Shown here piece by piece: positions 1 through 64,000 of a stretch of DNA of 64,000 bases. The stretch is from Blastopirellula retiformator (lineage in GTDB: Bacteria > Planctomycetota > Planctomycetia > Pirellulales > Pirellulaceae). How positions within the stretch are numbered: the first letter of the stretch is position 1; each line of letters opens with the position of its first letter. The notes under the pieces are model-generated. The model had not been told where the DNA came from, searched no databases, and saw nothing but the letters and a program-made list of their open reading frames with translations. The translations under genes were made by a program, and so were the position numbers. Where the stretch lies: contig NZ_SJPF01000002.1 of the NCBI RefSeq assembly GCF_007859755.1, forward strand, positions 329,729-393,728. The letters are read 5' to 3'.

Positions 1-1
1 G

Positions 2-187
2 TTAGGCCAAGCCTCGCCGAAGTTGGTTTGCATCGACATCCAGCCGTACCAAACGACCCAAGCGCCAGAGCGGCAGGACATCTTGAACGTCGGCGGCTTT
101 AGTGACGCGGTGTTCAATGTTGTCGCTGGGTTCCTGCGCGACGACCAAGCGCGGATGGTGCGCGAGGTCGAAGCGATCGAGTTGTAA
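2..187 (+). CDS. rsr: TROVE/Ro60-like (Rsr) RNA-binding protein, 3' end only
   Basis: Only the last 61 codons lie in the window; the gene begins upstream and ends in TAA at 185-187. Reading from base 2 gives a peptide containing [17 protein letters not shown], followed by [16 protein letters not shown] and the ending [10 protein letters not shown] recognise this as the end of the vWA-like domain that follows the TROVE ring in bacterial Ro60/Rsr proteins, ring-shaped RNA chaperones that bind Y RNAs and misfolded RNA. The next gene, on the same strand, encodes an RtcB RNA ligase, a pairing known from bacterial RNA-repair loci. The TROVE ring is outside the window, so the call rests on the vWA tail plus this context. 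Confidence 0.75.
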
Positions 188-189
188 GT

Positions 190-226
190 CGAACGCCCCT
201 GGCGCGTGAAAGCGCCCAGGGGCGTT
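190..226 (+). terminator. Rho-independent terminator of the rsr-like gene
   Basis: A GC-rich hairpin starts a few bases after the stop codon. The arms CGCCCCTGGCGC and GCGCCCAGGGGCG pair with a single-base bulge around the loop GTGAAA and are followed by TTTTTT. This is a textbook intrinsic terminator and suggests that rtcB is not simply read through from rsr. Confidence 0.85.
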
Positions 227-243
227 TTTTGTGCGCGTTTGAA

Positions 244-397
244 ATAGTAGCCCGAAGCGCGAGCGAGGGAAATTCGGTCGCAAGCGTCTGACCATTGTCG
301 AATCTTAAGAGACGTAGCCCATCTTCATCGTCATTCTGGTTTAGACATTCGTCATTTCGCTAAACGCATTTCCCTCGCTCGCGCTTCGGGCTACTAT
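244..397. repeat. 30-bp perfect inverted repeat with 94-nt spacer
   Basis: Bases 244-273 and 368-397 are exact reverse complements (core TAGCCCGAAGCGCGAGCGAG), so transcription in either direction would give a long, very stable hairpin with a 94-nt loop. It fills the middle of the rsr-rtcB intergenic region. From memory, motifs like TAGCCCGAAGCG...GAGGGA recur between genes in Pirellulaceae, so it may be a dispersed palindromic element rather than a locus-specific RNA. No other copy is visible in this window. Confidence 0.8.
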
Positions 398-480
398 ATC
401 TTGCGGTTCCGAACCTTTGCCCCATACGGCCTGTCCCTACCTTCTTACAAGATTTCAATCGTAAAGTGCGATAGACTAGA

Positions 481-503
481 GATCGCCAATCGGAATGGCG
501 ATC
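481..503 (+). promoter_or_regulatory. Hairpin in the rtcB 5' leader
   Basis: GATCGCCA (481-488) and TGGCGATC (496-503) form a perfect 8-bp stem around the 7-nt loop ATCGGAA. The stem ends 26 nt before the rtcB ATG. No run of T follows, so it is probably not a terminator; it may be a leader structure or part of a small RNA. Function unknown. Confidence 0.4.
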
Positions 504-529
504 GTTTCTCCTGGGGATAGCGTAGAACA

Positions 530-1921
530 ATGAACGGACGGCAACTGCAAAAGCTCGGCGTACCGGATGAGTGTCACCGCGAGGCGATCACGGCGATTCA
601 GTTCGCCATTTCTTCGAAGGCGACCGACAGCAAGCGGATTAAAACGACGATCAAGCAGATCCTGGAAACGCCGGAAACGTATTTGGCGGACGAACACTTC
701 GGCCGGTTTGCCCAAGCGCTGATCGACGAACGTGAATTCGTCCGGCCAGCGCCGGTGAAGTACGAAACGTGGGGGCGTGACGGGATCGACCAGCAATCGC
801 ATTACCAAATGCAACAAGCGTGCGGCGTGCCGGTAGCGGTCGCGGGCGCGCTGATGCCGGATGCGCACGTTGGGTACGGTCTGCCGATCGGCGGGGTGCT
901 AGCGTGTGAGAACGCGGTCATTCCGTACGCGGTCGGCGTCGATATCGCTTGCCGCATGAAAATGTCGGTCTTGGATATTGCGCCTGACGCGATGGATAGC
1001 GAGTTCAACCGCGTCAAGGAAGCGCTGGAAGGCGGTACGCGGTTTGGCGTCGGCGGCGAATACAAGAATCCGATGTCGCACGACGTGATGGACGCCGACT
1101 GGACGATCACGCGAATCACGCGCGAGAAGAAGGACCGCGCGTGGAAGCAGCTGGGTACGTCGGGTTCGGGCAACCACTTTGCGGAGTTCGGTCAGTTGAC
1201 GCTAGCCGAGCGGGACGAAGAGCTGGGCCTGGACGCGGGTAAGTACGTAGCGCTGCTAAGCCATAGCGGAAGCCGTGGCGCGGGCGCGGCGGTTTGCTCA
1301 ACATACAGCTCGATCGCGCAGGCGGCGCTGCCAAAGCGGTACGAAGATCTCGGCCGGCTGGCCTGGCTTGACCTCGACTCGGAAGCGGGTCAGGAATACT
1401 GGGCGGCGATGAACCTGATGGGGGACTACGCGGCGGCGAACCACGACGTGATTCACCGTCAGGTGTCCAAGCTGTTGGGTTCGCACATCATCGCCGGGGT
1501 CGAGAACCACCACAACTTCGCCTGGAAGGAAACGCATGGCGGCAAGGAAGTGATCGTGCATCGCAAGGGAGCGACGCCGGCCGCCGAAGGTGAGTTGGGC
1601 GTGATCCCGGGCTCGATGGCTGACCCGGCGTTTGTGGTTCGCGGCAAGGGAAACCCTGGTTCGCTGGGCTCGGCGTCGCATGGCGCGGGCCGCCAAATGT
1701 CGCGTACCAAGGCGAAGGAAAAGTACAGCTGGAAAGCGGTCAAGAACGACCTGGAAAAGAAAGGCGTTCGCGTCCTTTCCGCCGGCGCTGACGAAGTGCC
1801 GGGCGCGTACAAAGATATTCGCCAGGTGATGAACGAGCAGGCCGACCTGGTCGACATCGTCGCCCGCTTCGATCCGCGGATCGTAAAAATGTGCGACGAC
1901 GGCAGCAAGGCCGAAGATTGA
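530..1921 (+). CDS. rtcB: RtcB-family RNA ligase
   Basis: A 463-aa RtcB-family protein. RtcB joins RNA 2',3'-cyclic phosphate or 3'-phosphate ends to 5'-OH ends using GTP and Mn2+, acting in tRNA/rRNA repair or RNA splicing. Visible hallmarks are the metal-site block GVDIACRMK with Cys141, the motifs GSGNHFAEFG and HSGSRGAG, HHNFAWKE, and SHGAGRQMSR, whose His384 matches the histidine that is guanylylated in the family. Length is typical. The ATG has only a weak upstream purine stretch (GGGGAT about 13 nt away). The same-strand TROVE/Ro60 gene just upstream suggests joint action on damaged or misfolded RNA. Confidence 0.93.
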   Translation: MNGRQLQKLGVPDECHREAITAIQFAISSKATDSKRIKTTIKQILETPETYLADEHFGRFAQALIDEREFVRPAPVKYETWGRDGIDQQSHYQMQQACGVPVAVAGALMPDAHVGYGLPIGGVLACENAVIPYAVGVDIACRMKMSVLDIAPDAMDSEFNRVKEALEGGTRFGVGGEYKNPMSHDVMDADWTITRITREKKDRAWKQLGTSGSGNHFAEFGQLTLAERDEELGLDAGKYVALLSHSGSRGAGAAVCSTYSSIAQAALPKRYEDLGRLAWLDLDSEAGQEYWAAMNLMGDYAAANHDVIHRQVSKLLGSHIIAGVENHHNFAWKETHGGKEVIVHRKGATPAAEGELGVIPGSMADPAFVVRGKGNPGSLGSASHGAGRQMSRTKAKEKYSWKAVKNDLEKKGVRVLSAGADEVPGAYKDIRQVMNEQADLVDIVARFDPRIVKMCDDGSKAED

Positions 1922-1925
1922 GAAA

Positions 1926-1960
1926 AAATCGCCGAGAGTCCGTCTGGCTCTCGGCGATTT
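1926..1960. terminator. Bidirectional terminator between rtcB and the ThuA-like gene
   Basis: AAATCGCCGAGAG (1926-1938) and CTCTCGGCGATTT (1948-1960) pair perfectly over 13 bp around a 9-nt loop, with A and T runs outside the stem. It lies between two convergent stop codons (1921 and 1961), so it can serve both genes. Confidence 0.85.
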
Positions 1961-2980
1961 CTATTGCTGGGAGTGATCCGGCAGGATCGGCGCTTCCCAG
2001 CCCTTCAGCTGGAGCGGCTGCACCCCTTTGCGGTGTCCGCCAAAGCTAAACGTCACCGGCTGGTAGGGACCGACAAAGTCGATTGCTAGCTTGGGCGTGA
2101 TCTGATCTTCCAGGCCTAGCGTCCAGTAGGTCGCGTTGATCAGCATGCGGCGAAAGTCGTCGTCGAGTAGATCCTCGGACGCGCCATTGGTAGTTGTGAA
2201 AACGCGGCCGACTGCGCCATCTTTCCCTTCGTAGGTGCGAACCCAAACGCCGGGGCATGGTTTCTTGCCTTCGGCCGGGGCCGAGTCAGGCGTCATCGCG
2301 CTCAGCGGTTGGGCGTTGGCCAAGACGACGCTATCGGGCATCGGTTCGGCCCAGTATCCGCCTGACTGCGCCCACGGCTTCTCGACGCCGCGGAGGATGG
2401 GGTGATTTTGTTGCTGCGGCAGGATGTCGAGCCGCGTGCTCATCTTGTGGTTCGTGCCATAGTGACCGGCCCACGTTTCGCCCAAGACCTGTCGACCGAA
2501 CCCCTTCTCGTACTCTGCTCCCTTGTAGTTGGCGTCAAAGCGGGCGAACTTCGACTTGCCGGGGATCTTGAAAGCGTGAGTCGCAGTCCGCATTCCAATC
2601 ACGGGACCGCCTCGCTCGAGATAGTCGACGATCGGTTGCATTTGCGCTTCGGGGAAATTCTGAAAGCGGAGGAAGACGACCATCAGGTCGGCGTCGTCGA
2701 GCGCCTCGGTTCCAGGCATGTAGCTGGAACCGGGCGTGATCTCACCGCTGTTGGGATCGACCGAAAACAGGACCGTGCATTTAAAGCCGTGCCGCTTGGC
2801 CAAAATGCGGGCCAACGCCGGCAAGGCTTCTTCCGAGCGGTACTCGTGATCGCCGGCCAGAAACACGATATGCTTTCCATGTCCGACGCCGGCATCCCCC
2901 TCGTAAACCAGCGACTCGGCGTGAGCGGCCAGCGGGAAGGGGACGCACAACGCGATCAGCAGCAACACGATTCGACGCAT
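1961..2980 (-). CDS. Exported ThuA-like domain protein
   Basis: A 339-aa protein with a clear signal peptide (MRRIVLLLIALCVPFPLAAHA) and a ThuA-like fold, a class I glutamine-amidotransferase relative common in planctomycetes. The first strand reads KHIVFLAGDHEYRSEEALP, and later blocks include DADLMVVFLRF, GGPVIGMRTATHAF and RMLINATYWTLGL. Family members are linked to sugar or polysaccharide use, but the exact reaction is not established and I see no Cys-His-Glu amidotransferase triad. It ends 1 nt beyond the shared terminator and starts 55 nt downstream of the giant dehydrogenase gene on the same strand, so the two are probably co-transcribed. Confidence 0.85.
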   Translation of the reverse strand: MRRIVLLLIALCVPFPLAAHAESLVYEGDAGVGHGKHIVFLAGDHEYRSEEALPALARILAKRHGFKCTVLFSVDPNSGEITPGSSYMPGTEALDDADLMVVFLRFQNFPEAQMQPIVDYLERGGPVIGMRTATHAFKIPGKSKFARFDANYKGAEYEKGFGRQVLGETWAGHYGTNHKMSTRLDILPQQQNHPILRGVEKPWAQSGGYWAEPMPDSVVLANAQPLSAMTPDSAPAEGKKPCPGVWVRTYEGKDGAVGRVFTTTNGASEDLLDDDFRRMLINATYWTLGLEDQITPKLAIDFVGPYQPVTFSFGGHRKGVQPLQLKGWEAPILPDHSQQ

Positions 2981-3035
2981 GACAGGTTTTTCCCTAAGGC
3001 GAAGTTGGTGAGAGATCTCGCGATGAGCAACGCGA

Positions 3036-6000
3036 CTATTTATCGTAGATCTTGTGCTTCTCGTCTCCCGCGGCCAGTACGAACGCGGCCAGGTCGTAAA
3101 TCTCCTCTTCGGTCAACCAGTTTGTCAAGCCGTTCGGCATGATGGTGGTGTTGGTCTTGGCGACGTCGTCGATGTCATCTTGCGGGATGATCGTCGGCTT
3201 GTCGGGATTCAGCGGATCGGTCAGCAGGTGAAGTTCGTCATCGGTCTCTTTGACGACCATACCGGAGATCGCCTTCCCGTCGATCGTCAGGACCGATTGC
3301 ATCCGATACTGCATGTCAATCTGCCGGGCCGGATCGAGGATCGACTCCAAGACATGCGCCGCCGTTTGACGTCGCGGATCAAGCTTCGATAGGTCCGGAC
3401 CGAAGTTGCCCCCCTTGCCGTTCAGCTGATGGCACTGGGCACAACCCAGGCGACCGAAGTAGACCTGGCCGACGGCGAAGTTTCGCTTTTCGCTGGTCAC
3501 CTTGTCGGCGGTCAGATCATTGATGGTCCATTCTTTGACGAACTTCGGCGTCCAGCCGTCGCCGGTCGACTCGCTGGCGATCGCCTGGGTTCCATCTTCC
3601 AGCGGGTACTTCTCGATCAGGTCATTGGCGAACCAGAAAGTGGCGTCGCCTCGGTCGATGGCCCGGATCTTGGCGACCTGCTGCGGCGTGATCGGCTTGG
3701 CTCGGTTCGTCCAGTTGTTGCGGACGAAGGTAAGCACGGCGGCCAATTCCTCGTCGTTGAGCAACTGACGGAAGCCGGTCATTGGCGGCAGCGGCGGCGA
3801 GCTATATCGCTTCCCCTTCACTTCAATCGTCCCATGCATGCCGTCGAGCGCCATGCTGATCAAACGATCTTCGGAGCCGGTCGCCCAGATGCTGCCATCG
3901 AGCGGCGGATAAAGGTTTGGCATCCCCTGGCCGTGCGGTTGGTGACACGTGGCGCAGTGGCTTTCTCGCATGTAGACTTCCTTGCCGAGGGCGAGGATGT
4001 TCGGATCAACTTTGACCGGGATGCTGTTCCGTAAGTCGCGAAGCGTCTTGGCGTACTTATCCTGGTCGGTCATCATGCTGCGAGCCAACGCTTCGCCCAG
4101 GTTCAATTGCTGGGTGTAGCGATCGGCCTGACGTTCAACCGGCGTCGCCTGATCGGCTTGCTCAATCAATTTGGCGAGAATCTTCGCGCTTGATTCGGGC
4201 GTCAGCATCTCAATCACTCGCTTCGACGGCATGGCGGCCAGCGCCTCCAAACCAGCGGCGACGTTCGCCTCTCCCAGGCTCACCGTCGCAAAGTCGGCGA
4301 TCCTTTCCGCTTCGTGTCCTGGCCAGGCCGAAATCGTGTCGATTGCGGCGAGACGCAGATCGGTTTGACCGGCAGGACGAAGGTACGAAGTCGGGATCGG
4401 CTGCTTCTTGATGCCGGGGCCTTCCCACGAAACCCGCAAGCCATCGCCCCCACCATTATCGAAGTAAGTGACGACCAACTCGTGCGGACCGGCGGTCAGG
4501 CTGACCTTGCCGCTCTTTTCGGTCATGCCATGCAGGCCATCATGATTGACCAGCAAGGCGCTATCGAGATAGATCCGCGACCCATCGTCGGAGGCGATCG
4601 AAAAAGTGTAATCGCCCGCCGACGGAACATCGATCGACGTCGTCATTCGCGTGGCGAACTGATTTTGACGCCCCTTAGGGACATACTTCGCGAAGTTCTC
4701 CATCCGGCCGACCATGGTCGGCTTGACCGCGTCGAGCGTCTCGTTGGCGACGTTCTGCGCTGGGTGGGGTTCGTAGTATTCAAAGGCAACCGCCGGTCCA
4801 TCGTGGGCGGCGTTCGCTCCCATTGGCTGCAGATGGCTTGGCAGCTCATACATTAGCGGTCGAATCAACGCGTAGAGGGGAGCGGCTTGCGGCGACTTTT
4901 TAACACGCTTGGCGGCGGTTAGAAAATCGGCCAGTCCGTCGCGCGACTCAATGGCGTCGTCCCACGCGTCCTCCATCTTGCCGGTTTGGATCCAGGCCTG
5001 ATAGGCGGCCGTGCGGACCTTCGAGGTCGCGGCCGCGTCAGCCAGTTCTGCCAGCAGCTCTTCTGCGCCGGCCAGCTTTTCGGGCGAGGCGCTGGCCAGC
5101 AGGTTGGTCAGGTCGTTCAGGCTGGCCAGCTTCTGCTGTTCGGCCTTGCCGACCCAGAAGATCAGTTCAGCGATCGACGATCGGCCTGACGCTTGAGCCA
5201 GGGCGGCGATCGCCTCCATCCGTACTTCAGCCGGTACGCCCCTGCGGCTGAGAATTGCCTGGTAAACTTTTGGGGTCCTGTCGAGCTTGAGCAACAGGTT
5301 GGTGCTCGCCTTTTTCAAGGCGTAGGAGGTCGCTGCAGGCGAGAGCGATTTGCCGGAGGCGATCGCCTCGGTGATCATCGCGTCGACATCAATCTGACCG
5401 CGGGCGTAAGCCAAGACGGCGTCAATTTCGGAATCGGTCGGCTGCGATGCGGCAAGGAAGATCACTTCGGCCGCTTCAGCGCCCTCAAAGTTGACGGCCG
5501 ACTTGATCGCTTCGGCGCGGACCAGCGGCTGCGGATCTTGTGCGGCGGCAAATAGCAACTCGGCCCAGTTATCGACCGATCCGGCCCAATGACCAAGCGA
5601 ACGAATCGCGGCGGCCCGAACTCGCGGCTCTTCGGCGCCGAAGACGCGAGCGACGAGATCGCGATTAGGCAGGCGATGTTCTTCGTGCACCCAGATGCAT
5701 TCGAGCATCGCTTGGGCGTCATCCGGGTTGCCGACGTCTTTGTCAGCGACAAACTTGGCGATCGCGTCGGCGACTTCTTCCGAGTCGCGTCCGCTCAGTT
5801 CGATCCGAGCCCGATAGCGGGTGGCGTTTTCTTTGGCGTAGAACGCCGCCAGCACTTCGGCGATCGGCTTGTCCTTCAGCTTGACCGGTTGGACCAGGGG
5901 TCGCCCCTTGGCGGTGACCCGGAAGATACGACCATGCTGATGATCGCGATTGGGGTCTCGCATATTGTGTTGCATGTGACCGATCAACGCGTTGGCCCAG

Positions 6001-7955
6001 TCGGCGACGTACAGGGCGCCGTCGGAACCAATTTCGACGTCGGAGGGACGGAAATTGGGGTCGGACGAGACGAGGATCGGTTCGATTTCTTCAGCGCGAA
6101 TGTCCGCGCCGTCGTATTTCACTTCATGCTGCAACACGCCGAGGAAACCAATGCAGTTACAGATCAGAAAATTGTTCTGCATTTCCTCGGGGAAGTGGCT
6201 GCTGTTGAGGATGCCGGTGGCGGCGACGGGGCGAACCCGCTTCTTGAACCACTGCTTGTTCCCCTGCCCTTTGCCGATGTTGACGTACGAACCGGTGCCG
6301 CTGGTGCCGTCATTGGCGAACTGGTAGCCCCAGGTATCGAAAACGTCGCCATGTGGATTCGGGCCGATCGGATAGTGGAATTCCATCTCGTAGGTCCGCG
6401 GATTGAAGCGGTGGACGCCGGTGGTGGTTGAGTGATAGGTTTGCGTCGGCGTTTCCATGGCGGCGACGTTAAAGACGCCGCGCGACCAATAGATCCAGCC
6501 ATCGGGACCAAGCGCCATTGCGTTGGCCGAGTGGTGCGAGTCGGCGCTGGAGAGACCTTGCAGGATGCGAATCTTGACGTCGGCCTTGTCGTCGCCGTCG
6601 GTATCTTTCAGGAACCAGAGCTCCGGCAGCGCGGCGACGATCATGCCTCCGCCCCAGAATTCAAAGCCAGTGACGCTGTTCAAGCCGTCGGCGAACACGA
6701 CGCAGCGATCGGCGACGCCATCGCCATCGTCGTCGGGAAGGCAGACGATCCGATCATGACGCGGTTCGACCGGATTCCAGTGGGGATAGCTCGGCCAGAC
6801 CGACGCAAACATCCGTCCATTGGGATCGACCGCCAATTGCACTGGGTTGATCAGTTCTGGGAACATTTCTTCCGAGGCGAAGACGTTCGCTTCCAGCCCT
6901 TTGGCCAGTTGCAATTTTTCCAGGCCGGCTTCGGCGGTGCGATACGAAAAGCTGCCGTCCTCTTGATCGCCGGTGCGGTTCGGTTTGACGACCAACTCTT
7001 CGGGCAGATTGGTATCTTTGACGACCACTTCTTCGCCTTGCGCGGCGCCCCAGACCACTTTGTCGCGGTTGGCGGTCATGACGTCAAAGATTTCCATTTC
7101 TCGCAGCATCACGTCGGCGTTCGATTGACCGAACCAGGCGAGCTTCGAGCGTCCGCCAAAGACGTTGTAGCCGTCGACCACCCGATAGCGGCTGAACCAG
7201 TAGTAGTTCTTTTCCAGCACCGCTTCGCGCAGCTTGGCGATCAGGTCGGAGTCAGCCGGGGCCGGTTTGCCGAACAGGTCTTTGACAATCACCTCGGCGA
7301 TCGCCTTGTTGCCATGATCGAGCAAGTGAATGCCGTTCATCGTCAGCGGCTTGTCGGCGGCGGCGTACATCGCTTGGGTCGGCGTGAAGAGATCAATAAA
7401 CGTGACCGCTTGGGCGGCGCAAACCTGCTGCATCGCTTCGGTGTAGGCCTTGAGATTGACGTTGTTGGCCGAACCGTCCGGCAGATGGCGGTTGTATAGA
7501 TTTTCGTGGGCGATCGGCGAGAAGAAGACAAGCTGCGGGGCGCTCTCGCCGTTGTACTTCTGGCTCCGCATTCCATCGATCGTTTCTTCCAAGTCCTTCT
7601 TGAACTTGGCTAGGTTGCCCGGGCCATGCAGCGCCTCGTTGTAACCAAAGAAGGCGAAGACGACGTCGGTCTGGTTCTTGCCGAGCCACTGGTCGGCGCT
7701 GCCGAAGTTGTCTTCGCGCGGGCGGACCTTCAGTTCGTCGCCGGGGAAAGCGAGATTCCGGAAGGTGAGATCAAGTTCCGGATGCAGGGCGTGGACATAG
7801 GTTTCCAACCACCCGTGATGCTGCATTCGATCGGCGGTGGTGTTGCCGATGATGGAGACATGGTCTCCCTGGTTCAGAGTCAGCGACTGGGCGTTGGCAT
7901 CGGCGACGACCAGCAGCGTCAGGCACGCCAACAGAGAAAGGAAGGCGGTTCGCAT
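3036..7955 (-). CDS. Exported SGNH-dehydrogenase-HEAT-PA14-dihaem cytochrome c fusion
   Basis: A 1639-aa planctomycete-type giant protein with a signal peptide (cleavage near ANA, residue 22). Domains in order: SGNH/GDSL-like hydrolase at about 28-230 (IGNTTAD, FFGYNEAL and MNGIHLLDHG blocks); a beta-propeller of the putative membrane-bound dehydrogenase family at about 350-685; HEAT-like repeats at about 700-1040; a PA14 carbohydrate-binding-like domain at about 1060-1188 (DYTFSIASDDGSRIYLD); a cytochrome c domain with C1334-x-x-C1337-H1338; and a C-terminal planctomycete haem-binding domain with C1505-x-x-C1508-H1509. It probably oxidises or deacetylates a carbohydrate outside the cytoplasm and passes electrons to its own haems. 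The substrate is unknown. The SGNH Ser is not obvious (GNT where GDS is expected), so that domain may be altered. Confidence 0.88.
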   Translation of the reverse strand: MRTAFLSLLACLTLLVVADANAQSLTLNQGDHVSIIGNTTADRMQHHGWLETYVHALHPELDLTFRNLAFPGDELKVRPREDNFGSADQWLGKNQTDVVFAFFGYNEALHGPGNLAKFKKDLEETIDGMRSQKYNGESAPQLVFFSPIAHENLYNRHLPDGSANNVNLKAYTEAMQQVCAAQAVTFIDLFTPTQAMYAAADKPLTMNGIHLLDHGNKAIAEVIVKDLFGKPAPADSDLIAKLREAVLEKNYYWFSRYRVVDGYNVFGGRSKLAWFGQSNADVMLREMEIFDVMTANRDKVVWGAAQGEEVVVKDTNLPEELVVKPNRTGDQEDGSFSYRTAEAGLEKLQLAKGLEANVFASEEMFPELINPVQLAVDPNGRMFASVWPSYPHWNPVEPRHDRIVCLPDDDGDGVADRCVVFADGLNSVTGFEFWGGGMIVAALPELWFLKDTDGDDKADVKIRILQGLSSADSHHSANAMALGPDGWIYWSRGVFNVAAMETPTQTYHSTTTGVHRFNPRTYEMEFHYPIGPNPHGDVFDTWGYQFANDGTSGTGSYVNIGKGQGNKQWFKKRVRPVAATGILNSSHFPEEMQNNFLICNCIGFLGVLQHEVKYDGADIRAEEIEPILVSSDPNFRPSDVEIGSDGALYVADWANALIGHMQHNMRDPNRDHQHGRIFRVTAKGRPLVQPVKLKDKPIAEVLAAFYAKENATRYRARIELSGRDSEEVADAIAKFVADKDVGNPDDAQAMLECIWVHEEHRLPNRDLVARVFGAEEPRVRAAAIRSLGHWAGSVDNWAELLFAAAQDPQPLVRAEAIKSAVNFEGAEAAEVIFLAASQPTDSEIDAVLAYARGQIDVDAMITEAIASGKSLSPAATSYALKKASTNLLLKLDRTPKVYQAILSRRGVPAEVRMEAIAALAQASGRSSIAELIFWVGKAEQQKLASLNDLTNLLASASPEKLAGAEELLAELADAAATSKVRTAAYQAWIQTGKMEDAWDDAIESRDGLADFLTAAKRVKKSPQAAPLYALIRPLMYELPSHLQPMGANAAHDGPAVAFEYYEPHPAQNVANETLDAVKPTMVGRMENFAKYVPKGRQNQFATRMTTSIDVPSAGDYTFSIASDDGSRIYLDSALLVNHDGLHGMTEKSGKVSLTAGPHELVVTYFDNGGGDGLRVSWEGPGIKKQPIPTSYLRPAGQTDLRLAAIDTISAWPGHEAERIADFATVSLGEANVAAGLEALAAMPSKRVIEMLTPESSAKILAKLIEQADQATPVERQADRYTQQLNLGEALARSMMTDQDKYAKTLRDLRNSIPVKVDPNILALGKEVYMRESHCATCHQPHGQGMPNLYPPLDGSIWATGSEDRLISMALDGMHGTIEVKGKRYSSPPLPPMTGFRQLLNDEELAAVLTFVRNNWTNRAKPITPQQVAKIRAIDRGDATFWFANDLIEKYPLEDGTQAIASESTGDGWTPKFVKEWTINDLTADKVTSEKRNFAVGQVYFGRLGCAQCHQLNGKGGNFGPDLSKLDPRRQTAAHVLESILDPARQIDMQYRMQSVLTIDGKAISGMVVKETDDELHLLTDPLNPDKPTIIPQDDIDDVAKTNTTIMPNGLTNWLTEEEIYDLAAFVLAAGDEKHKIYDK

Positions 7956-8145
7956 ACGGTTTGTTTCTCAAGTCGAGGCGGGAAGCGAAGCGGACGTAGT
8001 CCGCTGAGGTGTGACAGCGCGGTGATTTTGCAAATCTTAAACTCAATCCTGCGCGATTTCCAGACTTGAGCAAGATTCTGGGAGGCGTTGCAAACCATTG
8101 CACAGTCAGTTGTCCGCTGTTGATCGCAACTCGGCTCGTATGTGC

Positions 8146-9351
8146 CTAATCCTTCTGCGCGGCGGTTTCGGCGAACTTTTTGAGGTCATTGCCGCGGAGA
8201 ACCGCTTCCAGCATGTCGGGGAGATGATTGGGCGTGCAGGCGAAACATGGCATGCCCAATTTCGCCAATTTGTTCGCCAGATTTTCATTGAACGACGGCT
8301 GGCCCTGGTCCGAGATCGCCAGCAGTCCGACCGCTTTCAGTCCCCCTTCGAGCAGCGCCTCCATCTTGCGGACGAAGCGATTTTCGTTGGGGCTGGTATC
8401 GTAGAGATCACCCAGCACGATATAGAGCGTCTTGTCCGGCGTATGCATGAACCGTTCGCAGTAGCTGGTCGCCATCCAGTAGTCTTCGGCCCCGCTCAAC
8501 TGCACGCCAAACAAGAGATCGACCGGGTCATGACAATGCTCGGTCAAGTCGACCACTTCGACATGATTGAAAGCGACGACATGCGTTTCGACCGCAGGCA
8601 TGCTGGCGAGGATCGCTCCCATGATACCGCCGAAAATCAGAGAAGAGTGCATCGAACCGGACTGGTCCATCGCGATGATGATGTTCCAATCGTTCTGTCG
8701 CTGTTGCCGGCTGAAGAACGACATCTGCTCGGGGATGATCGTCTTGATCGACGGATTGTAGTTCTTGATGTTCTGACGAATCGTGCGGGTCCAGTCGAGA
8801 TTCGGCAGACTCCGGAAGGGGGAATGTCGATTACGGTTGAGGGCGCCCCGCACCGCTTGTACGAAACGCTGCTCCAATCGTTTGCGAATATCGTCGACCA
8901 CCTTGCTGACCAGTTCCCGGGCCGCCGCCTTCGCCTTGTCGGGAACTAGGTTCTTCAGCTGCAAGACGGTACTGGCCAAATCGACCGACGGTTCGACCTT
9001 CGATAAGACCTCCGGTTCAAAGAGCAGCTCTTTCATGCCGCGACGCTCGATCGCGTCATGCTGGATCAGCGTGACGACGTCAGTCGGAAAGAAGTTGCGA
9101 ATCTGGTCCAGCCAGCGGGCGACCTTGGGCGCGGCGCGACCTTTGGAAGGGCCGTGACCAATTTTCTTGTCGCGCTCCCAGTCCTCTTTCGACAATTCCG
9201 AATCGTCGTCGCCGCCGTAGATTTCGGCGAGCGCGGCGTCCATTTCCATCTGCTGCGTCGAAAGCGAGCAGCCAGGGCCCATGCTGCCGAGCGTCTCCTG
9301 CGAACTTGCGCCCAGAATCAGTCGCCAACGTGCGAGTTGTTCCGCATCCAT
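8146..9351 (-). CDS. vWA-domain protein, YehP-like
   Basis: A 401-aa cytoplasmic protein, the last gene of a five-gene operon. Residues 1-220 are helical and charged; the C-terminal half is a von Willebrand A domain with an intact MIDAS motif (D229-Q-S231-G-S233) in IIIAMDQSGSMHSS, followed by ETHVVAFNHVEVVDLT and TLYIVLGDLYDTS. Such vWA proteins bind divalent cations and usually partner MoxR AAA+ ATPases. Order and partners match E. coli yehP in the yehLMPQ cluster. It starts with ATG 15 nt after the DUF5682 stop, with GGAAGCG just upstream. Its target is unknown. Confidence 0.85.
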   Translation of the reverse strand: MDAEQLARWRLILGASSQETLGSMGPGCSLSTQQMEMDAALAEIYGGDDDSELSKEDWERDKKIGHGPSKGRAAPKVARWLDQIRNFFPTDVVTLIQHDAIERRGMKELLFEPEVLSKVEPSVDLASTVLQLKNLVPDKAKAAARELVSKVVDDIRKRLEQRFVQAVRGALNRNRHSPFRSLPNLDWTRTIRQNIKNYNPSIKTIIPEQMSFFSRQQRQNDWNIIIAMDQSGSMHSSLIFGGIMGAILASMPAVETHVVAFNHVEVVDLTEHCHDPVDLLFGVQLSGAEDYWMATSYCERFMHTPDKTLYIVLGDLYDTSPNENRFVRKMEALLEGGLKAVGLLAISDQGQPSFNENLANKLAKLGMPCFACTPNHLPDMLEAVLRGNDLKKFAETAAQKD

Positions 9352-9366
9352 GTTCGTGGTCGCTTC

Positions 9367-11712
9367 CTAGAAATCGCCAAAATCAAAGTCATTCAGGTCC
9401 GACAGCTTTTCTTCTTCCTCTTCGCTCAAGGGGCCTTCCAGCAGCTCGGCGGTTTGATCCTTGTTCAGCCCCCAGTGCTCACCTAGGTTTTCGCAAATCT
9501 GACGTCGCTCGCGCGGGACAAAGGTGCTGAAAGCCCGCCGCAAAAAGACGAGCGCCCGGGCGAATTGGTCGTCGTCGAGCGAACCGACGTAATCGGCCAA
9601 CTGTTCCCAGAGCGTCTGCCGGGCGATCAGAGCGTAGCGATTCCGCTGAGCGAGGCCCTCAAACCAGCCGGCGCCCAAGTCGGCCGGCACGCCGGGAGAA
9701 AGTCGCCGCGATACCTCGCGGGCGAGCGCTTCGTTGGCGATCAGGCCCCGTTCTAGCAGAATTGCGCAGGCATAGCCGGACAATAGCGGGTTGCGATCGT
9801 CGGAGTCGGCCAACTGCTGCAATCGCGACGTCCACAGACTTTCATCCACCAACTCGGCGAACTCCAGTCCGACTCGGTTGAGCTTCTCGATCGCCTCGAG
9901 CAGCTTCTTGGCGGCATTGTCATCGCAACCGGCGGCCGCATACAGCGAGAGCGCCCCTTCGACGAATAGTTCCTCGAGTAGTGGCAGCAGCGGCTCGGGA
10001 TCGAACCTACGGACGTTACCAAACCGCACGACCTGCATCAGCTCGAAGGCGGCGTCGGCGATTGCGGCAAGGTCGGAGGTGGCGACCGCTAGCTCCTGCA
10101 GTCGGTCGCGGGCCTGATCCATCGCTTCCATCATGCCGCACTGGCAGGCGTCGTTCACCAGCCGCGCCGCGTCGGCGATCGTGACGCAATCGGCAAGTTG
10201 CGTGTTGAAACGAAACGCCGTCGCCAGGACGATCGTTTCTCCTTCCAGCACCGCTTCGACCAGGGCGATTTCACTTTCGGGCGTCCACTGCATGATCCAC
10301 CGCTCGGCCCAGGTCGTTGACTCTTGGCGAGCGTGCGTGAATTTGGCAAACGGAACTTGCAAGACGCGCAGACGGTGGAACAGGGACGAGCGATGAAGAT
10401 CAAGATAGGCCGCTTCTTCCGTCTTCGCCTGACGGTTTTCCCGCAGGTCCAGGTCGAGCGGTTGTTCGACCGTCGTTTTGTACTTCTCCAGCTTGAGACG
10501 TTTCAGTTCTCGCTGGAAGTCGGCCTGGATTGACGTTTGGCTGACCCCGTCGGGCAATTCGCCGATCTCGGTCCCAACCTCGACGTGGGCGAGCGCCTCT
10601 TTGACGGTGGTCGTTTCCCCTTGACCAAGCAGCGTGATCGCCGCATCGCGAAGGTCCGAAAGCGTTGGCGCCAGACCGTCTTTCAGGGCGGATAGGGTCT
10701 CGGCCAGGCGGACGCTCTCAATCACCTCGGCGGTCGAACGATGGGTGCCCGCTTTGCGCAAGTGTTGGGCGACGCTGGAGAGATAGCGATGCGAAAGGCC
10801 GCGCACGTTCCCCTCGTTGAGCGCTTGCCACATCAGCTCGAAGTAAGCCGGGGCCTGATTGCCGGCGCCATAGCCTGACTGTGACGAGAGTTTGAAATAG
10901 GAATAGGGCATCAGCGTCAACTTGCTGGTGCGGCGGCGCAGCGATGCGAGCTCGTCGTCGGTCATCGCCGGCAGGTCGGCGGACAAGGCGGTCGCATGAA
11001 AAGCGCCGACTACGGCGACGATCTTCTCGGGGGGCGTACCGGCGGCGATCGTCTCTTCGATGCGACGGCGCATGTACGCTTCACGAATCAAGTTTTCGGC
11101 CCGCCAGCGGGGACGGTCTTCCTCCAGTTCGCGGACCGCCTGACCGAACTCTAGCGCGCCGCCGCGATAGCTGCCGGGGGCGACGTTATGCTCAAACTGG
11201 CGTTCCCAGTAGGTTTCAAAGTCGCTCTCGCCTGCGGTCATCGCAAATTGCTCGTAGAGAGACGCCTTGGGCGCTTCTAAGCCAATGGCGACTTCCGCCG
11301 TGTTGTCGGCGTTCGCTTCCGTTTCTTCCGCCTGGCGGGCGAGCGATTCTTTGCGCATTTGCTCGCGCCACTCGTACTCGGCGTCGAGCAATCCGAGAAA
11401 GCACTCCGACGGCAGGTCGAAAAACTGGGCGACGGCGTTTCGTTCGCTCGCCCAGGAGATCGCCTGAAACTCGGGACTGTAGCGGGCCAGCGGAGTGACG
11501 ATCGTGCGCACCGGCAGCGAGTCGGTGTAGGCGAGGATTGCGATCGGCGGCTTGGTTTCTTTCCGCGTCATATCGGCGATCAACGGGGTCGCATCATCGA
11601 TCCCTTCAATCAACACGACGTCGGGCTGAATCTCGTCGAGATAGCCCCGCAGTTGCCAGGCTCCCATGGGGGAGAGATGGCGGACGCCGAATACGTGGAT
11701 GTTGCCCCTCAA
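9367..11712 (-). CDS. DUF5682 family protein, YehM-like
   Basis: A 781-aa protein opening with MRGNIHVFGVRHLSPMG and then DVVLIEGIDDATPLIADM, which I recognise as the start of DUF5682 proteins such as E. coli YehM. A segment near residue 245 (KIVAVVGAFHATAL) recalls TraB/haem-uptake-like hydrolase folds that carry a GxHH or GAFH motif. The rest is mostly helical; there is no signal peptide or membrane span. It begins with TTG, and that codon overlaps the TGA of the upstream MoxR gene (TTGA), indicating translational coupling. The C terminus is acidic (EEEEEKLSDLNDFDFGDF). Biochemical function is not established. Confidence 0.82.
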   Translation of the reverse strand: MRGNIHVFGVRHLSPMGAWQLRGYLDEIQPDVVLIEGIDDATPLIADMTRKETKPPIAILAYTDSLPVRTIVTPLARYSPEFQAISWASERNAVAQFFDLPSECFLGLLDAEYEWREQMRKESLARQAEETEANADNTAEVAIGLEAPKASLYEQFAMTAGESDFETYWERQFEHNVAPGSYRGGALEFGQAVRELEEDRPRWRAENLIREAYMRRRIEETIAAGTPPEKIVAVVGAFHATALSADLPAMTDDELASLRRRTSKLTLMPYSYFKLSSQSGYGAGNQAPAYFELMWQALNEGNVRGLSHRYLSSVAQHLRKAGTHRSTAEVIESVRLAETLSALKDGLAPTLSDLRDAAITLLGQGETTTVKEALAHVEVGTEIGELPDGVSQTSIQADFQRELKRLKLEKYKTTVEQPLDLDLRENRQAKTEEAAYLDLHRSSLFHRLRVLQVPFAKFTHARQESTTWAERWIMQWTPESEIALVEAVLEGETIVLATAFRFNTQLADCVTIADAARLVNDACQCGMMEAMDQARDRLQELAVATSDLAAIADAAFELMQVVRFGNVRRFDPEPLLPLLEELFVEGALSLYAAAGCDDNAAKKLLEAIEKLNRVGLEFAELVDESLWTSRLQQLADSDDRNPLLSGYACAILLERGLIANEALAREVSRRLSPGVPADLGAGWFEGLAQRNRYALIARQTLWEQLADYVGSLDDDQFARALVFLRRAFSTFVPRERRQICENLGEHWGLNKDQTAELLEGPLSEEEEEKLSDLNDFDFGDF

Positions 11713-12830
11713 CCGTTGTGCTCCGAACAGGCGTTATAGAGCGGACGCCAGTCGGAGCCCCGTTTCTTCAGCACGTTGGTCAGGTATTCTTTCCAGGCGA
11801 CCTTGTCCTTCTCTTCGTCTTTGACGACGGCGCCCTGCAACCCGGCGGCGACATCCTCGGCCGAGATCGCGCCGCTACCGAAGCTGGCCGAAAGGGCCAT
11901 GCTGTTGGCCAAGACCGAAATCGCCTCGGCGGTCGACAGCACGCCGGACGGCGACTTTAGCTTGTTCTTGCCATCGAGCGTTTGCCCGGTGCGCAGCTCG
12001 CGGAAAATGGTGACGACCTGCTCGATCGCGTCTTCGCTCGGCAGCTCCGCTTGAAGCGCCAGGTTCGACGCGAGTTCCGCGATGCGTTTGCCGACGATCT
12101 CGATTTCGGTCTCGATCGTGTTGGGGGTCGGCAAAACAATGATGTTAAAGCGGCGCTTCAGCGCGGCCGACATGTCGTTGACGCCCCGGTCGCGGGTGTT
12201 GGCGGTGGCGATCACCGAGAACCCTTTTTGGGCCGGAACTTCAGTCGCTAGTTCAGGAATCGAGATCCGCTTTTCCGACAGCAGCGAGATCATCGCATCC
12301 TGCACCTCCGAGGCGCAGCGAGAGATTTCCTCGAACCGGGCGAGCGAGCCTGATTCCATGGCGCGCAAGACCGGGCTCTTGATCAGCGCTTCATGGCTGG
12401 GACCATGGGCGATCAGCATCGCGTAGTTCCAGGTGTAGCGGATCTGCTCTTCGGTTGTGCCGGCAGTTCCCTGCACCACTTTGGTCGAATCGCCGTTGAT
12501 CGCCGCCGAAAGATGTTCCGAGAGCCAGCTCTTGGCGGTTCCCGGTTCGCCGATCAGCAACAGCGCCCGGTCGGTCACCAGCGTGGCGATCGCAATCTCG
12601 ACCAGGCGGTTGTAGCCGATGTACTTCGGCGTGATGTCCAACTTGCCCGCTTTGCCGCCGCAGATGTAGGTATGGACGGCGCGAGCCGACATTCGCCACC
12701 CCGGAGGCTTATCGAACTTGTCTTGCGCAATCAACGCTTCGATCTCGTGCGCGTACAGCTCTTCGGCCGGAGAGCGGAGATCGCCGCCGCTGGACTTGTT
12801 GGCGCGGGTAGCACTTTTTTTCTTCGCCAT
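11709..12830 (-). CDS. MoxR-family AAA+ ATPase, YehL-like
   Basis: A 373-aa AAA+ ATPase. Walker A is GEPGTAKS (residues 94-101); the Walker B region reads LARFEEISR rather than the usual DEINR; sensor 1 lies in VIATANTRDRG. This variant is typical of the YehL branch of MoxR proteins. MoxR ATPases act as chaperones that remodel or activate partners together with vWA proteins, here presumably the one at 8146-9351. The start ATG is preceded by GGAATCGCCC. It lies between the HEAT protein (37-nt gap) and DUF5682 (4-nt overlap). Confidence 0.9.
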   Translation of the reverse strand: MAKKKSATRANKSSGGDLRSPAEELYAHEIEALIAQDKFDKPPGWRMSARAVHTYICGGKAGKLDITPKYIGYNRLVEIAIATLVTDRALLLIGEPGTAKSWLSEHLSAAINGDSTKVVQGTAGTTEEQIRYTWNYAMLIAHGPSHEALIKSPVLRAMESGSLARFEEISRCASEVQDAMISLLSEKRISIPELATEVPAQKGFSVIATANTRDRGVNDMSAALKRRFNIIVLPTPNTIETEIEIVGKRIAELASNLALQAELPSEDAIEQVVTIFRELRTGQTLDGKNKLKSPSGVLSTAEAISVLANSMALSASFGSGAISAEDVAAGLQGAVVKDEEKDKVAWKEYLTNVLKKRGSDWRPLYNACSEHNG

Positions 12831-12867
12831 GGGCGATTCCTTGCTGGCGTGGGAGAGAGAGGAGCGG

Positions 12868-14664
12868 TTATTTGCGATTCTTCAGGTCGGCGACGGCCAC
12901 GATGTATCGGTCGGCGTCCTCTTCGGCCATCGACGCCACACAGGCTTCCAATTGCGGCACGGCCGATTTCGGCAGCATCACAATGAGGCGGCCAAACATC
13001 GTGGCATAAAAGTCGGCGGCGTATTTCACCTTCTTGACCATTGCCTGGGTCAGGTAATCGACCGTCTTCGGGTGATTGATTCGGACCATCGCTTCGAGCG
13101 CCTCCAGCAACTCATACGATTCAGACCGTGCCTTCAGCAAACGTTGCATGTGGACGTCCAAGTATTTGATGACGCCCGGGTGATCGGGGCGAGCCAGTTG
13201 GCCGACCAGAGCGACATCGTCTGCGCGAATGGCAACGTCAAGCCAGCGAGGATCAATCTTGATCGCGGGAGTCTCCTCCGGTTCATAGTCGTAGAGGAGG
13301 TTGGCGCCCCGCGTGTACTTGTTGAGCGTGCCGGAAACGACCTCCGCCTTGGCGCGAGCGTTTGTAGCGGCTTTCCCCTTCTTTCCGGTTTGCGGCACAA
13401 GCAGATATTCATGGAAGAGCTCGTAGACTCGCTCCGGTTTGGCGCGCTTCATGGCCGCTTCAATCGCGACGTCGATCCCGAGTTCGTCTAGCGAATCGTG
13501 ATTGTCGATGACTACGTCTTGGACTTTCCCTGTCGATGTGCCCATCGCGTTCAGCAGCGCCGCCATACTGGAATGATAGGTACTGCGGCCTTCTATTTTG
13601 GAAATCGCCTCGCGCTGCTCGAAGAGCTCCAGCAATAGCGTTTCGGTCTGCTTGTCGCTCCGATTCCGCAGGGCCTGTAGCAGCGAAGTAAGACGGAAAA
13701 TGCGGGCATCCAGATTTTTGCCTTTCGGCTTGCTCGCTAGGAGTTCCTCGGCCGCTTTGCGGGTTTCGGTCTGGACCGTCGTCAAAACGATCGGATGTTG
13801 CGCTTCGCGGGCTGCATTCAGCGCCGGGGGATTGCGTGGTTTTTCAATTCCTGCGGCCAGCGCAGTCGCGGCTTCTTTCGAGTTGATCTCGGCCAGCGCT
13901 TGATAGGCTGCCTCGCGCACGTCGGCCGCCTTGGCGGTCGTTTGTTCGATCAAAAACGGAACGTCGCTTGGCTCGCGTAATTTCGCAATGGCGACGACCT
14001 TGACCTCCTTAGAGCCTGCTTGCAGGGCTTCGCGAACCAGCTTGTCGGCGGCGACTGGATCCACGCGGTGCAACAGCGACAATCGCCGGGCGTCCCCTGC
14101 TCCACCCTTTTGATCGAACCGTTCGACGATCATCGGCACAATCGACTTGCCGTACTGCGGCAGAACGTTCGCTTCGACAAAGTCGCAGACTTCGTGATAC
14201 GAACCGTCGAGCGCCGAGATCGCCGGTCCCAGAAGTCGCGGATCGGGAAACGGATTGCGATCGAGCGAATCGCGAATCACCTCGAGCCGGCCCGAACCGG
14301 TGCTGGTCATGGCGGTTGCGACCGCTTTGAGCAAACTGGCGGGCGAGTTTTTCGGGACGAGTCCGTCGCCGACTTGCTTGATCGGCTTTCGTTTTCCCTC
14401 GGCTCCCGTCGCTCCCTGCGTGTAGAGAATCGCATTGACCAGAGTGCTGAGGCTAAGTAGCGCTTCCGGCGCAGTTTTCTCGTTACTCTCGACGACGCTA
14501 TTGACCGCTTCGGCGACTTTGGCGAAGACGGGCGCTTTTTTGCCTGCCTTCTGTAGCGGCGCGACCAACTTCTTTAGACGAAAATCGCCGCACGCGACGC
14601 TACTGCCAGCAATGGAAAGCCGCCGCACTTCGTCATATACCTGGGTCAGGACCGGGATGCTCAT
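12868..14664 (-). CDS. HEAT-repeat protein of the Yeh-like operon
   Basis: A 598-aa helical-repeat protein without signal peptide. HEAT-like units are visible, for example EVKVVAIAKLREPSDVPFLI and AADVREAAYQALAEINSKEA, and the C-terminal part again consists of paired helices. In actinobacterial relatives of this cluster the same position is often held by a DUF5691 protein; I cannot show that this one belongs to that family. A strong Shine-Dalgarno (GGAG, about 7 nt before ATG) supports the start. It is probably a scaffold or substrate-recognition subunit for the MoxR/vWA pair, by analogy only. Confidence 0.78.
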   Translation of the reverse strand: MSIPVLTQVYDEVRRLSIAGSSVACGDFRLKKLVAPLQKAGKKAPVFAKVAEAVNSVVESNEKTAPEALLSLSTLVNAILYTQGATGAEGKRKPIKQVGDGLVPKNSPASLLKAVATAMTSTGSGRLEVIRDSLDRNPFPDPRLLGPAISALDGSYHEVCDFVEANVLPQYGKSIVPMIVERFDQKGGAGDARRLSLLHRVDPVAADKLVREALQAGSKEVKVVAIAKLREPSDVPFLIEQTTAKAADVREAAYQALAEINSKEAATALAAGIEKPRNPPALNAAREAQHPIVLTTVQTETRKAAEELLASKPKGKNLDARIFRLTSLLQALRNRSDKQTETLLLELFEQREAISKIEGRSTYHSSMAALLNAMGTSTGKVQDVVIDNHDSLDELGIDVAIEAAMKRAKPERVYELFHEYLLVPQTGKKGKAATNARAKAEVVSGTLNKYTRGANLLYDYEPEETPAIKIDPRWLDVAIRADDVALVGQLARPDHPGVIKYLDVHMQRLLKARSESYELLEALEAMVRINHPKTVDYLTQAMVKKVKYAADFYATMFGRLIVMLPKSAVPQLEACVASMAEEDADRYIVAVADLKNRK

Positions 14665-14703
14665 CGGAAGACTCCTACAGCCGAATCGAGTAGAGAGACG
14701 AAG

Positions 14704-16146
14704 TTAGAAAGTGAGCCGATGGATGGCATCGGCGGCGACGATCGACAGCGGTTTAATTTGCAACTTGCCGGAATCGAGATCGTGTCGGAAGCGGGCGATG
14801 AGCGTTTGCTTCTTCAGCAGATCCGCAGGAAGCAGCTCTAGCAGGTTGCACGTGCGCGGCTCCTCGTCGAGACCGATTTCGGTCAGCACCAGGCGTTCCC
14901 CTTTGGCGTCTTCGGCGACATATTGATCGCCAACCATACCGATCTGGGCGTAGTTGAGGGCGTAAATCGGCAGCTTGTCGGCGAGAGGGTTTTTCAGCTG
15001 CATCTTCACCTGCTTGATCACCTCGGCGAAGCTGGCATGCCCAAACCCGCGAACCTGCTTGAAGTCTTTCTTTTCTAGCGGCCGCATGGTCTTCCCTTCC
15101 CAGCGAATCCGAGGATTGACGTCGCCGGGATAGATGCACAATTCGCTGACCGAGGCGAGTTGAAAGAAGCTGTCTTCCGCTTTGATATGTTTGGCCGCTT
15201 TGTAGGGGCGATAGGTTTGCGTCAGCTGGATTGCGCCGCTCGCCAGGTTCATCCAGATGCCGGTATCGACGAACTCACGACGGGCGACGTCGTCGTAGGC
15301 GTTGAAGGCAAGCTGCACCAGCTCGGCGTTGTCCTGCACCAGGCCCGCCTCTTTTAATTCCCGCAATTGCCAGGCGTGGCCCAGCCATGCGGCGATGCTC
15401 GATTCGGTCTCCGGCGCCAATTCGGGGTCGGCAAGTCGCCGCTCGAGATAGGCTCGGCCTTGCTTGACCAGCGAGCTTAGGCGCCCTAATTGATCGAGCG
15501 CTTCGCTGTAAACGCCTTCCCGCTGCGTCGAAGTTTTTTCTTCATCGTGGTCCCAGAAGAGCTTGGTGTAGTTGTGCAGGGCCGCCTGTGCGCCGGGGAG
15601 ATACGCGTTGCCGAGTTGCTTCGCTTGTTTTTCAATTTCGGCGGCCGACTTGGCGTTCATATTGCCGACGCCCAGTTTGACCAGATCGTGCGTCAGCTTC
15701 TCCAGCAGGTCGAGGCCATCAAGTTGGGCTTTGATCTTTTTGGCAAGCGCCGACTTGTTGACCTTGCGCGGCTTGTTGGCGTCGGTCTTTTTCTTCTCAG
15801 CGCGGACGGCCGCTTTCTCCCGTTTATCAGCGATCGATTGGGGAACTTCGGCGGTAGTGAACGGTTTCCCTTCGACATACGCGTACAACAGGCCCAGCGA
15901 GTGCTTGCAGGGAAACTGGCGACTTGGACAACTGCAGCGGTAGGTGACGGTCTCGGGGTTGGTGAAGTCGGCGGAGCAGAGATACGGCGTCTTGCCGCTT
16001 CCTTTACATTCGCCGAACAACAACGTCTCGTCGTCGGAATGGTGCAAGTTGACGAATTTGTTTTTGAGAACGAGCCCGCGACCATTGTTGGCCGCCGCCG
16101 CATTGGGCGCCGCCGCCGCAACGAATTCCGCATCAATCGAAATCAT
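14704..16146 (-). CDS. SWIM zinc-finger protein, YehQ-like
   Basis: First gene of the operon, 480 aa from the ATG at 16146. The SWIM motif C-x-C-x6-C-x-H is complete (C71, C73, C80, H82 in YRCSCPSRQFPCKH). SWIM domains bind zinc and are thought to contact nucleic acid or protein. A longer frame extends upstream to 16299, but those 51 codons run through the terminator hairpin of the next gene upstream and show no protein-like features, so I prefer the internal start, which has GGATGGAACC just before it. The Lys-rich stretch at about 106-140 could bind nucleic acid. Adjacent HEAT, MoxR, DUF5682 and vWA genes follow on the same strand. Confidence 0.85.
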   Translation of the reverse strand: MISIDAEFVAAAAPNAAAANNGRGLVLKNKFVNLHHSDDETLLFGECKGSGKTPYLCSADFTNPETVTYRCSCPSRQFPCKHSLGLLYAYVEGKPFTTAEVPQSIADKREKAAVRAEKKKTDANKPRKVNKSALAKKIKAQLDGLDLLEKLTHDLVKLGVGNMNAKSAAEIEKQAKQLGNAYLPGAQAALHNYTKLFWDHDEEKTSTQREGVYSEALDQLGRLSSLVKQGRAYLERRLADPELAPETESSIAAWLGHAWQLRELKEAGLVQDNAELVQLAFNAYDDVARREFVDTGIWMNLASGAIQLTQTYRPYKAAKHIKAEDSFFQLASVSELCIYPGDVNPRIRWEGKTMRPLEKKDFKQVRGFGHASFAEVIKQVKMQLKNPLADKLPIYALNYAQIGMVGDQYVAEDAKGERLVLTEIGLDEEPRTCNLLELLPADLLKKQTLIARFRHDLDSGKLQIKPLSIVAADAIHRLTF

Positions 16147-16276
16147 CTGGTTCCATCCCCGCCATGATGAGAAGCGAACGTCTACGCGAGACCGCCGCAT
16201 TGTGGCCGGGGGGGAAGCAACTTTCAAGTTGCCACTGAGGAGATTGACCGAATTTTTTCTTTCGCATAGCGCAAGA

Positions 16277-16312
16277 GAAAAGCCGCACGTTTGAAACAAG
16301 CGTGCGGCTTTG
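16277..16312 (-). terminator. Rho-independent terminator of the HEAT-repeat gene
   Basis: AAAGCCGCACG (16279-16289) and CGTGCGGCTTT (16301-16311) form a perfect 11-bp stem around an 11-nt loop. On the minus strand it is followed by TTTCTC. It lies 32 nt after the stop of the exported HEAT protein and separates that gene from the SWIM operon. Confidence 0.8.
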
Positions 16313-16343
16313 AAAATTTGGCAGAGTGAAATCGACGACGGCG

Positions 16344-17993
16344 TTACTTCGCGTTGTCGATCAACTCGAGCGCTTGCGCGGCGGCGTCGCGAACCGCCGG
16401 GTCTTCGTCTTGCAACAGCCCCTTCAGCGCCGGAGCGGCCGATTTGGCGGGGGCGCCCAATTGGCCGAGCAACTGCGAGGCGCCCTTGCGAGCGATCGGG
16501 TCTTTCGCCTTCAGAGCCTTGGTCAGCTCCGGCAAAATCTTGGCGGTCGCCGACTTCCCTTCGATCTGCAGTAGCGCCCAGGCCGACAAGACGCGTAGCG
16601 ACGCGTCTTCGCTACTGGTCATCGTTTTTTCGAGCGATGGCGCCGCGTCCTTTGCGGCCGGGCCAATCTTGCCGAGCGCCAAAGCGGCGTCGTGAGGGTC
16701 TTTGCCAGTCCCTTCTTCGACTTCTTTTGCCAACCGCGGCGCGGCGGCTTCGGCGGCCGGACCGATGGCGGCCAGCGCCAACACGGCGGCGTCTTCGGTT
16801 CGCGGGTTCTCGTCATCGATCAACTTGACTAACGCCGGAACGGCCGGGGCCGCCTTGTCTCCCATTTCGCCCAAGATCTGAGCGATTTGCGGTCGCAACC
16901 GGGGATTCTTGAGCGCCGCGGTCAGATGCGGGATTCCTTCTGGGCCCAAGCTGGCCAAGACATGAATCGCGTCGCCCAGGTTGGCCGGATCGACGCCGGG
17001 AAGCGTCTTGTGCAGTTCGGCGATGACCAGCTCGGGCTTGGCATGAAGCGAGATCAACGCTTTAGCGGCCGCCGAACGGATCCAAGCGTTGTCGCTGGCG
17101 ACCCCTTTCGCCAAGCGCTCGACCACTTCGGTCTGCAGCGCCGCATCGTTGGGATTGGCTCGCGCTAGGGCCCAGCGGCTCAATAGGCTGAGGATCGGAT
17201 CTTTGCTGTCGACGTTGGCGGTGATCCGCTCTTGCGCTTCGGCTGGAACTGTGCCAATGCGGCCCAGGGCGAATGTCGCCGCCAGTTTCAGATGTTCTTC
17301 GTCCAGGCACTTGGCGATGGCGGGAACCGACGCTTTGGCCGCTTCCGGCATGCTGGCCAAGGCCAGGATCGCTTCGCGACGGGTTTCGATCGGCGCTCCC
17401 GGCAATAGTTCGGTCAGTGCGGGCGCCGCTTCAGCCGCATCGGGGCCAATTTCACGCAGCACCAGGCACGCCCAGAAGGCCGATTTTTCGTTCTTCAGGG
17501 CCATGGCCAAGCCGGGGACGGCAGGTTTGCCGGCGTCGGCGATCGCGTGCATCACACGCAGACGAACGGCGGGATCGGCGTCGCTGAGCAACTTGGCGAA
17601 CAGGCCGACCACTTTCTGGCGATCCGGATGAATCGCTTGCAGCGCGCCGATCGCCTGACGGCGAACCATCGGATCGGAGTCGCCGACCAGTTCGACGAGC
17701 GCGTCGACGGCCGGTTCGGCGGCGTGGCCGATTTCGCCCAGGGCATGGGCGGCATGAGCACGAACCATCGCCGAGCTCGACTTCAGTTGTTTGGTCAACG
17801 GAGCGACCGCCGCAGCGCCGTCAACGCCCGCGGCGCCCAGCTTATCGATGGCGGTGATTTGGGTCTCTTCGCTCGACGACGAGAGAGCTTCGATCGATTG
17901 CTCGACGTCGCCCGGGGCCGAGAAAGCGGCGCCGGTGAAGCCAAGCGAGGCGGCCAGCGCCAGCGACGCCAGACCGTGGAGGTGAATACGCAT
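16344..17993 (-). CDS. Exported HEAT-repeat (PBS-lyase-like) protein
   Basis: A 549-aa protein with a signal peptide (MRIHLHGLASLALAASLGFTGAAFSA), then almost entirely HEAT repeats of about 35-38 residues from about 40 to 545. Typical units are SAMVRAHAAHALGEIGHAAE and DPMVRRQAIGALQAIHPD. No catalytic residues are evident, and it is probably an extracytoplasmic binding scaffold. Planctomycetes carry many such proteins. It has its own terminator downstream and is 36 nt from the next gene upstream, with which it may share a transcript. It is not part of the SWIM/MoxR operon despite also having HEAT repeats. Confidence 0.83.
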   Translation of the reverse strand: MRIHLHGLASLALAASLGFTGAAFSAPGDVEQSIEALSSSSEETQITAIDKLGAAGVDGAAAVAPLTKQLKSSSAMVRAHAAHALGEIGHAAEPAVDALVELVGDSDPMVRRQAIGALQAIHPDRQKVVGLFAKLLSDADPAVRLRVMHAIADAGKPAVPGLAMALKNEKSAFWACLVLREIGPDAAEAAPALTELLPGAPIETRREAILALASMPEAAKASVPAIAKCLDEEHLKLAATFALGRIGTVPAEAQERITANVDSKDPILSLLSRWALARANPNDAALQTEVVERLAKGVASDNAWIRSAAAKALISLHAKPELVIAELHKTLPGVDPANLGDAIHVLASLGPEGIPHLTAALKNPRLRPQIAQILGEMGDKAAPAVPALVKLIDDENPRTEDAAVLALAAIGPAAEAAAPRLAKEVEEGTGKDPHDAALALGKIGPAAKDAAPSLEKTMTSSEDASLRVLSAWALLQIEGKSATAKILPELTKALKAKDPIARKGASQLLGQLGAPAKSAAPALKGLLQDEDPAVRDAAAQALELIDNAK

Positions 17994-18029
17994 AATTTTT
18001 ATCTCTATGGATGTAAGGCGTCGAAGGAA

Positions 18030-18683
18030 TTACTGCAAACCAACCTGGCACGTCTGGTAGAGCAAGCTCTTGAGAAACGAGCTGGCTTCGACGTACTGTT
18101 GCGGCGGAACCTTTTTGATGCCGCTTTTCAGCTTGGCGTTCATTTCGTCGGCCGTTTGGATAAACGCGTTGGTATCCTGGTAACCGAGTTCGCCGTTGGT
18201 CGCCTTCTTTTCCAGCAGGCTCGACAATTCGTCCCGTTCCGACTCGAACGACGGATACTGGAGCAGCAGCGGCCATTCCACTTGTCCGCTGACGGCGTTC
18301 ACCTGATCCGGCGAGAGCGGTTTGGGCGCCGCTTCTTTGGCGAGATAGGCCATTTGCTCTTCCGACGGATGCACTCGTTTGGTCGCTTCGTAGGCGTCGC
18401 GACGCTCTCGCATCTGGAAGTAGGTGTCGGCGTACTGTTGATGGTTGGAGATCTCGTTGCTTTGCGCTTGCGTCGCGTAAACGGCCGCTTGCGCCGTTTG
18501 CAGGTTGTACGAGCCTTGGGCGCTGGTCAGATTCGCCATTCCGTTCAGGGCGCCTTCTTCGGCGGTCGAAGCATGGTAACCGCCATACCCATAGCCATAA
18601 CCCGGCGGCGGATAGCCGGCCGGTTGTGCGAGGGCGACGCCTGCGAGAAGGAGAACAGGGAGCGAATACAGCATCAATTTCAT
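18030..18683 (-). CDS. Small exported protein of unknown function
   Basis: A 217-aa product starting at MKLMLYSLPVLLLAGVALAQ, a good signal peptide. The frame can be extended 21 codons upstream, but that segment (Pro/Arg-rich) lacks a signal peptide and overlaps the terminator hairpin at 18732-18761. After cleavage there is a Pro/Gly/Tyr-rich stretch (PPPGYGYGYGGYH), then a helical, Gln/Glu-rich body. I do not recognise a family. The neighbouring genes also encode small exported proteins. Confidence 0.7.
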   Translation of the reverse strand: MKLMLYSLPVLLLAGVALAQPAGYPPPGYGYGYGGYHASTAEEGALNGMANLTSAQGSYNLQTAQAAVYATQAQSNEISNHQQYADTYFQMRERRDAYEATKRVHPSEEQMAYLAKEAAPKPLSPDQVNAVSGQVEWPLLLQYPSFESERDELSSLLEKKATNGELGYQDTNAFIQTADEMNAKLKSGIKKVPPQQYVEASSFLKSLLYQTCQVGLQ

Positions 18684-18731
18684 CGTAAGTTCTCTCAAGG
18701 GTCGGAGAAGCGAAGGTGTAGGGGGAAAGCA

Positions 18732-18761
18732 AATCGGCGCTCTCATCAGAGATCGCCGAAT
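18732..18761 (-). terminator. Probable terminator after the Gly-rich protein gene
   Basis: TCGGCG (18734-18739) pairs with CGCCGA (18754-18759), extended by CTCT/AGAG with a small bulge. On the minus strand the hairpin is followed by TTTGCTTT. It lies 25 nt past the stop codon at 18786. Imperfect, hence moderate confidence. Confidence 0.5.
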
Positions 18762-18785
18762 TGAGGGTGTAGGTAGTCTACGGGA

Positions 18786-20357
18786 CTACTGTCCCAAAGG
18801 ATCGTCCGAGCTCGCGCTATCGGGCTTCTTCAGCCGGACCAGCAACCATTGCTCGGTCTTGTCTTTGCCGAAGTGGATCAGGACCGGAGCTTCATCCTTG
18901 GTCAGATTGTACAGCCCGGTTTCGACCACGTTGTTGGTGTTGTCGCCGACCGTAAATGCGACGCGTTGCGTTTTCTTGTCGGCCGAACCCTGAATGACTT
19001 CCGACTTGCCGGTCTTGGTATCAGTATAGTTGCCGCGAATGATCCCGTCCTTGTTGATCGCCAGCTGGATCGTCACGTCCGAGGTCGTTTCGCCCGATTT
19101 CGACAGGGCGAACACGCCCAGCGGCAGCCAGTCGCCATCGGAAGACGCCTGAGCTTGGGCCCCGTCGGTAGCCAGCGTGCTGGCCGAGTCATAGTACTCT
19201 TCCGGCGTGCCGACGCTTTGGCCGTTCACATAGACCGAGTTGTCTTGGTAGACGACCGTGTTGCCATAGTCGTAATAGACCGGAGCGTCCGAATAGCCCA
19301 TCCAGGCGTCCAGCGAACCCCAGGTCGCCGCTCGCCAGCAATAGCCAGCGGCCCAACCCGCGGCGAACCAGGCGCCCGGATGATCGGTATACCAACCAGG
19401 ACCATAGACGCCCCAGTGATTGAAATTGGTGCGAACGCCCACGGCACAGTGATAACGATCGGTGGGAGAAACGCGGACGAAGCCCGCCGCCGCTCCATGC
19501 GGACCAACCACGGCGCCGCGAGCCGCGAAACCGCCGTTGGGACCGCGAACCGCTCCGCCAGCGGCGATGTCGCCGCGCGGACCACGAGCGATCGCCTGAC
19601 CACCCTTGGCGCCATCAGCGCCTTCAAAACCGCGTCCAGCGACCGCCCCGCCATTGGGGCCAACGGCGCCGCCGCGGCCCACCGTGTTGTCGCGGGGGCC
19701 AGTGATCGACGTGCCAGAGGCGGCGCCGCCGCGCGGACCGTCGACCGAGCCATGGTTGATGTCAAAGTAGTTGCCGTCGTGGCTGTAGTGACTAGCGCTG
19801 GTTCCCAGTCCATGGAGTCCGCCGTCGGACGGCAGGCCGAGGAAACTGTTTAGCTGACTGCGACTTGGGGCCGCGCCGCCAAATGCGCCAGCGCCGAGAC
19901 CACCCCGATCCAGACCGCCGCCGCCCAGACCAGCGCCACCGCCCAGACCGCCGCGATCCAAGGCGCCGCCACCCAATCCGCTGCCGCCGAGGCCGCCGCG
20001 ATCGAGACCGCCACCCCCCAGGTTACCGCCGCCCAGGCCGCCAAAATTTCCACCGCGCGATAGGCCGCCGCCTCCACCGAGACCGCCAGCGCCGAGGCCT
20101 CCGCCTCCCAGGCCGCCGAGATCACCGCCGCGAGGAAGTCCCCCGCCGCCCAATCCGCCGCCGCCAAAGTTGCCGCCGTGGAAGCCGCCTCCGCCGAGGC
20201 CTCCGCCCATTCCGCCATGCATGCCGCCGCCGAAGCCGCCGCCACCCATGCCGCCATGGAAACCGCCTCCTCCAAAACCACCACGAGCCCAACATTGGGT
20301 GCTGGCGATGGCGAGCATCAGTCCGCAGGTTACTGTCCAAGAAAGTTGACGTTTCAT
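18786..20357 (-). CDS. Exported Gly-rich repeat protein
   Basis: A 523-aa product starting at MKRQLSWTVTCGLMLAIAST (three codons inside the longest frame), a signal peptide ending near CWA. Residues about 25-155 are low-complexity glycine repeats built on GGGGFHGGMG and later LDRGGLGGGG units; about 190-290 contains imperfect GPRGG/GPNGG repeats. A central aromatic-rich region (WGVYGPGWYTDHPGAWFAAG) and a C-terminal beta-rich domain (about 415-515, with LPLGVFALSKSGETTSDV) follow. This looks like a surface or cell-envelope protein; no enzymatic motif is seen. The repeats could be unstable through slippage. Confidence 0.78.
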   Translation of the reverse strand: MKRQLSWTVTCGLMLAIASTQCWARGGFGGGGFHGGMGGGGFGGGMHGGMGGGLGGGGFHGGNFGGGGLGGGGLPRGGDLGGLGGGGLGAGGLGGGGGLSRGGNFGGLGGGNLGGGGLDRGGLGGSGLGGGALDRGGLGGGAGLGGGGLDRGGLGAGAFGGAAPSRSQLNSFLGLPSDGGLHGLGTSASHYSHDGNYFDINHGSVDGPRGGAASGTSITGPRDNTVGRGGAVGPNGGAVAGRGFEGADGAKGGQAIARGPRGDIAAGGAVRGPNGGFAARGAVVGPHGAAAGFVRVSPTDRYHCAVGVRTNFNHWGVYGPGWYTDHPGAWFAAGWAAGYCWRAATWGSLDAWMGYSDAPVYYDYGNTVVYQDNSVYVNGQSVGTPEEYYDSASTLATDGAQAQASSDGDWLPLGVFALSKSGETTSDVTIQLAINKDGIIRGNYTDTKTGKSEVIQGSADKKTQRVAFTVGDNTNNVVETGLYNLTKDEAPVLIHFGKDKTEQWLLVRLKKPDSASSDDPLGQ

Positions 20358-20399
20358 GGCTACCATCCGTTCTTTGATTTTTGATTGGGGGAGTGAGAA

Positions 20400-21338
20400 C
20401 TACGGCTGCGACGCCTGACGCTTGATCACGACTTCGTCGGTATCGGGAAGCGGTTGGCCTCCGATCGAGCGGGAAGTCGATTGCCAGACGTACGCGTTCT
20501 CGTCCAGCTTGGTGAGCGTGTTGACCGATTCGGTCGGCAGTCCGCCGCCGGTCACGCCACGCATGGTGGCGGTAAATCCGTTCTCGATCGGCGTCCAGAG
20601 GCCGGTCGCGTGCCCGCCGTCGGCGCTGAAGTTCCAGGACTGAACCTGACCCTTAATTGGATTCCAGCCAATCAACTGCACGCCAGAGACTTTCGCTCCC
20701 TTGGGACCGGTCGTCGTGTAGGTTCGCTCGACGAAGCTCTTGTTGGCGACCCAGCGACACTCCGATTCGATTCGCATGCCGTACTCTTCGGCCGACCATT
20801 TGCCGATCAACCACTGCAGATCGGCGATCTTTTGATGCACCGAAGGCAGGCCGACCCGGCGATCGCGAACCGACGCCATCCGCCACTTGCCGTCCAGCTT
20901 GACTTGGATGGCGGCGTAAGCGCCGTAAACGGGCTCACCATCGGCGACTTCACTGACTAGGGTGCGACCTTCTTCCAGAGCCGCTTCGTCGCTCAGCAGT
21001 TGGATCGAGTCGACGACGACTTCGATCTTTGTCTCGGGATTCTTCTTGAAGAGTTCCGCGTAAGCGGCTTCGATCTCTTTTTGACCAGTAAACTTGCGCC
21101 CCGAGTCGTCGACAAATTGTCCGTGGGGCGTCCACAGGGCGGCGACCGCCGCGGCGTCACCTTGGTTGAATGCGGTGACGAAGGCCTGCGATTGATCACG
21201 AATCGCCGTTAGGCTTTCGCTTTGATCGGAATGAACCTCTTGCTTTTCTTTGACGTCGTCTTCGGCGGCGAATACGGATACCGGCATCACCAAAGCGACA
21301 AGCAACGCGGCTCGCGTCGCCAGAGAATGTGTGGTCAC
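20400..21338 (-). CDS. Exported SgcJ/SnoaL-like (NTF2-fold) protein
   Basis: A 312-aa protein with signal peptide (cleavage near VFA, residue 24). Residues about 45-165 form an NTF2-like domain of the SgcJ/YybH/DUF4440 type, with AFVTAFNQGDAAAVAALWTP and FTGQKEIEAAYAELFKKNPE. The second half (about 168-308) has beta-rich features such as LQWLIGKWSAE and GWNPIKGQVQSWNF, as in DUF1579-like or lipocalin-type domains. Many planctomycetes carry this two-domain arrangement. It may bind a small hydrophobic ligand; catalysis is unproven. It lies 42 nt upstream of the Gly-rich gene. Confidence 0.82.
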   Translation of the reverse strand: MTTHSLATRAALLVALVMPVSVFAAEDDVKEKQEVHSDQSESLTAIRDQSQAFVTAFNQGDAAAVAALWTPHGQFVDDSGRKFTGQKEIEAAYAELFKKNPETKIEVVVDSIQLLSDEAALEEGRTLVSEVADGEPVYGAYAAIQVKLDGKWRMASVRDRRVGLPSVHQKIADLQWLIGKWSAEEYGMRIESECRWVANKSFVERTYTTTGPKGAKVSGVQLIGWNPIKGQVQSWNFSADGGHATGLWTPIENGFTATMRGVTGGGLPTESVNTLTKLDENAYVWQSTSRSIGGQPLPDTDEVVIKRQASQP

Positions 21339-21819
21339 GGGTGCGATCCATAATTAGGGGGAAGCGACGCAGCCCTGCGACAGACAAACCGGCATCCTGC
21401 TCCGGCTATGGGGGACATTGACTAAAGTAAAACATAGTTTCGTCTGACTGGCAATTTTGGGGAATCAGGCCAATTTTGCCAGAAAATAGCAGTCCCAAGC
21501 GGCAGTATCGGAGTGCGAGTCTCGAACAAGGGGCTTTCGCGACCGTCCGTGAGAGACTGCATGAAGCGAAAATCCGTAAAAATCTTCATTGAAAATACGC
21601 GATCGAGCGTCTTTTTGACGACGCACTGCAATTCTTGGAATGCGTCTTGGCGGCGACGCTCGGCGACTGACATAAAGCGACGCCAATGCGTGTTTTGGGC
21701 AACGCCGGTCCCGTCGACGGGGATACCTGCCCTGTCGCCGGGTATAGTGGTTGCATTATTACGACAGCGACTACAGTTGTCGCCAAAAGCCCTCACTGAC
21801 CACGCAAAGACTACCGCCA
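21339..21819. other. Divergent intergenic region with an imperfect palindrome
   Basis: A 481-bp gap between the minus-strand SgcJ-like gene and the plus-strand VOC gene, so it must hold both promoters. An imperfect dyad at 21448-21482 (CTGGCAA and TTGCCAG as the outer arms) lies about 110 nt upstream of the SgcJ-like start and could be an operator or leader hairpin. The short open frames on both strands here (for example 21513-21860 plus and 21422-21940 minus) lack a recognisable domain or ribosome site, so I do not call them genes. Confidence 0.45.
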
Positions 21820-22305
21820 ATGCCTGCTTCTTCAGCAAACGAAGTTCCCCAACCTGCTGAAAAATTAGCCACGACGTCGGGCGTTCCGCTTCTTCGACCT
21901 TTTCATCTGGCGGTCCAAGTGCACGATCTGATCGCGGCACGAAAATTTTATGGCGAACTATTAGGTTGTCCTGAAGGTCGCAGCGCCGACACTTGGGTCG
22001 ACTTCGATTTCTTTGGCCATCAGTTCGTGTGCCATGTGAATCAAGAGAAGCAAGCGGCGCCCGCGTTTAACGAAGTCGACGGACATGGCGTTCCGGTGCC
22101 ACACTTTGGCGTCGTGCTGGATTTAGAAACCTGGTCGAAACTGGCCGAGCGGTTGAAGTCGCAGCAGATCGAATTCGTCATCGCCCCTTACATTCGTTTC
22201 GAGGGACAGCCGGGCGAACAAGGGACGATGTTCTTCTTCGATCCCTCCGGCAACGCCGTCGAGATCAAAGGTTTTCGCAACTTGGACAATCTGTTCGCCA
22301 AGTAG
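21820..22305 (+). CDS. VOC-family (glyoxalase/dioxygenase-fold) protein
   Basis: 161 aa from the ATG at 21820 (MPASSANEVPQ); the upstream extension to 21751 is not protein-like. The VOC fold is shown by PFHLAVQVHDLIAARKFYGE with the first metal-ligand His, DFFGHQFVCH, VPHFGVVLDLETW, and FFFDPSGNAVEIKGF with the final Glu. VOC enzymes are metal-dependent lyases, dioxygenases or resistance proteins; close relatives are usually annotated only as VOC family. The gene stands alone between a divergent and a convergent neighbour. Confidence 0.88.
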   Translation: MPASSANEVPQPAEKLATTSGVPLLRPFHLAVQVHDLIAARKFYGELLGCPEGRSADTWVDFDFFGHQFVCHVNQEKQAAPAFNEVDGHGVPVPHFGVVLDLETWSKLAERLKSQQIEFVIAPYIRFEGQPGEQGTMFFFDPSGNAVEIKGFRNLDNLFAK

Positions 22306-22323
22306 GCGATCGGGAGAGATCGC
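22306..22323. terminator. Short hairpin in the convergent gap after the VOC gene
   Basis: GCGATC (22306-22311) pairs with GATCGC (22318-22323) around GGGAGA, starting 1 nt after the VOC stop codon. The stem is only 6 bp and no T run follows closely, so it is a weak terminator candidate. Confidence 0.3.
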
Positions 22324-22346
22324 GACGCAATAGAAAAAGTTGACGC

Positions 22347-23021
22347 TTACGTCGACTCGGCCTGGGGATCGACGGCGTCGATCAAGCGAGCCTGACGAGC
22401 CCACGTGGTGGTCCGGAAGGCGTGGAGAAACTCCGGCGAGATCGCCTCGCACCCTTCTTCGCAGATCGCGTGATAGCCAGGGTGCGGCAGAATCTGCGAG
22501 TCAAGCAACTGCCGACCGTCGTAGGAATCTCGCCGGCACGAGAAGAAATAGCCGATTGACGGCTGCGGCGCTTCGCCGTTCCAGCAAAGCGTCCACGCCG
22601 GCACGAGGTCGTAGGCTGACTCCCGCGAGAGGAGCGCCGGAATGTCGTCGACGCTCATCTGAAACATCATCGCATTGAACCAGTCGGCGCGATCGCCGGT
22701 CGCTTGGGCGTTGAGTACGCCAAATTGGTCATGAGCGACCGCTTCTCCATAAACGCCGCGTCCCCGCGGGCTCATGACGTACTCATAGATGCGGCGGGCG
22801 CCCAAGACGATCACCGGTTTGGCCGACGCCAAACATTCGGCGCTTAGCGAGCGGCGAGCCGACGCCAGATTCATCAAGCTGCCATACCCGATCAACGGCA
22901 GACGATGATCGGGCGTGGGGAACAAATCGTCGACCGACCACGGATAGAGGTGCTCGGCCGCATGTCGTGCGGTACAAAGCGACGACATGCTTGCGGTCGT
23001 CTGGCTCGCCAATAAAGGCAT
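22347..23021 (-). CDS. GGCT-like (gamma-glutamylcyclotransferase fold) protein
   Basis: About 224 aa from the ATG at 23021. The motif PLIGYGSLMN (about residue 42) is the YGSL signature of the gamma-glutamylcyclotransferase-like fold, followed by VIVLGARRIYEYVMSPRG, where such proteins form the substrate pocket. The C-terminal half (YFFSCRRDSYDGRQLLDS) is not diagnostic. The start is uncertain: a TTG at 23045, ATG at 23021 and ATG at 22988 are all in frame and none has a clear ribosome site. The substrate cannot be inferred. Confidence 0.65.
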   Translation of the reverse strand: MPLLASQTTASMSSLCTARHAAEHLYPWSVDDLFPTPDHRLPLIGYGSLMNLASARRSLSAECLASAKPVIVLGARRIYEYVMSPRGRGVYGEAVAHDQFGVLNAQATGDRADWFNAMMFQMSVDDIPALLSRESAYDLVPAWTLCWNGEAPQPSIGYFFSCRRDSYDGRQLLDSQILPHPGYHAICEEGCEAISPEFLHAFRTTTWARQARLIDAVDPQAEST

Positions 23022-23106
23022 CGAAGCGTGACGAGGAAAGATCAAAACGATATTCCCAACAAATAACTACAACAACAAGATTTCCGCTTTGGCCTGCGAC
23101 GCGGCG

Positions 23107-23907
23107 TTACCGATTCGATCCGACCCAACGGATACCTTCCATCATGATCGCGTTCGGTCCGCCCGGTTTTTCGGGATGCGGGCTAAAGCACATCACGCGC
23201 CCTCCTCCATACGTGGTACGAACAATCGCGTGGGTTCCAACCATCGCGCCTTCCGGGGCGCCCTTCTTGGCGATTTCGGTCTCGTAGGTCGCCAAGACTT
23301 CGTATCCGGGCAAATCGGGCGAGTTGTGCGGAACGAGCAGCGGCCCTTGGCCGTAGTAGCAGTCGAGTTTCGCCTTTTCCGATTGCAGGACTTCTTGGCC
23401 AGCCGAGGTCAGGCCCAGCGAAACTTTACCCGTTCCGCGAGCCCAGTGGGCCCGATCCCAAACCTTGGCGTTGATTATGCCCAGAGACCAAGTGTAGTGC
23501 GACGAGGCGAGATACGATCCGGCGCAGATGCCGACGTAGCCGCCCCCTTCGCGAACGAAGTTCTTGACCGTCTCGCAGCCCGATTCTTCCAGGTGTTTGG
23601 CTTGGCTACTGCCCATTCCGCCGGGCATGATCAGCACGTCGAAGTTCTTGAGCACGCCGCCGCGAATATCTTCTGGCGAGACGATGGCCGTTTCGAAGCC
23701 ATTTTCGGGAGACAGAAAACGCTGCAAGTTGCTCGGTCCCGAGGTCTTCGACTCGACGTCGGCGTGACTGTAGAGTGCGACGCGAATCAGGTCGGTTGAA
23801 GCGGCGCCCTTCTTTTCGGCCTGAGCGATCGCTGGCGCGGCCGCCATCAACAGGGCCAAACCCACAACCAGTCGAAGCGAGAGGCGTTGCAGAAAACGGT
23901 CGGTCAT
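23107..23907 (-). CDS. Exported class I amidotransferase-like (BPL_N type) protein
   Basis: A 266-aa protein with signal peptide (cleavage near AIA, residue 28). The fold is that of class I glutamine amidotransferase/DJ-1-like proteins of the BPL_N group: NFDVLIMPGGMGSS, then the nucleophile elbow GGGYVGICAGSYLAS with the reactive Cys, and near the end GRVMCFSPHPEKPGG with the conserved His. Proteins of this type are frequent in planctomycete secretomes; their substrate is unknown. It lies 59 nt downstream of the Ntn-hydrolase gene and probably shares its transcript. Confidence 0.83.
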   Translation of the reverse strand: MTDRFLQRLSLRLVVGLALLMAAAPAIAQAEKKGAASTDLIRVALYSHADVESKTSGPSNLQRFLSPENGFETAIVSPEDIRGGVLKNFDVLIMPGGMGSSQAKHLEESGCETVKNFVREGGGYVGICAGSYLASSHYTWSLGIINAKVWDRAHWARGTGKVSLGLTSAGQEVLQSEKAKLDCYYGQGPLLVPHNSPDLPGYEVLATYETEIAKKGAPEGAMVGTHAIVRTTYGGGRVMCFSPHPEKPGGPNAIMMEGIRWVGSNR

Positions 23908-23966
23908 TGCTAAGTTCTGTCCTGTAAGGAAGCAAGGTTAGTCGAGTTGGCGATGAAGTTCGGGAA

Positions 23967-25271
23967 CTACGGATTGGTCGAAGTCGCTTGCGGAGCGAAG
24001 ATCGGCGCCGCCGGCTGCGGAACCGCGAGCGCCGCTTCTTTGGTTTCGATAAATTTCCGCTGCATCGCCTGCATTGCATATTTCGCAGCATTGGCGTGAT
24101 AGCGAGCGACGACCGCCGGGGCGAGCTTCCGCTTGGCCCACGATTGTTTCACCATGGCGGTTTCGGACAGCAATTTGTCTTCGGCGGTCCACAGATCGGC
24201 CCAGATGCTGGGCAACAGGCGTGTGTAAACGCCATCTCTGTCCGGCGTCAGATTCCATTCACGCAGCGAAATCGCAATTTCTCCGAGCTCTCCGCCGCGG
24301 TCGTCTTGCAACTCTTCGGCGACCCCGCCGGCGACCCAACAAGGGACGGCGATCGAGAATTTGGGGTCACCCAGGATCGTCCACATCGTGGTCAAAGCCG
24401 GGTCTTCGCCCGGCGAGACGCCATGAAACACGGCGGCCGAAACGGTCGTGGTGCGGCTGATGGTATTCTTGGTCGAAATCGTTTCGGGCAAGGTACCGCT
24501 GGGCGAGTTGACGGTGCCGGGCAGCGCCGCTTCGCCGCTCGCCATGTCGCGGGTGCACTGACGAACGACATGCTCCAGCGATAGTTTGCCGCCATCTTCG
24601 ACCTGCATCAGCGAGCAGGCTCGCAGGTAGCGATCGGCCGAATAGATCTTGCCCAATTCTTCGGCGGTCGGGTTGGCGCCCAGATCATGAGCAGTCGTCG
24701 AAAAATTCGAGCGGACCACGTAGCCGTTGGGCGCGACCACGGGATCGTTGGCGTCAAATTTCTTGAATGATTTAGGACCGGTCTCAAACAGCGCGGCGCC
24801 GCCGGAAGCGTCGATCACGCCAAAGTTGGCGACCGTTTTGCGGCCGGTTCGATTGGTTTCTTCCAGCAGTTTTTCGAAGTCGGCGACCGTAGCGCAGGTC
24901 TGCAGGGCCTTCTTCATCAGACCGCCGTTGCCGGGGCCCGACTGCTTGCCTTCCAAGGCGAGATCGCGGCTGACCGAGTTTTCGATGCAAAAGCCGGCTT
25001 CGTTGGTTCCCATCCAGACGCTGCCACGGCTACCGGCGTTGAAGACGCCGATCGCTTTGTACTTGCCATCCTCAAACAAGGCGACTTCGTTGTGCATCGT
25101 CGAAGACGTATCGCGGTTCTTCCACAAGATTGGTCGGCCGTCGACGGTCGCCTTGCCGCTGATCACCGCTGTCGTGCAGGCGCGAGTTTCGACGCCGCTG
25201 AAGAAGCTCGTCGACATCGCCAACATGCCAAGAAGAATCGCAACGGGATGGGCGGAAGTATGTCGATCCAT
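23967..25271 (-). CDS. Exported Ntn hydrolase (C45/acyltransferase-like)
   Basis: A 434-aa protein with signal peptide followed directly by a sequence typical of Cys N-terminal-nucleophile hydrolases: CTTAVISGKATVDGRPILWK, then NRDTSS and GVFNAGSRGSVWMGTNEAGFCIENS. Cys32 immediately follows Ala31, so signal-peptidase cleavage there would itself expose the catalytic Cys. The family includes acyl-CoA:6-aminopenicillanic acid acyltransferases, carcinine hydrolases and related amidases; the substrate is unknown. The C-terminal tail is Ala/Pro-rich. It lies in one direction with the BPL_N-like gene and is divergent from a XylR-type regulator, which may control it. Confidence 0.85.
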   Translation of the reverse strand: MDRHTSAHPVAILLGMLAMSTSFFSGVETRACTTAVISGKATVDGRPILWKNRDTSSTMHNEVALFEDGKYKAIGVFNAGSRGSVWMGTNEAGFCIENSVSRDLALEGKQSGPGNGGLMKKALQTCATVADFEKLLEETNRTGRKTVANFGVIDASGGAALFETGPKSFKKFDANDPVVAPNGYVVRSNFSTTAHDLGANPTAEELGKIYSADRYLRACSLMQVEDGGKLSLEHVVRQCTRDMASGEAALPGTVNSPSGTLPETISTKNTISRTTTVSAAVFHGVSPGEDPALTTMWTILGDPKFSIAVPCWVAGGVAEELQDDRGGELGEIAISLREWNLTPDRDGVYTRLLPSIWADLWTAEDKLLSETAMVKQSWAKRKLAPAVVARYHANAAKYAMQAMQRKFIETKEAALAVPQPAAPIFAPQATSTNP

Positions 25272-25653
25272 GATTGTTCTCAGGGGGGTTCGTTTGGGGG
25301 AAACGCTCAGGTGGGAAGTGGCGGGGCAGCGACTGCACTGATTCTGCGCAGTCCCGCCTGCTTTTTATGAAGTATCGCTGCGCCAGATTTCGTCACAATG
25401 ATTTTTTGCGCAGAATAATGTTCGTTTTTTCCGAGACAGGCTTCCATCTGCAGCCCCGAAAGCGCACATATCATCATTGGCGAAATAAATTAGATCGTAA
25501 AAGCCGCAGTCACTCTTCGGCCCGGAAATTGCTGCCGTAGTTATACTTAATGAGAGTCGGCAAGCCGCATTCCGCCTGCCAGAGAAGACTCACCCTCCCT
25601 CGCACACCTTCCCCACTAGCCTCCATTACAACCGCCAAAGAACACGACTTCGC
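25272..25653. promoter_or_regulatory. Divergent promoter region with a split inverted repeat
   Basis: A 382-bp gap between the divergent Ntn-hydrolase and regulator genes. ATTCTGCGCA (25341-25350) and TGCGCAGAAT (25407-25416) are exact reverse complements with 56 bp between them. They lie about 70-145 bp upstream of the hydrolase start and could be half-sites for the neighbouring XylR-type regulator. I see no gene in this gap. Confidence 0.4.
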
Positions 25654-26853
25654 ATGATACAACGACTGTCGGTATACCCCGATCGACTTCGAATCGCGCT
25701 GTTGGTTTTGAACGAAAGCCATTGGAGCCGATCGGTCCTGGAAGGCGTCTCCCGCTTTGCCGCCGAGCATGGCGGCTGGGATTTCTGGCTCAATCCGCGC
25801 GGCATGAAAACGCAAGCGCTGATGCCGTCCGACTGGAAGGGAGAAGGTATCATCGCGCGGATTTCAGACCAGCGAGTGCAAGATTCGCTGGAGTGTCATG
25901 ACTGCGCGACCATCAATGTCTCGTGGCATAGCGAACATTCCGAGCGGTTTCCGAAAGTGATCGCCGATCCGGTCGGATGTGGCGAGCTGGCGGGCAACTT
26001 TTTCGTCCAGCGCGGATTTCAGCACTTTGGGTACATCGGTCCCCCGCTCTGCTTCAATTACCGCGATCCGGTTCAGCCCGCGGTCAAGCGAGTGGTCGAG
26101 GAGGCCAATTTTTCGCTCTCGACGTTCGATCCGGATCCCTCCTCCCCGTCATCCGACTTTGATTATCAGCGGTCCCGCCTAGTCGAATGGGTCCGTGCTT
26201 TGCCGAAACCGATCGGCATCGTCGCGTTCTCGACCGTCGTCGCTCGGGAGGTGATGCTGACCTGCTCGGCAGAGGGAATCAACGTTCCGAACGACGTGGC
26301 GGTCTTGGCGGTCGAACATGATCCGCTCATCTCTCAATTGTCGCCGATGCCGATTTCGTACATTCAGCAGCGGCCGGAACTGGTCGGTTATGAAGCGGCT
26401 CGCGAGCTGAAACGCTTGATTTCTGGGGGCGAGCCGCGCGAACAGCCGATTTGCATCGCACCAGAAGGCATCATCGAAAAACCGTCGACCGATACGATTT
26501 TCGCCGCCGACGAGATGGTGCAAGATGCGGTCGCGTTTATCAAACGGAATTCCGACACGGCGATCAACGTCTCGGATCTGACGCGACATCTCGACGTCTC
26601 GCGGCGTTCGCTGGAAGACCGCTTTCGCAAGGCGCTGAATCGGACGCCGGCCGAAGAGATCCGCCATGCCCGACTATTAGTACTGAAAGACTACCTGCGG
26701 CAAACGAATCTCTCGTTGGCCGAAATCAGCGCCCGATCGGGATTCAGCTGCGAGAACGCCACATTGCGCTTCTTTAAGCGAATGACCGGAATGACGCCGG
26801 GCGAATACCGGCGCAATTACGATCCGATCACCGCCGCTCATTCTGAGCTTTAA
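25654..26853 (+). CDS. XylR-type transcriptional regulator (LacI-like sensor plus AraC HTH)
   Basis: A 399-aa cytoplasmic regulator. Residues about 12-280 form a periplasmic-binding-protein-like sensor of the XylR/LacI type (RIALLVLNESHWSRSVLEGV, HFGYIGPPLCFNYR, DVAVLAVEHDPLISQLSP). Residues about 290-390 form an AraC-type double helix-turn-helix (INVSDLTRHLDVSRRSLEDR, SLAEISARSGFSCENATLRF and FKRMTGMTPGEYRR). The architecture is that of E. coli XylR, which senses xylose; planctomycetes have many paralogues with unknown sugar ligands. It is transcribed away from the Ntn-hydrolase gene and may regulate it or the DUF1559 gene downstream. Confidence 0.9.
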   Translation: MIQRLSVYPDRLRIALLVLNESHWSRSVLEGVSRFAAEHGGWDFWLNPRGMKTQALMPSDWKGEGIIARISDQRVQDSLECHDCATINVSWHSEHSERFPKVIADPVGCGELAGNFFVQRGFQHFGYIGPPLCFNYRDPVQPAVKRVVEEANFSLSTFDPDPSSPSSDFDYQRSRLVEWVRALPKPIGIVAFSTVVAREVMLTCSAEGINVPNDVAVLAVEHDPLISQLSPMPISYIQQRPELVGYEAARELKRLISGGEPREQPICIAPEGIIEKPSTDTIFAADEMVQDAVAFIKRNSDTAINVSDLTRHLDVSRRSLEDRFRKALNRTPAEEIRHARLLVLKDYLRQTNLSLAEISARSGFSCENATLRFFKRMTGMTPGEYRRNYDPITAAHSEL

Positions 26854-27232
26854 GTTGGGTGGGCTCGCTGCGCTGCGAGTTGAAGTACGCGGCGGCTGCT
26901 GACGCCGTAGCACGATAAGTCGGTCGTCTGCTTCGATCGTGGGCACATTGCGGCCGTTGTCTTCCTGCAAGAATTGGGCGATTTACCCCACCTCTGGTCG
27001 CCGCTTCTTAAAAAGTAGCGCGCAGGCGCCTAAAAATTATGCGGACAAACGTGGTGAAACAATAATTTTGTCCTGCCATGCAAAATTGGTTAATCATTTT
27101 GCGTGAACGTCCCTAGGAGCCGCCTGAATGTGAACTTAACTTAATTTCAGGCAATCGAGCGAAGCGGATTTGTCGCTTGAAGCAAATCACGAATTCATTC
27201 ATACCAATTCAGACGCAGAAGAAGAGGACCAT
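26854..27232 (+). promoter_or_regulatory. Intergenic region upstream of the DUF1559 gene
   Basis: A 379-bp gap with no gene. It should hold the promoter of the DUF1559 gene. A small dyad (GGACAAA at 27043-27049 and TTTGTCC at 27067-27073) lies in an AT-rich stretch about 160-190 nt before the start. A GC-rich palindrome just after the regulator stop (CTCGCTGCGCTGCGAG) has no T run. A strong ribosome site (AAGAAGAGGA) precedes the ATG at 27233. Confidence 0.35.
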
Positions 27233-28237
27233 ATGACTTTGCAAACTCTGTCACGTCCAGGCGCCCGTCGTGGGTTTACGCTGGTCGAACTTCTGGTCGT
27301 GATCGCCATCATCGGCGTCTTAATCGCCCTGCTGCTGCCGGCCGTGCAACAGGCTCGCGAAGCGGCTCGTCGGATGCAATGCCGAAACAATCTGAAGCAG
27401 ATGGGCTTGGCCCTGCACAACTATCATGACGTGCATGGATCGTTCCCGGCCGGTTACTATCGCCACCGGGACCATGGCAGCGTTTCGGTCTTCCAAGGAC
27501 CTGGTTGGGGCTGGGGAACGATGATTCTGCCGCAGTTGGAAGAGAACAATCGATTCGATGGGCTGAACGTCAGCAACCGCCATGCGTCGGACGATGCCGA
27601 CATCCTGCAATACTCGCAACCGCCGATCAGCGCCTTTCGCTGTCCCAGCGCTCCGGGCGGAGATCTGAATGAAGCGTTTCCGAACTCGACTTCAGCGCCG
27701 GCGCATGGTCTCTCGACCTACAAGGGAGTTTTTGGTGATCGCAATACGCAGTACTCCAGCTACTCCGACTTGGCCGACTGCCCTTACACCGCCGGCAGCT
27801 GCAACGAAGGGGGCAACGGGATCTTCTCGCCCAACAGCAAGGTGAGCTTCCGCGATATTACCGACGGCACGACCAATACGGTGATGATCGGTGAAGTCCC
27901 CTATGGCCCCAATGGTTCGGTCAATAGCTCGGGCGACCTGATCGATTATCGCGGCTCGGTCTGGATCGGGATCACGGCCGATGGCAATTCGACCGCCGGC
28001 GTCCGCTCGAACGTCGCGACGATTCAAACGCTTCGCGGGTTGAACGGCAGCGGATCGACTAGCACGTTGTACAAAATTAACGGCAGCAACAGCTACTCGT
28101 TTGGCTCGCATCATGCCGGCGGGGCGCAGTTTGTTTTGGCCGACGCCAGCGCTCGTTTCATCGCTTCGACGGTTGAACCGTCCTTGTTGAATCGGATTTC
28201 GGCCCGCAACGACGGTCAAGTGGTCGGCGAGTTCTAG
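27233..28237 (+). CDS. DUF1559 prepilin-like protein
   Basis: A 334-aa protein with an N-terminal type IV prepilin-like cleavage/methylation segment: RRGFTLVELLVVIAIIGVL, then ALLLPAVQQAREAARR. The canonical DUF1559 motif RMQCRNNLKQMGLALHNYHD follows, and the end has FGSHHAGGAQFVLADAS-ARFI, matching the family C-terminal motif although the usual DG is DA here. DUF1559 proteins are a hallmark of planctomycetes, often present in dozens of copies, and probably form pseudopilin-like envelope structures. The ATG at 27233 is chosen over the longer frame from 27170 because AAGAAGAGGA lies at ideal spacing. A small lipoprotein gene follows, a common pairing. Confidence 0.93.
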   Translation: MTLQTLSRPGARRGFTLVELLVVIAIIGVLIALLLPAVQQAREAARRMQCRNNLKQMGLALHNYHDVHGSFPAGYYRHRDHGSVSVFQGPGWGWGTMILPQLEENNRFDGLNVSNRHASDDADILQYSQPPISAFRCPSAPGGDLNEAFPNSTSAPAHGLSTYKGVFGDRNTQYSSYSDLADCPYTAGSCNEGGNGIFSPNSKVSFRDITDGTTNTVMIGEVPYGPNGSVNSSGDLIDYRGSVWIGITADGNSTAGVRSNVATIQTLRGLNGSGSTSTLYKINGSNSYSFGSHHAGGAQFVLADASARFIASTVEPSLLNRISARNDGQVVGEF

Positions 28238-28398
28238 TCGCTCGTCCAACTACGACGTAGTAATCAGGACAGATTACGTCACACAGCTCTGGGCGATTTG
28301 AGATCGAAGTCCCCCACGGCGCCTTAAGGCGAAAGCGTTTCGCGAACGACCAACGCAAATTTACGGCAGACAACCTCTTGCTCCAAAAAGTTAATTGC

Positions 28399-28842
28399 AT
28401 GAAACGAAGCTTGCCATATTACCTAAGTACGCTGTTGCTACTGACCGGCTGCAGCTCGTACGCGAGTCAAATCGAAACGATCGCCGTTCAGGGTATCGTT
28501 CAAATGGAAGGTAAGCCGGTCGAGAACGTCGAGGTCGCATTTCTCTCGGAAGATTTGCCGATGGCGTTTGGCATTACCGATGCGGAAGGAAAATACGAGT
28601 TAGCGACGCGGCGGTATGGCAAAGGAGCGTCGCCAGGAGACTATACGGCGAAGATCTATATGACCGACAAAACAGCGATTGGTGGGACCGGAAGAAAAGT
28701 GCGGATCCCGAAGGTCTACAGCGAAAAAGGGGTCGCCGCGGTTACGGTCGACGCCGACAGCGGCAGCCAATTTGACTTTGACCTCGTCAGCAAACCGCCT
28801 CGCAAGCCAAAGGACTGGAACGAGCAAGAAGGGGAACAATAA
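28399..28842 (+). CDS. Small lipoprotein with carboxypeptidase-regulatory-like domain
   Basis: A 147-aa lipoprotein from the ATG at 28399. The signal ends in a lipobox (LLLTGCSSY), so Cys18 would be lipidated. The rest is one beta-sandwich of the carboxypeptidase-regulatory/transthyretin-like type (VQGIVQMEGKPVENVEVAFL, then FGITDAEGKYEL). Such small lipoproteins commonly follow DUF1559 genes in planctomycetes, and a role together in the envelope is likely but unproven. The C-terminal tail is basic then acidic (KPPRKPKDWNEQEGEQ). The alternative TTG at 28378 is less likely. Confidence 0.83.
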   Translation: MKRSLPYYLSTLLLLTGCSSYASQIETIAVQGIVQMEGKPVENVEVAFLSEDLPMAFGITDAEGKYELATRRYGKGASPGDYTAKIYMTDKTAIGGTGRKVRIPKVYSEKGVAAVTVDADSGSQFDFDLVSKPPRKPKDWNEQEGEQ

Positions 28843-29315
28843 GAGTCGATCGTTGAACCGGGAGCGATCTGGCCAGGATCGCTTCCTCGCGGCCAATTTA
28901 GCTTCGGGGCTTTCTGAATCTGCCCCAAACATGGTCTCTTCTCGCGGATGCACTCTCTTCTTCCGCACGACGCTTGAAACTCAATACCCCCCCGCGGGGC
29001 ATTGGTGGTGGAAATAGGAGTTTCAGGTAAAGATTTCCGGTCCTAACGGCGTTCCCATTGCATTCTGCAGAGGGGATTAGTAACATCGATGGTTAGATGA
29101 GCCCCTCAAAAGGACCCTTTTTGCCGTGGAAGCGGTGGAGTTTCCTCCCGCGGCAATCAGCGGATCGTATCTCGCTCGGAAACGTCTCTCCGAGCCCTGA
29201 TCCGCAGCCCATCTCTTCGCCGAAAACCGACCGCTTCGCCATAGCGTCCATGGACGCCGCTCGCGATTGCACACCTTGATTGACCTCCCCGAGTCAGAAC
29301 TGGAACTAGAGTCCG
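28843..29315. other. Intergenic region before the peroxidase gene
   Basis: A 473-bp gap without a convincing gene. A hairpin at about 28859-28888 (GGAGCGATC with GATCGCTTCC) follows the lipoprotein stop but lacks a T run, so it is a weak terminator candidate. The remainder presumably holds the promoter of the peroxidase gene. Short frames on both strands here show no protein-like composition. Confidence 0.4.
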
Positions 29316-32300
29316 ATGCGAAGTCCCCGTAGAAACCGCCGCAGGTGCAAACCGGTTTCCGAAGTTCGCTATGAGCAGCTTGAGACGCGTTCGATGTTCG
29401 CCGCCGCTTCGTTGGGCGACGATGCGACTGAGTTGGGCCCCGCCGGCGCCACGACCGTGATCACCGGTCAGATCCTCAGCCCCAACAACGAACCGCTGGC
29501 CGGCGTGCCGGTCGAATTGGCAGGCGTCACGACGGTAACCGACGCTTACGGCGTATTCAAGATTGAACTGCCGTGGGCCGCCCTGCCGACCGATTCGTTG
29601 GACATTCCTGTTCCGGCTGGCGACCCCTATTTTGATCCCTACAATACCGGCGTCGCCACGATCCCGATGCGTCGGGCCCGCTACGACGCTACGACCGGCG
29701 ACAGCGCCAGCAATCCACTTGCGCATCAAAATCTGATTACCAGTTTTCTCGACGCGGGGATGGTTTACGGCAGCGATGACCATCGCGCGGCGGCGCTGCG
29801 CACCTTTGTCGAGGGAAAGCTGAAGACGAGCGCCGGCGATCTGCTGCCGCTGAATGACCTGGCGACGTTTCCCGAAGGACAACAAGAGAACGACAATGCC
29901 GGGCCGTTTGACGCGGCCGAACTGTTTGTCGCCGGGGACGTGCGATCGAATGAAAACGTCGCCCTGACTTCGCTTCATACGCTACTGGTCCGCGAGCACA
30001 ATCGTTTGGCGGACGAAATCAAGACCGCCGATCCGGCGCTGACCGACGAACAAATCTATCAGCAGGCCCGCCGCCTAGTCGGTGCGATCGTGCAACAGAT
30101 CACTTACTACGAGTATCTGCCGATCCTGGTTGGCGAAACCGGCTTGTCGACCTACGCAGGCTACGACGAGACGGTTGATCCCGCGATTAGTTCCCTCTTC
30201 TCGAATGCCGCGTACCGCGTTGGGCACACGCAGCTGTTCTCTGAGATTCAGCGTTTGGACGAACAGCTCAACTCATTGCCTGGCGGATCGCTCGAATTGC
30301 GCTATGCCTTTTTCAATCCGCAGGCGGTCGCCGCCGATGGGATCGAGCCGTATCTACGCGGGCTCTATCTGAGTCAGTCGGAAGAGATTGACGAATTGGT
30401 CATTAGCGACGTCCGTAATTTTCTGTTTGGCCCGCCTGGCGCCGGCGGATTGGATTTGGCGGCGATCAACATCCAGCGTGGGCGCGATCTGGGACTGCCC
30501 AGCTACAACCAGGCGCGGATCGATTTTGGACTGCCGGCGGCCACGTCGTTCAGCGAGATATCGTCCGATCCGGCCGTCGCCTTGAAACTAGAGCAGGCGT
30601 ATGGCGACGTTGACTTGGTCGACATCTGGGTCGGCGGCGTCGCCGAAGACCATGTCGCCGGCGCCCAGCTTGGTCCGCTGTTTCAAAGGATCATCGCCGA
30701 TCAATTCGCCCGAGCCCGCGACGGCGATCGCTACTATTTTGAGAATGGTCAATTCACCGCCGACGAAATGGCGCTGATCCAAAGCACCACGCTCACCCGT
30801 CTGATCGAGCGAAACACGTCGATCACCGGCATGAATGAGAACGCCTTTTTGCTGAACGGCGGCGCAGCGGCGCCTGCGGCGAACGTCACGCTGGCGACCG
30901 AGACGTCGTCCGACTATCGCACCACCGACGGTCAGGGAAACAACCAAATCGATCCAACCGCCGGCGCCGCCAATGACAACCTGGCGCACAACTTCACGGT
31001 GTCGTATGGCGACGACTATTTCTCGCCGGCGGGCGCCGATCGCCCGAGCACCCGCGAGATCAGCAACACGGTGATGGATCAATCGGCGTCGGTCCCCAAC
31101 AGCGCAGGGACGAGCGGTTTCTTCGTCTTCTGGGGCCAACTGCTCGATCACGACCTCGACCTGACTCCCGGCGGCGTCACGAATGACCTGAACATGGACG
31201 GGACGGACTATGTCGATGCGGTGACCGGAGCGACGTACGAATTGGCGTCAGACAAGGTCAGCCTGATGCTGGGGCACGAGGTCTATTCCGGCGCCAAGAA
31301 CGTCATGCTGGAGCCGATCAAGCTGACCAAGAACGAGACAGGCTCCCACAACCTGTTCGCCCACTTCTCTGGCGAGATTCAAACGCTGGGGCAAACGCAA
31401 AGCTTTGCGATCTCGGTATCGGAAGAAGACTTTCAGCTCCACTCCGAGGCGATCTTGCTCGGTTGGAAAGTGACGGCCACCGGTGGCGGTTCGTTTGATC
31501 CGGCGGCGGTGCAGATTTTCGATTCCCAGGGGCAACCGGTAGCGGCGGAAGTCGTCTGGCAAGACGCGCCGACCGGCGACAATAGCAGCTACATGCTCGC
31601 GTGGCTTGCGCCGGGCGAGTATGACGTGCGGGTTGCGGGCCAAGGTTCGACGACCGGCTCGTTCGTCGTGCACGCCTATCTGCCCAGCGACCATCGCGGC
31701 GACGGAACGGTCGACGTGCTCGACTTGATCAACGTTCTCGATCGGATCTCGGCCCAGCGACATGATGTCGACGGAGTCGACTATTATCGCGCGGAGGCCG
31801 ATCTCAATGGTGACGGCGTCTTGTCGCAAGCGGATGTCGATTTGCTTGTCGACAATGTTCGAAACGCGACGACGCTCGACCCGATCTTCCTGTCGCTGCA
31901 GCTAGATCCAGAGTCCGACACCGGTGAGATCGGCGACGGAATTACCTCTACCTCTCTGGTCCATCTATGCGGCGTGGCGCCGGTTGGATCGATGGTTGCC
32001 TTCGATGTGAACGGCGACGGCATCATCGATGGTCAGGTGATCGCCGGCGAGTACGAAAACGGGGCCAGCTATCATTACGACGCGCTACTGATGGAGGGCG
32101 AAAATCGCCTGCGGGTGAACGTGACCGACGAGTTTGGTCAGTCGCTAACGCGCCAGATGACGCTGACGCTAGATCGAATCGCGCCGCATGTGGTCGCCAC
32201 TGGACCGACTTCCAATGGATTGGTGGTTAGCGCCAACACCAGCGACTTTACCATTGAGGTGCAGCTAAACGAGTCGGCGCCGCTGGCCGATATTTTGGCT

Positions 32301-32717
32301 GCGATCACCGTGATCGGGAACATTTCTGGCGTTGTGACCCCACTCAATCCGCGGTGGATCGACGCTACCCGGACCTTCCGCTTCGATCTCGACGGTTCGC
32401 TCCCCGATACCAGTTTCTCGGTACTGTTGGGGAGCGCCTTTACCGACCCAGCGGGCAATCCGTTCACTCCCTACGGATTTTCGTTTCGGCGGGCGGTCGT
32501 CTTCGGCGACAACGCCTATTCGCAGGTCTTGGCGGCCGGCATCGAGTATTTCCAGAAGATCGGGGGTTCGGTTTACTTCAGCAGCGAGTTTGCTAGCCAA
32601 GTCCTGACGTTGATCGAACTGATCGAGTCCGAATCGCTCGAAGCGGAATCGGCTCGCGATGACGAGGTCGATCTAGTTTTTGCTGAACAAGAAGGTCTGG
32701 AAGAGCCCCTTGGTTAG
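29316..32717 (+). CDS. Exported haem peroxidase with permuted domain order, plus dockerin-like and Ig-like regions
   Basis: A 1133-aa exported protein. It opens with a basic tract and VRYEQLETRSMFAA, the N-terminal export/anchoring motif of large planctomycete proteins. Residues about 47-90 resemble a carboxypeptidase-regulatory domain. About 94-515 is the bulk of an animal-type haem peroxidase (DIPVPAGDPYFDP, FLDAGMVYGSDD, LVREHNRLADE, AAYRVGHTQL with proximal His304, VRNFLFGPPGAGGLDLAAIN, then IQRGRDLGLPSYN). About 535-620 carries the part that normally comes first (RTTDGQGNN, YFSPAGADRPSTREISNTV, FVFWGQLLDHDLDLTPGG with distal His612). Dockerin-like calcium loops lie at about 790-850 and Ig-like beta domains at about 870-1085. 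The swapped order is discussed in the findings. Confidence 0.88.
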   Translation: MRSPRRNRRRCKPVSEVRYEQLETRSMFAAASLGDDATELGPAGATTVITGQILSPNNEPLAGVPVELAGVTTVTDAYGVFKIELPWAALPTDSLDIPVPAGDPYFDPYNTGVATIPMRRARYDATTGDSASNPLAHQNLITSFLDAGMVYGSDDHRAAALRTFVEGKLKTSAGDLLPLNDLATFPEGQQENDNAGPFDAAELFVAGDVRSNENVALTSLHTLLVREHNRLADEIKTADPALTDEQIYQQARRLVGAIVQQITYYEYLPILVGETGLSTYAGYDETVDPAISSLFSNAAYRVGHTQLFSEIQRLDEQLNSLPGGSLELRYAFFNPQAVAADGIEPYLRGLYLSQSEEIDELVISDVRNFLFGPPGAGGLDLAAINIQRGRDLGLPSYNQARIDFGLPAATSFSEISSDPAVALKLEQAYGDVDLVDIWVGGVAEDHVAGAQLGPLFQRIIADQFARARDGDRYYFENGQFTADEMALIQSTTLTRLIERNTSITGMNENAFLLNGGAAAPAANVTLATETSSDYRTTDGQGNNQIDPTAGAANDNLAHNFTVSYGDDYFSPAGADRPSTREISNTVMDQSASVPNSAGTSGFFVFWGQLLDHDLDLTPGGVTNDLNMDGTDYVDAVTGATYELASDKVSLMLGHEVYSGAKNVMLEPIKLTKNETGSHNLFAHFSGEIQTLGQTQSFAISVSEEDFQLHSEAILLGWKVTATGGGSFDPAAVQIFDSQGQPVAAEVVWQDAPTGDNSSYMLAWLAPGEYDVRVAGQGSTTGSFVVHAYLPSDHRGDGTVDVLDLINVLDRISAQRHDVDGVDYYRAEADLNGDGVLSQADVDLLVDNVRNATTLDPIFLSLQLDPESDTGEIGDGITSTSLVHLCGVAPVGSMVAFDVNGDGIIDGQVIAGEYENGASYHYDALLMEGENRLRVNVTDEFGQSLTRQMTLTLDRIAPHVVATGPTSNGLVVSANTSDFTIEVQLNESAPLADILAAITVIGNISGVVTPLNPRWIDATRTFRFDLDGSLPDTSFSVLLGSAFTDPAGNPFTPYGFSFRRAVVFGDNAYSQVLAAGIEYFQKIGGSVYFSSEFASQVLTLIELIESESLEAESARDDEVDLVFAEQEGLEEPLG

Positions 32718-32745
32718 CAGATCCGCTTAACGATTCTTCAGGTAA

Positions 32746-33822
32746 CTATTCCCCTTTGACTTTCTTCATCAGAAACGTCATTGGCGAACCGTAAGCGTCT
32801 TTACCTTCGGCGACGCCCGGCGCTGTGACGATGCACTCCAGTCCCTGCTGGTCCACCGCTTCTTTCAGTTTCAGGCCAAACGTCACATGATGGACCCAGA
32901 CGTTTTGCGGCGTGTTGGCGGTAACCTTGGAGTTTCCTTGTCCGTAGGTCATGTAGACGCTGGCCGTATCGTCGCTTGACAGATGGTTGATGGGGGACGC
33001 ATCCTTCATGAGCTTGCGGACGCGATCCGACTTGACTTCGGCTTCCTCCTGAAAGCCGTAGAACTGCGGCAGCGCGTCATGAGCGTACAAGTCGGGCAAA
33101 CCGAACCAGTCGCGAATGACGAACAGATCGTACGACGATTGACCATTTGTCGTGGCGGCCGCCAAAATTCGGGTCGACTGTCGCGCGATCGGATCATCGC
33201 TATCTGGGTCGGCCAGGTCGTCGTGAAACGCCAGCCAGAGACTGATCCCAGCGCCTGCCGATCCGCCGTAACAGACGATCCGCTCGGGATCGATGTTCCA
33301 CTCCTGCGCGCGATGCCGAATCGTTTGCAGTGCGCGAGCCGCGTCGTGCATCATGATCGGATAGGGACCGGCGTCCGAAAGTCGATAGTTGAGCGACGCG
33401 TACGCGATCCCTTCTTTATTCAGGTCCTCGGCCACTTTCGGATTAACGCTCGCCTTATCCCCACCGCGGAATCCGCCCCCATGGATGAAGATGATCAGCG
33501 GCGTTGGCGCATCGGAATCGGTCAGTAGCCAGAGATCGAACTTCTGTTTTTGATGGTCGCCATACGCGACGTCGGGATGCGTCGCCGTCGATTTTCGCCC
33601 TCTTCCTGCCGGAGCGGCGCCGCGGCGCTCTTCTCGATAGGCCCGCGCTTCTTGCATTGTCAGCACGCCATCCTTGTTGGCGTCGGCGTCGGGGAAACGC
33701 TGTAGAAACTGTTGGAGGCGATCCTTGTCAGAACGCCGGACGCCGCCGTCCTCTTGCGCGAGTGCGAGTGAAAAGATCGCTAGAGATACCGCGCAAGAAA
33801 GCAAAGAGTGACGCTTCGTCAT
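32746..33822 (-). CDS. Exported alpha/beta-hydrolase (esterase) with EF-hand-like loop
   Basis: 358 aa from the ATG at 33822, which has GAGGATGAGG upstream and gives a good signal peptide (MTKRHSLLSCAVSLAIFSLA); the frame runs 35 codons further but without these features. Residues about 44-66 contain a calcium-binding-like DADANKDGVLTMQEA loop. The hydrolase shows the oxyanion-hole HGGGF, the nucleophile elbow GGSAGAG (Ser as nucleophile) and NYRLSDAGPYP, as in the hormone-sensitive-lipase/BD-FAE-type carboxylesterases. Such planctomycete enzymes probably de-esterify polysaccharides outside the cytoplasm; the substrate is unknown. Its stop is 28 nt from the convergent peroxidase stop. Confidence 0.87.
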   Translation of the reverse strand: MTKRHSLLSCAVSLAIFSLALAQEDGGVRRSDKDRLQQFLQRFPDADANKDGVLTMQEARAYREERRGAAPAGRGRKSTATHPDVAYGDHQKQKFDLWLLTDSDAPTPLIIFIHGGGFRGGDKASVNPKVAEDLNKEGIAYASLNYRLSDAGPYPIMMHDAARALQTIRHRAQEWNIDPERIVCYGGSAGAGISLWLAFHDDLADPDSDDPIARQSTRILAAATTNGQSSYDLFVIRDWFGLPDLYAHDALPQFYGFQEEAEVKSDRVRKLMKDASPINHLSSDDTASVYMTYGQGNSKVTANTPQNVWVHHVTFGLKLKEAVDQQGLECIVTAPGVAEGKDAYGSPMTFLMKKVKGE

Positions 33823-33996
33823 GACAAACCTCATCCTCGATGAAAATGGCCCAGTGGAGAACCAGCGTGCGGGGGACTCACTTGCTGGGATGTTTGAGAA
33901 GCCAGGTTTATTGTCATTTCCTGACAATCGGCCAAGATTTTCTCCGTTGCGCCGAGCAGTCTTGCAACGCCGCCAACGAAACGGGCAAGAACGACG

Positions 33997-34028
33997 AAAG
34001 GGGGGGCGACTTGCCCCCCCTTTTTTTC
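33997..34028. terminator. G/C-tract hairpin terminator
   Basis: AAAGGGGGGG (33997-34006) pairs with CCCCCCCTTT (34014-34023) around a short loop, with seven or more T following on the plus strand and TTTCG on the minus strand. It lies between the amylosucrase gene (with its 3' repeat) and the esterase gene, both on the minus strand, so it most likely terminates the amylosucrase transcript. Confidence 0.6.
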
Positions 34029-34057
34029 CTGGTTTGGCCGCTCAAATAATGCGCGTT

Positions 34058-34212
34058 TAACAGTCCGTTGATTTTCTCGACGGACTGCGTGATCGCACGG
34101 ATGCGATCCCAAAATAGCGACGTAAGTCGTTATTTTGCGAGCCGCGAAGAGCTACGCTCTGAGCCTGGCGAGGTTGAAAAATGCCACGATGGCATTTTTC
34201 AACAGGCAGTTA
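34058..34212. repeat. Intergenic palindromic repeat, copy A (~155 bp)
   Basis: This stretch is nearly identical to the reverse complement of 40992-41146, with only a handful of mismatches. Its core includes CCCAAAATAGCGACGTAAGT, then CGTTATTTTGCGAGCCGCGA and GAAAAATGCCACGATGGCAT. It contains internal palindromes (AGTCCGTTGATTTTCTCGACGGACT-type and AAATGCCACGATGGCATTT-type hairpins), encodes nothing, and sits right at the 3' end of the amylosucrase gene, whose TAA overlaps its edge. It resembles small palindromic non-autonomous elements such as REP, ERIC or MITEs. Confidence 0.85.
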
Positions 34213-36165
34213 GCCGGGACGCATCAGCACCAACATCTGGTACGGGGCGATGCTCAGCTCGTGCATGGCGGTGACGGTTTGGCCCGCCAGGATGTCGATC
34301 ACCGTCTTGCGCAGGCCCAGCATCCGTAGATGGCGTCCTTCGATTTGCTGCGGATGCTCGGAGAAGTTCGCCAGCACAAGCACCGAAGAATCTTCGGCGT
34401 TGCGGAAGTAGCCGAGCACGTGATTGTTGCCGGTGTGGACAAATTCGGTCTGAGCCCGATTGAAGGCGCGGGTTTGATGCCGCAGGTGAGCCAAACGCAA
34501 GATGCCGTCAAAGACCCGGCCGACGATCGTTTCGGGATCGTGGCGATCTTTGGCGCGATCCCAATCGAGCTTGCCGCGATGAACCCACCGCGTGTCTCCC
34601 ATTTTGTCGACGTCTTGCTCGTAGCTGTAATCGTTCAGCGAGGCGATTCCGTCACCCAGGTAGAGCAGCGGAATGCCGCCGATCGTCATGATAACGCCGT
34701 GCAGCAAATGGATGCGGCGGATCGCCAGATCGATTTCCTTCTCATCGTTCTCTTCGATCGCCTTCTCGAGTCCGGCCAGCGATGCGCAGGTGCCGGAAAC
34801 GCGGGCGTCGCCGGTCGTCGGATCTTCCTGAAAAGGCAATCCGCGAGCAAACGTGCCTTCAAACTTGCCGCAGTAGAAGTTGGTCAGAAAGCGACGATGC
34901 GATCCGGCGTCGAACCCAGCGCCTTCGACATCTTCATTCGAGAACGCCCAGCCGATGTCGTCATGGCAACGAACGTAGTTGACCCATTCGCAGTCGGCGT
35001 CGATCTTGAAACGCTTTTCCAGCGCGTCGCGCAAGGTGCGGGTTTCGCGCGTCGCCAGCGAGTTCCATAGCAGCGCCATCAGCTGCGGGTTGTACGACAG
35101 CTGGCACTCTTTTTCGCTGATGTAAGAGCGGACGTCGTCCGGATGCACGATCGCTTCCGACTTGAAGACCATCGCCGGGGCCGCGATGCGGACGGCGGCG
35201 TTCATCGCCCGCAACACCCAGTGCGCTTCCGGCAGGTTTTGACAGGTCGTGCCCAGCCGCTTCCAAAGAAACGCCACGGCGTCCATCCGCAGGATCTCGA
35301 CTCCCTGGTTGGCCAAAAAGAGCGCCTCTTCGATCATCCGGTTGAAGAGGGCCGGATTTTCGTAGTTGAGGTCCCATTGATAGTTGTGGAACGTGGTCCA
35401 GATCCACTTCCGCAGTTGGCTGCGATAGGTGAACGCGCCCGGATGCTCTTCCGGGAAGATCGCCCCCATGCTTTTCTCAAAAGCGTCGGGCATCGTGCGA
35501 TCAGGATACATTCGGTAGTAGTCGCGGCACTCTTCGTCGCCGAGCAGCGCCTTGCGGGCCCATTCATGTTCGTCCGACGTATGATTCAGCACGAAGTCAA
35601 GACAGAGCGAGATGCCGCGATGTCGCAGTTCGCCGGCCAGCTCCGACAGTTCTTCCATGTTGCCGAGATCAGGGTTCACTTCCCGATAGCTGCTGACCGC
35701 ATAGCCGCCGTCGTTGTCTCCTTTGGGAGAACGGAAGACCGGCATCAGGTGAAGATACGTGATCCCCATTTCGGTCAGATAGGGGATGTTGTCGCGCACC
35801 CCTTTCAGATTTTCGGCAAAGAGGTCGACGTAGCACATCGCGCCGATCATCCGCTGCGATTGGTACCATTGCGGATCGGCTTCGCGCAGCGCGTCGAGCG
35901 CCTTGAGTTCGGGCGATCGATTGAGCCACATTTCTGTGATCGACGTCAGAATGCCTTCAAGGTGATAGTAAAAGTCGTATTGGTGGCCGTACAGCGCAAA
36001 GAGCTGGCGAAACAATTTCGGAAAGTGTTCGTCAATGCGGCGCGAGTAGGTTTCCCACTCAGTCGGTTCAATGCGATCTTCAAAGTTTTTTTTCAATCGC
36101 GGGATCAACCGGCGCAGCGCAGTCGCTTCTCGGGTCAGGTTCCTGGCTGGTGGCGTCGAGCGCAT
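34210..36165 (-). CDS. Amylosucrase-like GH13 enzyme
   Basis: 651 aa from the ATG at 36165, chosen because GGAGG lies 5 nt upstream; the frame extends to 36312 without features. The (beta/alpha)8 GH13 barrel shows all three catalytic residues: D295 in EILRMDAVAFLWK, E337 in VFKSEAIVHPDD and D402 in YVRCHDDIGWAF. The spacing (42 and 65 residues) equals that of Neisseria amylosucrase (D286, E328, D393), and the length is close to its 636 aa. Amylosucrase splits sucrose and transfers glucose to a growing alpha-glucan, releasing fructose. No signal peptide is seen, so it is cytoplasmic. GH15 and ROK-kinase genes nearby fit alpha-glucan metabolism. Confidence 0.9.
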   Translation of the reverse strand: MRSTPPARNLTREATALRRLIPRLKKNFEDRIEPTEWETYSRRIDEHFPKLFRQLFALYGHQYDFYYHLEGILTSITEMWLNRSPELKALDALREADPQWYQSQRMIGAMCYVDLFAENLKGVRDNIPYLTEMGITYLHLMPVFRSPKGDNDGGYAVSSYREVNPDLGNMEELSELAGELRHRGISLCLDFVLNHTSDEHEWARKALLGDEECRDYYRMYPDRTMPDAFEKSMGAIFPEEHPGAFTYRSQLRKWIWTTFHNYQWDLNYENPALFNRMIEEALFLANQGVEILRMDAVAFLWKRLGTTCQNLPEAHWVLRAMNAAVRIAAPAMVFKSEAIVHPDDVRSYISEKECQLSYNPQLMALLWNSLATRETRTLRDALEKRFKIDADCEWVNYVRCHDDIGWAFSNEDVEGAGFDAGSHRRFLTNFYCGKFEGTFARGLPFQEDPTTGDARVSGTCASLAGLEKAIEENDEKEIDLAIRRIHLLHGVIMTIGGIPLLYLGDGIASLNDYSYEQDVDKMGDTRWVHRGKLDWDRAKDRHDPETIVGRVFDGILRLAHLRHQTRAFNRAQTEFVHTGNNHVLGYFRNAEDSSVLVLANFSEHPQQIEGRHLRMLGLRKTVIDILAGQTVTAMHELSIAPYQMLVLMRPG

Positions 36166-36393
36166 AGCATCCTCCATCGAAGCAAATCTAGCTCGCGTGC
36201 CGAGTGCGACAAGTCTCTTCTTTTCGGTCCGCGGCCCCTGGGGGCAAGTTCCTAGCGGAACCGAACGAGTCAGTAACGCGTTACCAACGGCGAAAAACGC
36301 CGCTGAGCACAATAATAGGCCGTAACTCGCCTATATTCGGCTTTTTAGCGATTGGTAATAGCGTATCGTAGCTCCCGGCCAGGGTGAACGCCG

Positions 36394-37857
36394 TTACTTT
36401 GATTTTTGGCCTGCTTTTCGTGGTCCCGGATTATATCTCGGGTTCTTTTCGGTGGGAACTTTGGCGTCGACCGCCTTCCACCAGGCCAGCAGATCGTCGA
36501 CCAACTCGTCACGTTTGGCGGTCTCCGCATTCGCCAAATCGTTCCGCTCGCCGATGTCGTCCTTCAGATTGTAGAGCTCGACCGCGTTGTTGGTGGCGAT
36601 CTTTTCTCGCCCCCCGTCCAACTGCCACTCTTCATGGAACAGATGGAGCTTCCAGTCTCCCTTGCGGATCACGGTGACCGGCCGCGAACGAAATCCGGTT
36701 TGCACGTCGAGTTTGCGCCCGCGAATCACCGGCGTATTGAGATAGCCGGGAAAGTGCCAGAAGATCGCCTCTCGTTTCAGCGGAGCGTCGCCTGACAGGA
36801 GCGGCAACAGCGACTCGCCGTCTAGCGTCTTGCCGGCCGGAACCTGCGCCCCAGCGGCGGCCAGAAACGTCGGGTAGAGATCGACGTTGATCACCGGTAC
36901 GTCCGATGTGCTGCCAGGCTTGGTGACGCCGGGCCAGCGGACGAGAAACGGTTCGCGAATTCCCCCCTCGTAGTAACCCCCTTTGTTGCCGCGGAGCGGC
37001 TCTTGCGCCGCCGCTTGCGTCGCCCCGTTGTCGCTGGTGAAGACGACCAGCGTGTTGTCAGTCAACTTCAGTTCGTCCAATTTTTCGAGCAACATTCCGA
37101 CGCTGATATCCATGTCATACGTGCAGCCGGCGTACATCGCGTTCGGATCGAGTTTCCCCTTTTCCTTCTGCTCAAACTTCGCCAGCGTCTCTGGCTGGGC
37201 TTGCAGCGGACCATGAATCGCGTGATGCGCCAGGTAGCAGAAGAAAGGACGTTCTTGGTTCTCTTCCATGAACTCGCACGCTTTGCGGGTCAGCGTAAAG
37301 ACCCCCTTCGGATCTTCCGGCGGACCCTTCTTGTTGGTCTCCGTCCCTTCTTTCAAGACCCCATCTCCAAAGGAATCGAGCGTGACGTCAAAGCCTTGCT
37401 CGCTCGGCAGCGCGCCATCAGGGCCATCCAGATGCCATTTGCCAAAGTGGCCGGTGGCGTAACCTGCTTCCTTCAGCGCTTCGGCCAGGGTGACGTTCGA
37501 CTCGGCCAGTCCATTGCGGTTGGGAATCGGAACCAGCCGCATTTCGCTCTTCTTGCCGCGAATGGTGCTGAAGACGGCGTAGACGTCATGCCGCGGCGTG
37601 TACGTGCCCGAGAGAAGACATGCGCGGCTCGGCGCGCAGTTGCCGGCCGATGCGTAAGCGGAAGTGAAGGTCATCCCTTGCTTGGCCAAGCGGTCTAGAT
37701 TGGGCGTCTCAATGTAACCGCGTCCCTGAAAGCCTGTATCCATCCACCCTTGGTCGTCGGCGAAGATCAGGACGATATTCGGTTTTTTGGCCGCCAATGC
37801 GGTACTCAGGTTCAACAGAGTCAGCAGGCAGATCGAGAGTGCAATCAGACGACGCAT
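36394..37857 (-). CDS. Exported Cys-type sulfatase
   Basis: A 487-aa sulfatase with signal peptide (MRRLIALSICLLTLLNLSTALA). The metal-binding start KPNIVLIFADDQGW is followed by the activation motif C74-A-P76-S77-R78 in CAPSRACLLSGTYTPRHDVY, where Cys74 must be converted to formylglycine. Further blocks are GYATGHFGKWHLDG and VVFTSDNGA. Planctomycetes carry very many sulfatases for sulfated polysaccharides; the specific substrate is unknown. No maturation enzyme is visible in the window. The gene is divergent from mtfA and upstream of amylosucrase on the same strand with a 228-nt gap. Confidence 0.92.
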   Translation of the reverse strand: MRRLIALSICLLTLLNLSTALAAKKPNIVLIFADDQGWMDTGFQGRGYIETPNLDRLAKQGMTFTSAYASAGNCAPSRACLLSGTYTPRHDVYAVFSTIRGKKSEMRLVPIPNRNGLAESNVTLAEALKEAGYATGHFGKWHLDGPDGALPSEQGFDVTLDSFGDGVLKEGTETNKKGPPEDPKGVFTLTRKACEFMEENQERPFFCYLAHHAIHGPLQAQPETLAKFEQKEKGKLDPNAMYAGCTYDMDISVGMLLEKLDELKLTDNTLVVFTSDNGATQAAAQEPLRGNKGGYYEGGIREPFLVRWPGVTKPGSTSDVPVINVDLYPTFLAAAGAQVPAGKTLDGESLLPLLSGDAPLKREAIFWHFPGYLNTPVIRGRKLDVQTGFRSRPVTVIRKGDWKLHLFHEEWQLDGGREKIATNNAVELYNLKDDIGERNDLANAETAKRDELVDDLLAWWKAVDAKVPTEKNPRYNPGPRKAGQKSK

Positions 37858-38146
37858 CGGTCGATTCTCCGAAACGAGAGGGGGAAGGAACCCGGTGGAA
37901 TCCTACTACCATAATCAATCCTGACGCTCATTTTAGCGCAGCGGCGCCCCTTTCAGCGGGGAAAGCGGCGAGGTTTGATCTCGGGGGGAGCGGCAAATAC
38001 GTTCAGACGCCTACCCCGTTTGAGCCTGATGACGAGGCCGCGGGAAGGCCGATAAACGACTAGAACCGCTTTACCGGGGGCGAACCGGCGGAGATCATAG
38101 GTCCGGTCTCACAGCTATCCCCTATGCTCCTTTTCTGGATCAACGG

Positions 38147-38920
38147 ATGTTTTTTTCCTGGTTGAAACGACGACGGCGCGACAAGCTCAAGAGCCGCCCT
38201 TTTCCGCCCCAGTGGAAGGAGTTCGTCGAGAAACATCTGTGGCAATATCGGGCGCTCAACGGCGACGAGCGAAAAAAATTGGAGAATTCGATCGCGATTC
38301 TTTTCGCGGAGAAAAATTGGGAAGGATGTAACGATCTAGAACTGAACGACCTCTCCAAAGTCGCCGTCGCCGCCCAGGTCGGGTTGCTGACGCTCGGTTT
38401 GGGAGAAGAGTACTTCGACAACGTCATGTCGGTCCTGATCTACCCTTCCGCCTACCGCGCCGAGTCGCAAGTCGCGACCGGCGGCGTCGTCATGGCGACT
38501 CAATCGGATCGACTGGGCGAGGCCTGGTATCGCGGGCCGGTGATTCTGTCGCTGCCAGACGTGTTTGAAGGCGCCAGCGGCCCCAACCATGCCCGCAACC
38601 TGGTGTTTCACGAGTTCGCCCACCAGCTTGACATGCTCAACAGCAGCGTCGCCGACGGTATTCCGCCGATGGAGTCGAGCGATCAGGCGGAAGCCTGGAT
38701 CTCCAATTTTCGCCGCGCTTACCAACAGCAGGTGCATGACTGCCAAACCGGTCATCGGCCGCTGGTCGATCGCTACGGAGCCACCAACGAGGCCGAGTTC
38801 TTCGCGGTGCTGACGGAAGCGTTCTTTCAAACGCCGAAACCGCTGTCGACGCACGATCCCGATCTGTACGACGTGCTGCGGACTTACTATCGGCAAGATC
38901 CGCTGCGATGGGCCCATTGA
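38147..38920 (+). CDS. mtfA: MtfA-like zinc peptidase
   Basis: A 257-aa protein of the MtfA (M90) family. The zinc motif H155-E156-F-A-H159 lies in NLVFHEFAHQLDMLN, and the downstream NEAEFFAVLTEAFFQTP supplies the third ligand region. The N terminus is basic (MFFSWLKRRRRDKLKSR) and the length matches E. coli MtfA (265 aa). In E. coli MtfA binds the repressor Mlc and so affects glucose PTS expression; that role may not apply in planctomycetes, which often lack this PTS. The next gene begins at the TGATG overlap, implying translational coupling with a membrane protein. Confidence 0.9.
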   Translation: MFFSWLKRRRRDKLKSRPFPPQWKEFVEKHLWQYRALNGDERKKLENSIAILFAEKNWEGCNDLELNDLSKVAVAAQVGLLTLGLGEEYFDNVMSVLIYPSAYRAESQVATGGVVMATQSDRLGEAWYRGPVILSLPDVFEGASGPNHARNLVFHEFAHQLDMLNSSVADGIPPMESSDQAEAWISNFRRAYQQQVHDCQTGHRPLVDRYGATNEAEFFAVLTEAFFQTPKPLSTHDPDLYDVLRTYYRQDPLRWAH

Positions 38921-39534
38921 TGGAACTTGTGGCGGCGCTGGCAAAGATCCCGTTCACGCTGACGCTGGTGACGGCGCTGATCATCGCAGCGATTTGGACC
39001 AAGACGCATCGTGCGGCGCTTCCCGAAGCGGACCTGCGCGACTACGGATACGCTCCGCGGCATTTGTGGCGGCTCGCTTGGCGGCGGATCTTTACTTCGA
39101 TCTTTCTGACCGTCGGCGGCTGGCGATTATACGCATCGCTGCTAGCGGCGGGGCTGTTGGTGGGGGTACTGGAGTGGAACTTCGGAACCTGGCCCGCCGT
39201 CGTCCTATTTTTCGCGATTCATGCGCTGACGCTGGTGATCGAGGCGGTCGTGATCGTCGCGCCGCTCCGCTATTTCCAGCATCCGCTGGGAGAAACCCTG
39301 CATGGGACGCATGATGTCGGGCCTTCGGCCGGTTACTACGGCTGCTTTGGCGGCTGGCTGTCGATGAGCGGCGATTCTATGACCCTAATTGGGATCGTTG
39401 CGCTCTATTTGTCGCTACGCGTGCTGTTCAGCCTGTTTTTTGCGGCCAAAGACACGGGCGACTTGCCCGCAGATACTGCACATCTTGTCGCATTTGCGCT
39501 GGGACTCGCATTGGGAGACGTCTGGCCGGCGTAA
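38920..39534 (+). CDS. Rhomboid-like membrane protein
   Basis: 204 aa from the ATG that overlaps the mtfA stop (TGATG); an ATG four codons earlier is also in frame. Five to six hydrophobic segments are visible (LVTALIIAAIW, LYASLLAAGLLVGVL, AVVLFFAIHALTLVIEAV, LIGIVALYLSLRVLFSLFF, LVAFALGLALG). The signature GPSAGYYGCFG (Ser136) followed by AHLVAFALGLALG (His188) matches the Ser-His arrangement of rhomboid proteases. The typical GxSG is GPSAG here, so activity needs testing. It may work with the MtfA-like peptidase encoded immediately upstream. Confidence 0.65.
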   Translation: MELVAALAKIPFTLTLVTALIIAAIWTKTHRAALPEADLRDYGYAPRHLWRLAWRRIFTSIFLTVGGWRLYASLLAAGLLVGVLEWNFGTWPAVVLFFAIHALTLVIEAVVIVAPLRYFQHPLGETLHGTHDVGPSAGYYGCFGGWLSMSGDSMTLIGIVALYLSLRVLFSLFFAAKDTGDLPADTAHLVAFALGLALGDVWPA

Positions 39535-39656
39535 ACGCGCGTCAGTCGATTATTCTTCTTTGCGTCTCCCCTTCCCTTGCGTTTAGTGATGGCGTATCAC
39601 GACAGGTTTTCGGTAGAATCGAAAAGCTCGGTCGTCATTCGCATTGAAGGAACACC

Positions 39657-40994
39657 ATGATCATCTTGACCATCGACGTCGGCGGTACGAACGTAAAAAT
39701 GCTCACCACCGCGATCGACGAGAAACGGAAGTTTCCTTCGGGTCCCGATATGACGCCCGAGCAGATGGTCGCCGGCGTCAAGGAAGCGACCGCCGACCTG
39801 GAGTACGACGTGATCTCGATCGGCGTTCCGACTCCGGTGGTGCAAGGCAAGATCTTCCGCGAACCGCACAATTTGGGCGATGGTTGGGTCGGCTTTGATT
39901 TTGAAGCGGCGCTAGGCAAACCGACCAAGTTGACCAACGACGCCGCCATGCAAGCGATGGGCGACTATCACGGTGGGCGGATGCTGTTTCTCGGTCTGGG
40001 AACCGGCCTGGGCTCGGCGATGATCGTCGACGGCATCTTGCAACCGATGGAGCTGGCCCACCTGCCCTTCAAGAACAACAAGACGTTTGAAGACTACATT
40101 GGCGAACGGGGGCTAGAGCGGCTCGGCAAGAAGAAGTGGCGCAACACCGTTTTGGAAGTCGTCAAGCTCTTGAAGGCGGCGCTCGAAGCGGAGTACGTGA
40201 CCCTGGGGGGCGGCAATGCTCGTTTGGTCGACGAACCGCCGCCGAACACGACGCTGGGCAACAACAACAACGCCTTCCTCGGCGGGTTCCGGATGTGGGA
40301 TCATACGATCGGCGGCGCGTCGGTGCGGGTAGAAGAGCGAGAGGCCCCGCGCTTCATCCGGCACACCGGCGAGTCGAGCGATAAGATCACGACGCTGTTT
40401 CTAGATATCGGCGGCGTGTTGCTCACCAATGGCTGGGATCACAATGCCCGCATCCAGGCGGCCAAAGAGTTCCAGCTTGATTACGCGCAGCTCGACGAAC
40501 GCCACCATCTGACGTTCGACAAGTACGAAACGGGGCGGCTGACGCTGGACGAATATCTCGATCGAGTCGTCTTCTTCCAGCAGCGATCGTTCAGTCGCCG
40601 CGACTTCCAAGAGTTCATGATGAATCAGTCTCAGGAGCTGCCCGAGATGCTGGAGTTCATGACCGCCATCAAGAAGAAAAACCGCCTGCACGTGATCGCG
40701 GCCAGCAACGAAGGTCGCGAGTTGAACGAGTATCGGATTAAGGAGTTCCAGCTCGGCAATCTGTTCGACTGCTTTATTTCGTCCTGCTACGTCCACCTGC
40801 GGAAGCCGGACTCCGAAATTTATCAGCTGGCGATGGACGTCGCCCACGCCCAGCCGAAGCAGATCGCCTATGTCGACGACCGGCCGATGTTTGTCGAAAT
40901 CGCCCGCGCGATGGGCATCAACGGCATCTGCCATCGCTCGCTGACCGAGACGAAGCATGCGCTGTTGGCGTTGGGGCTGGACGTCGACGTTTAG
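39657..40994 (+). CDS. ROK-type (polyphosphate glucokinase-like) kinase fused to a HAD phosphatase
   Basis: A 445-aa two-domain protein. Residues about 1-240 are a ROK sugar kinase closest in pattern to polyphosphate glucokinases: phosphate loop IDVGGTNVK, GVPTPVVQGKIF, GLGTGLGSAMIVDG and GERGLERLGKKKW. Residues about 245-445 are a HAD hydrolase: motif I FLDIGGVLLTN, a helical cap with YETGRLTLDEYLDRV, motif II IAASN, and motif IV AYVDDRP. Sugar phosphorylation coupled to a HAD phosphatase or phosphoglucomutase in one chain would suit the amylosucrase and GH15 genes on either side. Its TAG stop lies at the edge of repeat copy B. Confidence 0.85.
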   Translation: MIILTIDVGGTNVKMLTTAIDEKRKFPSGPDMTPEQMVAGVKEATADLEYDVISIGVPTPVVQGKIFREPHNLGDGWVGFDFEAALGKPTKLTNDAAMQAMGDYHGGRMLFLGLGTGLGSAMIVDGILQPMELAHLPFKNNKTFEDYIGERGLERLGKKKWRNTVLEVVKLLKAALEAEYVTLGGGNARLVDEPPPNTTLGNNNNAFLGGFRMWDHTIGGASVRVEEREAPRFIRHTGESSDKITTLFLDIGGVLLTNGWDHNARIQAAKEFQLDYAQLDERHHLTFDKYETGRLTLDEYLDRVVFFQQRSFSRRDFQEFMMNQSQELPEMLEFMTAIKKKNRLHVIAASNEGRELNEYRIKEFQLGNLFDCFISSCYVHLRKPDSEIYQLAMDVAHAQPKQIAYVDDRPMFVEIARAMGINGICHRSLTETKHALLALGLDVDV

Positions 40995-41146
40995 CTGCCT
41001 GTTGAAAAATGCCATCGTGGCATTTTCCAACCTCGCCAGGCTCAGAGCATAGCTCTTCGCGGCTCGCAAAATAACGACTTACGTCGCTATTTTGGGATCG
41101 CATCCCTGCGATCCAGCAGCCCGTTGAGAAAATCAACGGACTGTTA
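40992..41146. repeat. Intergenic palindromic repeat, copy B (~155 bp)
   Basis: The inverted counterpart of 34058-34212, lying between two convergent genes and supplying both stop codons: TAG at 40992-40994 for the ROK-HAD gene and TAA (complement of 41144-41146) for the GH15 gene. Its internal dyads (AAAATGCCATCGTGGCATTTT and CCGTTGAGAAAATCAACGG types) could also act as a bidirectional terminator. Confidence 0.85.
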
Positions 41147-43516
41147 GTCGATCTGCACCGAGAAGTCTTGGCCTTCCCAGCGATCTTCTGCGGTCCAGTG
41201 GAACGTGAAAACGACGGTCGAGCCGCTCGCTTGCCGCTCGACCGGTAAGTCGACGACGTAGAGGCCCAGCGAGTTCTCAACCGCTGAAACATCGGCCCGC
41301 GTTTCCCACGCATCGTCGCTCCAGTGTGCGACAAACGGGGCATCGCAGATGATTCGGAGCGGTTTGCCGGCGGGAATCTCGGCCGGTTGATGGGCCAGCG
41401 TCCACATTTCGACGTGGCTCGCGGTTTTGGCGACCGCGTACCGCTGGTAGACCGACTCGATCCGGTCAAACACGGCGCCGTCGCACCAACTACGGACCAG
41501 CGTGACATATTCGGCATGCGCCCAGCAGAGCGGCATTGCTGCGCCGGTTGGTTGGCCAAGGAAGAGTTCGCGGGACGGGATGTCCTCGGCGTCCCAGACT
41601 TGCTCGGTCAACATGCCGCCGTCATTCGCGAATCCTTCGAGCGCCTTGATGTAGGGTGACGGATCGCGCCCAGCCGCCAGTTCGTAAAACCCGCGTTCGC
41701 CAGTTAGCAGCGGCCAACAACGTCCTTCGCCGGCGCCACCAAAGGCGCTGCCGTCGGCGCGTTGGCCATAGCCATCGTGATTGTACCGCCGCCAACAGGG
41801 ACCCTGCGGCAGATCGTGCTTCAGTACCTCGTCGATGACGGCGACCGTATCAACGATGACGGGGTCGTCCGCCGCGCGAACGCCCAGACGAACCAACTGC
41901 AAAAAGCCGCCGTCAACAATATCGCGGGCTAGATGCTCGCCGCCGCCATTGGCGATCTGCACATACTCGCTGTTGGGATCGGGCGAGATGCAGCCCGGCC
42001 GAGGACTGGCCGGCGTGATGCGAATGTAGTGACGCGGTTTCCCTGCGACCAGTTCGCCGCAATCGGTGACGGTCCATTTTTCGAGCGAAGCGGCCGCCCA
42101 GTCGCCATAGTCGCGTAAGAACGTGGCCAGCTGGGGATCTTGCCGCAAGTCGGCAAAGTCGGCCGCGCAAATTATCGCGGAGATCAACGCCGCCAGCGTC
42201 GAGGGAGAATACCCTTCGTTTTCTTCCCACCGCTCTTGCGCGGTCACCGGGCCATGCAAAATCAAAAAGCGAACGGCACGTTGGACCATGTTCCACGGAT
42301 CGAACTTCGCCAGGGCGCCGACGTGCTGCAGCCGCCACGCCAAGATGACCGGCGCCGCAATCTCGTCCAGCTGGACCCCTTTCCAATAGGCGGTTCCGTC
42401 GATGCGGCAGTTCTGCGGCATTCCTCCATCGTCGCGCTGCACGCAGGAAAGCCAGTTGAGCGCCCGCAGCGGCGATTCTTTTTCGCCGCAGGCCAACAGC
42501 GCCGTTGTGGTTTGCACCATGTCGCGGGCCCAAACTAGGTGATAGCCGCCCGAGTCGCTATCGTCTTTCGTTTCGCCCCAGGGGATGCTCATCGAGGCGA
42601 CCGTCGCGCCGGCGAAGATCTTGTCTTCGTGCGCCATCAGAACGCATTGGCTGAGCCGGACCAGCGACGCAGTCGCCGGATCGTAGAGTTGCATCGAGTC
42701 GGCGTAGATCGTCCGTTTCCATTGCTCGATGTAGCGGCTCTTCTGATCGGCGAAAGGATAGACGAACGCTTGCAGCAACTGCGTCGCGGCGCCTTGCGTG
42801 TTGTGTCCCATAGCGACGCCAATGTTGAACTCGAGGCCGCGCGACAGGTCGATCTCGCCCATCATGGCGACGTTGCCATCTTCGGCCAGGTCGTACTCCC
42901 AATCCATCTGGAAGTTTTCTCGGATGTCGCGCCAGCCGTCGCTGACCCCGACGAACCCAACCGAACGACGGACGAAGTCGGTATCGCAGCCAAGTACCAG
43001 TTCGACGATGCCCCGCTTTGCGTGCAGTAGGTTTCGCCCCGCCAGATTCAGTTGACTGGCGGTATTGTGCGCGCCGGTGTTGCTCAAGTGAGGCGCGAGC
43101 AGCACAAAGACCTTCAGCTTGTCAGCCAGCGCCGGATCGAGGATCTCGACCTTGACGTTCATCAGCACCACGTTGGTGTGGGGCTCGCAGATGATCTCTT
43201 TGACGACGCGATACCGATCGTCGGGCGCCGTATTGGTCAAGCGATAAAGGGGCGCGTGCGGCTCGGGGCGTTCGATCTGGTGACGCAGATGCCGCTTCTC
43301 TTCGTGAAAGAAGGTTTCGCCGTCGGTGAATAGCAACTGCAGGTCGCGGGTGTTCGGCGAATCGACGTGCGGATAGTAGATCTCGTTGACGATGCCGTGA
43401 CTCAACGTGAACCAGACGTGCGAGGCGCTGTGATAAGCGGTTCCAATGCCATGTTTGGCGCTGGAGGTCCACCGCGGTTCGATTCCAGGGGCGCCAGGGG
43501 CAATGCGATCAGTCAT
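41144..43516 (-). CDS. GH15 glucoamylase/glucodextranase-like enzyme
   Basis: 790 aa from the ATG at 43516; a TTG 12 codons upstream is less likely. The N-terminal part (about 1-270) is the beta-sandwich typical of bacterial GH15 enzymes (HGIGTAYHSASHVWFTLSHG, NEIYYPHVDSPNTRDLQLLF). The (alpha/alpha)6 barrel follows with GGYHLVWARDMVQTTTALLA, the catalytic-acid segment RWEENEGYSPSTLAA, and the second catalytic region QPTGAAMPLCWAHAEYVTL. No signal peptide is seen, so it probably releases glucose from intracellular alpha-glucans, possibly those made by the amylosucrase nearby. Confidence 0.9.
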   Translation of the reverse strand: MTDRIAPGAPGIEPRWTSSAKHGIGTAYHSASHVWFTLSHGIVNEIYYPHVDSPNTRDLQLLFTDGETFFHEEKRHLRHQIERPEPHAPLYRLTNTAPDDRYRVVKEIICEPHTNVVLMNVKVEILDPALADKLKVFVLLAPHLSNTGAHNTASQLNLAGRNLLHAKRGIVELVLGCDTDFVRRSVGFVGVSDGWRDIRENFQMDWEYDLAEDGNVAMMGEIDLSRGLEFNIGVAMGHNTQGAATQLLQAFVYPFADQKSRYIEQWKRTIYADSMQLYDPATASLVRLSQCVLMAHEDKIFAGATVASMSIPWGETKDDSDSGGYHLVWARDMVQTTTALLACGEKESPLRALNWLSCVQRDDGGMPQNCRIDGTAYWKGVQLDEIAAPVILAWRLQHVGALAKFDPWNMVQRAVRFLILHGPVTAQERWEENEGYSPSTLAALISAIICAADFADLRQDPQLATFLRDYGDWAAASLEKWTVTDCGELVAGKPRHYIRITPASPRPGCISPDPNSEYVQIANGGGEHLARDIVDGGFLQLVRLGVRAADDPVIVDTVAVIDEVLKHDLPQGPCWRRYNHDGYGQRADGSAFGGAGEGRCWPLLTGERGFYELAAGRDPSPYIKALEGFANDGGMLTEQVWDAEDIPSRELFLGQPTGAAMPLCWAHAEYVTLVRSWCDGAVFDRIESVYQRYAVAKTASHVEMWTLAHQPAEIPAGKPLRIICDAPFVAHWSDDAWETRADVSAVENSLGLYVVDLPVERQASGSTVVFTFHWTAEDRWEGQDFSVQID

Positions 43517-43823
43517 GGGGGAGAATCCAGGCCGGGAGTTTGGAACGCACAATCATGCGACTCTTACACTCCTTCGGCTTCCGGAGACCAGCCCCGCACA
43601 AGGCTATCGATTAAGTCGATGCGAACGATTGTGCGGCTTAGAGCGATCCGACTTCGATAATTAGGCGGGGCCGGTATTAGAGCGGTTTTCTTCAATCTGT
43701 ATCGTTCTGGCTGGTTGCGGCCGCGCTGGTCGGCGTTGACCTGCATCGACGAATCTTGAGGACTCGCCTGCTTCGGTCGCCTTGACCAGCTTGCCTCACT
43801 AACGCCGATCGCGCATGCGTCGG
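43517..43823 (-). other. Gap upstream of the GH15 gene
   Basis: A 307-bp gap between two minus-strand genes: the promoter region of the GH15 gene and the 3' flank of the ThuA-like gene. I see no gene, clear hairpin or repeat in it. Confidence 0.4.
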
Positions 43824-44729
43824 TTAACGAGGGATTAGATAAATCATCGCCTCATTGATCTCGTCATGCTCGTAGAATTTCGACGAGACGCCGCCCGCCG
43901 GAACTTCCACATGCGCCGCCCAGGCGATTGCGTTGAGAATCAGCTTGCGAAACTCCGGCTCTTTCCAATTGTCATAGTAATGGCCGCAGGTCGTGCCAAA
44001 ACCGCGGCCTCCATTCTCGCGCTCGCGGGCCCAGGCGACCACCTTCCCGTCCGGCTCGCGTCCAGGGAGCGTCGGGACGCTGACGATCGATTGGCGCTTC
44101 ACATCATCGGGGTCAAACCGCAGGTTGTAATAAAACTCTTCGCGCAAGGTGAACGGTACGACGCCGCGTGAAATCGGATGATCGGCCGCCGAGAGCTGCA
44201 GAGCGGCGGTCTGCGTGGTGATCGCCGAATACCACTTCCGCTCGCCATTTTCCTCCCAGTCAAAATAGCCGCCGCTCCAATCGAGGATCTTGTCGGCGTA
44301 CTTATCGGGGGCGAACGTCGAGAAGTGAAATGTCAGGAATCCGCAGCCGCGATCGATTTGTTTTTGGATTTGGGCGACGTGCTCTTCGCTTTGAAAGTGG
44401 GGCGCCTCTTCGTACTTGTCGCCGTCGCGACCGTCCGAGATGATCATGATCGCGTCGGCGTCGTTGAGGGTGCTCGGATTGTCTGGCCAGCCGTTCAGGT
44501 GATGCTCGACGGTGATGTTGCCGGAAATGTTGCTGTTAACGAGCATTGCCTGCAACAGCTTGACCGACCAGGGATAGTCGTGAATGCCATTCCCTTCCGG
44601 CCCGTGGCTCTTCTTGCCGGCGATCAACACAATCTTCTGACGCGGCGGGGCGACGGCGCTGGCGGTCGATGTAAAAAGAAGGGAAAGGAGAAAGGTCGAC
44701 AACAGCAGGTAAGAGAGCGTTTTGTGCAT
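43824..44729 (-). CDS. Exported ThuA-like protein
   Basis: A 301-aa ThuA-domain protein with signal peptide (cleavage near ASA, residue 25). The first strand is KIVLIAGKKSHGPEGNGIHD, then DADAIMIISDGRDGDKY, and near the end GGRGFGTTCGHYYDNWKEPE and LILNAIAWAAHVEVP. It is a distinct paralogue of the one at 1961-2980. It lies 72 nt downstream of the caspase-like gene on the same strand, so it may be the last gene of the long MoxR-vWA transcript, although its family is usually tied to sugar catabolism. Confidence 0.85.
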   Translation of the reverse strand: MHKTLSYLLLSTFLLSLLFTSTASAVAPPRQKIVLIAGKKSHGPEGNGIHDYPWSVKLLQAMLVNSNISGNITVEHHLNGWPDNPSTLNDADAIMIISDGRDGDKYEEAPHFQSEEHVAQIQKQIDRGCGFLTFHFSTFAPDKYADKILDWSGGYFDWEENGERKWYSAITTQTAALQLSAADHPISRGVVPFTLREEFYYNLRFDPDDVKRQSIVSVPTLPGREPDGKVVAWARERENGGRGFGTTCGHYYDNWKEPEFRKLILNAIAWAAHVEVPAGGVSSKFYEHDEINEAMIYLIPR

Positions 44730-44801
44730 GATGGCTCCCAGTGGGGTATTCTGGAACTGCTCGGCATCCTACCGCGAAACCAACCGCTAAGCAATTCTGG
44801 G

Positions 44802-45797
44802 CTACTGCTCGCCGCTTGGCGATTCCGCCGCCTGATAGAGTTTGGCGATCGGAACAAGGATCGCTTGCAGCTGCGCCAGATGCTCCTCTTCCGATAGATT
44901 CTCTTTGTTCTGCCGCAGCTCAGCCAACTTGCGTTCCAGCTCATCGCGTTGTTGTCGCTGCTCGGCGGTGAGCGTGATCGCCTCGCCGGCGGGACTGAGG
45001 ACGAACTGATTGGCGAGCGTACCGTCAGGCAGCGTTGCATCTTTCGACTTCTTGATCAAATGAAGACCGCGGAACCAATCGGCCGGCGTCCCTTTGCCAT
45101 CACCGTTGTCGTCGAGCAGCGAGTGTTCCGTGGCCAGTCGCGAGTCGGACTCATAGTACTCTTGCGTTCGTTTGGCGGCGGCTAGCCAGGCTTCCAGTAG
45201 CGACGTTTGACCATCTTTGTCGAGATCACCCGACGCGTCGCCAATCGCCTGGGCGAGATAACCGCCGAACCGGGCGAAGTTGTACTCGTAGCCGCTCTGC
45301 GTCGACGTGACGACTGCGCGGTTGGGGGCGGCCAGCTGCTGAACGAACGGCCCGCTGGCCGAGGCGCAGTTGACGATGGCGATGCGGCAATCGATTGGCG
45401 CCAGGCGTTCGGCTAACTCGGACGCGGTGATGTCGGCGCCGCGGAGATTAAATTTCGCCTTCTTGCCGTCAAACGTGCCGTGGCCAATCAGCACAATCCA
45501 GAGCGTCTGCGGCGGCGACTTTTCGAGCCGCGCGAGCGACTCGCGGAGGATCTCGCGATCCGCTTTCGCTTTTTTCTCACGGTCCGACAGACCGATTTCC
45601 AGATACGTGCTGCCCGACTTTTCCGCCGCCGCTCGCCAGTCGGCCGCCCAGGCGGTAAAGAGCTTTTCGTATTGCGGTTCGCCCGGCTCGCCGACGGCGA
45701 CGATTACCACGTCGGTTGGCGTTTCGGCGGCGTCCGCATTCGCGGTCGACAATAGGGCGACGCACGCGGCGATCCAAAGCATCTTCGGCGACTTCAT
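44802..45797 (-). CDS. Exported caspase-like (clan CD) cysteine peptidase candidate
   Basis: A 331-aa protein with signal peptide (cleavage near ADA, residue 23). A Cys-His dyad in the caspase/legumain style is visible: H106 in WIVLIGHGTFDGKKAKF and C144 in RIAIVNCASASGPF, 38 residues apart, each at the end of a hydrophobic strand. Next comes VVTSTQSGYEYNFARFGGYL. An EF-hand-like DLDKDGQTSLLEAW and DDNGDGKGTP may bind calcium. The C-terminal third is a Gln/Glu-rich coiled coil. It starts 1 nt after the stop of the amidotransferase-like gene (TGATATG), so it belongs to the membrane MoxR-vWA operon. Substrate unknown. Confidence 0.72.
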   Translation of the reverse strand: MKSPKMLWIAACVALLSTANADAAETPTDVVIVAVGEPGEPQYEKLFTAWAADWRAAAEKSGSTYLEIGLSDREKKAKADREILRESLARLEKSPPQTLWIVLIGHGTFDGKKAKFNLRGADITASELAERLAPIDCRIAIVNCASASGPFVQQLAAPNRAVVTSTQSGYEYNFARFGGYLAQAIGDASGDLDKDGQTSLLEAWLAAAKRTQEYYESDSRLATEHSLLDDNGDGKGTPADWFRGLHLIKKSKDATLPDGTLANQFVLSPAGEAITLTAEQRQQRDELERKLAELRQNKENLSEEEHLAQLQAILVPIAKLYQAAESPSGEQ

Positions 45798-45798
45798 A

Positions 45799-48177
45799 TC
45801 AGGCCAATCCTTTCCAGCGTCTTAGGCCCCATTCGCCCACGAGCAACCCGACCGCCAATAGGAAAACGCCCCACGTGTGCCAGACCGAATGGATCTTCGG
45901 CTCAACGATTGGAATCTCTCGGCCGGGAAGCGTGCTGACGAACGCGTCGAGTCGATCGAGCGAAACGACCTCTCCGCCCGACTTGGCGGCGATCATTTCC
46001 AGAAAATCGCGATTCGGCTTTAGCGTGGCGAACTCTTCGCCGGCCGGTTCGGCGACCCAGCCTGTTTCGATTTGTTGAATCTCGCTGCCGTCGGGATTGT
46101 AAGCGGTGACCTGTGCGCGATAGGCGCCAGGAGTGCGGGGGACATAGGTCGACGCGTATTGACCCGAGACGGCGTCTTTGGGCTGCGCGGTCAGGGTCAA
46201 GGTTTCTTCCTCCGGCGTGCTGATTTCGATGGTGACGTCGGCGTTGTCGAACGGCTTGAAGTTTTCATCGTTCACGGCGACGGTGATTTCGATCGGTCGG
46301 GCGCCATTTTGTCGTTTGCGAACCGCTTCCACCTTGACTCGCTGGGGGACGTCGCCGACCAACCACCGAATGGTCTGCCGCCACGCCTTCTCGAGATCCT
46401 CGTTGTCGGTCGTCTGCTGGTGCAGTTTCCACCGCCACAAATCGCCCAGCAACATCGCGCCAGCCCGCCCTTTGCCAAATCGCTGCGTTACCAGCACTGG
46501 GCGGGTCTGCCCATCGTCCAGCGGCGCGGCCAACAGTTGCGTTGCGCCTGGTTTGAGGGCGCCGACCGAGTTGAGCGACCGTAGCCGGGGCATCTCGGCA
46601 AAACGATCTTGTTCCTCTTGTTCGGTCGCCCGGACGCGGATCCATGGTTCCAGCAGACCTTCGCGCGTCATCTGCAGGCCGAACTCTTCCTGCTGCGGCG
46701 CGGGTTGGACGCTGGAGAGGTAAACCGGCAAGAGTTCGCCGATTGGCGTCCGATGAAAGTCCCCTTCAGCGAACGACTCCATCCCGCCCAGCATCAGGAA
46801 GCCCCCGCCGCGGAGACTGACGAAATCTTGAATCAGCGATTTCTGGTCTTGGGTGAAGAAGTCGGCCTCTAGGTCGTCCAGGATCAGGGCGTGGTATTCG
46901 AAAAGCTCGTCGGCCGACTTGGGGAAGCCGCCTGACAGTTCGCCGGGCTCCAGCTTACCAATTCGCAGCAGGACCGCCTCGTCGTATTGCTCGACCTGTT
47001 CTTTCTGCGCGTCGTCAGAATTGGTGAAGATGCGATTGGCGTTGGAGTCTTTATCGCGAAACTGAAACTTCGGCTCCCGCTTGGCGATGCGGACCAGGGC
47101 GTCCAGCTCGACTTCGTCATCACCGGCCAGCGAACGCTGGAGGAACTTGAATTCCCAGTTCGGTCGCCCTGAAACGTACAGCACCTTATAAGGCCCCTGC
47201 CCTCGATCGATGACGGCAAAGCGCTGATTGTTTAGCAAGGTCGCTTCGCTGCTGCTGGCTGGGTCGTCGAGGGTTTTCTCGGCGCCTTTGGCGAACGCCC
47301 GAACCTGATAGAACAAAACGCCTCGCTCGGTCGGTTTGACTTGAAATCGAACCGAAAAGAGCTGGCCGTCGCGGACGTCGGTCACGGTCTGCGTTTGCAG
47401 CTCCTCTCCCTGCTGGTCCAGCAATTGCACGGTAATCGCTTGGCCGGCGAATCCGGTTCCTTCCAGCTCGGCGGTCAACGTGACTGGCGCGGCCTCAAAA
47501 TTGGTTTGGCTGGCGGTGACGCGGCGGACGCCAATGTCGGCCGCCGTCCTATCGCTGCCGACAATCACCGGAAAAATCGGCGGGGATTGGCTCCAGTCGA
47601 TGTTGGCGTCGGAAAAGTCGGTCGCGTTGCCGTCGGTAAAGACGAGAACGCCAGCCAGGGGACGATCTTCGTACCGCTGGGCGACGCTCGTCAGCGAGGT
47701 CACCAGCGCCGATTCTTCGCCGTCAGCGGCAAACTGATCGAAGTCGGCCACCGGCGCCAGTTGGCGATCGAACTCGTAACGGCGGATGTCGAACTCTTGA
47801 CCGAGTCGAATTTGCCAAGGTGCGCTCCGGTCCAGCTCCGCTTTCAGCTTCTCGGCGCGCGTCGTCGATTCGCCCCGGTCGGCAACCTGCAGGCTTTGCG
47901 AGCGATCGGCGACGACGGCAAACAAGTTGGCGCCGGGGACCGGTTTCGACTCGCTTCGCATCGGCTCGACCAGGATTGCCGCCAATAGCAACACCGCGGC
48001 TGTCTTCAGCAGTGCGCAAGTCGCCTTCAGCCAAAACGGCGCCTTCGCCGCGCTGTAGGCCCACAAGATCAGCAGCAAAAATAGACCGCCAATCACGCAG
48101 GCCGGCACGATCCAGCCGCGATCGGCCCAGACGTTGGGCCACTCGAACCAAAATTGTCCGCCGAGCCAGTCGCTCAT
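45799..48177 (-). CDS. Membrane protein with degenerate vWA and amidotransferase-like domains
   Basis: A 792-aa membrane protein. Two N-terminal spans (about 23-42 and 53-70) precede a vWA-like domain whose MIDAS is partly kept (VVADRSQSLQ, then LAGVLVFTDGNAT). About 330-530 is an amidotransferase-like Rossmann domain (YKVLYVSGRPNWEFKFLQR, then EYHALILDDLEADFF and GGGFLMLGGMESF), without an obvious catalytic Cys. A beta-sandwich follows, and one span near 765-785 ends the protein. Alphaproteobacterial MoxR/DUF58/DUF4159 operons carry a similar large amidotransferase-like membrane protein. It overlaps its upstream neighbour by 4 nt. Confidence 0.8.
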   Translation of the reverse strand: MSDWLGGQFWFEWPNVWADRGWIVPACVIGGLFLLLILWAYSAAKAPFWLKATCALLKTAAVLLLAAILVEPMRSESKPVPGANLFAVVADRSQSLQVADRGESTTRAEKLKAELDRSAPWQIRLGQEFDIRRYEFDRQLAPVADFDQFAADGEESALVTSLTSVAQRYEDRPLAGVLVFTDGNATDFSDANIDWSQSPPIFPVIVGSDRTAADIGVRRVTASQTNFEAAPVTLTAELEGTGFAGQAITVQLLDQQGEELQTQTVTDVRDGQLFSVRFQVKPTERGVLFYQVRAFAKGAEKTLDDPASSSEATLLNNQRFAVIDRGQGPYKVLYVSGRPNWEFKFLQRSLAGDDEVELDALVRIAKREPKFQFRDKDSNANRIFTNSDDAQKEQVEQYDEAVLLRIGKLEPGELSGGFPKSADELFEYHALILDDLEADFFTQDQKSLIQDFVSLRGGGFLMLGGMESFAEGDFHRTPIGELLPVYLSSVQPAPQQEEFGLQMTREGLLEPWIRVRATEQEEQDRFAEMPRLRSLNSVGALKPGATQLLAAPLDDGQTRPVLVTQRFGKGRAGAMLLGDLWRWKLHQQTTDNEDLEKAWRQTIRWLVGDVPQRVKVEAVRKRQNGARPIEITVAVNDENFKPFDNADVTIEISTPEEETLTLTAQPKDAVSGQYASTYVPRTPGAYRAQVTAYNPDGSEIQQIETGWVAEPAGEEFATLKPNRDFLEMIAAKSGGEVVSLDRLDAFVSTLPGREIPIVEPKIHSVWHTWGVFLLAVGLLVGEWGLRRWKGLA

Positions 48178-51100
48178 TCGCTGCTCCCCAGCCGTTCGTA
48201 ATAGCGACGAACGGCATTCTCATACTGGGCGGGGACCGGATCTTTGTCGATCGGCGTGCGGGCGTCGTCCGAGGTTCGTTTCAGCAACTCTTCGGCTACG
48301 CGGTTCTGTAGATTCGACAGCGGCTTGGCCACCTTTCGTTGAATGATGTCCCACTGCGGCTCGGCCGAGGTACCGCGGATCTCGCGGCGAATCTCACGAG
48401 CAGCTTCGCGAATACGGGCCGCCTCGGCACGAAGCTCAGGATCATCGACGATCTCCTCGACATCGCGCAGTCGGTCTGACCAATCGACAAAGTCATCGCC
48501 GCCAAACGGCGACGTTGGCTGGAACCCGCCCCCTTCCAGAAACTGCTGCAGTCCACCGGCTATGTCAGCTTGCCCACCGCCATGCTGGCCACCTTGTTGC
48601 CCCGGTTGTTGCCCCGGTTGTTGCCCCGGTTGCTGACCCGGTTGCTGACCCGGTTGCTGACCCGGTTGCTGACCCGGTTGCTGCTGCGGATTGGGATCTC
48701 GGCCTTCGGCGCGGGCGAGTTCGCCTTCCAGATCTTCGTTCAGTTGCTGTAATTCGCCCAGAGCGCGGCGGAGCGTCTCCGTTTCGTTTCCCAGAATCTG
48801 GTCGGCCGCTTGCTCGATTCCTTCGGCGAGTTGATCGACGCTCGGGCGGGCTTGCGACTCTTGCCGAACGGCGTCTTCGACGAAGCCGCGCCGCAGCGAC
48901 GACTCGGCCGCCTCCAGCGCCTGCTCGGGATCGGCGCGGCGGGTGTTGCGAATCGATTCGTACAGCGTCTCGGCCAGCAGCGGCTGCGACGCCTCCGCCT
49001 CTTCGATCGTTTCCCGCATTTGATCCATCAGCCGCTCGAGCCGCTGACGCTGCTCGGCGATTTCGGCCTGGGTCTGCTCGCGATCGCCGGCGTCGCGCAG
49101 GGAGTTCTCGTCGCCGCCGTCGCCGCTCTGCAACCGCTGCAGCTGTTCGGCCAGTTCCTGCTCTTTTTGGACTAGCTCTTGCGCTTCGTTGCGCATCTGC
49201 CGAACTTGCTCTTCAAACTGGCTGGCCGAGCGCTCTTGGAACTCGTTCTGCAGATCGTTCAGATCGCTTTGAGCCCGGGTTCCGGCGCTGGCGGCCTGGG
49301 TGACCATTTGCTCCTGCAGCGCTTCGGCCGATTGGCGGATGTTCTCCCGGGCCTCTTCCAGTTGCTGGCGTTGCTCGGCCATTCGCTCTTGGTTCTCGGG
49401 CTCTTCCATCCGCTGCTGCAGTTCCTCGGTATCGCGGAGGATCTCTTCCTGTTCTTCGCGCAGTCGCTTCAGCTGGCGCTCGGCCTCGGCCCGCTCTTGT
49501 TCGGTCTCGGCCGCTTCGAGGGCGCCTTGCTGCTCCTTGATTCGCTCGTTCAGATCGTTCTGCCGCTGCGCCAGCTCACGCAAGCGATTCAGCACTTGTC
49601 GATCTTCCCGAGCCTCCTGCTGTTGTTCGGTCTGAGCCTGCTGCTCGTCGGCATAGCGGTTCTCATCTTCACGAAGTTGCAACTGCTGCAGCTGTTGTTG
49701 CGAACGGCTGTTTTGCGACTGCGACGATTGGCTCGATTGCTGCTGGGATTGGTTCGACTCGACCACTTCGTGCTCGCGGGCTCGCAGCCGGAGCAAGTTT
49801 TGGTAGGCGGCCTGTTCAAAGCCAAGGGCGGGCTGAAATTCGGGGATGGATGGTCCGGCGGCGGAAGCTTCCAGGGTCGAGATCGCCTGTTGCATCGCTT
49901 GTTTGACCCGCTGTAGATGCTCGATCGACTGTGGATCCTGCAGATCTTGTTCCAGTTCTGCGGCCTGGGCGAGCGCCGCCTGTTGCGATTCGACCAACAG
50001 TTGGATGTCGGGGGCGAACTGCGAGGTCGGCTGGCTGCGGGTTTCGCGGCGAATCAGCTTCCAGGTGGCGTTGATAATCTGCTTTTGCAGTTCGGCGAGT
50101 TCTTCGGCCTGCTCGGCGTTTTGCCCCCCCTGCTGTTGCTGTTGCTGTTGTTGCGAACCGTCGGCCGGCTGCTCGCCTTGACGGAAGATCTCTTCAAACG
50201 GACGAACCTCGGCGAAGAAGAGGTCGCTCGACGTGCGGCGAATCTCACCATCGGGACCGATATCTTCCGCCCAGAAGTGCCATGCGAGCAGCTGATCGGG
50301 CTCGGCTTCGAGTTCTTCAAACGCCAGCAGATGTTCGGCCTGAATGCGTTCTTTCGTCGGGAACTCTTCGCCCAGCGAAACTTCGCGGTCAAGCTCGTCC
50401 GGGATCGAATAGCTGATGCCGACTCGCTTCAAGCCAAAGTCGTCCCACGCCGAAGCGACCAGGTCGACCTCTTCGATCGGCGAAACCTCGATGTCGCGGG
50501 TGGGCTGGGCTAGTTTAATGTCAGGCGGCTGGTTGGCGATCATGACGATACGAAACTCGGCCGGATGCTGGTCGGTCCGGCCAGCGTCGTCGGTCAGGCG
50601 AAGCGTCAGCTGTCGCGACCGCTCCATCTTGATTGTGGCGACGTAGGTAAGCGGATTATCGTCGTCGGCGACCAGATCGACCGTCTCTTCTCCTTCTTGG
50701 GTCGTTTCGACCAGCGTGGCGGAGGCGAGCGGCTTATTAACGTGACAGAAGAACGTGAGCTTCGTCCCTTCGACCGCCGAAACGCGGCGGGTATCTTGCA
50801 CCAGCTTTTCTTCCTGGCCGGTGTAACTGGGGAAGACGAGCTTGGCGTCGGCCCGCAGCAGTTCGGGATACTCAAAAACGGTGACCTGGTACTCGTCGGA
50901 GATCTGGTCGCCAAACGCAACCCGATAATTGACCGATTCGTTGACCGCGGCGATCCGCCCGCCAAAGAGCGGATCGTCGAGCGATTGCGACATCTTGGCG
51001 GTATGCTCTTCGCCGCTCTCGTTGGAATAGAGCAGCGTCGCCTCGGGTGGTAAACGATCTTTGAAGCGGGCAAGCACCAGCAGGCTCGAACCGCGCTCGA

Positions 51101-51704
51101 CCTCAGCATCGCCAGGCTCGATCTCGGCCTGATAGGCGGCGCCGCTAAGAACGACGTCGCCAAACTGCAGCTCGGCGTCGGGGCGCTTGGCAAGCAGGTC
51201 GGTGTTGCGGAAATGGAGCGCCAGGGCCGCCGTCGCCAAAAGGGCGAAGCCGCAAAAGGCCAGCAGCCGGGCCAGTCCCATCTGGGCCGGCGAGACGACT
51301 TGCCGCCAATCATGGGTGCGGGCATGGTCCAGGGCCAGGTTCACAACCGACCGCTGCAAGTAGCCGAGCCCGGCGACCTTGGCCGTTGGGTTCTGCTCGA
51401 TGGCGGTCAGCAAGGTCGAGTCAAGCTGCGGAAAGCGAGTCTCGATCTGGTGCGCCAAACGGCGTACGTTGCGACCCGACCGCGCGCCGGCGGCAAACGC
51501 GATCAGCGACCCGAACAGCGCCAGCAGCAAGGCGAACGGAACCGCGCCTTCAACGGCGACGCCGTACGACGAGCTGACCAGGTACGTCAAGCCGAGTAGT
51601 GCGGCGACCGCGAGCAGCGCGATCGCAACGCCGCTCCAGATGCGATAGCTGCGCACCCGGGCCGCGACGATTTGAAGATGTCGACTGAGCTGGCGATCCA
51701 TCAT
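48174..51704 (-). CDS. Large DUF4175-like membrane protein with Gln/Glu-rich coiled coil
   Basis: 1176 aa from the ATG at 51704, which overlaps the upstream TGA (ATGA) and has GGAG 7 nt before it; the longer frame to 51800 lies inside that upstream gene. Two membrane spans are near the N terminus (IWSGVAIALLAVAALLGLTY and the following GAVPFALLLALFGSLIAFAA), with a third near residue 125-140. Beta-sandwich segments fill about 190-500. From about 510 to 1000 the chain is a very long Q/E/R-rich coiled coil, followed by PGQQ tandem repeats at about 1005-1036. It resembles DUF4175/TIGR02302 proteins of similar operons; probably a structural subunit. Confidence 0.78.
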   Translation of the reverse strand: MMDRQLSRHLQIVAARVRSYRIWSGVAIALLAVAALLGLTYLVSSSYGVAVEGAVPFALLLALFGSLIAFAAGARSGRNVRRLAHQIETRFPQLDSTLLTAIEQNPTAKVAGLGYLQRSVVNLALDHARTHDWRQVVSPAQMGLARLLAFCGFALLATAALALHFRNTDLLAKRPDAELQFGDVVLSGAAYQAEIEPGDAEVERGSSLLVLARFKDRLPPEATLLYSNESGEEHTAKMSQSLDDPLFGGRIAAVNESVNYRVAFGDQISDEYQVTVFEYPELLRADAKLVFPSYTGQEEKLVQDTRRVSAVEGTKLTFFCHVNKPLASATLVETTQEGEETVDLVADDDNPLTYVATIKMERSRQLTLRLTDDAGRTDQHPAEFRIVMIANQPPDIKLAQPTRDIEVSPIEEVDLVASAWDDFGLKRVGISYSIPDELDREVSLGEEFPTKERIQAEHLLAFEELEAEPDQLLAWHFWAEDIGPDGEIRRTSSDLFFAEVRPFEEIFRQGEQPADGSQQQQQQQQGGQNAEQAEELAELQKQIINATWKLIRRETRSQPTSQFAPDIQLLVESQQAALAQAAELEQDLQDPQSIEHLQRVKQAMQQAISTLEASAAGPSIPEFQPALGFEQAAYQNLLRLRAREHEVVESNQSQQQSSQSSQSQNSRSQQQLQQLQLREDENRYADEQQAQTEQQQEAREDRQVLNRLRELAQRQNDLNERIKEQQGALEAAETEQERAEAERQLKRLREEQEEILRDTEELQQRMEEPENQERMAEQRQQLEEARENIRQSAEALQEQMVTQAASAGTRAQSDLNDLQNEFQERSASQFEEQVRQMRNEAQELVQKEQELAEQLQRLQSGDGGDENSLRDAGDREQTQAEIAEQRQRLERLMDQMRETIEEAEASQPLLAETLYESIRNTRRADPEQALEAAESSLRRGFVEDAVRQESQARPSVDQLAEGIEQAADQILGNETETLRRALGELQQLNEDLEGELARAEGRDPNPQQQPGQQPGQQPGQQPGQQPGQQPGQQPGQQGGQHGGGQADIAGGLQQFLEGGGFQPTSPFGGDDFVDWSDRLRDVEEIVDDPELRAEAARIREAAREIRREIRGTSAEPQWDIIQRKVAKPLSNLQNRVAEELLKRTSDDARTPIDKDPVPAQYENAVRRYYERLGSSE
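48596..48690 (-). repeat. In-frame 12-bp tandem repeat encoding PGQQ
   Basis: About eight 12-bp units (GGTTGTTGCCCC and GGTTGCTGACCC variants on the plus strand) encode PGQQ repeats in the coiled-coil membrane protein. Units group by type, three or four of the CCC variant then five of the ACC variant, which suggests recent slippage expansion. Copy number may vary between strains. Confidence 0.9.
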
Positions 51705-53800
51705 GCGAGGTCTCCTGCGACCTGAACTGGTTGACGACTGCGGAAGGCGCCCAAGAGCGTTTCGAGTCCTAACAGACCCAACACGGCGACGACCAACCAC
51801 TTCCAGATTTTTTGGCGGCTTTCCAGCTCCGCATCGCGCAGCTGCCGCATTTGATCCAACTGCGCCGCTTGCGAAGGAGCGACGCCCAGGGGAACGCGAA
51901 ATTGTTCAAGTTGACCAAGATCGAGCGGCTCGACCTCGCTTTCGGCGTCGGCGACGTTCACCGCAAATTTCATCGCCTGGGTCCCGTCGGTCAGGGTGTA
52001 GATGCCGGGAACGGACGTGGCGGTGAAGGTCGTTTCCTCGGCCGCCACTTTGATTGGCTTACCGTCAGGCGTTGTGACGATGCGCTCTTCGCTTGCGACG
52101 GGAAGCGGCGCCGGTTGATTCACCACGTACGACTGCTCGGCCAGACCATCGCGGGTCGCTAGCTCCAGCCAGCGCGACAGCAGTGGGATGAACTTGGTCG
52201 ACAGCGCCAATTGGCTATCGTCACGATTCCAGCCAGAGCTTATCACGTACAGCGTCCCCTCGCCACGTGCGATCGACCAGAGCGCCGGAGAGTTGTCGGT
52301 AAACCGGGCAATCACGACTGCGCCATCGTCCTTGTCGAGGTCGACCCGGCGATGTCGCCAAAAGCGGATTTTGGTGAAGTCGTTGTAACGGGCCCCAGCG
52401 AACGGGGCCAACAGCGGATGTTGAAAGTCGATCGTACCCAGCAACGCGTACGACTGCGGGCCGCTCGCCTTTGGTTGGGCGCTGGCCGAGGTGACGCCGC
52501 CGAGCCAAGAGCCAAGCTGGCCTACCATTTCGTCATTGCGAAGCACGACGAGCGCGTCGCCCCCTGCTTCCAAATAGCGGTCGATACCGGTTTGCTGCGC
52601 GGCGGAGAGCGAATCGGCGATCACGGCAAAGCGGGGCTTGGCGTCAAATTCCCAGTTGGGCATCTCGTCGCCGGCGATCGATTCGATATCGACCTTGCGG
52701 GCAGGGGTCTCGTCAAAGGCGCGAGTCAAATAGAAGAGCATCTGCTCCGGATCGCTAGCGGCGTCGTCCCCAAAGTAGGCGAGCTTAATCTGCTCTTGGA
52801 TGGCGGGAACCTGGTAGTAGGTGTCGTCAAAGTCCATGCCGGAACTGTCGCCGCGCAGCTGAACGCGGTCAGGGGCCAAACCTCCCGGTTCGACAGGCAC
52901 CTCCAGCACCAGGCTTTCGCCCGGGGGAACATAGAACGAGACCGCGCGCGACTGGTCGGTCTGGCCGTCGCTCCAAACGACTTCAAACTGCTCGACGCTC
53001 GATCCGGCCGCGTTGCGGACGCGGACTCGCGGCGCCTGATCGACATCGCTCTCGGCCGCGGCGACTAACCGGACGCGGGCGTTACCAACCTCTTCGGGCG
53101 CCACCGAGCGAACGTCAACGCGAACCGATTCAGGCCATTCGCTCATTTGCAAGGCGTCGAGCTGTGAGCCTGCCTGCAAGTCGCTGACCAGCAGGATTTG
53201 CAGCGCCGCATGGGTTTGTTGCATGTCGTCGGCTGACTGCAGTCGTTCAGCGACGCCCAACAGCGCCCCGCCCAAGTCGCTGGCGCCCCAGGTCGGCTTC
53301 AGGGATTGTAGTTGCTCTCGAACCAGTTCGCGACGTTCAGCTCGATCGACGCCGCCGGCCGTTTCGGGGGTAATCAGCATCTCCAGTTTTTCATCGTAGG
53401 CGAACAGCGAAACTAAGTCGGTCGACTCCAGCCCATCGAGCGCCTCTTCGACCTTGGCGACCGCGTTGTCCCACAGATCGCCGCGCCGCATGCTGGCGCT
53501 GCGATCGATCAGAATCGCGATGTGCCGCTGGGGCGCGTCGTTGAGGGACAACTCCGCCTCGGTACGCAGATAGGGACGCATGAAGGCGAACGCCAGCAGC
53601 AAGATCGCCAACGCACGCAAGAGAAGCAGCAACCACTGATCAAGCCGGCTCCGCCGCGTCAATTTGGGGGGCGACGGCTTCAGAAACATCAGCGAACTGA
53701 ATTCGTAGCGAGCCTTCGGCGTCCGCCGAATCAGATGAAACAGCAGCGGAGCCGCAATCGCCAAAGCGCCAAACAGGAAGGCGCCGGTCAGAAAGCTCAT
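51701..53800 (-). CDS. BatA-type membrane vWA protein
   Basis: A 699-aa membrane protein. The N terminus is the BatA/TIGR02226 domain (FGALAIAAPLLFHLIRRTPK, RYEFSSLMFLKPSPP, then a span LLLLLRALAILLLAFAFMRP). The vWA domain has an intact MIDAS D99-R-S101-A-S103 in HIAILIDRSASMRRGD and VSLFAYDEKLEMLI. A large extracytoplasmic region follows, and a C-terminal span (about 670-690, WLVVAVLGLLGLETLLGAF) closes the protein. Such proteins partner MoxR and DUF58 proteins in Bat-like envelope complexes. It overlaps both neighbours by 4 nt. Confidence 0.87.
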   Translation of the reverse strand: MSFLTGAFLFGALAIAAPLLFHLIRRTPKARYEFSSLMFLKPSPPKLTRRSRLDQWLLLLLRALAILLLAFAFMRPYLRTEAELSLNDAPQRHIAILIDRSASMRRGDLWDNAVAKVEEALDGLESTDLVSLFAYDEKLEMLITPETAGGVDRAERRELVREQLQSLKPTWGASDLGGALLGVAERLQSADDMQQTHAALQILLVSDLQAGSQLDALQMSEWPESVRVDVRSVAPEEVGNARVRLVAAAESDVDQAPRVRVRNAAGSSVEQFEVVWSDGQTDQSRAVSFYVPPGESLVLEVPVEPGGLAPDRVQLRGDSSGMDFDDTYYQVPAIQEQIKLAYFGDDAASDPEQMLFYLTRAFDETPARKVDIESIAGDEMPNWEFDAKPRFAVIADSLSAAQQTGIDRYLEAGGDALVVLRNDEMVGQLGSWLGGVTSASAQPKASGPQSYALLGTIDFQHPLLAPFAGARYNDFTKIRFWRHRRVDLDKDDGAVVIARFTDNSPALWSIARGEGTLYVISSGWNRDDSQLALSTKFIPLLSRWLELATRDGLAEQSYVVNQPAPLPVASEERIVTTPDGKPIKVAAEETTFTATSVPGIYTLTDGTQAMKFAVNVADAESEVEPLDLGQLEQFRVPLGVAPSQAAQLDQMRQLRDAELESRQKIWKWLVVAVLGLLGLETLLGAFRSRQPVQVAGDLA

Positions 53801-54762
53801 ACTGCGCCTCCCGCCGAACCGCGCTGCCGCACTTTCGCGCCGCGACTCATTCGTTCGGTCAACAGGTTAAACAGCATCAACTCCAGCGGCCGCTCGATCG
53901 TAATCGTGTGCAGTTCGATCCCCAATTGATTGCAGATCGTTTGCAGGCTGTCGGCATGTTCCCCGAACGAGGCGAGGTATTGCTCGCGGGCTTCACTCGG
54001 ATCAACGTAGATGTCGCGTCCCGATTCGATGTCGTGGAACATCGCCGCCTGATCAAAGCGAAAGTCGACTTCCCGCGGATCAAGTACCCGCAGGATAACC
54101 ACCTCATGGCCGCGGGCTCGCAGGTAGCTGAGGTTCTTCTGCAGTGCGCCAATCGGCGTTAACAGGTCTGAGATCAACACGACGACGCCCCGCTTGGCGA
54201 CCGTAGCGGCGATCTGCTCCAGCGGCTTTTCGATGTCGGTTCCTGTGCCGGCTGGGGCTCGCTCGAGACTCATCATGATGTGATGGATATGACCGGTCCG
54301 AAACCGGGGCGGGATCACATCGACAATCGCGTCGTCAAACGTCAGCAGTCCGACGGCGTCGCGTTGTTGCTGCAAAAAGTAAGCGACCGTGGCGGCGGCG
54401 GTCTTGGCGTATTCCGCTTTGTTGTAACCGACCGTGCCAAAGTTCATCGAGCGGCTCAGGTCGACCAGCAGATGACAACGAAGATTGGTTTCGTCCTCAA
54501 AGCACTTGATAAAGTAGCGATCCGAACGACCATACAGTTTCCAGTCCAGGAACCGCGGGTCATCGCCGGGCGAGTATTGCCGGTACTCGGTGAATTCGAC
54601 CGAAAAACCATGGTATGGCGAGCGATGCAGTCCCGACAGGAACCCCTCGACGATCGCGCGGGCACGCAGTTCCAGGTTCTTGATGCGCATCAGCGAACCG
54701 GGGTCGATCAGCGAGGCGCCTTGCCGTGGATGGCCAGTCGATCTGTTGGCGGCACTGCTCAT
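53797..54762 (-). CDS. DUF58 (vWA-like) protein
   Basis: 321 aa from the ATG at 54762, which shares one base with the MoxR stop (TAATG); the longer frame to 54993 overlaps MoxR and is not protein-like. The DUF58 core SVEFTEYRQYSPGDDPRFLD, then WKLYGRSDRYFIKCFEDET, and the vWA-like HLLVDLSRSMNFG with D-x-S-x-S are all present. DUF58 proteins are the classical soluble partner of MoxR ATPases and are predicted to be handled by them for assembly of membrane complexes. No membrane span. Confidence 0.92.
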   Translation of the reverse strand: MSSAANRSTGHPRQGASLIDPGSLMRIKNLELRARAIVEGFLSGLHRSPYHGFSVEFTEYRQYSPGDDPRFLDWKLYGRSDRYFIKCFEDETNLRCHLLVDLSRSMNFGTVGYNKAEYAKTAAATVAYFLQQQRDAVGLLTFDDAIVDVIPPRFRTGHIHHIMMSLERAPAGTGTDIEKPLEQIAATVAKRGVVVLISDLLTPIGALQKNLSYLRARGHEVVILRVLDPREVDFRFDQAAMFHDIESGRDIYVDPSEAREQYLASFGEHADSLQTICNQLGIELHTITIERPLELMLFNLLTERMSRGAKVRQRGSAGGAV

Positions 54763-55775
54763 TACGCCCCCGGAACCGCGATCGTCTTCAACAGCTGATC
54801 GACTACCTTTTCGACGGTGATTCCTTCCGCCTCGGCCCGATAGCCGACCAAGATGCGATGCCGCAGCGTGACGTGGGCCAGCGCCTTGACGTCGTCGGCG
54901 ACCACATGCGGGCGGCCCTGCAGCAGAGCCCGCGCTTTGGCGCCCAACACCAGGTACTGCGCCGCCCGTAGACCCGCGCCCCAGGTGACCCACTGATTGA
55001 CGAAGTCGGGCGTCGACGGACGTCCTGGACGTGATGCGTCGGCCAGGCGGACGGCGTAGCGAACCAGGTTCTCGGCGATCGGCGCCTTTTTGACCACCTG
55101 ATGAAAGCGGAGGACGTCTTCGCCGGAGAAGAGTGATTGGATCGGCTGGTTGCTGCGCGAGGTGGTTTGGCTAACGACCGCCACCTCGTCATCTTCCGGC
55201 AGATAGTCCATCCAGATGTTAAACATGAACCGGTCGAGCTGCGCTTCCGGCAGCGGGTAGGTTCCTTCCATCTCAATCGGGTTTTGCGTCGCCAGCACGA
55301 AGAACGGCTTCTCGAGCGGATAGCGAACGCCGGCGGCGGTCACTTGATGCTCTTGCATCGCTTCCAGGAGCGCGGCTTGCGTCTTGGGAGGCGTGCGGTT
55401 GATTTCGTCGGCGAGAATCACGTTGGCGAAGATCGGCCCTTTGGCGAACTGCAGCTTCCGTTTACCGTCGTGCGTCTCTTCCAGGATCTCGGTGCCGGTG
55501 ATGTCGGCCGGCATCAAGTCAGGCGTAAACTGAATGCGACGGAACTCCAGGTCGAAGATCTGCGAGATCGAGTTGACCAGCAGCGTCTTCGCCAACCCGG
55601 GCGCCCCGGTGATCAAACAATGCCCGCCGGCGAACAGGCAAAGGAGCAACTGCTCGATTACCTCTTGCTGGCCGATGACCGCTTTGGAGAGTTCAGAGAA
55701 AATCTGCTCGCGCGCGGCGCGAATTTGTTCCACCGCAGCTTCTTCAGCGGCGTACTGGTCGGTTTCGGTACTCAC
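54762..55775 (-). CDS. MoxR-family AAA+ ATPase (membrane module)
   Basis: A 337-aa MoxR ATPase of the classical type. Walker A is G57-A-P-G-L-A-K-T64 in HCLITGAPGLAKTLL; Walker B is VILADEINRTPPKTQAALLE; sensor 1 is FVLATQNPIEMEGTYPLPEA with the family LDRFMF. A C-terminal lid follows (LVLGAKARALLQGRP, then HVVADDVKALAHVTLRHR). It is far closer to standard MoxR/RavA-like ATPases than the YehL-type enzyme at 11709-12830. The downstream DUF58 and BatA genes are translationally coupled, so this is the ATPase of that complex. Confidence 0.94.
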   Translation of the reverse strand: MSTETDQYAAEEAAVEQIRAAREQIFSELSKAVIGQQEVIEQLLLCLFAGGHCLITGAPGLAKTLLVNSISQIFDLEFRRIQFTPDLMPADITGTEILEETHDGKRKLQFAKGPIFANVILADEINRTPPKTQAALLEAMQEHQVTAAGVRYPLEKPFFVLATQNPIEMEGTYPLPEAQLDRFMFNIWMDYLPEDDEVAVVSQTTSRSNQPIQSLFSGEDVLRFHQVVKKAPIAENLVRYAVRLADASRPGRPSTPDFVNQWVTWGAGLRAAQYLVLGAKARALLQGRPHVVADDVKALAHVTLRHRILVGYRAEAEGITVEKVVDQLLKTIAVPGA

Positions 55776-55839
55776 GATACGTGGACTTTCTCGCTGAGGT
55801 CAATCGAGGAGGACGCAGGCTCGGAAACGAACGTTTCGC

Positions 55840-56682
55840 TCAGTGCGTCATCGCGTAGGTGATAATGTTGATTCCGAGAGGATAGGCGAACCGCTCGGAG
55901 TACTCTTTGAAGTAGGTCGGATCGACCCCTTCTTCCTCCCAGCCGTCCCCCAGGTCGGTGTTGTGGCAGATGATCGCCATCATGCGGCCCTGATCGTCGA
56001 AGATTCCCTTGTAGTGCGGCTCTTTCGCATCGGGACGCTCGCTCAGTCGGCCGCGCATCCAAGAGCCGATGCTGACGATCATCGGCTTTTCCTGCAGGTC
56101 GTAAACCAAATGAAAGATTTCATGCTCCAGCGGCAGCTCTTCCGGTTCGCGATCGGGAAAGACCCGCTTGATGTTCTCGTAAAAGTTGGCGTACTCCTGC
56201 TCTCCCCAAAAGTCGTCGACCATCAGGAAGCCGCCGTTCAAAAGGTATCGCCGCAGCCCAGCGACTTCTTCGTCGGACAGATACATGTCGCCCGGTTCGA
56301 CCATGTACAGGAACGGATAGTCCGACAGATTTTCGTCGGTCAGCTCGACGATTACGCTCTCGGGATGAACTTCTATCGACGTCAACTCGCGCAGGCGATG
56401 CGGCAAATTTAGATCGCTTTCCGGAAAGTCGACCGCCCACTTGTTGCCCCAGCCGCCATACGAACTGTATTTGACCCGGGCAAAGCGGAAGGCGTCGTGC
56501 TGGAAGCGTTCGTCGATTTCCCAATCGTTGCGGACGCCTTGTTCCGGCGCTCTACGATAACCGCGACCGCGACGATTGAAGAAGCCGTTGCCGCCGCTAA
56601 ACTGCGCCAGCGCAATGCCGCCCAGGACGGCAAAGACGACCATCGCGACGACGATGCGGATGGTGGTTCGATTCCAATTCAC
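55840..56682 (-). CDS. DUF4159 protein, membrane-anchored
   Basis: A 280-aa protein with one N-terminal span or uncleaved signal (RIVVAMVVFAVLGGIALAQF). The DUF4159 domain is visible from KYSSYGGWGNKWAVDFPESD, through SDYPFLYMVEPGDMYLSDEE, GGFLMVDDFWGEQEYANFYE and EIFHLVYDLQEKP to LGINIITYAMTH at the end. This is an amidotransferase-like Rossmann fold found with MoxR and DUF58 genes. In alphaproteobacteria the same domain is fused to a BatA N terminus; here the two are separate genes. Its start overlaps the previous stop by 4 nt and MoxR follows 64 nt later. Confidence 0.9.
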   Translation of the reverse strand: MNWNRTTIRIVVAMVVFAVLGGIALAQFSGGNGFFNRRGRGYRRAPEQGVRNDWEIDERFQHDAFRFARVKYSSYGGWGNKWAVDFPESDLNLPHRLRELTSIEVHPESVIVELTDENLSDYPFLYMVEPGDMYLSDEEVAGLRRYLLNGGFLMVDDFWGEQEYANFYENIKRVFPDREPEELPLEHEIFHLVYDLQEKPMIVSIGSWMRGRLSERPDAKEPHYKGIFDDQGRMMAIICHNTDLGDGWEEEGVDPTYFKEYSERFAYPLGINIITYAMTH

Positions 56683-59321
56683 TCTTGCGCCTCCTCCGGT
56701 TGCGGCTTGGCGGGCATCGGTTCTTCCTTGCTATCGGCCGCTTCTTCCTCGGGCAGCGTTTCGGCCGGCTGGATCAGCGTTAGCAGCAACTGGTGGGCGT
56801 CGCGATAGCGGGGAGCTTCGGCGAGGGCGAGCAACACCTGCTTGCGGGCCTCTTCGTCTCGTCCCGCTTCGTGCAGCAGTCGCGCCGCCCGATAGTGGAC
56901 GTCGGCCGGGTCGAACGGATCCATTTGCGTGAGGATCGTCAGCCCTTCAATCGCAGCGTCGCGATCTCCTGATTTTTCTCCGGCGGTCGCCAACAGCCGA
57001 TGGGGCTCCGGCTGCAGCGGATTGACGGCCAGCATTCGCCGGGCATTGATCGCGACCTGATCCCAGTTTTCCTGCTCGCCATGCAAATCGGCCAGGCGAC
57101 GATAGACCGGTAGCGCATCGGCGCTCAACTTGGCCCACTTCTCTAACACGGATAGTTCCTGCTCGGTTTCGCCCAACTCGCGAGAAATTCTCACTTTCAT
57201 TGGTAGCCCGCTCCCCTCGCCGACGTAATCGGGGGCAAGTTCGATCAGGCGATCAACCGGCGCTTGCGCTTCTTTCCACTTCTCCTCAGTGATCAGCGCC
57301 CGGGCATAGCCGCTTAGCCCAGAGAAGCTATCAGGATGATCAGCGAGCCATCTTTCCCAAGCGGCCAAGTCGCCTCCCGACGGCAGCTCTTCCTCGACGA
57401 AATCAGCGCCATCGGCAAACGAGTTAGCCTGGGCGCGGATATATTTCTCGAACTCGGCGTCGAACGTTTCGACCGGCCCGGCGTGGCGGGTGATCGCGTC
57501 GTTGATCAATAGTCCTTTGCGGAGATCGTCGAGAATCGCCCGGAGCGTCTCGACCCCAAACTTGTCGACCAGAAATTCGACAACCAGCGACGACTCGTAG
57601 TAAGCGAACATCAAGTGCTGTGGGCTCTTGGGACGCAGGAACGCGCCGCTTAATTCGCTAACCGGGGTCAGATCGTCGCCCAGGATCATCTCGCGGTACC
57701 GAACCGACATCGATTGTCCCCAGGCCGGATCACGGAGCCGTTCTTCGTAGACCGAGATCCCTTCGCTTAGCCAACGGGGCATCTTGTTGTGGGTCTTGGT
57801 CAGCGTGACGACATGGCAGAACTCATGCCACAACACCGCTTCCCAGTTGGAAGGAGTACTTCCCTGCGATGCGGGCGAATTCATCGTCACGACGCTGCCA
57901 AAGCAAACCCCCAAAAAGCCAGCCCCGCCAGGCAGGCCAAAGGTGCGAATCGCAAAGTCTTGTTGCCGAGGGAAGATCTCAACGGCAACCGTCTCTGGCA
58001 GTTCGACGTCGTACTTCTCGCACAAGCCCTGCTTCGCTTCGGCCAACAATTCCAGCACGCGCGGCCCGTAAATTTGCGCCTCTTGGGCGTCCATTCGCAC
58101 CACGAAACCAGCGCTGGTCAGCGTGCGGTATTTCGACATGTGATCGTGCAGCGTCGCCAGGTTATGGGCGACAACGTTGTAGTTATCGGCGTCGAATACC
58201 TCTTCGGCCAGTTTCCAGCCTTCCTCTTCATTGCCTAGGCGGAGCAAGTCGTTGGCCAGCTCCATCTTGGCCGGAAGATAGGACGAATCGAAGTCCAGCG
58301 CCCGGCGCTGCGCCGCGGCGCCTTCGGCAAACCGGTAGGACCGCGCCAGGTACTTCCCAATCAGGAAATCAACTTCGGGGTTGTCGGTCCAGTGTTTCAG
58401 CGCTTCGCTACGGGCCTTTTTCTCCGCCGCTTCGTCACTTTGCAGATGAGCGATCACGGCGCGAATCGCCCAGGCCTTCGGTTCGGCTGGATTGATCGAC
58501 AAGATTTTCTGCAGCAGCTTCTCGCACTCGTCGAATCGTTCGGTGTGCAGATGCGATTCGGCCAACATCAAGAGGCCGGGAATGTAGTTCGGATTGATCT
58601 CGAGCGCCTTGGACAAATACCCTTCCGCTTTCTCCGAGTCGCTCGACTCAAAAGCGCGGGCCAAGCCGTAGAGTACTTGAGGATTGTCGGAATCGATTTT
58701 GATCGCCGCCTGGAAATCTTCGGCAGCCAGCGCATAGTCGTTTTTGGCGAGGGCAAGTTCTCCAGCGACTATGAAACCGCCGGAGAAGCCAGGAGCACGC
58801 TGCTGAATCTGCTTGAATAAATTGGTCCGAATCTGTTTGGGATCGGCGCCGATTTCCAGGAAGAACTTGCCGACCACTACCATGTCTTCAGGCGAGCGAT
58901 AGCGGGCGCTCAAGCGCTCTACCTCGGCGGCGATCTCGGCCAACACTTCCTTCGCTTTGGCGGATTCGCCGTTAAAGCGGCGAACGTCGCGTTCCAACCA
59001 CCGGAGACGCAGGCTGTAGGTGTTGACCTTCTTCGCTTCTTCGAGCGCCGTCAGAGCATCGGCGTAACGGCCCAGCCTTAGTTGGCTGTGCAAGCGAAGC
59101 AGTCGCCACTCTTCGGAGTAGGTTCCATCCTCGATTTCAGCCGTCGCGGCGGTGACGCATTCTTCGTACTGCCCGGTGCGGAAGAGTTCTCGCGCTTCGG
59201 CAAGGGTTTCTGCAGCAGCCGTCCGACCGGCAAACAAGACTCCGACTACCACCATCGTCCAGAAAGACGACTGACCCAGAAAAGCGCGTATCCGTATGCG
59301 ACGATTCCGCAATGCAACCAA
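56679..59321 (-). CDS. Exported TPR protein with gluzincin-type metallopeptidase domain
   Basis: An 880-aa protein with TTG start, supported by AAGGAG 6 nt upstream, and by the basic signal peptide it yields (RNRRIRIRAFLGQ, then VVVGVLFAGRTAAA). TPR repeats fill about 40-400 (for example KAEGYLSKALEINPNYIPGL) and again about 660-860. Between them is a peptidase-MA-like domain with H499-E500-F-C-H503 in LWHEFCHVVTLTKTHNKMPR and the following WLSEGISVYEERL, whose Glu would be the third zinc ligand. The C terminus is acidic and Pro-rich. It heads the coupled DUF4159-MoxR genes and may process or bind envelope proteins. Confidence 0.87.
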   Translation of the reverse strand: MVALRNRRIRIRAFLGQSSFWTMVVVGVLFAGRTAAAETLAEARELFRTGQYEECVTAATAEIEDGTYSEEWRLLRLHSQLRLGRYADALTALEEAKKVNTYSLRLRWLERDVRRFNGESAKAKEVLAEIAAEVERLSARYRSPEDMVVVGKFFLEIGADPKQIRTNLFKQIQQRAPGFSGGFIVAGELALAKNDYALAAEDFQAAIKIDSDNPQVLYGLARAFESSDSEKAEGYLSKALEINPNYIPGLLMLAESHLHTERFDECEKLLQKILSINPAEPKAWAIRAVIAHLQSDEAAEKKARSEALKHWTDNPEVDFLIGKYLARSYRFAEGAAAQRRALDFDSSYLPAKMELANDLLRLGNEEEGWKLAEEVFDADNYNVVAHNLATLHDHMSKYRTLTSAGFVVRMDAQEAQIYGPRVLELLAEAKQGLCEKYDVELPETVAVEIFPRQQDFAIRTFGLPGGAGFLGVCFGSVVTMNSPASQGSTPSNWEAVLWHEFCHVVTLTKTHNKMPRWLSEGISVYEERLRDPAWGQSMSVRYREMILGDDLTPVSELSGAFLRPKSPQHLMFAYYESSLVVEFLVDKFGVETLRAILDDLRKGLLINDAITRHAGPVETFDAEFEKYIRAQANSFADGADFVEEELPSGGDLAAWERWLADHPDSFSGLSGYARALITEEKWKEAQAPVDRLIELAPDYVGEGSGLPMKVRISRELGETEQELSVLEKWAKLSADALPVYRRLADLHGEQENWDQVAINARRMLAVNPLQPEPHRLLATAGEKSGDRDAAIEGLTILTQMDPFDPADVHYRAARLLHEAGRDEEARKQVLLALAEAPRYRDAHQLLLTLIQPAETLPEEEAADSKEEPMPAKPQPEEAQE

Positions 59322-59522
59322 AACCGACTCCTTCTCGATTCATTTCACGCCCGCGCGAGATTTCGCCATTGTAGAAGGCGAGATTGGCAATAGACAAGGA
59401 ATTTTCGCCATAACCTTCGAGGCATTGCGGAAGATAGTTGGCATTGCTGCGCCCGTTCGGCGAACTGGTTCACAGAACGGCCGAAACTACCTCTATCGAT
59501 GGGAGGCCGAGATTCGAGAAAC

Positions 59523-61331
59523 TTACGGGCCAAGAACCGGCTGAAGGCCGACGCCAAAGCCACGGTCAAGTTCCGCCTGTGCACTTCTGGCCCACGGCGT
59601 ACCGGGACGCTCGGCGGCGATATGCTCTAAACTGCTGCGAGCCAGCGCGATCTCGGTCGCATGTTTTTCGGCCGAGACAAGTTGCGGCTGCATCACGATT
59701 TTCCAACCGCGGATCGGCGCCGCTGGCGCTGCGGCAGGTCCCATTTGCAGCGCTATCGCGAGAAGATCGTGAAACTCGGCGGCGCGAATTCGATAGGTCC
59801 GCAGCTGGGCGAGAATCAGGTCGTAGTTGGCTTGCTGGCGAACGCTGTGGGAAGCGTTACGGAGCGGCCTGGCCGCTTCGAGCGTTTGAATCGCTTGGTT
59901 GAAGTAGTTGATGTAGGCCCGCATCTTGGCCTGCTCTTGCAGGATCTCGCTCGGCAAGGTTGCCGGATCGCTGGAAAACGTTTGCCGGATCACGGTCGAA
60001 TTGACGGCAGCGGACTGGTACGGATTTAGTTCCTGGATCACTTGCGACAGGCAAAGCTGAAGCGGGTCGCCCTCTACCTTTTCGGCGATTTCGGCGCGCG
60101 ATCGCCAGTCGGGTTGATAACGCTCCATTTCCGCAGGATCATAGCCGCCGTATCGCTTGTCGTCGGGCATCATGAAAAAGAGCCCGCCGGTTTCGCGGGT
60201 CAGGCGAACTTGCTCGTACGGGCCAAAGCCGCTCAGCAGCGTCTCACTGCGCGCGGCGAAGCCATCGGTCTGCAGCTGTTCGACAAACGCCGTTTCGGGA
60301 CCACGGTCGTAGGTGGAAACGAGAGTTCCGCCGGTTTGGGGATCGCGAGAAACGGTGTGCGCGAAAGGATAGCCGAACAGCGCTTCTCGCCCCAAGAAAT
60401 AGACGTGGCAGTCGAGCGCTTTGGCCGAGTCAATCGCCTCTTCCAGGTAACGGCGATTGTCTTCCGGATCGCCGCTTTCGTCGGTAACGACAATCAGGGC
60501 GAACTGCCGCTCGGTCTTTTCGACGTACCGCCGGTGCCGCGTGATCGCCTCGTTAACCGCCTGGCAGGTCAGCTCTTTGCCGATCGAATCGACCGGGACC
60601 GCTTCGATGGCGCCGTAGATCTTGCTCAGCTTGCTAGTCGGGTTGGCGGTATGCTGGGCATAGTCGCCGCTGTAACTGGCGATGCCGGTCGTCAGGGCGT
60701 CTCTTTCGGCAAAACCCGATTTGGCTAGTTCTTGATAGACGCGACCAATCCGAGCGCCAATCATCGCCCGATCATCTTGCATGCTACTCGACTGATCAAA
60801 CAGCCAGACAACGACGACTTCGCCTCCCTGCAGCAGCCGAATCAGCTCGAGCGTGATTTGATCCATCGCATCGTCATAGTTGCCGACTGAAATATGGCCG
60901 GAACCGCGCCCCAGTTGCTGCGACGTTCCGCTGGCGGCGGTTGCCGTGACGGGAGAAGCGGAAACAGATGATGCAGCAGTGGTTTCTACAAGCAGATTTT
61001 CCAACTGAGGCGACGTCAGCGATGACGGCGGCGAATCGGATGGGACTAGCGCCTCGACTTCGGCCTGGGCTGCGGGCAGCTCCAGCACCCAGCTTTGCTC
61101 CGGTGGGTCAAACGACTCCAATGGCAAGATCTGCCGTTCTTCCATCAGCAGCGCTACGTTGCCGACCTCGCGAGCGGCTGGGACCGCCAGCAGGGCGAGC
61201 AAGAGAATCGCCATACCATGGATCACGACCGAAATCAGCAGCGGCCGATGTTGACGTAGCGCTCGCCGACCGTTTCGCTGCGGAGAAGCGGTTTCAGGCT
61301 GGTCGGGAGACAGAGCAGCGGGTCGGCGCAT
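59523..61331 (-). CDS. Membrane-anchored vWA protein
   Basis: A 602-aa protein with a basic N terminus and one span (about 31-51, LLISVVIHGMAILLLALLAV). A Pro/Ser-rich linker leads to a vWA domain with full MIDAS D179-Q-S181-S-S183 in VVVVWLFDQSSSMQDD, ALIVVTDESGDPEDNRRY and CHVYFLGREALFGYPFA. The rest (about 380-600) is mostly helical. It is encoded just upstream of the TPR-peptidase gene (201-nt gap), so it may be an accessory part of the same complex. No membrane span at the C terminus. Confidence 0.82.
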   Translation of the reverse strand: MRRPAALSPDQPETASPQRNGRRALRQHRPLLISVVIHGMAILLLALLAVPAAREVGNVALLMEERQILPLESFDPPEQSWVLELPAAQAEVEALVPSDSPPSSLTSPQLENLLVETTAASSVSASPVTATAASGTSQQLGRGSGHISVGNYDDAMDQITLELIRLLQGGEVVVVWLFDQSSSMQDDRAMIGARIGRVYQELAKSGFAERDALTTGIASYSGDYAQHTANPTSKLSKIYGAIEAVPVDSIGKELTCQAVNEAITRHRRYVEKTERQFALIVVTDESGDPEDNRRYLEEAIDSAKALDCHVYFLGREALFGYPFAHTVSRDPQTGGTLVSTYDRGPETAFVEQLQTDGFAARSETLLSGFGPYEQVRLTRETGGLFFMMPDDKRYGGYDPAEMERYQPDWRSRAEIAEKVEGDPLQLCLSQVIQELNPYQSAAVNSTVIRQTFSSDPATLPSEILQEQAKMRAYINYFNQAIQTLEAARPLRNASHSVRQQANYDLILAQLRTYRIRAAEFHDLLAIALQMGPAAAPAAPIRGWKIVMQPQLVSAEKHATEIALARSSLEHIAAERPGTPWARSAQAELDRGFGVGLQPVLGP

Positions 61332-61551
61332 TCTTCACTTTCGGAGGAAACATTCAGCATTTTGCGCGGCAAGCGCATCTATTCAGCTTAACCGCGAACG
61401 GGACAAAATGCGCGTTTTTCGACATGTTGTGAGGAACGGCGCCTGGCATGAATCTGCGAGATCGAACGAGAAATTTCTGACGCCCAACCAAACCGGGCAA
61501 CCATAAATTTCGGACCCTTGGCTGGTTCAGATAACAGGATCTGCCGCTGAG

Positions 61552-62352
61552 CTACTGGTATTTGACGACAAACCAGCCATCTCCTAGAGCTGACCAGCGC
61601 CGTAGCGTATGCGGATCTTCGAGTCCACCGAGAAAGGAGTCGGGCAATTCTCCCGGCGGATGCCATTCCAACCAAACCCCCTGTTCTTCGCCGGCTAACT
61701 CTAGTCGAACGCCTCCGGCGTGCGAACGTTCGATTGAACTGGCGCGAATGCCCGGCGAGATCTCCGGAGTTGTCATCAGCATTAGCATGGTGGGCCGGGC
61801 GATGGGGTAGGCCATGTATGGGCCCCACGGTTCCCGCTCGCCATCGCGACGAGGCCAGTCGGCTTGAAGACGGCCAGTCGCCGTCATGCAGTGCGGTAGC
61901 GCCGTCTGCAGGCGATACCGATAACCGCTCCAAACGAGCTCCTGCACATTGACGAAAAAGCCGAGCCACGCACCGGTCAAAGTGATCGTCGCCAGCCAAC
62001 AGCGCAGATTTCGATAGCCGCGAGGTCCAACGAGGATGGTTCCCCAGGCAATCGCCAGGCTCAGCCCACCAACAGACAGCAGCCAGGCCATCAGGAAGCA
62101 AGCGTTCGGCGAAGCTCTCGCGGCGCCGGCATGCGACATCTCCCCTGCCGGATCAGCCATTCGCCAAGCGACCAGCGCGTTCCAGCTGGCGCCGCCATCG
62201 GCTTCGAGCAGGATCCAGCCGCCTAGGACGAGCAGCGACATTGCGTTCACTAGCCACAACCAATAAGGACCTGCCGCCAACCACGATCTTTCCCGCGTTG
62301 CCGTTTCTCTCTTGCTTCGGCTCTCTTGAGTATTGTTTTGAATCGCGTACAT
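61552..62352 (-). CDS. Membrane protein of unknown function
   Basis: 266 aa from the ATG at 62352, chosen because GGAGGTGTC directly precedes it; the frame extends to 63009, but that extension lies over the divergent gene's coding region. Three to four hydrophobic segments are seen (WLWLVNAMSLLVLGGWILLE, CFLMAWLLSVGGLSLAIAWG, CWLATITLTGAWLGFFVNVQ), followed by a soluble C-terminal domain with no recognised motif (GVWLEWHPPGELPDSFLGGL). No family is recognised. It is the first minus-strand gene of this block, 220 nt from the vWA gene. Confidence 0.72.
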   Translation of the reverse strand: MYAIQNNTQESRSKRETATRERSWLAAGPYWLWLVNAMSLLVLGGWILLEADGGASWNALVAWRMADPAGEMSHAGAARASPNACFLMAWLLSVGGLSLAIAWGTILVGPRGYRNLRCWLATITLTGAWLGFFVNVQELVWSGYRYRLQTALPHCMTATGRLQADWPRRDGEREPWGPYMAYPIARPTMLMLMTTPEISPGIRASSIERSHAGGVRLELAGEEQGVWLEWHPPGELPDSFLGGLEDPHTLRRWSALGDGWFVVKYQ

Positions 62353-62715
62353 GACACCTCCATAAGGAGGAGGATCGTAGATGCAAAGTCGATGCCGAAT
62401 CGCACTTCGCGTCACATTGCAGGGACTTCTCCACCGTTTCTTTACGGTTTTGACCTTGTGAAAAAGGTACTTTTTCTTGCTTGCGGCTTCGATTGTCGAA
62501 GCGGCGATTTTATCGCACGATGTCGGAAAAAACGCGCCGGACGACGAAAATTTCGACACGCGGTCGCTCCCTTTTCCGGTCCTACGATAGGCGCCGTCGG
62601 TTACAATGAAACCTGAATTTGCGCCTACCAAAGCACTGTTCGAAATTTGACACAGCCCGACGGAAACCTCTTCGTCTTCCTTACTTGCCAATTCCTCTTT
62701 AGCTGCTGTCCTGCC
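62353..62715. promoter_or_regulatory. Divergent promoter region
   Basis: A 363-bp gap between two divergent genes. It should contain both promoters. It is AT-richer than its surroundings around 62455-62530 and 62600-62660. I see no strong dyad or gene. Confidence 0.35.
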
Positions 62716-64000
62716 ATGAGCCATTTCGCTAATCGCCGCTTCCCCTTGCCAGCTTTCCTGACCGTGATGTTGCTGGGATTGGCCCTGGGGCCGGTCTACG
62801 AATGTCGGGCCGCCGAGCCCGGCGAAAGCGACCAGGTGGCCAGCAGCGACTTGCAGTTGACCACGCCGCAGATGCCTGACGACCTGCAAGGCGCCGCGCG
62901 TGATCTGAACGAGCGAATGAGCGCTGGCGTCGACCCCGTCGATAACGCCGCCGTCCATCTGGTGCGATTGTTGGGCGACGGCGTGTTCGACCCGGGTCTG
63001 AAGGAGCAATCATTGGCGATGCTGGGGGTCGAATCGCTCGGCCAGGCGCCGCCGCGGTTCGTTTATTTTGAAAGCTTTATTGCGAGGGCTGCGCCGCAAG
63101 ATGGGCAACAGCGTCAAGCGCTTTTGACGCGACTGACGAAGCAGTTTCGGGCGGCGAACGGTGCGCATTGGCAAAGTAAGGATTCTCCGGAACTCGCTCA
63201 GTACCTGGCCGCCAACGAAGCGGCGCTGGATGAACTGGTTCGCATTTCCAAATTGCCGGAGTACTACGCCCCGATCCTGACGATCGAGAAGCCGCCGACG
63301 CTGCTTGGCGCGTCGTACGCGATCGAACGGCGTATCCCTTACCTGGGACAATGCCTGGCGATTCGCGCGACGCACCGGATGGCGGAAGGAGAGTTTGACG
63401 GCGCGGTCAGCGACCTGATCGCCTGTCACCGGTTGGCGAATTTGCTGGCCAAGGGGTCGCCGCTGGACGTTTCGCTCGCCAAGGCGCACTGGACCGACGC
63501 GTATGCGTTTCAGGCCGAATGGGCAATGTTAGCGAGCGGCAAGTTGACCGCCGATCAAGCCAGGCAGTTGCAGAAAGCGATTCAAGACCTGTCGTCGATC
63601 GCCGCGGCGGAAACTGCCGCCGATGTTGGCGAACGGTTGATTGTGCGGCAAGAGATTGAAGCGATGGCGCAACATGATGAAGCGCTGTATGCCTTCTTCG
63701 ACTGGACGCCGGCTAAACATGCCGAGCAGTTGAAAGCGCTGCGCGACGCCAAGATTGATTGGAACCTGGCCCAGAAGCGAGCCAACGAAGTTCAGGACGA
63801 AACGGTCTCTACCTTATTGATGTCCGACAGCAAACGGCAGAACGAGGAGATCGAGCGTCTCAACGAAGAGCTGGATCAATGGCGGAAGCGAACCGACGCC
63901 GACGAGACGACGTTGCTCGAAGCGCTCCAGGCCGATCACGCCGCCGGCAGCCGCTGGATCGGCGAGGCGGTCGCCTTGGCGCTGCGAACCAACATCTGGC
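62716..64000 (+). CDS. Exported protein of unknown function, 3' end outside window
   Basis: An open frame from the ATG at 62716 runs without a stop to the window edge (428 codons), so it was not closed within the window. The N terminus looks like a signal peptide (FPLPAFLTVMLLGLALG, then PVYECRAAEPGE). The rest is predominantly helical and Gln/Ala/Asp-rich, with segments such as RAAPQDGQQRQALLTRLTKQ and a coiled-coil stretch near residues 370-410 (KRQNEEIERLNEELDQWRKR). I do not recognise a family. Codon usage and lack of stops over 1.28 kb support a real gene. Confidence 0.82.
   Translation, partial: MSHFANRRFPLPAFLTVMLLGLALGPVYECRAAEPGESDQVASSDLQLTTPQMPDDLQGAARDLNERMSAGVDPVDNAAVHLVRLLGDGVFDPGLKEQSLAMLGVESLGQAPPRFVYFESFIARAAPQDGQQRQALLTRLTKQFRAANGAHWQSKDSPELAQYLAANEAALDELVRISKLPEYYAPILTIEKPPTLLGASYAIERRIPYLGQCLAIRATHRMAEGEFDGAVSDLIACHRLANLLAKGSPLDVSLAKAHWTDAYAFQAEWAMLASGKLTADQARQLQKAIQDLSSIAAAETAADVGERLIVRQEIEAMAQHDEALYAFFDWTPAKHAEQLKALRDAKIDWNLAQKRANEVQDETVSTLLMSDSKRQNEEIERLNEELDQWRKRTDADETTLLEALQADHAAGSRWIGEAVALALRTNIW

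Follow-up and report, generated by a model that had tools for sequence, protein, structure and literature searches.

A predicted animal-type haem peroxidase, circularly permuted and nested within a small bacterial beta domain

A gene of Blastopirellula retiformator, lying in the window (the whole stretch of 64,000 nucleotides that was analysed), is, as read from its sequence, a complete circularly permuted animal-type haem peroxidase. The permuted domain in turn interrupts a loop of a beta domain that resembles CarboxypepD_reg, a new arrangement in which the sequence places the two host halves at residues 46-91 and 621-670. The preferred reading, to which we give a probability of about 0.84, is that the product belongs to the peroxidase-cyclooxygenase superfamily as a peroxidase that depends on haem and uses H2O2, is probably secreted or held at the surface, and is both permuted and nested. 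Its activity at the cell surface would be the oxidation of halide, thiocyanate or the surface matrix. Natural permutation would hardly be expected of a large haem enzyme that draws on both chain ends to build its pocket, and the gene suggests that a fold of this kind can, in nature, be re-threaded and moved to a new setting.

Order and completeness of the two peroxidase parts

The reading frame opens with ATG and continues uninterrupted through 1133 codons (Table 1). The Pfam family PF03098 (An_peroxidase) matches the translation far beyond chance (485 bits against a cut-off of 25, E 3.6e-145), with the match split over two stretches; in the genome profile search, positions 108-530 of the 530-position profile (E 3.2e-128) lie upstream of positions 1-90 (E 2.3e-16). 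The best match in both sequence and fold is a peroxidase of Cyanobacterium TDX16 (PDB 8s6c, where the chain bears the label Lactoperoxidase; 440 aligned columns at 49% identity), which has the canonical order, with the distal part first and the main part directly after it, whereas the order in the window gene is reversed. Residues 534-618 of the window protein pair with residues 3-87 of 8s6c_A and residues 88-514 with residues 88-508, and thus nothing has been lost and nothing doubled in the permuted domain. The heavy part is followed by a linker and then by the light part, and the two parts abut with neither loss nor overlap. The block DIPVPAGDPYFDP begins at residue 96 and the RTTDGQGNN motif at residue 535; the proximal H304 precedes the distal H612 by 308 residues. 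The first-pass annotation had claimed swapped halves with the motifs and histidines at these positions, and the two-stretch profile match, the alignment to 8s6c_A and the translation bear this out; the alignment to canonical peroxidases that it proposed finds both parts complete.

Table 1. Features of the permuted peroxidase gene, in positions of the window
Feature	Position	Strand	Content or basis
Whole gene, 1133 aa	29316..32717	+	Animal-type haem peroxidase (predicted), permuted and set within a beta domain; C-terminal region with dockerin-like and Ig-like parts
N-terminal extension, residues 1-45, with LETRSMFA	29316..29450	+	Direct sequence reading
Host domain N-part (CarboxypepD_reg-like), residues 46-91	29451..29588	+	PF13620 match, uninterrupted homologues
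Heavy-chain-like main part, residues 92-514	29589..30857	+	PF03098 positions 108-530
Distal Arg R210 and haem-ester Glu E213	29943..29954	+	Alignment to 6erc, numbering of PMC5787809 (partial text)
Proximal His H304	30225..30227	+	Alignment to 6erc, numbering of PMC5787809 (partial text)
Proximal Asn N385 and Arg R388	30468..30479	+	Alignment to 6erc, numbering of PMC5787809 (partial text)
Linker from old C-terminus to old N-terminus, residues 515-533 (19 residues)	30858..30914	+	
Light-chain-like distal part, residues 534-620	30915..31175	+	PF03098 positions 1-90
Distal Gln Q608, ester Asp D611, distal His H612, Ca-site Asp D613	31137..31154	+	Alignment to 6erc, numbering of PMC5787809 (partial text)
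Host domain C-part, residues 621-670, divergent here	31176..31325	+	Alignment with the G022 copy, model strands, uninterrupted homologues
Dockerin-type-I-like stretch, residues 792-844	31689..31847	+	Under Pfam cut-off
Two bacterial Ig-like stretches, residues 861-1057	31896..32486	+	Big_13 under cut-off, Big_5 above cut-off

The chain of the white-cell enzyme myeloperoxidase (MPO) and of eosinophil peroxidase (EPX) is cut after synthesis. The break in the window gene coincides with the division between light and heavy chains in the human enzymes: the distal part corresponds to nearly the whole light chain (residues 5-101 of 104 in 1cxp_A and 3-101 of 104 in 8ogi_A) and the main part to the heavy chain. 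Unlike in MPO and EPX, the old ends of the window protein are joined by a linker and the parts stand in the opposite order. A conserved gene broken at the chain-division site of myeloperoxidase suggests that the fold tolerates opening there with its pocket retained.

Relatives and the split host domain

The same order recurs in two congeners, with 72% identity over residues 2-1130 (G002) and 65% over residues 2-1124 (G003, a single contig), and in a member of another genus (G022; 50% over residues 42-672). Upstream gene neighbours are common to the window locus and one congener, and no orthologue in canonical order was found among the relatives. Within the family, 12 of 241 genomes hold at least 16 complete permuted copies, with one more truncated at the end of its contig, a lower bound with at most five candidates scored per genome; part order was confirmed for these copies. 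Searches with the junction alone cannot separate permuted from tandem proteins, and part order was therefore checked in all 80 loci drawn from a named collection: 14 have this breakpoint, 10 a second one, 4 are tandem and 52 canonical, a count from which two further Verrucomicrobiota matches (L196 and L197) were left out. Eight of the 14 permuted loci lie on the same contigs as copies from the family genomes; the six new ones comprise five cyanobacterial records and Aquisphaera insulae.

The N-terminal half of the host domain matches PF13620 over positions 2-46 of 82, with 29.9 bits against a cut-off of 32.3, and when the host halves of three type A proteins were joined, the Pfam match reached no further than position 47 of 82. 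Hosts whose halves are contiguous, with no insert, are found for both types (type A, 12 matches in 4 of 117 genomes; type B, 22 matches in 13 of 241), and these uninterrupted domains could be aligned with the interrupted ones; one permuted clade occupies two insertion sites. The C-terminal half in the window protein was identified through the alignment to G022, as the joined host query matched only the N-terminal half there. The window gene was itself one of the four rows behind the host profiles, and its own match to them therefore holds by construction. The split host domain was absent from the first-pass annotation.

The proposed mechanism of nesting starts from the position of the termini. 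The new ends lie directly after the distal-His helix, and the old ends are bridged by the 19-residue linker. We infer that permutation places both ends side by side at the surface, and adjacent ends could allow an enzyme of about 530 residues to be spliced into a small host domain, within one of its loops, and to move between sites. Empty and filled hosts, two sites and a second breakpoint make it testable whether permutation unites the ends of the enzyme for insertion.

A second permutation and the question of origin

A second permuted form, with another breakpoint, occurs in Verrucomicrobiota and Omnitrophota and is probably also nested in a host domain; two joined host queries match Glucodextran_B, only below its cut-off. 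In the Omnitrophota copy (L113) an Ig-like domain above the Glucodextran_B cut-off is complete ahead of the peroxidase, so that nesting is not demonstrated for this copy. An apparent overlap of about 27 residues between the ends of the second form, in profile coordinates, was rejected, as the peroxidase begins at the NPRQ motif and the join is clean.

The permuted rows with the breakpoint of the window gene form one clade (support 100/100). In a quick tree of 119 rows, which excluded three rows that were too short (L104, L109 and L111), three duplicates and loci repeating genes already present, a single clade for both permutations was not rejected (p 0.60), and likelihood was higher for the tree that united them. 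A tree of 76 rows, chosen after the quick-tree test, retained 42 of 82 canonical rows, 19 of 21 and 7 of 8 permuted rows and all 8 tandem rows; here the second form falls inside a clade of 17 rows, 10 of them canonical (100/99), and the union of both permuted forms was rejected (p 0.0012). The two permutations are read as independent on account of the 76-row tree and the different breakpoints. We lean, by a small degree, towards a history in which permutation of the fold took place on two or more occasions in bacteria, the two breakpoints lying past the distal-His helix and separated by about 40 residues, with both forms inserted in a beta-sandwich loop and one lineage switching host site and crossing between planctomycetes and cyanobacteria as a transplantable cassette.

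How the permuted form arose is a separate matter, and one candidate route is compatible with the preferred reading: a tandem duplication of the peroxidase followed by trimming of the outer parts, as opposed to the insertion of a circularised piece or some other one-step event. Tandem double-domain peroxidases do occur (4 of the 80 loci, in Saprospiraceae and Lewinellaceae), and two-domain bacterial proteins are described in the available text of PMC3396595. Nonetheless, neither end of the permuted domain carries a duplicated remnant, the tandem proteins form a separate clade with one canonical row (100/100), and the tandem route requires an extra step for insertion inside the host loop. We consider this route tenable, with the odds somewhat against it. 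The first-pass annotation had suggested the same origin; with neither overlap nor remnant at the ends, and with the tandem proteins in another clade, it is not supported. Descent from the canonical paralogue of the same genome (G000:C4:899490-900953) was likewise unsupported, as that copy (L001) sits in a different clade.

Rearrangements of a related kind have been described. PepA of Pseudomonas putida, a two-domain animal haem peroxidase according to the part of PMC3396595 available, also carries the same bacterial domain in rearranged form; the main-to-distal junction occurs in such a tandem pair too, which has two domains, against one permuted domain here. The circularly permuted imelysin PIBO (PMC3143127, available text) is a natural bacterial permutation with swapped halves and a retained fold; in its case the fold is unrelated and all-helical, and nesting in a host domain goes unmentioned in that text. 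Among the matches listed from the open-access literature, which largely excludes subscription papers, none dealt with permutation in an animal haem peroxidase, and a search for the terms in PMC12667903 gave no match.

Pocket, predicted fold and function

Pocket residues are numbered after the available text of PMC5787809, and alignment to 6erc places all nine of the pocket positions checked in the window gene. The distal triad Gln-His-Arg corresponds to Q608, H612 and R210, and the proximal triad His-Asn-Arg to H304, N385 and R388; D611 and E213 are present as well and are predicted to be able to form haem esters. The AlphaFold2 model is one confident body (pLDDT 91.1, pTM 0.91), with block pLDDT values of 85-88 in the linker and 74-97 in the distal part, where the block holding the distal His has 83. 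Its comparison with 8s6c gave TM scores of 0.62 by query and 0.76 by target over 440 columns, with an order-dependent method that spans about the main part. The two parts are predicted to fold back on each other around a single haem pocket, with Q608-H612-R210 on the distal side and H304-N385-R388 on the proximal side.

Across the permuted clade, the distal Gln, His, Arg and Ca-site Asp and the proximal His and Arg are kept in all 21 rows. The ester Asp is present in 9 of these 21 rows as against 81 of 82 canonical rows; for the proximal Asn the counts are 11 of 21 and 78 of 82. In some members of the clade the chemistry may differ. The relaxation at these two positions is what speaks for the view that the permuted peroxidase has lost its enzymatic role and persists as a structural or haem-binding unit within surface proteins. 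We hold that view to be unlikely, since the six core catalytic and calcium-site residues are invariant, the window gene has all nine, and both peroxidase parts evolve more slowly than any other stretch of the protein: dN/dS is 0.058-0.074 in the main part and 0.037-0.096 in the distal part, compared with 0.22-0.27 in the C-terminal region (dS near saturation, and saturated in one comparison). The highest dN within the permuted domain is found in the linker.

Alternatively, the active site could be assembled in trans, with the distal part of one molecule resting on the main part of another in a domain-swapped dimer or in a polymer on the surface. The sequence holds nothing against such an arrangement, and the permuted domain occurs in multidomain proteins that are probably located at the surface. 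It is nevertheless improbable, more so than the loss of enzymatic activity, as AlphaFold2 makes one body with an ordered linker out of a single chain, and the two profile matches are separated by a nearly constant distance (20 residues in all but three of the 22 distinct copies; 18 in L072, L075 and L101). A misassembly or a broken, decaying rearrangement or pseudogene, for which nothing speaks except the odd order, is rejected: the order is repeated in several separately assembled genomes at 50-72% identity, G003 among them as a single contig, the frames are intact, and dN/dS is far below 1. The nine pocket positions, the congeners and shared neighbours, the dN/dS values and the one-body model thus uphold the earlier proposal of a complete, maintained circular permutation over a broken gene; of the checks that it had suggested, the search in relatives found the same order and the structure prediction gave a single body.

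Family 6 of the peroxidase-cyclooxygenase superfamily, the bacterial peroxidockerins, is a near counterpart of the protein: in the available text of PMC4420034, its members likewise combine an animal-type peroxidase and a dockerin-like stretch in one protein. Neither 'circular' nor 'permut' occurs in that text. The window gene lacks the canonical order of that family and its dockerin-like match lies below cut-off; it was not classed as an ordinary peroxidockerin because its main part precedes the distal part. The first-pass annotation had listed dockerin-like and Ig-like parts, and both were found, with Dockerin_1 (19.8 bits against 22.9) and Big_13 (24 bits against 27) falling under their cut-offs and Big_5 above; the Ig-like stretches span residues 861-953 and 953-1057. 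At the other end of the protein, LETRSMFA is reminiscent of a motif at the N-terminus of surface proteins in planctomycetes. Domain annotation that depends on order calls for caution with such proteins, which it splits into two pieces, as it does for PF03098 here.

Order and completeness of the peroxidase parts

The frame at 29316-32717 (+) is open through 1133 codons. The animal haem peroxidase profile PF03098 scores 485 bits on it, split over two stretches of swapped order: profile positions 108-530 correspond to residues 94-511, and positions 1-90 are matched further downstream. An alignment to the closest experimental structure, 8s6c (by its title a Cyanobacterium TDX16 peroxidase), is exact, with chain 3-87 equalling query 534-618 and chain 88-508 equalling query 88-514; along it the window protein shows no loss or doubling between the two parts. 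Both comparisons bear out the swapped halves proposed in the first-pass annotation.

Parts of the window peroxidase, and loci carrying a permutation with another breakpoint (second permutation)
Feature	Location
Main part, heavy-chain-like	residues 92-514
Linker	residues 515-533
Distal part, light-chain-like, with the distal His	residues 534-620
Second-permutation loci	L108-L115, L117, L118

Pocket residues were assigned by alignment to Dictyostelium PoxA (6erc) together with the residue list in PMC5787809. Q608, H612 and R210 make up the distal triad and H304, N385 and R388 the proximal one; D611 and E213 are acids able to give haem esters, and D613, next to the distal His, falls on the calcium site. 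All nine positions checked are kept in the window, a complete set of pocket residues despite the permutation, as the annotation had thought possible. The 21 aligned rows of the window type, in which the break follows the distal-His helix, all keep the distal Gln, His and Arg, the calcium Asp and the proximal His and Arg. The ester Asp is found in 9/21 of them versus 81/82 canonical rows, the ester Glu in 19/21 versus 80/82, and the proximal Asn in 11/21 versus 78/82; rows of the second permutation have all nine positions (8/8). Relaxation in the window-type clade thus concerns the proximal Asn and the ester Asp beside the distal His; the second type and most canonical rows do not show it. Altered haem attachment may stem from the new chain ends close to the distal-His helix.

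An AlphaFold2 model of residues 40-680, based on an alignment of 74 rows (including 14 permuted relatives and separate fragments of other peroxidases, 28 main and 31 distal), has a mean pLDDT of 91.1 and a pTM of 0.91; by block, pLDDT is 85-88 in the linker, 74-97 in the distal part (83 around the distal His) and 75-88 in the C-terminal part of the host domain. The structure prediction proposed as a check on the main and distal parts thus gave a confident model and, from pTM and conservation, both parts are predicted to share one pocket. The top Foldseek match is 8s6c (TM 0.62 by query and 0.76 by target, 440 columns), with MPO heavy chains as the next mammalian matches; because the comparison follows chain order, the alignment is limited to about the main part.

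Residues 528-625 alone match the light chains of myeloperoxidase (1cxp_A, 5-101 of 104) and eosinophil peroxidase (8ogi_A, 3-101 of 104), and the main part pairs with the heavy chain, which puts the new ends at the mammalian two-chain division site. The chains of both mammalian enzymes arise by proteolytic cutting, and they are divided where the window peroxidase has its new ends. This division sets a natural precedent for opening the fold at that point without destroying it.

Conservation of the swapped order in relatives

The permuted gene is not an artefact, as its order is common to separate genomes. The annotation's call for a search in relatives was answered among 60 genomes, its own included: the swapped order recurs in the congeners G002 (72% identity over 2-1130) and G003 (65% over 2-1124, on a single contig) and in G022 of another genus (50% over 42-672); in the congener G001 a canonical-order copy was the only one found. 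Among 14 window genes tested, the four directly upstream (23967-28842) adjoin the G002 orthologue, and the neighbours found for the G003 orthologue are the window's 17547-21338 genes. Permuted copies occur in at least 12 of 241 Pirellulaceae genomes; at least 16 are complete and one more is truncated at a contig end, minimum counts given that at most five candidates were scored per genome. One of these copies, in G238, coincides in contig number and coordinates with that of the named record L105 (G528), which ties the family to Roseiconus nitratireducens (Pirellulaceae). The order of parts was checked in the complete ones; the G110 copy ends at the contig edge before the distal part, so its order is presumed.

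Selection was estimated by Nei-Gojobori counts in comparisons among the window gene and its counterparts in G002 and G003. Values of dN/dS are 0.058-0.074 for the main part, 0.037-0.096 for the distal part, 0.25-0.40 for the linker, 0.12-0.24 for the host halves and 0.22-0.27 for the C-terminal region, all of them rough because dS (0.9-2.3) approaches saturation and, in one N-terminal extension comparison, reaches it. The ranking is clear despite this, both moved parts being equally conserved; together with the open frame, the low ratios in these parts uphold the view of a maintained gene.

Nesting in a host beta domain

The window-type permuted peroxidase is nested in a host beta domain. The residues immediately preceding the main part correspond to the first half of a CarboxypepD_reg-like domain (PF13620, positions 2-46 of 82, 29.9 bits, below the 32.3 cut-off), and those immediately following the distal part to a second half, seen as strands in the AlphaFold2 model. 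The order host, main part, linker, distal part, host is seen in most permuted copies. Four rows, one of them the window gene, went into the host profiles; the window's second half is divergent, the joined host query matching the first half alone there, and its identification is based on alignment with the G022 copy. Joining the host halves of L034, a permuted copy, with the peroxidase left out gave a query that was matched without interruption and almost end to end 12 times in 4/117 genomes, in frames of 2062-5236 aa. At E <=1e-3 the first host has no match in the frames of the 52 canonical and four tandem (double-domain) loci among the best 80 of 559; at the same threshold no host was found for the permuted L081, and L107, also permuted, has the first half only.

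In a second kind of copy (L075 and L079, recovered as L102 and L105) the peroxidase sits elsewhere, behind the first strand of a host related to the first one; searches for this related host without the insert gave 22 matches in 13/241 genomes, and alignments of seven and eight uninterrupted homologues locate both insertion points. Two permuted peroxidases lie in giant frames with dockerin domains, L077 (4175 aa) with RHS and FG-GAP repeats and L079 (4157 aa) with several Ig-, PKD- and cadherin-like domains.

In the most likely view, a surface protein would bear the peroxidase as a bulge on a small beta domain, with the pocket of lactoperoxidase-type enzymes rebuilt from swapped parts; halides, thiocyanate or surface matrix would be oxidised at the expense of H2O2. 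The permutation would bring both chain ends to one surface point, as insertion into a loop requires.

Distribution, phylogeny and the second permutation

Among named bacterial genomes, order was checked for the best 80 of 559 loci confirmed in a scan: 14 are window-type, 10 carry the other permutation, four are tandem and 52 canonical. Eight window-type loci sit on the same contigs as copies from the 241 genomes; the six new ones belong to the planctomycete Aquisphaera insulae and five cyanobacterial records (two Phormidesmis, Nodosilinea, Vasconcelosia, Leptolyngbya). The permuted peroxidase is rare, with junction matches at E <=1e-32 in 1/339 genomes sampled from the cyanobacterial phylum (the search centre itself) and in 4/337 sampled from the Verrucomicrobiota, two of them already known.

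The second permutation is found in ten of the best 80 loci, nine from Verrucomicrobiota (of which two share an isolate) and one from Omnitrophota. The peroxidase there starts at an NPRQ motif and ends with the distal part plus the ~40 residues that normally follow it. Its flanks resemble an Ig-like domain with the last strand after the peroxidase; joined, the halves have weak Pfam support. A model of L114 (pLDDT 86.9, pTM 0.86) places this strand at 603-612, but pLDDT is only 57-72 across 551-600, the blocks that run from the distal His to the end of the moved tail. The Verrucomicrobiota copies are probably nested in the Ig-like domain; in the Omnitrophota copy this domain is complete ahead of the peroxidase.

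For trees, the parts were rearranged into one common order. A careful tree built on 76 rows gives one clade each for the window type (100/100) and the second type (100/99), the latter grouping with 10 canonical rows in a clade of 17 (100/99). A joint clade of both permutations is rejected there (p 0.0012); in an earlier quick tree of 119 rows it is not rejected (p 0.60). Copies in the second host fall within the window-type clade, adjoining a first-host copy, so either the enzyme switched host after permutation or hosts were swapped around it. Four cyanobacterial rows also fall inside this clade, a placement that suggests transfer of the permuted peroxidase between phyla.

The peroxidase family and its reaction type are already known, as are natural permutation and domain insertion, each separately. 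No permuted animal haem peroxidase appeared among the matches listed in the open-access literature searched; as far as these show, the circular permutation of such an enzyme is the new element.

The tandem loci (L116, L119, L121, L123) belong to Saprospiraceae and Lewinellaceae; in them the profile matches of one domain and the next are just 6-7 residues apart. The window's own genome also carries a canonical-order peroxidase of 712 aa from another clade (L001, G000:C4:899490-900953). Some canonical relatives in G084, G113, G108, G149, G199 and G009 have one stop codon in the matched frame, within the gene or in an over-extended match end. Two metagenome records deposited under the title Akkermansia muciniphila, L110 and L139, hold one permuted and one canonical peroxidase.
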